From: Albula goreensis
Lineage: Eukaryota; Chordata; Actinopteri; Albuliformes; Albulidae
Direction: 5' to 3'
Length of the DNA: 64,000 nt
Assembly: GCA_022829145.1 (NCBI GenBank)
Contig: CM040762.1
Span: forward strand, 24,546,436-24,610,435
Part shown: one piece after another, positions 1 through 64,000 of the stretch
Position numbering within the stretch: position 1 is the first letter of the stretch
Layout of the letters: every line of letters starts with the position of its first letter
The notes under the pieces: generated by a model
What the model was told of the DNA's origin: nothing
What the model saw: only the letters and a program-made list of their open reading frames with translations
The model's database searches: none
Program-made: the position numbers and the translations under genes

Positions 1-678
1 AGTGAGGCTGGTGATCTAGATTCAATCATGACTTATGTGTTTGCATTATGGTTCACCATTATAATCCAACAGTTTTGACGATATAATCGATAGAAAAGTT
101 AAAACAAGAAGCAGAGGAGGAAGGTGACAGTAAGGACAATACACAAATTACATTTGTCGTAAATATTGGGGAATTACTGTGCGGTTGTTGGAAGATTAAG
201 CCCATTTAAATACCATGTGTTCAGGCAAAATGAGAAGGCACAGAAGCTACTGTTTGTAAGGACTGAGAGTCTGTGGAGACGCTCGTTTTCTGTGGGAAAC
301 CCTGAAAAGTAGCAAAGTGTTTTCGTAGGCATGTTGGCAGAGGTATGTTCTGCCAACGCGGAAAATACCAGATGGCATATCTGCATCCCAGCAGACAAGC
401 CTACAAAACAATTGTTACAACATAAAAGTAAATAGTTGTATATGCAATTCCAAAATATTTAACTTTTTTTTTCAGTTTGTTGCTTTTTAAATCTCATTTT
501 ATCTTTTATGTAACTTCCCAGAGACTTTTTTCCGTTGACCTCAACATGCACATCTTAGTGTCAAGGCCTCACTTGGTGCAGCATGCAGTAGCTGTAATCT
601 GTGGACGTGCACATTTTCTGTATGATCAAGTTGAAGTAATGAGCATGAAGTAACGTTGTGCGCTTGTTCCCTTCGCAG
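1..678. other. nlk intron, left window edge
   Basis: No exon or RNA gene was recognised. The stretch is the intron upstream of the first visible nlk exon and ends in the acceptor TTCGCAG at 673-678. Confidence 0.5.
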
Positions 679-7288
<6,610 letters not shown>

Positions 7289-7430
7289 AGGGGGAGGACC
7301 GGGGCGACAGGAGGAACACAAAAACCAGGCTCAAAATGGGAGGCGTGGAGAGGACGGCACCTTGGAGTGGATCGATATCAAAAAGGGGGGATCACCTTGT
7401 TTTCGTGGCCAATAGGAACGATATGAAGGA

Positions 7431-7436
7431 AATAAA
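7431..7436 (+). terminator. Candidate poly(A) signal of nlk
   Basis: AATAAA lies about 143 bp after the inferred nlk stop codon. Other signals further downstream could also be used. Confidence 0.35.
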
Positions 7437-7439
7437 ACA

Positions 7440-10085
7440 CTAACCCGGGATGGGGGTGGGGAGTAAGATCCAAGGGCACAAAAATATTTGAACATGCTGC
7501 TGACAAATACTCGTCAAATATTTAGGGACTCATAAATGGAAAATTTATAGAAAAGAATGAAAGAATTTAAAGGTAAAAACTACTGATAAGATGTCTGGTC
7601 TATGAAAAAGAATGACGTTTCACCCTTTTTATGTTTCATTCAGGCCAACGATAATAGGACTAAACCTCACTTGCTCCAGCAGAGCGTGGCATATTCCACG
7701 GCGCCATAGGGTACTACACACCATAGTAAATAGTACTAAAAACTGCTGTATACTGTTCAAAACTGTACTCTGCAGTGTACTCTGCTATAATACATTGCAC
7801 TATAATTTAGAGCATTATAATATTACACCATATCTTAGTATATTGCACTGTGCTGTAGTATACAGTATGACCTCTTATGTATACTGGCTTTTCAGTACAC
7901 TAGACTGTTATAAGTCAGTTATAAATCCTAGCCCCTCTCAGTCATCTTCTGCTTCAGAATCGGCCTGTGTTTCTGGAACCTTCCGACGTCTTTTTTCCTT
8001 TTCTACATAATTATCACCCGAAGACCTACTTTGACCATGTCTGTGAGGAGAATTCTGGAATTAAACGGGAAGATCCAGCCTAGTTTTCCATTAAGGGGTT
8101 ATTTTTTTTTTTTAATTTATTAATTTTTTTTTTGAAGGAAGTGGAATTCTCAAATGCTGCTAACCCTCAGATGTTTTAGAGGTACTCTTTAACTGGTACT
8201 GCCCTGCTCATTAATGACAGAGAGGTAGTCTGCGGAATTTGTACTGTTGCTTACACTTAACTTGAGGATGATATTTTTCTCATTATGGGAACACCATAAA
8301 AAGATAAGGTCAGTCATGCCGATTACAGGCAGAAATATAATTTTGGGACTGGCGATACTGTAATATAATAAGAGGCAATTATTTACACTGGGTAAATACT
8401 TGTCTGACTCAACTGAGCATTGCTACAACACCAGTATCCAACACTGGAACTGGACATACTGCCGTCATCCCTGGTCAGTTAACTATAGAAACACTTTTGG
8501 CTGACTCGCAGAAAATTCTAGTTTCATGGAAAAGAAAATCTCACATAATATGTTATCATGGTTTCTCATTGTACTGTACTTCACTACAGTAAATGGAATA
8601 GTAACATTGCACTTGTGTACTGCAGTTAGGTGTACTTAAATATGGGTGTGTAGGAAGCTGGCCATCCCGCTGGATAGACCTGGTTGATTTTAGTTTGTGG
8701 ACTCCATTTTAGATTTGGTTGTGGCCATATTTTTTCAATGTGTTGAATGATATTTCGATGTCTGCAGGAGGCCCTGCAACACTGGTCCTGATGTGTTGTT
8801 TGGCTGTCTATATTTTACTGAGCTAAAGTGTATTGAAATGGGTGGCACAGTGTGCGCAGTCAGATACATTTGTGTTGTTGGGGGTAGAGCCGTAGGAAAA
8901 AGTACAGTGTATTACTGCTGTGAATTATTTCATTACCTCAAAACACAAGGGAACAAACAAGACTGGCCTGTTTGTGAACGGTACAATGACGTACTGTACT
9001 GTGACAATATCATTCTAGTCTACTGAACTACACTGTACTGCTTTCTTTCTACTGTTATTCACTCTTCCCTTCGTCTCACCATCGATCTCTGCCCACCGAT
9101 ATCAGAGAGAAAGAGGAATGGACGGAGATTAGCGGGAATTTTGGAATATGCTGCTGTATTGTTTTGTTTTAGGGGCTTCAGAGTAAAAGTTGCCCATTTC
9201 AGAATTAGGACCATGTTTTGGTATGTGGGTACATGCATTACCTTGATTATAAAGAACACAATGTTATTAACGTAGGACTTGAAGTGACCAAGTACAGCTA
9301 TGCTGAAGCCAAGAGAAATGTTTATGTAATTTGTGGAGAAATAGATGCATGACAGGTCACCATAGACAGAAACAGTGCACTGCTTTTACCACCAGAGGGG
9401 GCACAGGATAACGTTTACATGTAGTTGTTGCAAGTTGCTTGAGTAGCAAGCTTCAGAATGTTTTGCAATGGCATGTGTGTATTTATGGAGTTTAACTGCA
9501 GTGCAATGTGACTTCTGACCTACGAACCCTCGGGTGAAAATTCAGTTCAATTTTTTTTTTTTTTTTTTTCGTTTGTTTGTTTTTGTTTTATTTAGACTTT
9601 GTGTCTGTGGATTGTATACAATTTTTTTTTCTGTTATTAGTAGTACCATTTTGATATTGTGTGTTTGGATGGAGGAAGGTGAGCTCTGGAGAGGTGTGAA
9701 TGTCGCTTTGTAGAACTGTTATTTTCTCTTACTATGTGTGCATGCGTGAGAGTGAAAGGGTTAAAACGGGAGGAGCGGAGCGGATGGACGATGTACAGAC
9801 AAGTCCCGGAATGGAAGACAACGTAGAAATTGTAGACGTGATGGGCATTTTTCTTATTATAATTAATATTTGTGTTGTTATAATGAACATGATTCAATAA
9901 TGAACATGGATATTTTAATTGTCTGATATTTTGTGTTGCCATTTAAAATTAAAATTTTGGCTTTTGTTTTTCCAACAAATACTTGAATTTCTTAAAAAGA
10001 TCAGAGTGAAGTGATAAATAAATGATTAGACACTGGACCCAAGTCTGATTGTGTTTCATTATCAGCTTTCTTGATCATTCCCCTT
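7440..10085. other. Intergenic, no recognised gene
   Basis: No exon-like coding block was recognised. The stretch is AT-rich, with many scattered TACTGTA/TACACTGTACT phrases (7700-7920, 8560-8640, 8990-9050) and T-rich runs at 8101-8135 and 9551-9570. Short open frames here lack splice context and family motifs. Confidence 0.5.
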
Positions 10086-10089
10086 TTCA

Positions 10090-10800
10090 CAGGGTTGTGT
10101 TCCTGTCTTCAGGTGTTTTTGGACAAACTGGCGCTTTGCAAAGACACCACTCCGTCACAAAATTTCTGTGGACTGGATGTAAAATGGGATTGATAGAGTA
10201 GCTCAGAGGGGTGTCTTGTGATGTTACAGTATGTTTTGCCTTCTTCGGTTTTCGAATGTTCCAAGTGATGTTCGATGGGGTTAAAGTCTGGTAACTGATG
10301 AGAAAGCAATGCAAGCTGGCTCACCTTGCTTTTTCTAAGACTTCTCATAGGCCTGGCATAGCTTTGATGCATGTTTAGGGTCCCTGTCCTTCTGGAGAAT
10401 GAGTCCTCTTCCACTGTACTCTAAGCCGGAGGAGATGCTGTGCCTCTATAGACTAGGCCGATGTGTAGCAGATCCTGCGCTAGTCCCCAACTCCAGAACA
10501 GGTGAAACATCACAACACCTGGATATTATCACCGCCATGTTTTAGTGTAGGTTTTATGCTCTGTTGCATTAACCTATGCTGTGATTGCATCCTATAGGGT
10601 GGTAAACAATTCCATCTTCCAGCCTTCAGCAGTGAAGTTTGGTACCGTTTTGCCCGTGTGAAATGTGCAGACATATCGAAAAAGTTGTTTGGAAACCGTT
10701 ATTCTCCTGTTAAGGCTGCAGTTTCCCAATTATGTTTTGATTGTACCTTTAGTGACTGGAATAGGGTGAGTATTCAGTTGGCTTTGAAGCTTGGATGCAG
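10090..10800 (-). mobile_element. Tc1-like DNA transposon remnant (transposase, broken)
   Basis: Read on the minus strand, the stretch carries Tc1 transposase pieces in order: KPTLKHGGDNIQVL (compare the family's KHGGGSVMVWGCF), then KHASKLCQAY, then LPDFNPIEHHLEHSK (compare SPDLNPIEHLW). The pieces are in different frames with stops between them, so the copy is dead. Terminal repeats were not identified. It lies between nlk and tlcd3b. Confidence 0.75.
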
Positions 10801-12230
10801 ATGCTATTCTGTCTCTTTAAGATGTTAGCTTGACACACTGGTCTTCACATGATGTGGTCATGTCAGGTCTACCTGAAAACAAATATCTCCCCAGAATGTG
10901 TTGCACAGCCACCTTAGAAAATTTCAATTTATCTGTCTATCTGGCACAGGGATGGACTCTCAGTAGCCTGGCTATCCAGACTGAAATGTTTGAGATATTC
11001 CATTTCAGGACTGGTATTCTAACCAGGCTGGTATTTCAGCACTCAGCTACACCAACCTCACCTGACATTGTTATGAATAACTGGGAAATATTTTCAATGG
11101 ACATCTTTTTTCACAGTAAAAGCACAGGAAATACAATAATGCATGGAGGACCATATTAAGTCAATATCTGGTATTACACATTAAAAGAACAAAATCATTC
11201 ACAATGTGTATTAGGAGCATACAGGTGTTAATACTTTAATGAAATACATGATGTGATAACAGATTTAAAAAAACCTTACTAAGATATACTTCAGTTTTAT
11301 ACACACATTTCACAAAAATCTAAAAATTATACTTTTATTGTTATAGATAATGTATTTTTGAATAATTTTATTGCAACAACAAGGGATAATGAGCATAATA
11401 ATGGATAATGACTATAATGACCATGGGCTGACGCAGTAAAAAGTTATTGTTATACCCATTATGCGTGTATGATAAGTCAAGATTAAATGAGCGACTAGCA
11501 AGCAGGACACACTTATGAATTCAGCTTCAAAGCACTTGTCTGGGGAGGAGAAACCCACCTGTTAACCGCCGCCAATGAAACGAATCCGTTACAAGGTGTT
11601 TATGAGTCTAATATGGATTCATCTGTGGAAGCACAAAGCATTGCCATCGCCCATTAATAACTACTGTCATAATATTGTAATTGACCAATCATAAATTTGC
11701 AGGGGTCCTATCGGCTCACTTTCTTTTTACTCTTCATTGGACAGCGGTAGGTCCTGTCAACATATCAACCAACGAGAAAAAGAGGCGATGTTGTGCCTTT
11801 CGTGTTCAGCCTATCCTCAGCCGGTTGCTGGGATCGGCAGTGCAGATTTAAACAAAATTAATCATGTTTAGCTCGTACCAGTTACTAAACAAGACAGTAA
11901 TAATAGAAGCTTGTTTGACAAGTTTTATGTTAAACACGGTCCTTGCTTGTTCGCAAAGAGCCCGTCCTCCGGGGAAATATTATAAATAGGGAGTGGTCAG
12001 GGTCATTTCGGGTACCTTTTCAACGACATTGTTTGAAATTGAAATTATCTGATTGGGCATCATGGCCATTGCCAGTAGTTGCACATCAAGGAAGGTCACC
12101 TCGAGTTAGCTACCAATAATATGCAAAAGTAGTTTTTTTTTCCCATGTAGCCTGAATTTATTGAAATTGTTCATCTATAGGCAAGGGTCGGTGACCTGAT
12201 TGTCATCAGAACTAAAGTAAACTGCGATGC
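10800..12230. other. Intergenic, no recognised gene; TATA-like site at 11981
   Basis: A TATAAATAGGGAGT phrase at 11981 is followed by an ATG in good context at 12060 that opens only a short frame (MAIASSCTSRK then a stop). No supporting exon chain was found. The rest is AT-rich with no recognised motif. Confidence 0.35.
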
Positions 12231-12234
12231 TCTC

Positions 12235-12235
<1 letters not shown>

Positions 12236-12299
<64 letters not shown>
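12236..12299. repeat. (GT)n microsatellite
   Basis: About 32 uninterrupted TG units. Open frames running through it are artefacts. Confidence 0.97.
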
Positions 12300-12300
<1 letters not shown>

Positions 12301-15300
12301 GCATGTCTATGTTTTACGACATACTATTTAGAACAACAAGAGTAATGAAACGAAGACGCGCAGTAGAATGCCATCAAATAAATGTTAATTATTTGACACT
12401 TGTGCGAAAAATGACCAACCGTGCTCGTCAAATGTCGACACCATTCGCTTCTGCTTCCGTATGTTTCTCACCCACTTTCACCGCTTGTTTAAAATTAGAG
12501 AACTTATCGAACCCCCCTCCGAGGTCCTACCCCTCCTCATTTATCTACTTGCAAGGTAGCAAGGCAGCTAACCGGGGCAGTGGTCTAAAGAGCAGGAGGC
12601 GGGGAAACAAAGGCATGTTGATCTTCTGGCGAACATTTATTTACTACAGCGTTGGACGGTTTTATTTTTTTGTAGTGTGAATTGAGTTGATTAGAAAATA
12701 TATAAGCAAATGATAAAGGGTCATGCAAATATTTGCAAATAAATACAGCCAGCCAACCTCAGAGGTAGGATAGCCCGATACGTAGGCTACAGAAGCCAGA
12801 TAGTCAATCGATAACGGAATGCTACAGACACAGGCTGCACAAGGACAAGGAGGCACCATTCAGCTTCAATGACAAATAAAGAACTACAAATTAAGCACCG
12901 AAATAGTGGCAACAATAAAATAATATATAGTTAGCTATTTGGCTGAGAGGCGGAAGGATTCAGGCGGTGAGGAATTGATGTAATGGACCAAAGAGGTAAA
13001 AAAAAACTGTCCCTGCCGTTGTCTTGCCAAAATAATTTATATTTATTCTTTTTTTTAATCGTTTTGCAGGAATCCAAAAACAATAGGATGCCAGTCATGT
13101 GGACCATCCCACGGACATATCGCAGACGGCAAATCGCTTCACCGTGACAGGAGTTTCGACGCGACGCTGAACGGACGCCGCAGAGCTCAGATTTATAACA
13201 TTCACCGGTGCTCCTCTCCTCCCCTCCCAGTTAAACTCCCTGTATTTCTGACTCAATCCACTCTCACCTCTATCCTGTCTCTCTCCTCTTTTGTGCTATT
13301 CCACATTTTTATGCCACCCCGGTGATGCACCGTTTGCTGATGATACCTTATGTTCATGTTAGCTCCAACCATCATTGTGTGACGGACTCATGCAGACAAG
13401 ACAGACGGGCCCGATTCCCATAATCGCGCATTGGATCCGCTGTCCTTAAGATTTACTGAGATACCATTAGCAAACGTTAGCAGCACGAAGTGTATGGTTT
13501 TATATGTGCTTTCTTGCTAGTACAGAATGCTTGTGCAGTAGTGAGTATCTAGTGTTCTGTCGATCTTGACTTCATTACGTTAATAAATGGCTTACGACTT
13601 AGACGACTAACTATAGCTTGCTTGTACGCTACTTTAAACCTCTCAAAATCCGCTTCCATAGTTTATGTATAAGAACCTGCTCAGAATTATGAATATTTAT
13701 ATGCAATTTAATAGAGGCGCTAGTTGAGTCTTTTTTTTTTTTAGATAGACGTAATATAGTACTTAGCTAGCTGTTAATATTTGACACGAATTGCGGACTT
13801 AAATGCAGCTGTTGTATAGATTGTCGGTTTATTATTATCAGACCGTACAATGTCCACATTTTAAGTCTTTGCTAGCTAGCGCATTGCGCATTTGTCCAGA
13901 TAGGTCGTAACCAGAGAATGTTGATCAAGAGGGGTGTAGCCCGATGTATGTGTTAGATTGAAGAAATGTAACTGTCAAATAATTCGCGGAATTGGACTAA
14001 GAAAACGTTTTACCCAGTGGGGCAACTTCAGAAAGCTGCCATGTGCTGAGATAGCTCAAGCTTGCTAAAAATAAAAAAAAAAAACGTCAGATCGATAACG
14101 TGTTTCTATTGTGAAAGTAAAGCGAGTGCAATTTAGATGTCATGACACAAGTTGCATGCAGTGATGTTTTGCATCCTGAGTAAAACATCTATAGGCCCGT
14201 CTTTATTCAAATAGAGTATATATAGCCTACATCAGTGTTCATAAAAGATAAAGGAGGCTTTGAAGTAGCAAGAAATAATTTCGAAACCAATACGACCTGA
14301 GTGTATCGACCTGTTTGATTGTTGCTCTTATCTTTTAAAAAGAGACTGGTCCGTTTTATCCTCAACCGACGCAAGGAACAACTAAACAATTTATTTTTCT
14401 CTTAATTGTGTGCATTCCTTTACCGTCTCCCCATCTCACTCGTCTGGTTTGCCCTCCCTCTCTACCCCTTGTCTTGTTCCCCCATCGTTTTCCCCCAGTC
14501 CTATTGTATCCCTACTGTAATCTCTGTAAATCTCCTCGTTGCCCCATTCTGTTTCTGTTGTTATGAGAAAACGAAAGCTGTAAACCTGTGAACTTTATGG
14601 AAGTTTTCCTCTATATAAACAAACACAATGTACTTTAGTTTCCCTGTTATTAACATTGTGGTTGGAGAATTTGGGCTTCATAAATCGAACATAGGTGGAG
14701 CTACCACATGCTATCAATGTACTTTGGAACATAAAGTTTTGGCCAATTTCGTAGTAGTCAATGTTTGACTCCTAATAGTATCTCACCTGTTACAGGATTT
14801 TTGAAGCCACACTCTTCTACTATTTGGTTTTACCATAAGTACACATTATTTAGTGTGTACATTTACATCTCCTTATTCAGTCAATGCTTACTGATATACT
14901 GTATATGACAGATGGTACATTTATGTATGTTTTAGCAGAGATTTATTGAAGAATGCTAATTTTAGTCTAACTTTTGTCTTTCTTTTTTCTTCCATGTGTC
15001 CCATCCCTCCATATCTCCTTGTCTGGCCTTTTTCATTTTCGTTCTTTTTGTAGGCTGATGGGAAATACTTGATACAAACAAGGATTAGATCTCACTGCAC
15101 GAACAGGGGGGGAGGGGGGTGGCTTGGGAATTAACATTTCAATAGGCTAGTTTTAAATACAAGTTTTCACAAATACTCGAAATGCTTCAGTCCAATATCA
15201 GAAACACACATGCAATCGGAATGAATCTTCAGACAGATGACATATTTCACTCTTGTAGATAAATCTCAAGAATCAAGCATTCTATTGGAGCTCAGAAGCT

Positions 15301-15541
15301 GAGCATTGACACACATTTGAGTTTGCCCATTCCCCATTGGCTCAGGCAGCCTTTGTCAAGTCTGACATCATAATGACTCAAGCTGTAATTCACTAAGTAA
15401 ATGCAGCAGAAGACAGTGTAGTGGAGTCAGTACATTAATGCTATTAGATTACTATTGCTGCTAGAGGGAACGGAAGGGTAGAACCTCACACCGAGGGGAC
15501 AGTGGCCGAACCTCATTATTAGGAGAGAGACTTGTGGGACC
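12300..15541. other. Upstream region of tlcd3b; no coding exon recognised
   Basis: This probably holds the promoter and 5' UTR of tlcd3b. GC-richer sequence at 13090-13210 could be a noncoding first exon, but no donor could be fixed. The remainder is AT-rich with T runs and no coding signature. Confidence 0.35.
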
Positions 15542-22725
<7,184 letters not shown>

Positions 22726-25700
22726 GAGGGGACGGGAAAGGAAGGGAAAGCGAGGGACGGGAGGAACGAGGACTACCAGGGGAGGGAGACAAGCAGAAGT
22801 CCAGGGATTTTACTGTACTGTGTTTTAAGAGGCAAAAAATGGCACTAAAATGGGTTACATGCTTTTGTTCTGTATGACAGGAAAATGAATGAAGCTGGAC
22901 CAAGTCCTCTGACTGCCTATCCGTTCCTGTCAGTCACTATCTGTTACCGGTCACTGTAACAGCGATGACTTTAACAGGAAAGGGTTTCAACATTGACAAA
23001 AAGGTGGATGAAATTCAGGACAAAACAAGAGATGCCTTATCTCTCTTGCACCACAAATTACCCCAGTTTAAGGGATACAGGACAAACAGCAGCCAGACAT
23101 AGACGGAGAGAGACAGCTACAAGGCTAAACACTTCACTCTGTGTGGCACCAGGGAGGAGCGTTTGACACTAAATCACACTAAAACAGTGAGACAAAAACA
23201 AAAAAAAAAATGTCATCTTAGATGGTGGAACAGAGGGCATTGTGGATGGGGCAGTGGCAGGAGAGATGGTTAGCGATGCATTTTTCTGGAAATCATGTTA
23301 GAGAGGAAATAGCAGGTTTAGGATTGTATTATACTGTATAACAGTAAATTACTGTAGATACACAGCCCAGCTTAACCAAGAAGGGAAACCAGCATTCGAA
23401 ACAAGTTCATCTTATCTGCAGTCCTGCGTACTCACTGTTGCTCAAACACTGTCGTTAGCCCTCAGACAGGTAAAAAAAGGGCAACCCACCCCCTGTCATG
23501 GTAAATATAGCCTTATTTTACCTTCAGACTTATGGTCACTTTCCTCATTCTGTCTGTCTGTTTTCCCAGAACTATTTTTTTATTTGTTTAGGCAATCATA
23601 TATTTATTAATTTATTTTGAATTGTTTACAAGGTTGGCGACTTTTCTTAAATGTGGAAATTGTACAAACAATTGCAATTTTGGGCTCGTTGGTTTGTTTT
23701 GTACTTTTGTTAGAATTTAATTTATTTAATACATATATCCTGTTTTCTCATGATATGTGTACATATGTATCTTGACAGATTGAAATATAGCAACGTATGT
23801 GTTTTGATTTTATTTTCTGATGTTTATTTAGGGATTTTTATTTCATTTTTCATTTGAGAACATATTCTTTATTGGCCTCCATTTTTCTGTCTCCCAGTAA
23901 CAAAAATGCCAACTTTGGCAAAGACTGGGAAACAAGAGAAAATAATGGATGCATTTTTGCTTTTAACATCATGCAGGATTTGTCTCCTGCCAGCGTCATT
24001 GTCAGTCGTCTGTAGGGTACCTGTCAGACAGGAAATCTGTAGCTGTAACCATGGTAATATATGGCCCAGAATCTACTTGTGAATTCCGCCAGTTCCCTAT
24101 GAGTTACACTAAGCAGTGCCAATAGCAATGGCTATCAAAGAGGCATTATAAAATAATGCAGTATTATGTAGCATGGACCAAGTGAGGCGTAGAGGCGTAC
24201 AAAAATGTCGCCTTTGGGAAATAGAAGTACTGCTATGTATTTGTTCCACCCACTCACTAAACCAGCAGGTGTCACTAGTAGGCTCCTCTATCTGGCTGAA
24301 GAGTTTCACTGATTCGTATCAGCTGGCTTAGTTCACGGATGGAATAAATGCATAGTAGTTCTTCTGTCGGAGGTTTCACTCGCCGGGTTGAGATGTGGGT
24401 AATGATAAATGTACAGACTAGGGCTCACACAGGTGGCTCACGAAATACGTTCACTTGTGGTAAAAAAATATTTTAAAGACATGTAACTGCACTGACTTTC
24501 TTCAGCTGGTATGTAACGCTAAGGTATACTGGCACTGCACTGAGAGAGATTCATGTAATATATACACTGAGTGATTTAACAACTTAAAATATGCTGTAGT
24601 TAGGGATTAATGAGGAAATGCTGTAGAAACATACAGACTGGCTTTTAAAGGTCCAGTGGGTCAGTGTCTGGTGAGTCCAATGAGTCGTGTTTCTGCTATT
24701 TACGAACATTAAACCCCCATGGAACTTCAATGCAGAAAAATGAAAAGAGTAACTGTTTGTCACTAATCTTGTATGTTGTTATACACTAGTTAAACAGCTG
24801 TAGTTTATCAGTAAAGGAGGAATAAATATGGAAGGCAGTGATACCCTTCTGAAATCAAGGAACCAGGTAAATAACAAGGTAATTATAAATGCCGTGATTT
24901 ACTGAAAATTTTTTTTTTTGCAACTTATCCACTAAAATCCCCTAAAAATAAGTTTACAATTCGCTGTAGTATGGATGGTTTTTAAGGGAAGTATTAAATT
25001 TACTGTATCATTATTGTGTATCCTTTTTATTTTGTTGATGATTTTATTTTTGAAGATGCTGAATGTACATATTTATACATATAAATAATATACATAATAA
25101 TCACTGTATCTGCCTCCATTACTGTTACTGCTACATGAAGGCTGGACTGTAATCAATGTTCTCCTGACAAAAATATATTATGCTGTTCTCTTTGCTTTGG
25201 TTGTGAGCTCATTATTCCGTGAATGGGATTGGTATGACCAACATACAGAATGACTTCGGCTGATTGGCTGATTTTTTTTATGAGAATTAACACAGATGGA
25301 CACGTAGACTTTTGGCACTTTTCCATCGCACAAAACAGTTCAGAAACCCCCTGTACTGAAAAACCTTCATGGTTACCAGAATTTGTGTGTTTCCATTGAA
25401 CTTCATGACCAGTGATAGTGAGGAAATATTGTTTTGGGAAAGTTCAAAACGCGAATGTTACACTGCTGACATCCATTAGCCTCACGACGCAGTACACTTT
25501 AAACAACAAAAACTGTTAACAGAGGTTGAAGCCAGTCAAAGAGGTGCAGCTCTGCTTGTGGTGATGGAAACGTTTCTACAACCCATGATGCACTGTGGTG
25601 TGGTGAGGCATAGCAATGAAAAATCCTTAAGTTACTTATGAACTGATTGGTAGCGATGGGGTAGGGAGGTGCCAAAAATGAGCTGAAAAATTAGAAATGA

Positions 25701-27230
25701 ACCAAAATGGGTAGAGCTACAATGTAATATCAGTGATTTGGGATTTGGACCAATGACCACCCTGACTGAAGTGAGAAAAGAGATTGTTCAAAAAAGTAAA
25801 CCATTGGCATGTGACTGTAGCTCCATCCGAAAGGGGTTTGTGGTACCTCATTTCAACCATCACTACTGAGACCAGGTTTACAGGAGTGCACACAAGGTAC
25901 TGAGAATCTGAAACATTGCTAATAAAGACACAGACAATTATAGACTAAATATATTTCTGGAAACGCTTAGAAGTCAAATAAGTCATCAGTCCATGGGCAC
26001 TGTCTAATTTGAGATCACATGATCCTTGTTATAAATTTTATTTTAGTAATTTCATTTTTGTAGAGTCAGACACATCTATTTCATCATAATATTAATATGG
26101 ATGGATGGGCACCATATTCCTATAAACTGGCTCCATCTCCAGAATCCCTGGAGCCAAACCGCCTTTTCCAGCCAGCCAGATAATGCTCACCTGGAGGCAC
26201 TGAGACAATCTGAGAAGCATATTCGGTGAGCGGAAACTACTTTGTTGAAGATCTGTGTTGTAACGGACTTACAGAAACATTTGTCGATCAGAGTGATGGT
26301 CCAACCACATGATTTTCTTGCAGTCATTTTGAAAAATATATCAGTTGTGTGCTGTGGGTATGAAGCTGATTTTGGGTCATTCTCTGAACTGTAGATGGAA
26401 CCAATACATTTCACTAGCACACAGAGAAAATGGTACTCTGATGTCATATATGGCTGGTGTAATGTTGCTTATCATCCCGCAAAAATTCACAAAATTTTGG
26501 AAAATCAACAGCTTTTTTCAGTTCAAGAGCTGCAACTCTGCTCCTCTATGACTCAGATTTAGAGCCACTGCCTGTAACTAAATTGTGATTTACTGAAACC
26601 TACGATGTCTGCAACGTCAAACTCCTGCAATGCAGTAACCACGCAGTCGAGAGGGCTAGTAGTTGATTTCTACTCCTGGCCGATCCAGGTTGATCCTACT
26701 GGGCTGCAGTCCCGTCTCTTGCCTATGTTTAACATCTTCAAACTGATTCAGAGTCAGTCCATTCTACCCAACCAACGCAAGTAAGATCAGTAAATCACGT
26801 GTTTGGAAGGCAGTACTTCCGGTATCGATTCATTCATGTAAAAGAGGAAGAGAAGTGGTTGTTTGGAAAACTATTCAAGAAGATATCTTCAACAGAGGGG
26901 TAAGACCACTCACATGACAACTAAATTCCTTTATTATGTTTTCAGTGAATACTATGTTTGATCAAAAATACAAATGAAATGCAGACCATTATCCCTGTTG
27001 TTGTAGTTGCATCAACAAATCACGTTCCGTTATGCAGGCATTTTCCTGAAGTTTGCCGATAATGAAAGAATTTAGAAAGATACATTTAGAAAGAAGAAAA
27101 AAGGTTCGACCAATTGATAGTTTCTCGTTTCCGCTGACATCTTTATTCATATGAGTCAAATCGCCGCTGTTGAAAGTTTGTTTAGTTAATGGAATTTAGA
27201 CTCTATCTCCTACTTTCTCAACAGGCGGTC
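22726..27230. other. tlcd3b 3' UTR and intergenic flank
   Basis: No further coding exon was recognised. The stretch just after the stop is purine-rich and probably 3' UTR. AATAAA signals at 24342 and near 24822 are candidate ends and neither could be chosen. A phrase TTTTAAAGGTCCAGTGGGTC at about 24645 resembles the end of a common fish transposon. 25300-25900 has repeat-like texture but no clear ends. Confidence 0.4.
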
Positions 27231-27639
27231 CGTAAGCCCTTATGTTGTGGCCCCCTACAGATCTGGTTATGAATGTATAATTATAATAATTAAAATAATT
27301 TAAAATTAGGCAGTGCGCCTTCAGTTTTGTGCCATGGCAACTGACAATGGGAAAGTTAACAATAGCCTATTTATCGCGAGAGCTCATCTGTCAAGCCTGC
27401 AAAATATTTTGCACCTTTATTTAGGTCCTCCACAGTGCACCTTCTCTGACTGAAGGCGTCAATTGAATTCACTCAATCATAAACTTAAAGGGAAACAAAA
27501 GGTTCAGCCGATGATGCTGACTGATGTGGCTGCATTTGAAACGTAACAGCCTGTTTGCGCAGCAGCATCAGGAAATAAATTTCACTTACACTTCCTGTTA
27601 TACAGTCCCAAGTGGAACAACCAGATTCATTTTTTCCCA

Positions 27640-28015
27640 TCCCTAACTGCGCCTATCTCGCGGAGCTATAAGAGGAGTTTTCCTCCCGATTCGTGGACGT
27701 TAAGTCCTTGAAACCCGCGCTGGCATTCAGAGAGAATCCATTAGCTTATGATGTACAGGCTACCTCTGTCTCGGTCATACATGTGCAATTCGGAGTCGAA
27801 AGGGCTGCGTTTGAATGAATGCAGTTCTATGAGCGACTCATAGAACTGCAGCACAGCCATATCCTCAAAGAAAGACACAATGAGGAGAGCATTGACATCC
27901 TGGGTACTGAAGGACATATACCCTGCATTAATCCCGTGTGCTCAGAAAATCCTGACTTGCTTTGGATCTACTTATGTGTGTGAAAGCTCCTTCTCTTTCC
28001 ACGGCAATAATTAAT
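27640..28015 (+). mobile_element. hAT transposase C-terminal remnant
   Basis: Translated pieces show EEFSSRFVDVKSLKPALAF then RENPLAYDV, then HILKERHNEESIDILG, then LKDIYPALIPCAQKIL and TCFGSTYVCESSFSFH. The last is the conserved hAT dimerisation signature FGSTYxCExxFS of ZBED-like elements. At least one frame change separates the middle from the last block and the protein stops short, so the copy is dead. It lies between tlcd3b and mvp. Confidence 0.75.
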
Positions 28016-28112
28016 GGGGTTGGAGTTAGGGTTAGGGGGTTCAAGGGTGGATTTTAACTATTTATTTGGATTCCCTATGTATGAAACTGGATGTGCCAAG
28101 CCTACCACCTAT

Positions 28113-28784
28113 CTAGCAAGCAACCCGAGAGTTCACGTAGGAATTCCCTAACCTTTTTATATGTTGTAAGTCTGAACAAAAGGGAAAAGATGGCATGTCT
28201 ATGAAGGCAATATTCCCTCCTGCTGGCAGCGAGGAGGGTGCCCAGTGATGGGTTGGGCCAGCGCTGCCTCCATGCTGGTGACGTAGCGTCTTTCTCCTCG
28301 TTCGATGAATTGTGGGGGAAAAAAACAAACAACTGACCACACAAACTGTACACGGTGCATGATGGAGCATGCTGTTTCCTTTGACGAGTCCCAGGGGAAA
28401 AGAGGAGGAAAATGGCAGGTGTTCCCCCGCAGCATCCTCACATAACCAGACAGGAACCACAAACAAAGAAAAATAAAACAAACTATGGGGAGCTACCCTT
28501 CCAAAAATGCCATCTGGCACCCAAACCTGTCTGTCGAGCTCTGTGGCTTGTGAGGACCCGTCAATATCCGAAACATGATTGCCAAAAAAAAGGCGAACTC
28601 CACTCCCTGTACCCTGTGCCAGGTCCTCTTCAAAACCCCACCACACCCCTGTTCCAGGTAATCTTTTAAACTTACCAGTGAGGGAGGGACTGCCCAGCAA
28701 CGCATTGCATGCAGAATTGAAGAACCAAAGATATAAACAACATATGCGTTGTCTGCAGTGAGCCCATCCTAATATTTGGTCCAA
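28113..28784 (-). other. Unassigned 223-codon open frame
   Basis: An uninterrupted minus-strand frame of 223 codons opens with MDQILGWAHCRQRICC. No domain, signal peptide or family motif was recognised and composition is mixed. The DNA around it has repeat-like texture. It may be a chance frame inside an old interspersed repeat, and no function is claimed. Confidence 0.25.
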
Positions 28785-28904
28785 ATCAGATGTTGGGAAC
28801 CATATTTACGGAATATCACAAATCCTGTGCAAGAAAGACTTCCGTTTGGGTGCCATTAATTAGCTTAAATCCTTGGAGACTAAATTATTTTATAATTATC
28901 GAGT

Positions 28905-29000
28905 CCAGGGCTGCCCCCTAATAGTCAACCAGACCGTTCGTCGATGAGAAGAGTCTTAGTCGACCATGTTTTCATTGGTTGGTTAGTCGCTGAAAAAAAT
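28905..29000. mobile_element. hAT-like transposon end fragment
   Basis: CCAGGGCTGCCCCCTAATAG followed by GTCAACCAGACC and TTAGTCGACC resembles the terminal region of short hAT elements found in fish genomes. Only one end is seen. It lies about 100 bp before the mvp start codon, probably in a 5' UTR intron. Confidence 0.45.
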
Positions 29001-29099
29001 ACATTTTTGTTTTTTTACAAAAGTAATTAAACTGAAATGAAATGACAGTTATTTACTTTTTCTTTCTCTTATTACCCTCCCTCGGTCTCATTCGTACAG

Positions 29100-42609
<13,510 letters not shown>

Positions 42610-43294
42610 GAGCGTATACGCAGGAAAGGGGAGAGGAGAGAAGAAATTATACATTTTGCACTTCAAAGGAATAGGGCAGGGAGAGAAATGGGAACGAGAT
42701 AGCCAAAATGAAAAAATACCAAGAATGTATCATTTTTACTATACAAAATCGCCTTATCCATAATCACTTTAAATGTAGAAAATTTACACCAGGTAACCAT
42801 ACAGGGAAATGTGCAATGATAACTACAGACGACCGGTGCAATTACATTTGCTCACCACTCTGAAAGAACAAAATGTGGAAAAATGTCCAATTTCATCTTG
42901 ACTTTTTTTTTTTCGTAAATTATGTAAAAAAAAAGTGATGTGCAGATTCAGGACATGTGAGATTCTCTGACGTAACTGAAACATTTTTCCACTTTTGTGT
43001 TTTGGTGAGTCGCAATGTGTCTCGTTTTCTGGGTCAAGAGAAGAAAACTGACAAGAGCCTTGTGTGTTTAACCCTGCTTTAACTTTCTTTGCATTCTAAA
43101 ACACTGTTTACTGTCAAGTGTTTACTGTGTTTACATGTATGTAATGCAAAGCATTACAAAGACTTCTGGGTGATATTTAGACTAAAACTGAAGTGTTGAG
43201 CCGGAAGAAAAATGCCCCTAGTGTCTGAAACCAATTGTGCTTTATATTTATTTGCTGTAAGTGGTGCACTGTTGCACTTGAAACTAAATGTGCA

Positions 43295-43300
43295 ATTAAA
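43295..43300 (+). terminator. Candidate poly(A) signal of mvp
   Basis: ATTAAA lies about 690 bp after the mvp stop codon, at the end of a stretch with 3' UTR-like AT-rich texture; no AATAAA was noticed before it. Confidence 0.4.
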
Positions 43301-43319
43301 GGATCTTTAAGGGAATGTT

Positions 43320-46300
43320 ACTTGGTTCTTGCCCTCTTAATGTGCATTTCAGTTTGTCATGAAAGAAAGTGCAAAGCAGGCTGCAGGTGAGTGAATCGTG
43401 TTATTTCCTATGAGGTTTGCATACGGTTGCAGGAATTAGTCATTTGAACCACTACTTTTCCAGAGTTATTAAAGTTTCTCTTGCTAGCTGGAGCCTCTAT
43501 GACCAGTTCAACCCATTCTCACATGGGCATATGAAAACAAACTAAATAACTTTCTGTAGACAAGATTTAGTAATGGACTGTGTGTAAGACAGTGGAGTTC
43601 CTCTTGCTTCAGGCAAGGTCTAGAGGCCTGTATTTTTTCATGCCACGCCTACAACCAGCTGAGGGGGGTATTCTTGCAGAACCATGAAAAACCATTTGCC
43701 ACTTGTCAAATTTTGTGCCCAATTTTTGCATTTAATTTGGAAAGATCTTCTGTGGGTCATAGTACTATACAGGGGGAGTTTGAGGGGGAAATGGCTCCTT
43801 TTATTTTGTGTGAAAGAATAAATAATATAATCTACACGTATGCAAACGTTATTGCCCAGCAAGTTATGTCAACCCACCTAAAGGCATAATTAGTGTCAGC
43901 TGTGTGAATTCTTCAGTAATCAGATTTCATTTGGCCCAATGTAAGCCTGATTAACGTTCACCCTAAATAGAGTGAATTTGACAGGATAAAGATCTTACAG
44001 TCACATCATGCCACGATTAAATGAAATTGCTGGAAAACATCCACGCCTGTCAAGCTGAGACCATAAAACACCAGAGCTAATTGACCTTGACCCTGTCCCT
44101 TGGTCTCTCTCGTCTCCCCAAGTCTGGTTGGCCTGATTACAATGATGTTTGATCTCTGTATCAAATCCTAATGCTGTATATAAAAGCAACCATTGGACCT
44201 GACTGCTGCCCTCGCGTTCATTGAAAATGCGGAAAATATTCAAACTCTTGCCTGTCCATTTGCATTCGCTCCCCACGGTTGCTACTGTCACGTGGGAGTG
44301 AACGCAACTTATTCTTTACCTGCATCGAAAAGGTCAGGATGAGGGGATATTTGACTGTGGAGAGACAGACACACATGCAGATTCAAAGTTGCATTGCAGG
44401 ATTTAAAAACATGCAATGAAATACTGACTTGCACAATCTGTCAACTCTTCCTTCAGCTCTTACAGGGGACAGGTGCATTACGAAATGGGAGGTAGAGAGG
44501 GACAGGGAAGATACTTAACCTCACTGCTTTCCGTCTGTGAAAATCTCACATGGTTTGTGTTAGCTTGGAGGGTGACAGTGTTATTTTCGGATCCTGATTT
44601 TCTTCCTCACAGGAGGACACCTCTCACCTCTTCATTTATGGAGTTTACTTTGTAATATAAATAAAACAATTTTGAAATGAAATGTTTTACAGTAATATAG
44701 AATGTATAAACAGCAGAGTATAACAGTGGTGTTGAAAGAGGCCAATCAGAATGCATAGCTCTTCATATCTTGACACAAATTGGATATAGCAGCAAACAAC
44801 CTAACAGAGTGCTCCTCCTGTCATGGTATGGTTTTGGTGGGCTAAGTAAAACAAATACTACCCAACGGAGGGTTGGAGAAGAATCCCGTGTCTGATAAAT
44901 CTCAGTTCCTGAGGCTTATGCTGACGGCAGGACTGTGATTTGGTCATAATTCAGCCCGCCTGGTAGAGGTAATGTTGGCTGGTAGCGCTGATGTACTGTT
45001 ATGAGTGTATCTTCTTCAACAAGTCACCCACAGAGTTTAGTTCATGCTAACCCTTCTGGCTCTTGAGACTTTTAACTCCCTCTAGCACTTTAACACCCTC
45101 GTCCTGAAGAAATTGCACTTTGTGTTTTAAATCGCTCTGTTAAATGAGTGTCTGCTAAATGCCTGTAATATAATGTAATGTATTTTCCTGGAAAAGACTG
45201 GACCCCTGAAATAAGTTCACCAGTCCTTGATGGCCACAGGTTATCTGAACATTGTTAAGTTTATAAGATAAGGAATGGTTGCTTAACTTAAAGGAGGCAA
45301 ATTCTTGTTTATTTACTATAAAAATCAATTTGTCAGTTGTCATTCGCAGTCTTTCTAGGCTATGCGTTTTCTCAGACGCAATGCTGCCATGGTGGATAAC
45401 TTTTCAGGCAGTGGAAAGGTCAGCCTGCAATGGGTAAGAATGCAGGGAGGGCTTTCAGGTAACTTCCTCAACATTGCTTTACGTCTTTTTCTTTGAGCAG
45501 GTGACATAGGAGACAACCGAGCATGTCCGTTAGTGGTTCTGTAGTTGTCTCCATTGACTTCTATTGGAGCCACTGTCTCTACATGTTTATATAAGATTGT
45601 AAGACCAAAGTGCAACAGCTGCATTCCTGAATGCTAACCTGTCTTAGCCATCAGCTCTATGAGTCCTTGCAAGAACAATGAGTAGATTTTCATTTGTAAA
45701 TAGTTTATAGTATAAATAGGGAGTAGCAACGCAGTTTTAATCGCATGGAGATTGTTTATTCATATTGTTACTTTAAATATTTTTGGTGGACCTGAATTAT
45801 TTCAAATTTCGTGTTATTTGTGCTATTATTAGCACAGAAATGCTGCTGCCTCTACAAAAAGGTGTAATATTGCCATTCTTCTGCAAACCCTTCACTTTTC
45901 ATAGTTTGCTATCGCAGCGTCATCCAGTCCAGGGTCCCTTGCTTTTTGGGATAAATAAACCAATGGGATGAACAGTAGCAAACGACGTTTTGTGCGTGTT
46001 GACGCACAATGGTGTTAAAACGTACATCAACGGACCTGGCTGCTATTGGTTCGTTCTGTCCACGTGGCATGACTCTCCCACAAATTTAAAAAATACTCAT
46101 GCCACGTCCTTAGGACAATGCTAAGCGGCTGTTAGTGCTGGTGGTTGATAGACCTGATACATGTTCTTTATATGTATTACCTAAGAGTATCGGGAGAATA
46201 TTAAAAAACGAAAAGGTGAATATTCTGCAGCAAAATGCTAGAGAAACCGGTGCAGAAAATTCAAGGTATGTGGACGTCAGATGACAGTCTTTTTAATTGC

Positions 46301-47099
46301 TTGATTTTACAGAACACAACTAACTATCACTAGCTAAGACGTTGACGACCTTTAATAACATTAGCGACCAAGGTCAGCATTAGGTTGTTGAAAATGATTA
46401 ATTATGATTAACAATGGTTGACCAGTTGACCAGAAGAAACTGGAGGGCGTTTTTCATACAACCTAGCTACCGATAGCGATAGTATAGCTAGCCATACTAA
46501 CGTCACCTATATGTATAGACAATTAATCAATCTATCCCACTTTAACGCAATATATAATGTACATTTTATGAAAAGGTGATACCGTCCCATAATCTGTCAA
46601 GGTATCTGGAAATTAATTTTCGCCTTTCCTCTCGTACGACTGCATTCTTCTTAGAGTATTCTTATCGTTGTTAAAGTCAGTCAAACATGCGACAGCGCTG
46701 ACGTGTCACTGCATGGTTCTTTCTGAACGTTCATACAAGTTATTTCTTAAATATTTTATTATTATTTATTTCTTATTAATTCTTCCGTGTAATGTTTCGA
46801 CTCCTCCATACAAGCTGTTTTTTTGGACCCCTGTGTTTTATTCTCACGACTGCTCGAATGTGCTTCCCATCACTTATTCTGCTTTTCACTGTGTTGAACA
46901 TTTTGCCTTCCTGATCGGTCATATACACATTCACACACACTATATAAGTACCACAATAAGCACCTCTGTCCGTTGCATTGTAAGTTAGACACTCTGAAAA
47001 GTCTTCTGTGTTATGATGTCAAGTTTAGATGATGCTGTCTGAAATCTGCACAAACTCTTCAAAAGTAAGTTTTCTGTGTTTTTTTTTCTCCGAACCTCT
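43320..47099. other. Intergenic between mvp and the kif22 relic
   Basis: No coding exon was supported. A SINE-tail phrase GAGTGTCTGCTAAATGCCTG is at about 45146. A second TATAAATAGGGAGT phrase is at 45711. A CCAAT-type element (ATTGG, 46045) precedes an inverted repeat at 46062-46107. A short possible first exon ending in a donor (ATG at 46236, KPVQKIQ, GTATGT) might be the old kif22 start, but this is weak. Confidence 0.4.
46062..46107. promoter_or_regulatory. 11-bp perfect inverted repeat with CACGTG, candidate regulatory site
   Basis: ACGTGGCATGA at 46062-46072 and TCATGCCACGT at 46097-46107 are perfect reverse complements 24 bp apart. The left arm contains an E-box CACGTG. The site lies about 1 kb upstream of the first kif22 relic and 130-175 bp upstream of a possible first exon. 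Confidence 0.35.
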
Positions 47100-49956
47100 C
47101 CTATCCCCTTAGGGACGGATGAGTGGTTTACTTGGGTGCAGGGGATATCCGAAACGGACTTTCCGGATGTCCGATTGCGGCCGTATATGAGGGATCGGGA
47201 TGAGCGGTGGAAGGGACCTTGGCGATAACCACCTGGAGGAATACCACTTAGACCCAGCAGCACCAGTGAGTGTCACTTCAGAGCTGTGTGTCTCACTTAG
47301 TGTCCATGTGCGTCGTTTCATTCTTGTGAAGGTCCATCGGGCTTTATCTGTGTTTAGCGTTTTAGACAAACATGATGTCCATGTATTGCAAGAAAGTACT
47401 AAATATAAAACTGTTTTTTTAAATACCATAACCTCATTTAGAGGCACTTTGACCATTTGTGGGCGCTACCACATAGCAAGGACATTGAATCTCTTAGTAC
47501 AGTAAAGGGCAAGAGCAAACCTTTTGGGTGTCAGACTTGTAGGTTATTAAGTCTTCAGACACCTGCTCCACATTCACATTATAAATGGAAAGTGCACTCT
47601 TCATTTAACTTTGGAGGCCTGTGGTAGAGGTGAGCAGCATTTTATGGGGCATTCACGTGGTGCTTGTAGTAGATTTATGCTGCAGTGCACAAAACAAGGG
47701 GTTACATTATGATAAAAACCTTTTGTTGCCTCTTGGAAAACTATAAAACATATAATAATGTGGTAGAAAATAACCTTATTCTGGAAAATTCACAGATATA
47801 AGAATCAGTTTCTAGTTTCTAATCGTGTTATTTTTCCTACAAACAAAATTAAAGTGTTTAATTGAGTTGTAGCATGGCAAAATCATAAGAAAAAAAATAC
47901 TAGTTTCACTGCAAAATCAAACTGATCGCCTCAATTGATCAAACTCAAATTGCCAACCTTTAACTTAATGACTCAAATACCATGCCAGAATGTGCCACTA
48001 ACTGAGAGCTCTGGTTTTATTTTTACACAAACATCACACAAATGTGTTAAATGAGGGTCCTGCAGCTCGGTGTTTGAGTCCTAGCTGTGCCGATTCTGGC
48101 TATGCCCAGAGGGCCACATTGGAGAAGGGTCTAATGACTCTTCCTAGCTGAGAAATAAGGGCTCAGTTATTACAAATCTTTATAGCCCTCTTTTGGAAGA
48201 CCAGAAACCAGGCAAGATTGGTGGACTCATCGAGTGTTAACTTTGCCTTACTCATTCAGCATAGGCAGTATGTGGTTGTTCTTACATCCACGGTAAAAGG
48301 CTCGATCACCATGTGTTGCATGTGTGGTTTGACAGTGCGTGAATAAATCCTCTGTATGCAGTGACAGACCTGTTACTGAAGAACGCTATCTGTGAGTGTA
48401 ATGTTGGTTTCTTGTCTTCCATGGGTAGCAGAGCACCCAGCAGGAGGTCTCCCTGTCCTCAGTGAAGCCCGTCCTTCCTCATCTATCGAATGGACAGAAT
48501 GACAGCATTTTTGCCTATGGAACCACTGGAGCAGGTAAGCTTTCCCACAGGACCACTGTTCCGTTTGCCCTGCTACATTGTCCTTGTCTGTCTGAGTCTG
48601 GGTTCTGGAGTTCAGTCGTATTGATCAGTGGGGCTGTCAGTGGTGGCATAAATGGCATATAAAGTCGAGTTTGAAACCTAGGTTTCTAAAAACATTGTAT
48701 CAGTTATTTTGAACACAGATAGCTAAATGTACATAAATGCAGATAGCAATGCTGAAGCTCTTAATCTGTTATGTGTACTGTGTCCACAAGGGGGCGATAT
48801 AATACAATGGTAGACCTTGTCACGCCCCGCCTCATGAACAAGGTTGATGAAAGGTTAATTAAATTACAAGCAAATAATAGAAATGCATTGTTACGAACGC
48901 ATCTGTACTTAATGAAATTAGTTTGTGTGTGGGAATTTTGGCAACGTTGACGTCAAGTTACTCTTATTGACGCATGCGATCTTCTTTCAGCAGATTACTC
49001 TGATTCTGTTTTTTATTTACCCTCAGCTAAATCATGCGACTTGAGTCGATAAGTCATTGAAGTGGTGCTCTCCTCGGGGAGGGGCTGTCCGCAATGTTGA
49101 CAGTTTGCTTTGTTAAGGTGACGATACACAGAGCACCGATACTGCTATGCAATGGACGATCCATAGTGACCCGCCCACCTGCTTTAAATAGCATTCCCTG
49201 ATCATGTGACACTGATTGAGCAGTCCACTTATTGGAAAGGTCATGTGTACTGGGCGTATGTTAAAAATACCCGGTGTATTTTATGTATTCAAGTGCGGAA
49301 CGCTCGTTGGTGCTTTGAAATAACAGAAAACTAATATAGAGATATAGAAAATGTACAAATTGATAAAGTTCTGTTTGAACATCAAGTTAAACGTTCAAAA
49401 AATGAAGTTCAAGCTCCAAACTTAAACCTGCCGTCCCTACTGTTTAGTCAATCTAGACAGTCTATGCTGTTGCTTACAGTTTGTGTTTAAATAATTTCCG
49501 GATGCTACAGGTTGCAGAGCAACCCGCTTTGGCGGTTAATATTGAAGTCACCCATATTGTGTAAAAATATTTTGTAATATTGTGTAAAATAATGAAAAGA
49601 TAAGGGTCTGATTTTATGTGGAAATCACAGAATCCACAGAATTATCACCAAGTCTCCCTTCCCTCTGGTCCTGGATCTGCTGTCTCCAGGGTGTTAGGAC
49701 TCACCAATCTGTGAAGATAAGGACTGTAACATTCTGATCCCTGGTCTGACTTACCACACCTCTCTCCTCCCTCTCTAGCTTCAACACCCTGCAAGCTTCT
49801 GCGACACCACTGCCCTCTGCCAAGCTCAACCGGTGCCCAACCAGTGATCCGGTGGCATGCATGGCATCCTGCTCATAGAGGTTAGTGGCAGCACTCTGCT
49901 GGGGATGCAGTAGGAGTCCACAGTGTACTCTTTCCCCTGTGTTCACTGTCTGTGTG

Positions 49957-50118
49957 AAAGCATCTTAACAGGTCCTGGCCTCAGTGCGGTAGGGCAGGAT
50001 TTGGTAGCTGGTGCTGACAGGAAGTAGTCTCTCCCCACAGCTCCCACTGGCTGCTCACCGTGCCTGCTGGGAAAGTCGGGGGGAGACACACTCACTCCTG
50101 TTTCTTAAGCCTGTGTGT
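49957..50118 (+). repeat. Copy 2 of the ~160-bp near-identical duplication (inside kif22 relic)
   Basis: Same orientation as 42215-42377 and about 7.7 kb away. It lies between the third and fourth kif22 exon relics. Weak similarity continues downstream (GTCAGTGTCAGCACTGATGT against GTCAGCGTTAGCGCTAAT). Confidence 0.92.
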
Positions 50119-50249
50119 GTGTGCATGTTGTGTGCGTGTGTGTGTCAGTGTCAGCACTGATGTATCAGTGTCGTGCATTGACTCTGTCCTGCAGTGTCAG
50201 CACGGCCGACACACCGCGGTATCAGTTGCATCTTTATTGAGCGTTCCCC

Positions 50250-50294
50250 TCCCCCTCCTCCTCCTCCTCCTCCTCCTCCTCCTCCTCCTCCTCG
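50250..50294. repeat. (CCT)n trinucleotide repeat
   Basis: About 14 CTC/CCT units directly precede the fourth kif22 relic (acceptor TCCTCAG at 50295-50301), so they form its former polypyrimidine tract. Confidence 0.93.
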
Positions 50295-51659
50295 TCCTCA
50301 GCCCCACAGTGCCTACAGCGTTGAACAGGCTCCTGGCACTGGAGAAACTGATGACGGGATCCCCAGAGAGAGCGCGACACAGCTTACTAAGGACCGCAGC
50401 TCAGTCCCGCGGAGAGACCCAGGGACAGAGCACTAATGCACTTCACTGCTCCGTGCTAACGTCACAATTTCCTCTGGAAAATCTGTGCTGGTCAATATCC
50501 GCTGCTTTCCTTGGCCACTACTCAAGAGGGTTACTGGCTGCTCGGAGACTAACTAACAAGATTAAAATAACCGGCTCACCATGGTGTTTGCAAAACAATG
50601 GAAAATGTGGAAAAGACCGGTGCGCCACTCTTGGAAATATACAGGTTGTTATTTTTAGTAGGCATGTCTGCACATAACTGCTGGAGGAATACAGACAAAC
50701 ATCTGTTGGTGTAGGTAGTTTTATTACAGCTGGCTGAAATTCTAAGTTCAAAATAAAGTGGGCTTTGTTATAAATAAGCATTGTATCTGTTTCAGCTATT
50801 GGCTGGAAGGCTGAGAAACGGTTCACCGATGTGACCTTGTCACAGTTTAAATAGACTGAAGTGTGTCACTGGCACAGCATGGCTTTTGAGAGGTTTAATG
50901 GCTGTGGATCTCTTCAAACCTGATCAGTTCTACTTGACTGCACTAAAAGGTAATTCACTCAGCTCTCAATACACTGTTTTCCATGGAAGGTAGCCAGCGC
51001 TCTGAAATCACTTTCACAGTGCTTGTAGGAACAACATGGTGCAGGTCCCAGGTGTGAATACTTTTGCCATAGCAGGAAATGGTGACTGGGACTCAGCACC
51101 CATTTCTGGGACACACAGCTGCACCATGGAGCTTTCACTCCATCACCAACCCCAAGCCATCTCTGCTTTTTAATCACAACCATCTTTAAAATCGGTTTAC
51201 TGCATAATTTGATCAATGGGACCATCCCTGACTGTCATTAGTGAACAGGGTGTTTTTAATCTGAACACTTTACCTGCTGTAATAAGGACTGTATAATAGA
51301 GTTGAGTTGGTTGGTATGTCCTCAGTGGACATTGTTAATACTTTAAGGTGTTTGACCTCAACTCCATCACTCCATAGAAGCTCACTAGAGAGCAATGCGG
51401 TGCTATATGAGAGGGCAGGGTAAGGAGGCGAAAGAGGGCTCACTGCCCTTTTAGACTTGCTGCGTTCTGTGCAGAAAACGGACCACCACTGCCAGGCCCA
51501 AGAAATGGCCGGCCGTGGTGTCCGCTCTGCAAGGTGAGTCGCTGTCACACCCTGCCGCACGCGGGCTGTGTCCGATTACTGCGTGTCGATTTGACGACAC
51601 CTGATATGCTGGGTCAGGGCTTCAGAAACCAGGGGTTTGTGAGGGATTCCCAGATGTCT

Positions 51660-51915
51660 GTAACAAAATGCTCCCACCCCCCCACCGCCCCACCCCAGCT
51701 AAGCTATGGAATCAGCCCCAGTGCAAAAATCCTCAGTAGAAAGCTGCCACACTATCAAATCCCCCAGCTCACCTGCTGAGCAGCTTTCGCTGTTTTTCAC
51801 ACCGCGGATGCAACACCAGTCACATGCTGCCCATGTTGTTTGAGCAATGTAGAGTCAATACACTTCCACCTCACAAAACTGTAGGTGCCCTTTCCAGTCA
51901 GAGAGCAGTGAGCTC
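51660..51915 (-). repeat. SINE family B, minus orientation
   Basis: CCCACCGCCCCACCCCAGCT, CACCAGTCACATGCTGCCCA and CCAGTCAGAGAGCAGTGAGC follow the same order as the copies at 3525 and 29340. It lies between kif22 relics. Confidence 0.6.
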
Positions 51916-53262
51916 TTGTCTCTGTAAGGATGTGGAAGTGTGGAGCAATAGCCATAGCCCCTATAAGAATGATTTATGAATGTATATATTTCTGATTCTG
52001 ATAAAATAATATCTTTATTATACATCCTTAGTAATTTGTGATCACGACAATGATTAAATATGTCTTATGTTACAAAATAGCCTCATAGCTTTTATTGATC
52101 CTCTGAATAAAGATACTAAATTTCACACGCCTATCATGAGTGTGTATAGTAGTCCCTGCCCTATATATCGTTTAAACAAAACAAATTGATGGAAACCCTG
52201 TGTTAAGTCTCTCAGTGCCTTTATGCGGAACACAGTCAATCAGAGAAGAATTAGATGAAGCCACTTGGCATCGCTTTCCCTTCCCTCTCCATTCTAACAG
52301 AAGCGGATTAAGGCTGACTGGCACTGATCCAGTCACCATGCAGATATACAGAGTCGCCGGAGCCTGCAACATCTGCTGGCTGTTCATCTCTCCGGCCCTT
52401 CTCTCCCCGCAAGACCGCGTGTCTCCGCCGCTCACAGTACCAGGGCTCTGCTGCCAGTTATCGATTTCTTCTTAACCCGTGTTGCAATCTACTTATTTTC
52501 ACATATGTGTCACTCAACCTTTACCACTCAGTGTATGTTATATGTAAATAACCCCTCTCTCTTTCCCTCTCTCTCCTTCTCCAGCTTCCCCAGCAGTCTG
52601 CTGTAAATCTTCACGCTCTTCCTGCAAGAAATAACAGCTGAGCACAGTCAGTCCCGTGTTCTCCTCCACCACACTGACCCCTCCGAACTGTAGCTGAAGG
52701 ACTACAATGAACACATCTGTGGAAAGAAGTGGGATGTGTGTGCTCCATCTTGCATTAGAGAATCCTGTGTGAAATTCCACATGTTAGGTGCCACCTCCCT
52801 ATATTTGCAGTGTAGGAGGACCTACATTTGTCTGTGCTTGCTCCACCCTCATCTTTTTTGATTAATGGAACTGCAATACGGATGCACACACTGGCCTAAA
52901 GCACTCGTGTATGTTTCGGCATTTAGTGGATTCTCTTGTCCACAGTGGAGGACAGTTTTACATTTCTACAGACTATCCATTTCATACTGCTGGATGGTTA
53001 AGCAAATTGGGTTGAGTACCTTGACAACACATGATCTACCTCAGGATTGAACCCACCACCTCTGACCTGGAAAGTAAGGTCCTTATGCATTATATTACAC
53101 AGAGGCATGAATGCATGTAGTGACTGGGAGTCTAGTCTGGACCATGGTGTTCTCCAGCAGAAAATCCTGCAGATTCTCAACTCAGGCAAACCTGAAAGAT
53201 CTGAAGGCCCTGCAGCTTATCGGAGAGATGGCCCCGATGATCCTCGCCTGGAGATAGGCGCA

Positions 53263-56157
53263 CAGCGCTGCCAACATGTGCAGCCCCGAGGGCGGAGAAT
53301 AGCGTGGTCAGATGACGCTAATGGCAACGCCGCGCCGCTCACGCATGGTCACTCTGCCGGTCCAGCGGACACTTTCATAAATCGTCTTGGAGAAGACACT
53401 GTTCTAGAATCTGTGTTGCCGTTTGAGTCTCAGTGGATAAGCATAGGATATGTACAGGGGAAGTCTGATCCTAGATCAGCATGCTGGCTCATGCTTTTTG
53501 AGAACGGCTTTGTTTTTTTGGATGCTGATTGGTTTGGGACATAGTGTTAATAACCTCTCCATAATAATCATGTCCACAGAAACGTATGGTATGTATAGGT
53601 TAGCAAAAGACATTTAGTAGCATAGGACTGTTTTCTTTTTGTCTATCTTTTCTTTCTTTCTCTTTTAAGCACAGGCTAACATCCTCAGCATTGGGTCATG
53701 AATTGGAGAGGAATCTTTTCCATTTGTGTGTGAGTATGTGAATACTGTATCTGAATGCGTTTGTTCAAGTGGGGCGATACAGGTCAACCTTGGGTGTAAG
53801 AATGAAAATTATATTTCTGTCACTTGTATGTTTATGCCTTTCTGATTTTGTTTCATGCAAGGGGTTACCATACCAGTATTTGCCTTATCTTGCTCCCATT
53901 GTATCATATTTTACCAGTACGTAATAAATTTTATAGATCCTCTCTGTGACTGTCTTTTAGAGGTCTGTCTGTCTGTCTGTGTTGTCTGCTGTGGAAAATG
54001 GTAGAGAGACTGAGGACCTTACCATGTAAATGGAAGTCACACACAGTGCGCTTAGTCTTATGGGACAAACACAAACTGAATGAGGTAGAGTAATCAGTAT
54101 GCATACAATCCTGGATTACTGAAACCAGAAATGTTTCAGCTATGGCAATCCATGCTCAGATCATGACTGTTTTAATATAGGCGTTTCAGGAACATTTTTT
54201 CACCTTTTGGGTTGAATGATTGTTTTAATTATCCTTCTGAACTAGAACGTTTATTGTAACCAGGATAGAATGTTCTTTTAAAATGAACTGAACATGAAGT
54301 ACGAAAAATGTTCTCGTTGAGTCTCCCCATACGACATATGGTACGGATGTCGGCGTAGTCGCTAAAGCGTGTGTAATAACTGGCTATAACCGCATGATGG
54401 CCTCAGAACATCAGTATGCAATAGAGAACTCCCTCTGTTAACCACTGTTGTGTCTTAAGACCGCATTGCACTCTTTCGAAAATGAACGTAACAAGGCAGG
54501 TTCCATGTGCATGTCAGTGTTTCTTTGTAGATGGTACATAAAGCGGAAGTTCACCTCAGGCTTGTGTCCTCTGTTTTAATGGCTTTGTCCAGTGCGCTAT
54601 GAATAGCAAGCGCGACACCTGGACGGAAATTCTACTCGCTGTAGGCTACGTGATTTAAAAATGGGGTGAGTACGTGCGCCCTTTAACGTTCATGCATATA
54701 TAGGAAAATGACAAATAGTTTCATCTACTGATTGTCAGAGAAAAAACAGTCTTCAGAAGCAAAGGTGGCCGTGTCAATTGCTGCATCAATACAACTATTT
54801 TTAAGAAAATAAAAGTGACAAAAGAATGGTTGCGGTGGAGTCATCTCGCCTACCTTATTTTTCGCATTAGGTTAAATTAGTTTGTTCCGTTTCTTACATG
54901 TACACCCTCGCCACCTCCCCACATGCCCCCTCCCTCCTCCTCCTCCTCCCGGCTCCGATTCGAATCACACCCATCGAACAGCGCGGTAGAAAATGCGAGA
55001 GCTACAGCAGCAGGCGGAATAGTGCTGGAATGCACCTTTCTCTCGTTCGAATCGTTAATAATAAGGCTTTGGAAATTTACATCCTCACATATAGGCTATT
55101 AGGCAGATTCTTAATCAGAGTTATTAGCTTGCTTCGTTAGTGATGTTTTGTCCGACCAGCAAATTGTCTACGACTAGAGGGGAACTAAATGGGTTTTTTT
55201 TTTCTTTTTCTGAAAAATAACTAGGATTTTTTTTAAATAAAAAAATAATATCTTAAAGGTAAATATAATGGCAGTCCGGGTGGTGGTGAGATTGTGCGCG
55301 CTATAAAGGTAGGTTGTCCTCGGTTGTTATGCTTATTTCACTGGAAAAACACGCATGTTCCGATGGTGGGTGTGTTACTGCATGCTTGTGCGTGAGGAGG
55401 TTCGGCCGAATTGGGAGACAAATAATTTGTATCTGCATTTGTGTCTACTTATTTGCATTGAACCCATCCCTTTAATTCAAAGAATATTTTAATTTTGATT
55501 TGGAGCACACACTTCTTATGAAATTAAAACATTCCATTTAGCAATGCTAACATCATGATAAATTTAACGTCCGTAAATTGTAGCCATGTAGTGTCACCTC
55601 AATATAACTCGTCGTCTCACTATTAAGTGATAAATGTACACCACCCGCCATCTCTCATTCCATTTGCCCTCTTTATTTTTTGTCGGTCGAAAGACCCCCC
55701 ACCCATACACACACACACACACATGCACTGTGTCTTTTACATCGCTACCTCACGATTCTTCCTATATCATGTTTAACGCAATATCAATGCATGTAATATT
55801 TGTCAGTTACACCAACACAAAATATGTCTAAACCACCTAAACAATAGCTGACAAGGCTTTTGATCTCCCTCAGTCAGTTTGGTTAGCAAAAACAGTCCAA
55901 ATTTAAAACGGAGATTTGAGCTTTGAGATGTAGACCTATAACCTTAAAGCTTGTGGGACTCAGTCTGCTTGTGTGTGCTGAAGTTGGAAAATTCTCTGGA
56001 AAAGTACTTGACATGCGACAGTATTTAATAATAGCATACAGGTTAGGTGATAAATCAGCTTGTCCTGTCCTTACTTCATTTGTAACCTCTGCTTCTCTGA
56101 CTCTTCCAGACATTGAGTTGGACAGGAGAGATACAGACAGCAACTTCTGCTTGTATC
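53263..56157. other. Upstream region of prrt2; candidate 5' UTR exon near 54900-55306
   Basis: No coding exon was recognised. A block with CTCC-rich and GC-richer sequence around 54900-55030 and a possible donor AAAG/GTAGGT at 55308 could be a noncoding first exon, because the coding exon has an acceptor (CTTCCAG, 56110) in front of its ATG. A (CA)n run is at 55710-55724. Confidence 0.35.
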
Positions 56158-57825
56158 ATGGCTGTTAACACCAGCACTACTCAGCCTCCTCTATCTCCGA
56201 GTGCTGTCCCTGCCGTGCTGCAGGAGGACCAGCTACGACAGTTAGAACATCCAGGGAACCTGCAACATCATGGGGAAACCAGCACTGCTCCTGATGTTCT
56301 TCAGCCAATCACGGAGGAGCAGAGCCTCACAACCGGCTCTTCTCCCCCTCACGCCAACGCTCAGGAGAAGGACTGGGCCGACGAGCAGCTGATCGTGGTC
56401 AACGAGAAGACAGACAAAAGTGAGGACATGTTTAAGTCGTTTCGTGGTTCTCCCACTCACTCTGCGCACGGGAGAAGTGCGAGAGGAGGATTGTATGTGT
56501 TTATGTGTCTGTGATTTATGTCTGTTTGTGTATGTCTGTGTGTCGCTGTCTGTACAAATTTATTGGAGTCTCTGCACTTTCTCCTCTGTGTGTGGGAGAT
56601 TTACCGTCACATGTCTTTCTCCGTCTCTCTCCAGGCAACGGAGTTTACCCGGGCCCCATCGATTCGCCACCCACGTCCTCCATCTCCTCCCCGCCGCGGC
56701 AGTCGCACCACAAACCCCACGGCCACTACCCAAATGGAAGGGCACGGGTGGGCAGCCGGTCGGGGTCGCTTAGCCATATGACGGCGTCGCCACGGCCATC
56801 CTTGTCCCGCCAGCCCAGCACGGTGACCGAGGGGCTGGCCGAGGCAGGAAAGCCTCGGGACTACCTGATCCTGGCCATCCTGTCCTGCTTCTGCCCACTT
56901 TGGCCTATCAACATTGTGGGGTTAGCTTTCTCTCTTATGGTGAGTAGAGAGAGGCGCTGTTGCTGCTGTCTGTGCAAGTATGGATGGGTCAGATCCGTTC
57001 CAATTCACTCAAGTGTAGGCAACGAAATTCAATAAAATTCATTAAGTGAAAAATGGAAGTAATGTCGTGTGGGAAGTTCTCTAAATTTCTACATTACATA
57101 ATAGTCTGATATACATTATTGATATGTATGTAAGGCTATAATGTAATGTATAAATTTATACATTATGAGTTGAATTAGAGTAATTTAGCTGATGCTGTTT
57201 GCCACAGTGACTTACGGTTGATTGGGTTGGCCAGGGGCCAATCATTCATGGGAGCAATGTGGGGTTGGGGGCCTTGCTTAAGGGCCCAACAGCAGTGGTG
57301 TTTTTGCTGTGGCTGGACTGGGGCTTGAACCACCAACCTTAGGTGTCTCAGTCATTTCCCTTAACCACTAGACTACAGGCTGTTGTTTCCTAAAGTGAAT
57401 TGAAATGGAGTTGATCCCCATACCCTGGTGCATATTATGGTTTCAGTTGAACATGAGCCATTGTTGTCTGCATATCAGCCTGAGTGGTGTGTCACCCTCT
57501 CTCCTCCAGTCCCGTAATAGCCTGCAGCAGGGAAACCTGGATGGGGCTCGCCGTCTCGGCCGGGTGGCCAAGGTCCTGTCGATGTTCTCAGTGGTCGGCG
57601 GGATTATCATCATCATCGCTCTCATCGTCATCAACTGGGGGCGTGAGTTCCTTTTCAGAGGCCAAAGGGTCACGTGAATCGAGTCTGACTGGATTTCATC
57701 TCTCTGTCTTCCAGTGTATTCATCAAATGCTTCTGAATATAGATAGAAAGTAGGTTTGTGTTTTTATAGTTTTTCATTCAGCACATATTTTCTTCTCTTT
57801 ATTTGCAGTTATCTTGAAGTCTTGA
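56158..57825 (+). CDS. prrt2: Proline-rich transmembrane protein 2-like, complete, four exons
   Basis: Presynaptic dispanin/CD225-family membrane protein; human PRRT2 interacts with the SNARE machinery and modulates sodium channels. Exons 56158-56419, 56635-56939, 57510-57642 and 57809-57825 join in phase to 238 codons plus stop. The N-terminal part (about residues 1-160) is Pro/Ser/Thr/Gln-rich and poorly conserved. The C-terminal core is diagnostic: [20 protein letters not shown] at about 160-179, a hydrophobic hairpin to about 189, then [20 protein letters not shown] (190-209), then a transmembrane helix ending [13 protein letters not shown] (about 220-233) and the short tail LILKS. The cytosolic loop and both membrane segments match the PRRT2 family closely. 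The N-terminal region is shorter than the human protein's (340 aa in total). The start ATG is the first in frame after the acceptor at 56110. IFITM and PRRT1/SYNDIG relatives are less likely given the loop sequence and linkage to mvp. Confidence 0.93.
57184..57380 (-). repeat. SINE family A, minus orientation, inside prrt2 intron 2
   Basis: CCACAGTGACTTACGGTTG, GGGCCCAACAGCAGTGGTG, GGGGCTTGAACCACCAACCT and TAACCACTAGACTACAGGC repeat the order seen at 20667 and 37341. The head ends about 130 bp before exon 57510. Confidence 0.8.
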
Positions 57826-60775
57826 CCAGGATTTGCAAACAAACCATGATCGCGATATTCCCACCATTTTCACGTGAGATGTGACACAACATATTCTCCA
57901 CACTTTATCCAAAATTATAATCTTCTGCTCTTCAAACAAGTTATTTTCATCTGAGGATGGTCCTCTACCACCTACGAAGATCACCATGAACACGTTTTAG
58001 GACTGTTGGACCAGCACAACCCAAAGCAACTCATTTACAAACTCATTATTCAAAACAACAGGTACGATGATCACGGAAAAGAACAACGGGGCTCTCCTTC
58101 ACAAGTAAACGCAGTCCAGACAGAACTTTTGCGAGTCCATCACATCATTTACGTAAATTCCATGTGCCAAAATCATCATGCAACTCATCTGGAGGCAAGC
58201 GAAAACCGAAGACAATAAGGGACACGTCATAAATCCATAACTAATGTGAGAGACTTTAAAAAAAACAATAATATGAACATGGCACCTGAAATGGAGGCTA
58301 TGACATTGTAAAGGGCACAACGCGGGAGAAAAAACACTTGATATGGGGTGCTGAACCCCCTGGATATTTCGCAACATGTAACCTGACCCACCTGGTGGAA
58401 TCTTTTGGACACATTGAGTGATTTTTTGGCAGCGCGTCGAAGCCCTGTGCACGGATTTGGTGCCTGACGTCAAGGGTTTCCGTCCACAGACATTTGCAAA
58501 GGCCCACGCCGAAGGGGGCGAGCCTGAAGACATGAGATCTTCAGGCATAGGACCTCACAAGGTACTGCCAGGTCAGTCATTGGCTGTCCTCAAAGAGGCG
58601 GAGCTGAGAAAAGGTGCATGGGTAGAGACAGATGGATGTCACCCCCCAGGAGCACAAAGACAGAATGGGTTTTAAAAATCACATGCCAAAAGCTTTGTCT
58701 CCACATCTGTCTCCAAAATTAATAACACAGAGAAAGTATCATTAATGAAAGATCATGGATATCAGCTTAATGTGCAAAATACACGTACTGTTAAATGTAA
58801 GGTCTTTACAGATATATACACTGCTTTACGATAGTAGTATCAGCATCTCTGTGGTGATAAAAGAAAGCAGAAAACACTTTAAAACAGCCTGATATATTCT
58901 GCTTTGATGGACACTTCTTAGAAAAATGAATGTAAATGATCTAGTTTCCGCAATTGTTTGAACCAATGACAGTTAAGCGACTTTATGAGTTATGGTTGTG
59001 CATTATGGGAGCCTTTTCTCCAGGATGTAGTAGTGTTCCTTACATATGAGTAGATGTGTAGTCTACATGATGCACCCCTTTCTTTGCATGTGACTCAGAG
59101 CTCTGTGCAGGGTTGATCACGCTGTACGGACTGGTACTGTAGAATGGGGCATCGCTATCAGTTAAAGCTTTTCACCCCCTTCATATAACGAAAGCCCAAG
59201 TCACATCTAAAAAAAAAAAAAAAAAAAAAAGCTTGAATGAGTTGTTGTTTGCAATTAAACATTAGCATTAGGAGCGAACATTTTCATCATTATATAAGAT
59301 GTCAATCTGCTCACTTTATTTTGGCCTGTATCCAATTTGTAAAGAGCTTTGAGAGTAGTGGACTGTGGCAGAACTCAGATTTTTTTTTTGCCAAACCTGG
59401 AGCTCAAGTTTAAATGGCGTGGCAGGCTTATCGGTCGCTAAACCCTGTCTAAACGTCTTTGTTGACATCTTGGTTAAATGTAGGTAGATTTGAGCCCGTA
59501 CCAGCATTTAAAAAAAAAAATCTGACATGTAAGGTTATCTTCTCCAAACAGAGTTTTTGACGTGTGACACCGTTGGGTGTATATTGCTTTCATATAATTG
59601 GTGCTAGTATGTTTACCTGAGGATATTAACAAGCAGTGGGCTTTGAGGTGGAAGTGTGCTTACAGTCAACTGTCCAGCTCATATTCAGTGAAGACGTCTG
59701 TCGCATGCCTTCTCTTTAAGATTAGCAAAATTGTATACATGTGAATTATGGCTTGATCTGGCTGTTTTACCGCAGTGCATAATGATGTAACCACCATGCA
59801 TTATCTGTTATCTCAGAGAAACGCATATGTATATTATAAATCACAATGATTACTGTACATCTGACTGTTATCATTTATGCATATTATTGTTATGCTATCC
59901 AAGTGAAGCTATTTACGAAAGGACTGCTATACCAGTTCCTTGATTATTTATTAAGGTATTGATTATTTTTAAATGAAAATTGAAAATAGAATAGTGATGC
60001 ACACCTGAATCGACATAGCACACATTCACTATATTTAGTCATTATTTTGCTGTTAAAATGTAAAAAAAAAATATCGGAACATAATCTCAGCATGTCTACT
60101 GGCATGTTTACTCTTATTAATCCAAAAAATGATATATCCACTATACTGAAGCTATCCTATGCTAAAATGACTGTGAGGAAAATGTGACAATATATGCTAG
60201 AATGTAATAACTATATGTTTAGTGGCATGCTTTCAATGCCAGCGGCAAATATCTTTAGTCAGGTTTATTTATACCTTTTTTTCCTCATATTTACTTCATT
60301 TGATTTGTTTACTCGATAGAAGTCATATAAATTATTTCTGCTTATCCTGTTTGTTCTGTTTAGAGTTTTCACTCGTAACTGATTTCAGTCCTCTCCAATT
60401 ATTTAATATTCTTGTCCTAATTAAATTTTATTTCCATAATTATAGTTTTTTGACTAACTGGAAAATATTTCCATAGCAGCCCTGTTTGAGTTGTTGCAAG
60501 AGAGGAAAGGTAACATTTTTCAAACTGAAATTCTTGGGAGATACATTCTAACATACAGAACATACCGGAGAAAAATATCTCCCTCCCAACCGTTACATTT
60601 CTGTCAGGTATTACCATTATTTCTACATTTATTGGCTTTATACAATGCCTGTGCATGCCCTAGACTGGTTTGGTAAGTAAAATATATCTGAAACTATAGA
60701 TATTCAGATAAACCTACCTACAATTTGTGAGCATTTTCAAGAATTACCAATAAATAGTAATGTAATGGGCTCTGG
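57826..60775 (+). other. Probable long 3' UTR of prrt2
   Basis: No coding exon was recognised. The stretch is AT-rich with poly-A at 59209-59231. The first clear AATAAA noticed is at 60749, so the UTR could be about 2.9 kb; alternative shorter ends are possible. Confidence 0.4.
60749..60754 (+). terminator. Candidate poly(A) signal of prrt2
   Basis: AATAAA is followed 35-130 bp later by GT-rich sequence (GTTGTTGTGTC, GTGTGTCTGTGTGGTTGG), the usual layout of a cleavage site. Confidence 0.4.
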
Positions 60776-61035
60776 AGTCATTAATGTTGTTGTGTCTATT
60801 GATACTTGATAATTATGTTTGTCTGAGCATGGGCCACTGGGATGGTGTGTCTGTGTGGTTGGTTTGTCTGGTGGTCTGCATTTGTGTTCTAAGATGTTTC
60901 AGTTGCCTGGGAAACCGTTGACAGGGAGAGAGGAAAAACCAAGAACCGTCAGCTGAGGAGAAAGGACCGACTTCAGTGTGAGGAAAAATCTATTTAGTCC
61001 GAACCACATGAATAATTGAAATATTCTGAGAGACG

Positions 61036-61071
<36 letters not shown>

Positions 61072-62414
61072 AAGAGACAGAATGGTGAAGAGAGGGAAGC
61101 AAAAAAAAGGAATACAGAGTGTGTGTACATCAGGGCGGGGAGGAGGGGGAGGTAGACTAAAAGCTGCTATATCAAATGCACATGTTGATAGACTGTGATT
61201 CAAAACACCTGAGGAAGCACAATAGATGGCCTTTCTGTGCAAAACAAGGGGCCAGAACAAAAACAGAAAAAGAGGGAAAGAATATGATCCCATAGTCATG
61301 ACAGATTCAAAGGAAATGGAAGCAGAACAGATATTCAAGCGCTATCGAGCAAACACGGCACACCAAATGAGTAACAGACCAGGGTATTATTTTTCTTTTC
61401 GCTCCGCAGGCTGCATGGAACAATGGCTTGTTCACGTCGGTCCCAAAATATTCATCATTTTTGTTTTATGTTCGGTATGACCCATACTGTCCTTATTAAT
61501 GACAGAGCCCATGGAGATTTAATGAATAAAAAATGGATGAGCTTTGAGGAAAGAAGACACCATTTCCTCTGTTGAGCTGCTGTCTGAAATATTCTGCAGG
61601 AGAGATAGGATACTAGGCATCTGCAATGGTGATGCGTGTGGGTTTAATTGTATCCTTTGAGGGGGAACAAAAATCGGATATGTTTCACAAGGTTGTTTCC
61701 TTATAATATTACATTCAAAACATAATATTCTGAGCCATCAGCATTATCCATAAGAAAACTCAATCGCAGTCTGACTCAGTAGATTTGGTGCCAAGCTAAT
61801 GCTGCCACTAGTATATCTGAGAAACTACAGAAATATACAACGCCTGCTACGAACGGAAAAATCGGACACCATCTTAGTCTTATACTGAAACGCCAACTTC
61901 AGAATGACAAAACAGTACTGAAAAGCGAAGGTATTACACACATCGATTGCTGGTAGTGTGTGGCTTTGGGATTTTCAGAAGAAGGCAGCAAAAGTGCGTT
62001 CGTTGGCGTGTTTATCATGAGTGTTTGTGACGTTTGAATCGGGTGCAAACACCCTTTTATACATAAATCAGGAACTGGCTGACTGGTTACATTTGTAAAT
62101 CCATAAATCTGTCTGCTGTTACATTGCATCTGTGATTTGTTCTCACCAACCAGAGTTATTTGACAAGAGGCAGGCCAGATCTCCCCCAGGATGAATGAAT
62201 GTTCAGGATACACACTGCGGAGTATAATTTTATCATCATTTTGCAGTAAATATGAAAGTATAAGATTGTGTCTTACCTATTTACCAACTGTTTTCCAGGT
62301 CCAGTGTATGAAATAATTTTGATTGCAAAGCTAACATATGTAGCAAAGTAACATCTTGTCATGCCTAGTGCAATAAAGACCTATATCCTCAATGGCACTG
62401 CATAATCCATTATC

Positions 62415-62580
62415 TTTTTCCCACCCAAACTCAGCTGTGACAATTAGTTTCAAGCAGCAACCTTCTCCCACCAACTGTGGAGCAGGAAGCCATGAGCATC
62501 ACTCCTCTGATTCAAAACAAACCCTTGATTCTTTCCATTGCTCCTGACACACCACTATTTACATACTACCTGGTGTTAGA
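62415..62580 (-). repeat. Probable degraded SINE family B piece
   Basis: TTTTTCCCACCCAAACTCAG, GGAGCAGGAAGCCATGAGCA and a following CTGACACACCAC segment echo the order at 29340-29460, with much divergence. Confidence 0.4.
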
Positions 62581-63424
62581 TTTGAATTAGGTACACTTTC
62601 CTTCCTTTCTGTTTGTCACCTTCTTTGAGCTGACAAGGAGGGCAGGGCTTACAGGTAGCAGGTGTCATGTGACTTCCCAGTGGATGAGTCATGTGACTCA
62701 TGAGAGAAAAGGAGGGCTCTGATTCTGGAGTGTGTTCCAGTACTCAAATTTGTCTCCCCTTTCCTCTCCTCCTTTCTTCCGTGCCCCAGAAACTGATCTG
62801 TGTTCTTCTTCCCTCCACTGTTCCAAAAAGGTAGGAAATGAAATTTTGCCTCCTCCGCTTGTCTCCTCCTTTCCTCCAAATGAAGGATACATCAGGATTG
62901 TCTTAGGTATCCTCGGAACCAGTCGAAGTTACACGACTCCATCAATAGCTGAGATCGACTTTCATGAATAGCTAATTGAATTAGCTATTCAAATTTTCGT
63001 TTCATCTCCTCCTTTCCTCCACTCCTTTCCTCCACATAGGAACGCACCCCTGGTCTCAAGAGCACACGGACTCCCGAGAAGCCGTCTTAACTACTGAAAT
63101 TGCCTAAAGACCTGTCCTTTAATATTTTCATTTGTAACTGTCGCTCATTGTTTTGGATCCAATTCCCACCATTAAAAAAAAACTTGAATGACAGACTGTG
63201 TCCCATCGAAGTGTCTGCACGCTTCACCCATGCGTGGTGCCGCCTGGGCTGGCCAACCTGAAGGCCCAGAGAAGATCCATCTCCCTGAGACCAGCGTTAA
63301 GCCTCTGTCTCCTCTTCACGTAGCGTCAGCTCTTCTTTAATCTGCTTGTTACACACACTCACACCATTTTTGGTTAGGGAAGAGAGTTAGTTGGAAATTA
63401 TAGCTATTCACTCTTTCACGTAAC

Positions 63425-63545
63425 ACTGTGAAGTAAGCACATACTCGATTCATGCATCTACAGGCACCTGGCCAGCTAGGACTGGCCACTAGAGAGCAAT
63501 GAGGCTAATAAACCTAAACATCTTCACTGCTATCTTCCCTGTCAA
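63425..63545 (-). repeat. SINE family B fragment
   Basis: CTACAGGCACCTGGCCAGCT then GGCCACTAGAGAGCAATGAG matches the body of copies at 3720-3760 and 29510-29545. Confidence 0.55.
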
Positions 63546-64000
63546 GGCTAAGACAGCTGTTTCCTCACCAGTTCGGGCCTCTGGCCAAGCCACATCCCTC
63601 CACTCTGAAATGTAACGCTCAGATCCCTCTGTAGTGAAGGAAAGAGTTAGAATTATAATTATTAATTATAGTTTAGTGTTGGCAAAAAAGGTGGATTATT
63701 TGATGTAATCCAACCATTTAACTGAATTACATTATCTAGAATGGGATTCCCAAAGCAATCACAACAGTTGGAGAAAGATCTTTAATTTACTTTGAATTCA
63801 CAGTGTAACACAAGAAGAAGCAGCCATCCAAGGAATATCAATCAGCCAATATACTCGATCCAATATTTGTAGAATACTTCATTTGCAGAACTTGTATATT
63901 TTCTCTGACTAGTAACAGATAGCCGATGGTTTAGATTATGTCGTTCCTAGTTAGGATTTGGGAAATCAAAATGAAAGATCTGAATCATAGACTCTCCTTT

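Follow-up and report, generated by a model that had tools for sequence, protein, structure and literature searches.

KIF22/Kid is a chromokinesin of the kinesin-10 class. In the window analysed here, a 64,000-nucleotide stretch of the Albula goreensis contig C22, an initial annotation recognised collinear kif22 exon relics (47100..53262) and named tlcd3b and prrt2 as intact neighbours. Does this interval still encode a kinesin, or is it the remnant of a lost gene copy, and if so, when and how was that copy lost?

Results

Exon relics of kif22 in the window

An intact 12-exon kif22 on contig C8, described below, served as the reference for exon numbering, and local DNA alignments to each of its exons were compared with alignments of 200 shuffled sequences. 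Parts of exons 1, 2, 4, 7, 8 (its end) and 10 were recognisable in the window and outscored all 200 shuffles. Exons 9 and 12 were weak and outscored 199 and 195 of 200, respectively. Eight of the 12 exons, two of these weakly, could be placed on the + strand in gene order with intron-like sequence between them, so that the collinearity claimed earlier holds. Exons 3, 5, 6 and 11 were undetected in their expected gaps, where 194, 12, 142 and 196 of 200 shuffles reached the observed scores.

The exon 1 relic (47135..47265, + strand) runs from VRLRPYM... up to the first donor and is identical to the reference at 90 of 122 nt (local alignment score 54, shuffle maximum 32; protein score 69). It contains a frameshift, a stop and an internal deletion, retains its donor GT and lacks a securely identified start codon. 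The exon 2 relic (48407..48534, +; 97/125 nt identical) carries the P-loop (...AYGTTGAG) and was recovered with the intact protein as genome query at 72% identity, with one TAG stop. Its best PDB match in a phmmer search was human KIF22 (6nje, E 2.4e-11; next 1.1e-4), and it matched the Pfam Kinesin profile with E 4.7e-5 and 23 bits, short of the curated threshold of 29.3. The splice sites around this exon had been described as intact, which is true of the donor gtaagc (GT at 48535-48536). The acceptor has changed from AG to TG (48405-48406), and the exon start assumed earlier, 48432, follows an internal TAGCAG that is not the true acceptor.

The switch I and switch II exons had both been reported missing. 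Switch II (exon 5) is indeed absent; the switch I exon 4 is present in decayed form (49668..49880, +), reading VLDLLSP...NILIPGLT...NQ*SGGMHGILLIEV, with 142 of 196 nt identical. It scored 92 against residues 184-254 of human KIF22, and the genome search with the intact protein placed it at C22:24596103-24596318 with 49% identity and three stops. This relic also carries indels, and its acceptor AG has become TG (49666-49667) while the donor GT is retained. No motor-end block was found, and the block so named by the initial annotation, at 50302..50422 (+), is the post-motor exon 7 (ALNRLLALEKLMTGSPERARHSLL...; 86/121 nt identical across the whole exon). Exon 7 has an open frame and a retained acceptor, and its donor GT has changed to GG (50423-50424).

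Further downstream, the 3′ end of exon 8 (51467..51533, +; LCRKRTTTARPKKWPAVVSALQ; 45/65 nt identical) retains its donor, and the remainder of this exon was undetected. A possible exon 9 relic lies at 52578..52642 (+; 44/63 nt identical). The first part of the helix-hairpin-helix (HhH) is found in the exon 10 relic (53119..53263, +; 97/137 nt identical), which reads SDWESSLD...KILQILNSG / NLKDLKALQLIG...ILAWR*, contains a frameshift and a stop, and gave a protein score of 127 against the C8 Kif22. A probable exon 12 relic (53675..53701, +; ANILSIGS*) matches the exon start at 13 of 14 nt, retains its acceptor AG and lies where the exon order predicts. The relic, previously thought to end at 53262, thus probably extends to 53701.

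A frameshift-tolerant search against human KIF22 gave 25 plus-strand matches, of which those in order alone were retained; weak out-of-order matches (for example 52348-52472 and 53859-53941) were discarded as noise. The top three pieces of the window scored 127, 92 and 80 at a frameshift penalty of 9, and 127, 84 and 76 at a penalty of 13. Maxima at these penalties were 59 and 57 for 40 Markov sequences, and 85 and 51 for 14 control searches, run on other segments or on the opposite strand. One control therefore exceeded the third piece at penalty 9 and none did so at penalty 13, where the segment scoring 85 dropped to 45.

Two observations concern the sequence between the exon relics. In the six-frame translation, a Poxvirus A22 Pfam match was seen at about 49260-49403 (E 0.0035, 17.9 bits, under the cut-off of 22). 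The expected place of exons 5 and 6 holds a 188-bp stretch (49957..50144, +) that matches the last mvp intron (42215-42401) with 95% identity and 3 mismatches within the first 163 bp; among its 8 genome matches only these two extend past a TG-rich tail. If the relic was the recipient of a copy, the near identity to the mvp intron suggests a late arrival.

An intact kif22 in a paralogous block

The initial annotation had reasoned that a paralogous mvp/prrt2 block carrying an intact kif22 would point to decay of one duplicate after genome duplication. A genome search located such a gene, with 12 exons, at G000:C8:12063240-12069653, and its presence supports that reading. It encodes a 642-aa open frame with GT/AG borders at 11 of 11 introns and matches the Pfam profiles Kinesin (3.3e-101) and HHH_3 (6.2e-10). 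The best PDB match of its motor is human KIF22 (6nje, 9.2e-146; next chain 5.2e-65) and that of its tail is KIF22 2edu (1.6e-25). This gene presumably does the chromokinesin work.

With the HhH tail of the C8 protein as query only C8 was matched; this search did not pick up the decayed tail within the window and would likewise overlook other decayed copies. The first 230 aa recovered the C8 exons and, on C22, the two relic exons; all other matches were kinesins with no more than 55% identity. Neither search revealed a third kif22-like locus.

The neighbouring genes, whose names mvp, tlcd3b and prrt2 we take over from the initial annotation or from general knowledge, encode vault, TLC (two exons with 18.1 and 23.1 bits, under the cut-off of 24.6) and CD225 domains, respectively. 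The immediate upstream neighbour of the relic is mvp (29.1-42.7 kb), and the TLC-domain gene, given earlier as the neighbour, lies beyond it (19.2-22.7 kb). C22 and C8 share the order tlcd3b-mvp-kif22-prrt2, all on the + strand, with more matches up- and downstream; the comparison spanned about 80 kb per block (84 kb of C22 and 80 kb of C8), over which these genes form doubly conserved synteny on two chromosomes.

Synonymous divergence (dS) was 1.24 for the relic and C8 kif22 (bootstrap 0.88-1.91), 1.24 for mvp (1.03-1.51), 1.05 for tlcd3b (0.70-1.61) and 1.09 for prrt2 (0.77-1.71). The corresponding 4DTv values were 0.276, 0.283, 0.250 and 0.339. This matching divergence indicates that the four pairs arose together. 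The event was most likely the teleost genome duplication, its age being read here solely from dS, a measure close to saturation at these values. Two such blocks would also result from a duplication that was segmental, or later and lineage-specific, and a comparison of just about 80 kb per block leaves some room for it; we consider it unlikely, since the three neighbour pairs are old (dS 1.05-1.24) and the four compared genes are collinear on two large contigs.

Decay and probable time of loss of the window copy

The kif22 copy in the window is very probably dead, judging by 5 stops in 242 aligned codons, frameshifts, the loss of two acceptors (exons 2 and 4) and one donor (exon 7), and the four undetectable exons. 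The stops and frame changes reported earlier in several blocks are confirmed, and the description of a decay 'caught midway' understates it, 4 of 12 exons being undetectable. Judged by its sequence, the locus would now yield no kinesin, because without switch II and the other exons the protein cannot be encoded. Ordered exons, intron-like spacers and inactivating lesions fit an unprocessed pseudogene. Its identity as kif22 follows from a motor more similar to KIF22 than to other kinesins and from the retained first part of the HhH tail.

With human KIF22 as outgroup (whose sequence as used may be inexact), 32 amino-acid changes were specific to the relic and 3 to the C8 copy at 242 sites, and 5 further sites were stops. 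This asymmetry bears on a residual role of the relic, which could still be transcribed as a noncoding RNA or encode a short peptide, for example by use of the open exon 7 and of a cryptic acceptor ahead of 48432. The surviving splice sites are the donors of exons 1, 2, 4 and 8 and the acceptors of exons 7 and 12, and the frame of exon 7 is still open. We regard such a role as very improbable: changes are 32 to 3 against the relic, no single frame joins the pieces, and some GT/AG survival is expected in a late-dying pseudogene. Errors of sequencing or assembly in a working second kif22 can practically be dismissed as the source of the lesions, given four undetectable exons, three lost splice sites, 5 stops in 242 codons with a surplus of amino-acid changes on the relic branch, and neighbour-pair exons that align in open frames in the same assembly (dN/dS 0.10-0.19).

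Between the relic and C8 kif22, third-position changes far outnumber those at first and second positions, which suggests that the window copy was probably functional through most of its history. Pairwise dN/dS was 0.19, a value that covers detectable exons only and is therefore biased downward. A rough estimate from dN/dS puts the share of post-duplication time spent dead at 0 to about 30%; the 32-to-3 asymmetry could mean that the dead phase was longer than this estimate implies.

Discussion

The interval is very probably an unprocessed pseudogene of one of two block-duplicated kif22 copies, the other being intact on C8, and represents an ordinary post-duplication loss. In the proposed sequence of events, a whole-block duplication, most likely the teleost genome duplication, would have produced the two copies, and selection would have kept both for most of the time that followed. 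The C22 copy would then have been released from selection and lost splice sites and exons, and the 188-bp sequence that matches the mvp intron now lies between exons 4 and 7.

To our knowledge, most losses after the teleost genome duplication leave no readable trace. In comparison with other decayed ohnologues of that event, the lost copy here is still readable exon by exon, with the types of lesion visible. The general pattern of one intact and one lost copy within a doubly conserved synteny block is shared with those ohnologues as they appear in a genome-wide analysis of such losses, which also inferred losses along later, tip branches (PMC7161988). The kif22 relic is a well-documented case of this already known kind. 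Like KIF22/Kid, the relic's P-loop piece and the C8 motor and tail match human KIF22 above all other solved chains; unlike KIF22/Kid, the window copy is without switch II and other exons. Among the publications listed as matches, judged by titles and abstract beginnings, none dealt with a fish kif22 duplicate that had been lost.

According to a review (PMC11211608, citing Blaker-Lee 2012), a reduction of kif22 in zebrafish leaves brain morphology abnormal and axons deficient, and kif22 is one of the two genes of the 16p11.2 region that act as deletion dosage sensors. For annotation, no gene model should be placed at the C22 relic. We see roughly even odds that, through most of the period after the genome duplication, a dosage-sensitive chromokinesin was present in two working copies and that one was lost late in this lineage. 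A second kif22 that was long under selection would then have died while the mvp, tlcd3b and prrt2 pairs survive, which makes the locus a case for studying when and why a dosage-sensitive gene becomes single-copy again. If the loss was indeed late, living relatives may keep two functional kif22 copies between which the roles are divided.

An intact kif22 in a duplicated block

The window carries, all on the + strand, a TLC-domain gene that the initial annotation named tlcd3b (exons 19156-19314 and 21008-21133), mvp (29.1-42.7 kb; vault repeats and shoulder), a kif22 relic and, beyond it, prrt2 (56.7-57.7 kb; CD225 domain). When the same genome (932 Mb, 208 contigs) was searched, translated frames of the window matched 12.040-12.073 Mb of a second contig, C8, where tlcd3b, mvp, kif22 and prrt2 are conserved in order and strand. 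Further collinear matches lie upstream (window 15.5-18.3 kb, C8 12.0363-12.0399 Mb); between those at 16.0 and 18.0 kb sits a 31-bp tandem repeat (16598-17693, ~35 copies, 93% matches). Downstream of prrt2 both blocks contain a repeated gene family with many-to-many relationships between the contigs (L030-L031, C22:24613259-24629285 on the window's contig; C8:12088658-12093459).

A search for the kinesin family in the genome, followed by reading some of its loci, led to kif22 at C8:12063240-12069653. Its 12 exons, with borders predicted from homology and splice signals, join into a 642-amino-acid frame with GT/AG at 11/11 introns. The protein contains full Kinesin (3.3e-101) and HHH_3 (6.2e-10) domains, and among solved structures it is closest to human KIF22 in both motor and tail. 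An intact copy beside paralogous neighbours, as anticipated by the initial annotation, is thus present. Searched genome-wide, the helix-hairpin-helix tail matched at C8 alone, in a search that failed to recover the relic's own decayed tail. With residues 1-230 as query there were 29 matches, comprising the C8 exons, two relic exons on C22 (72% identical with a single TAG, and 49% with three stops) and kinesins of other kinds, none above 55% identity. Based on these searches two kif22 loci were found, of which one is open. Among other kinesin genes, L001 (C12:26894053-26895030) and L002 (C7:23960058-23961035) hold the entire motor domain in a single open frame; the nearest solved structure to L001 is human KIF3B (1.3e-200), then KIF3C.

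Exons and lesions of the relic

Frames of 46.0-54.5 kb were compared with solved chains, stops being written as X. One forward frame had human KIF22 (6nje) as its top chain through the P-loop exon (E 2.4e-11), followed by a kinesin-8 (1.1e-4); the remaining two forward frames gave no kinesin-like match. A second part of the 6nje match (VLDLL...NILIPGL...switch I, ~49.67-49.89 kb) was weak alone (8.4 bits). In frameshift-tolerant alignment to human KIF22, 48408-48539, 49668-49883 and 53137-53263 scored 127, 92 and 80, or 127, 84 and 76 at a stiffer frameshift penalty. Forty Markov controls reached at most 59 (57 at the stiffer penalty). Fourteen control searches of other segments or strands reached 85 at the softer penalty in a single segment, which fell to 45 at the stiffer one, where their overall maximum was 51. 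At the stiffer penalty these three pieces therefore exceed chance; the remaining pieces required a closer relative as reference.

Each exon of the C8 gene was accordingly aligned to the relic and compared with 200 shuffles of its search interval. Exons 1 (90/122 identical), 2 (97/125), 4 (142/196), 7 (86/121), 10 (97/137) and the end of exon 8 (45/65) exceeded all 200 shuffles, exon 9 exceeded 199 and exon 12 exceeded 195. Exons 3, 5, 6 and 11 were undetectable, their best scores being equalled or exceeded by 194, 12, 142 and 196 of the 200 shuffles, respectively. TG replaces AG at the acceptors of exons 2 and 4, and GG replaces GT at the exon 7 donor; exons 1, 2, 4 and 8 retain their donors, and exons 7 and 12 their acceptors. 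There are five stops among 242 aligned codons, and frameshifts in exons 1, 4 and 10. Given this inventory, switch II (exon 5) is missing as initially described, but switch I (exon 4) is present and the P-loop exon (exon 2) keeps only its donor, not both splice sites.

Within the 421 bp separating exons 4 and 7, the expected place of exons 5 and 6, a 188-bp stretch (49957-50144) is 95% identical to part of the last mvp intron (42215-42401), 7.7 kb away, with three mismatches in its first 163 bp (98% identity). It has eight genome matches, and only these two sites extend past the TG-rich tail. The stretch probably represents a recent, short, local copying event, which could have run in either direction. 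If the duplication is ~300 million years old, as stated in PMC7161988, the copying would have occurred only a few million years ago, since dS 1.24 over that time sets the neutral rate.

Timing of kif22 loss

Nei-Gojobori dS between the blocks (bootstrap ranges in brackets) was 1.05 (0.70-1.61) for tlcd3b over 176 codons, 1.24 (1.03-1.51) for mvp over 949, 1.09 (0.77-1.71) for prrt2 over 149 and 1.24 (0.88-1.91) for relic and C8 kif22 over 238, with dN/dS of 0.14, 0.10, 0.19 and 0.19, respectively. The three neighbours are intact in that their aligned exons lie in open, constrained frames. Within these wide ranges the relic shares the age of its neighbours' duplication. Its differences from the intact copy affect 28% of first, 19% of second and 43% of third codon positions, a third-position bias so strong that it would not be expected of a copy dead since duplication. 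With human KIF22 as outgroup, 32 changes were relic-specific and 3 C8-specific (binomial p 4e-7), so the relic branch evolved under relaxed constraint. In a simple two-phase estimate, the share of the time since duplication that the relic has been dead rises from 0 to ~0.3 as the dN/dS assumed for the working phase falls from 0.19 to 0.05, a rough figure because dS is near saturation, and one lowered by the use of surviving exons only. From the 32-to-3 asymmetry, the dead phase may have been longer.

The locus is a dead kif22 duplicate of an ordinary kind, well preserved; its living partner and the neighbourhoods of both copies lie in one assembly.
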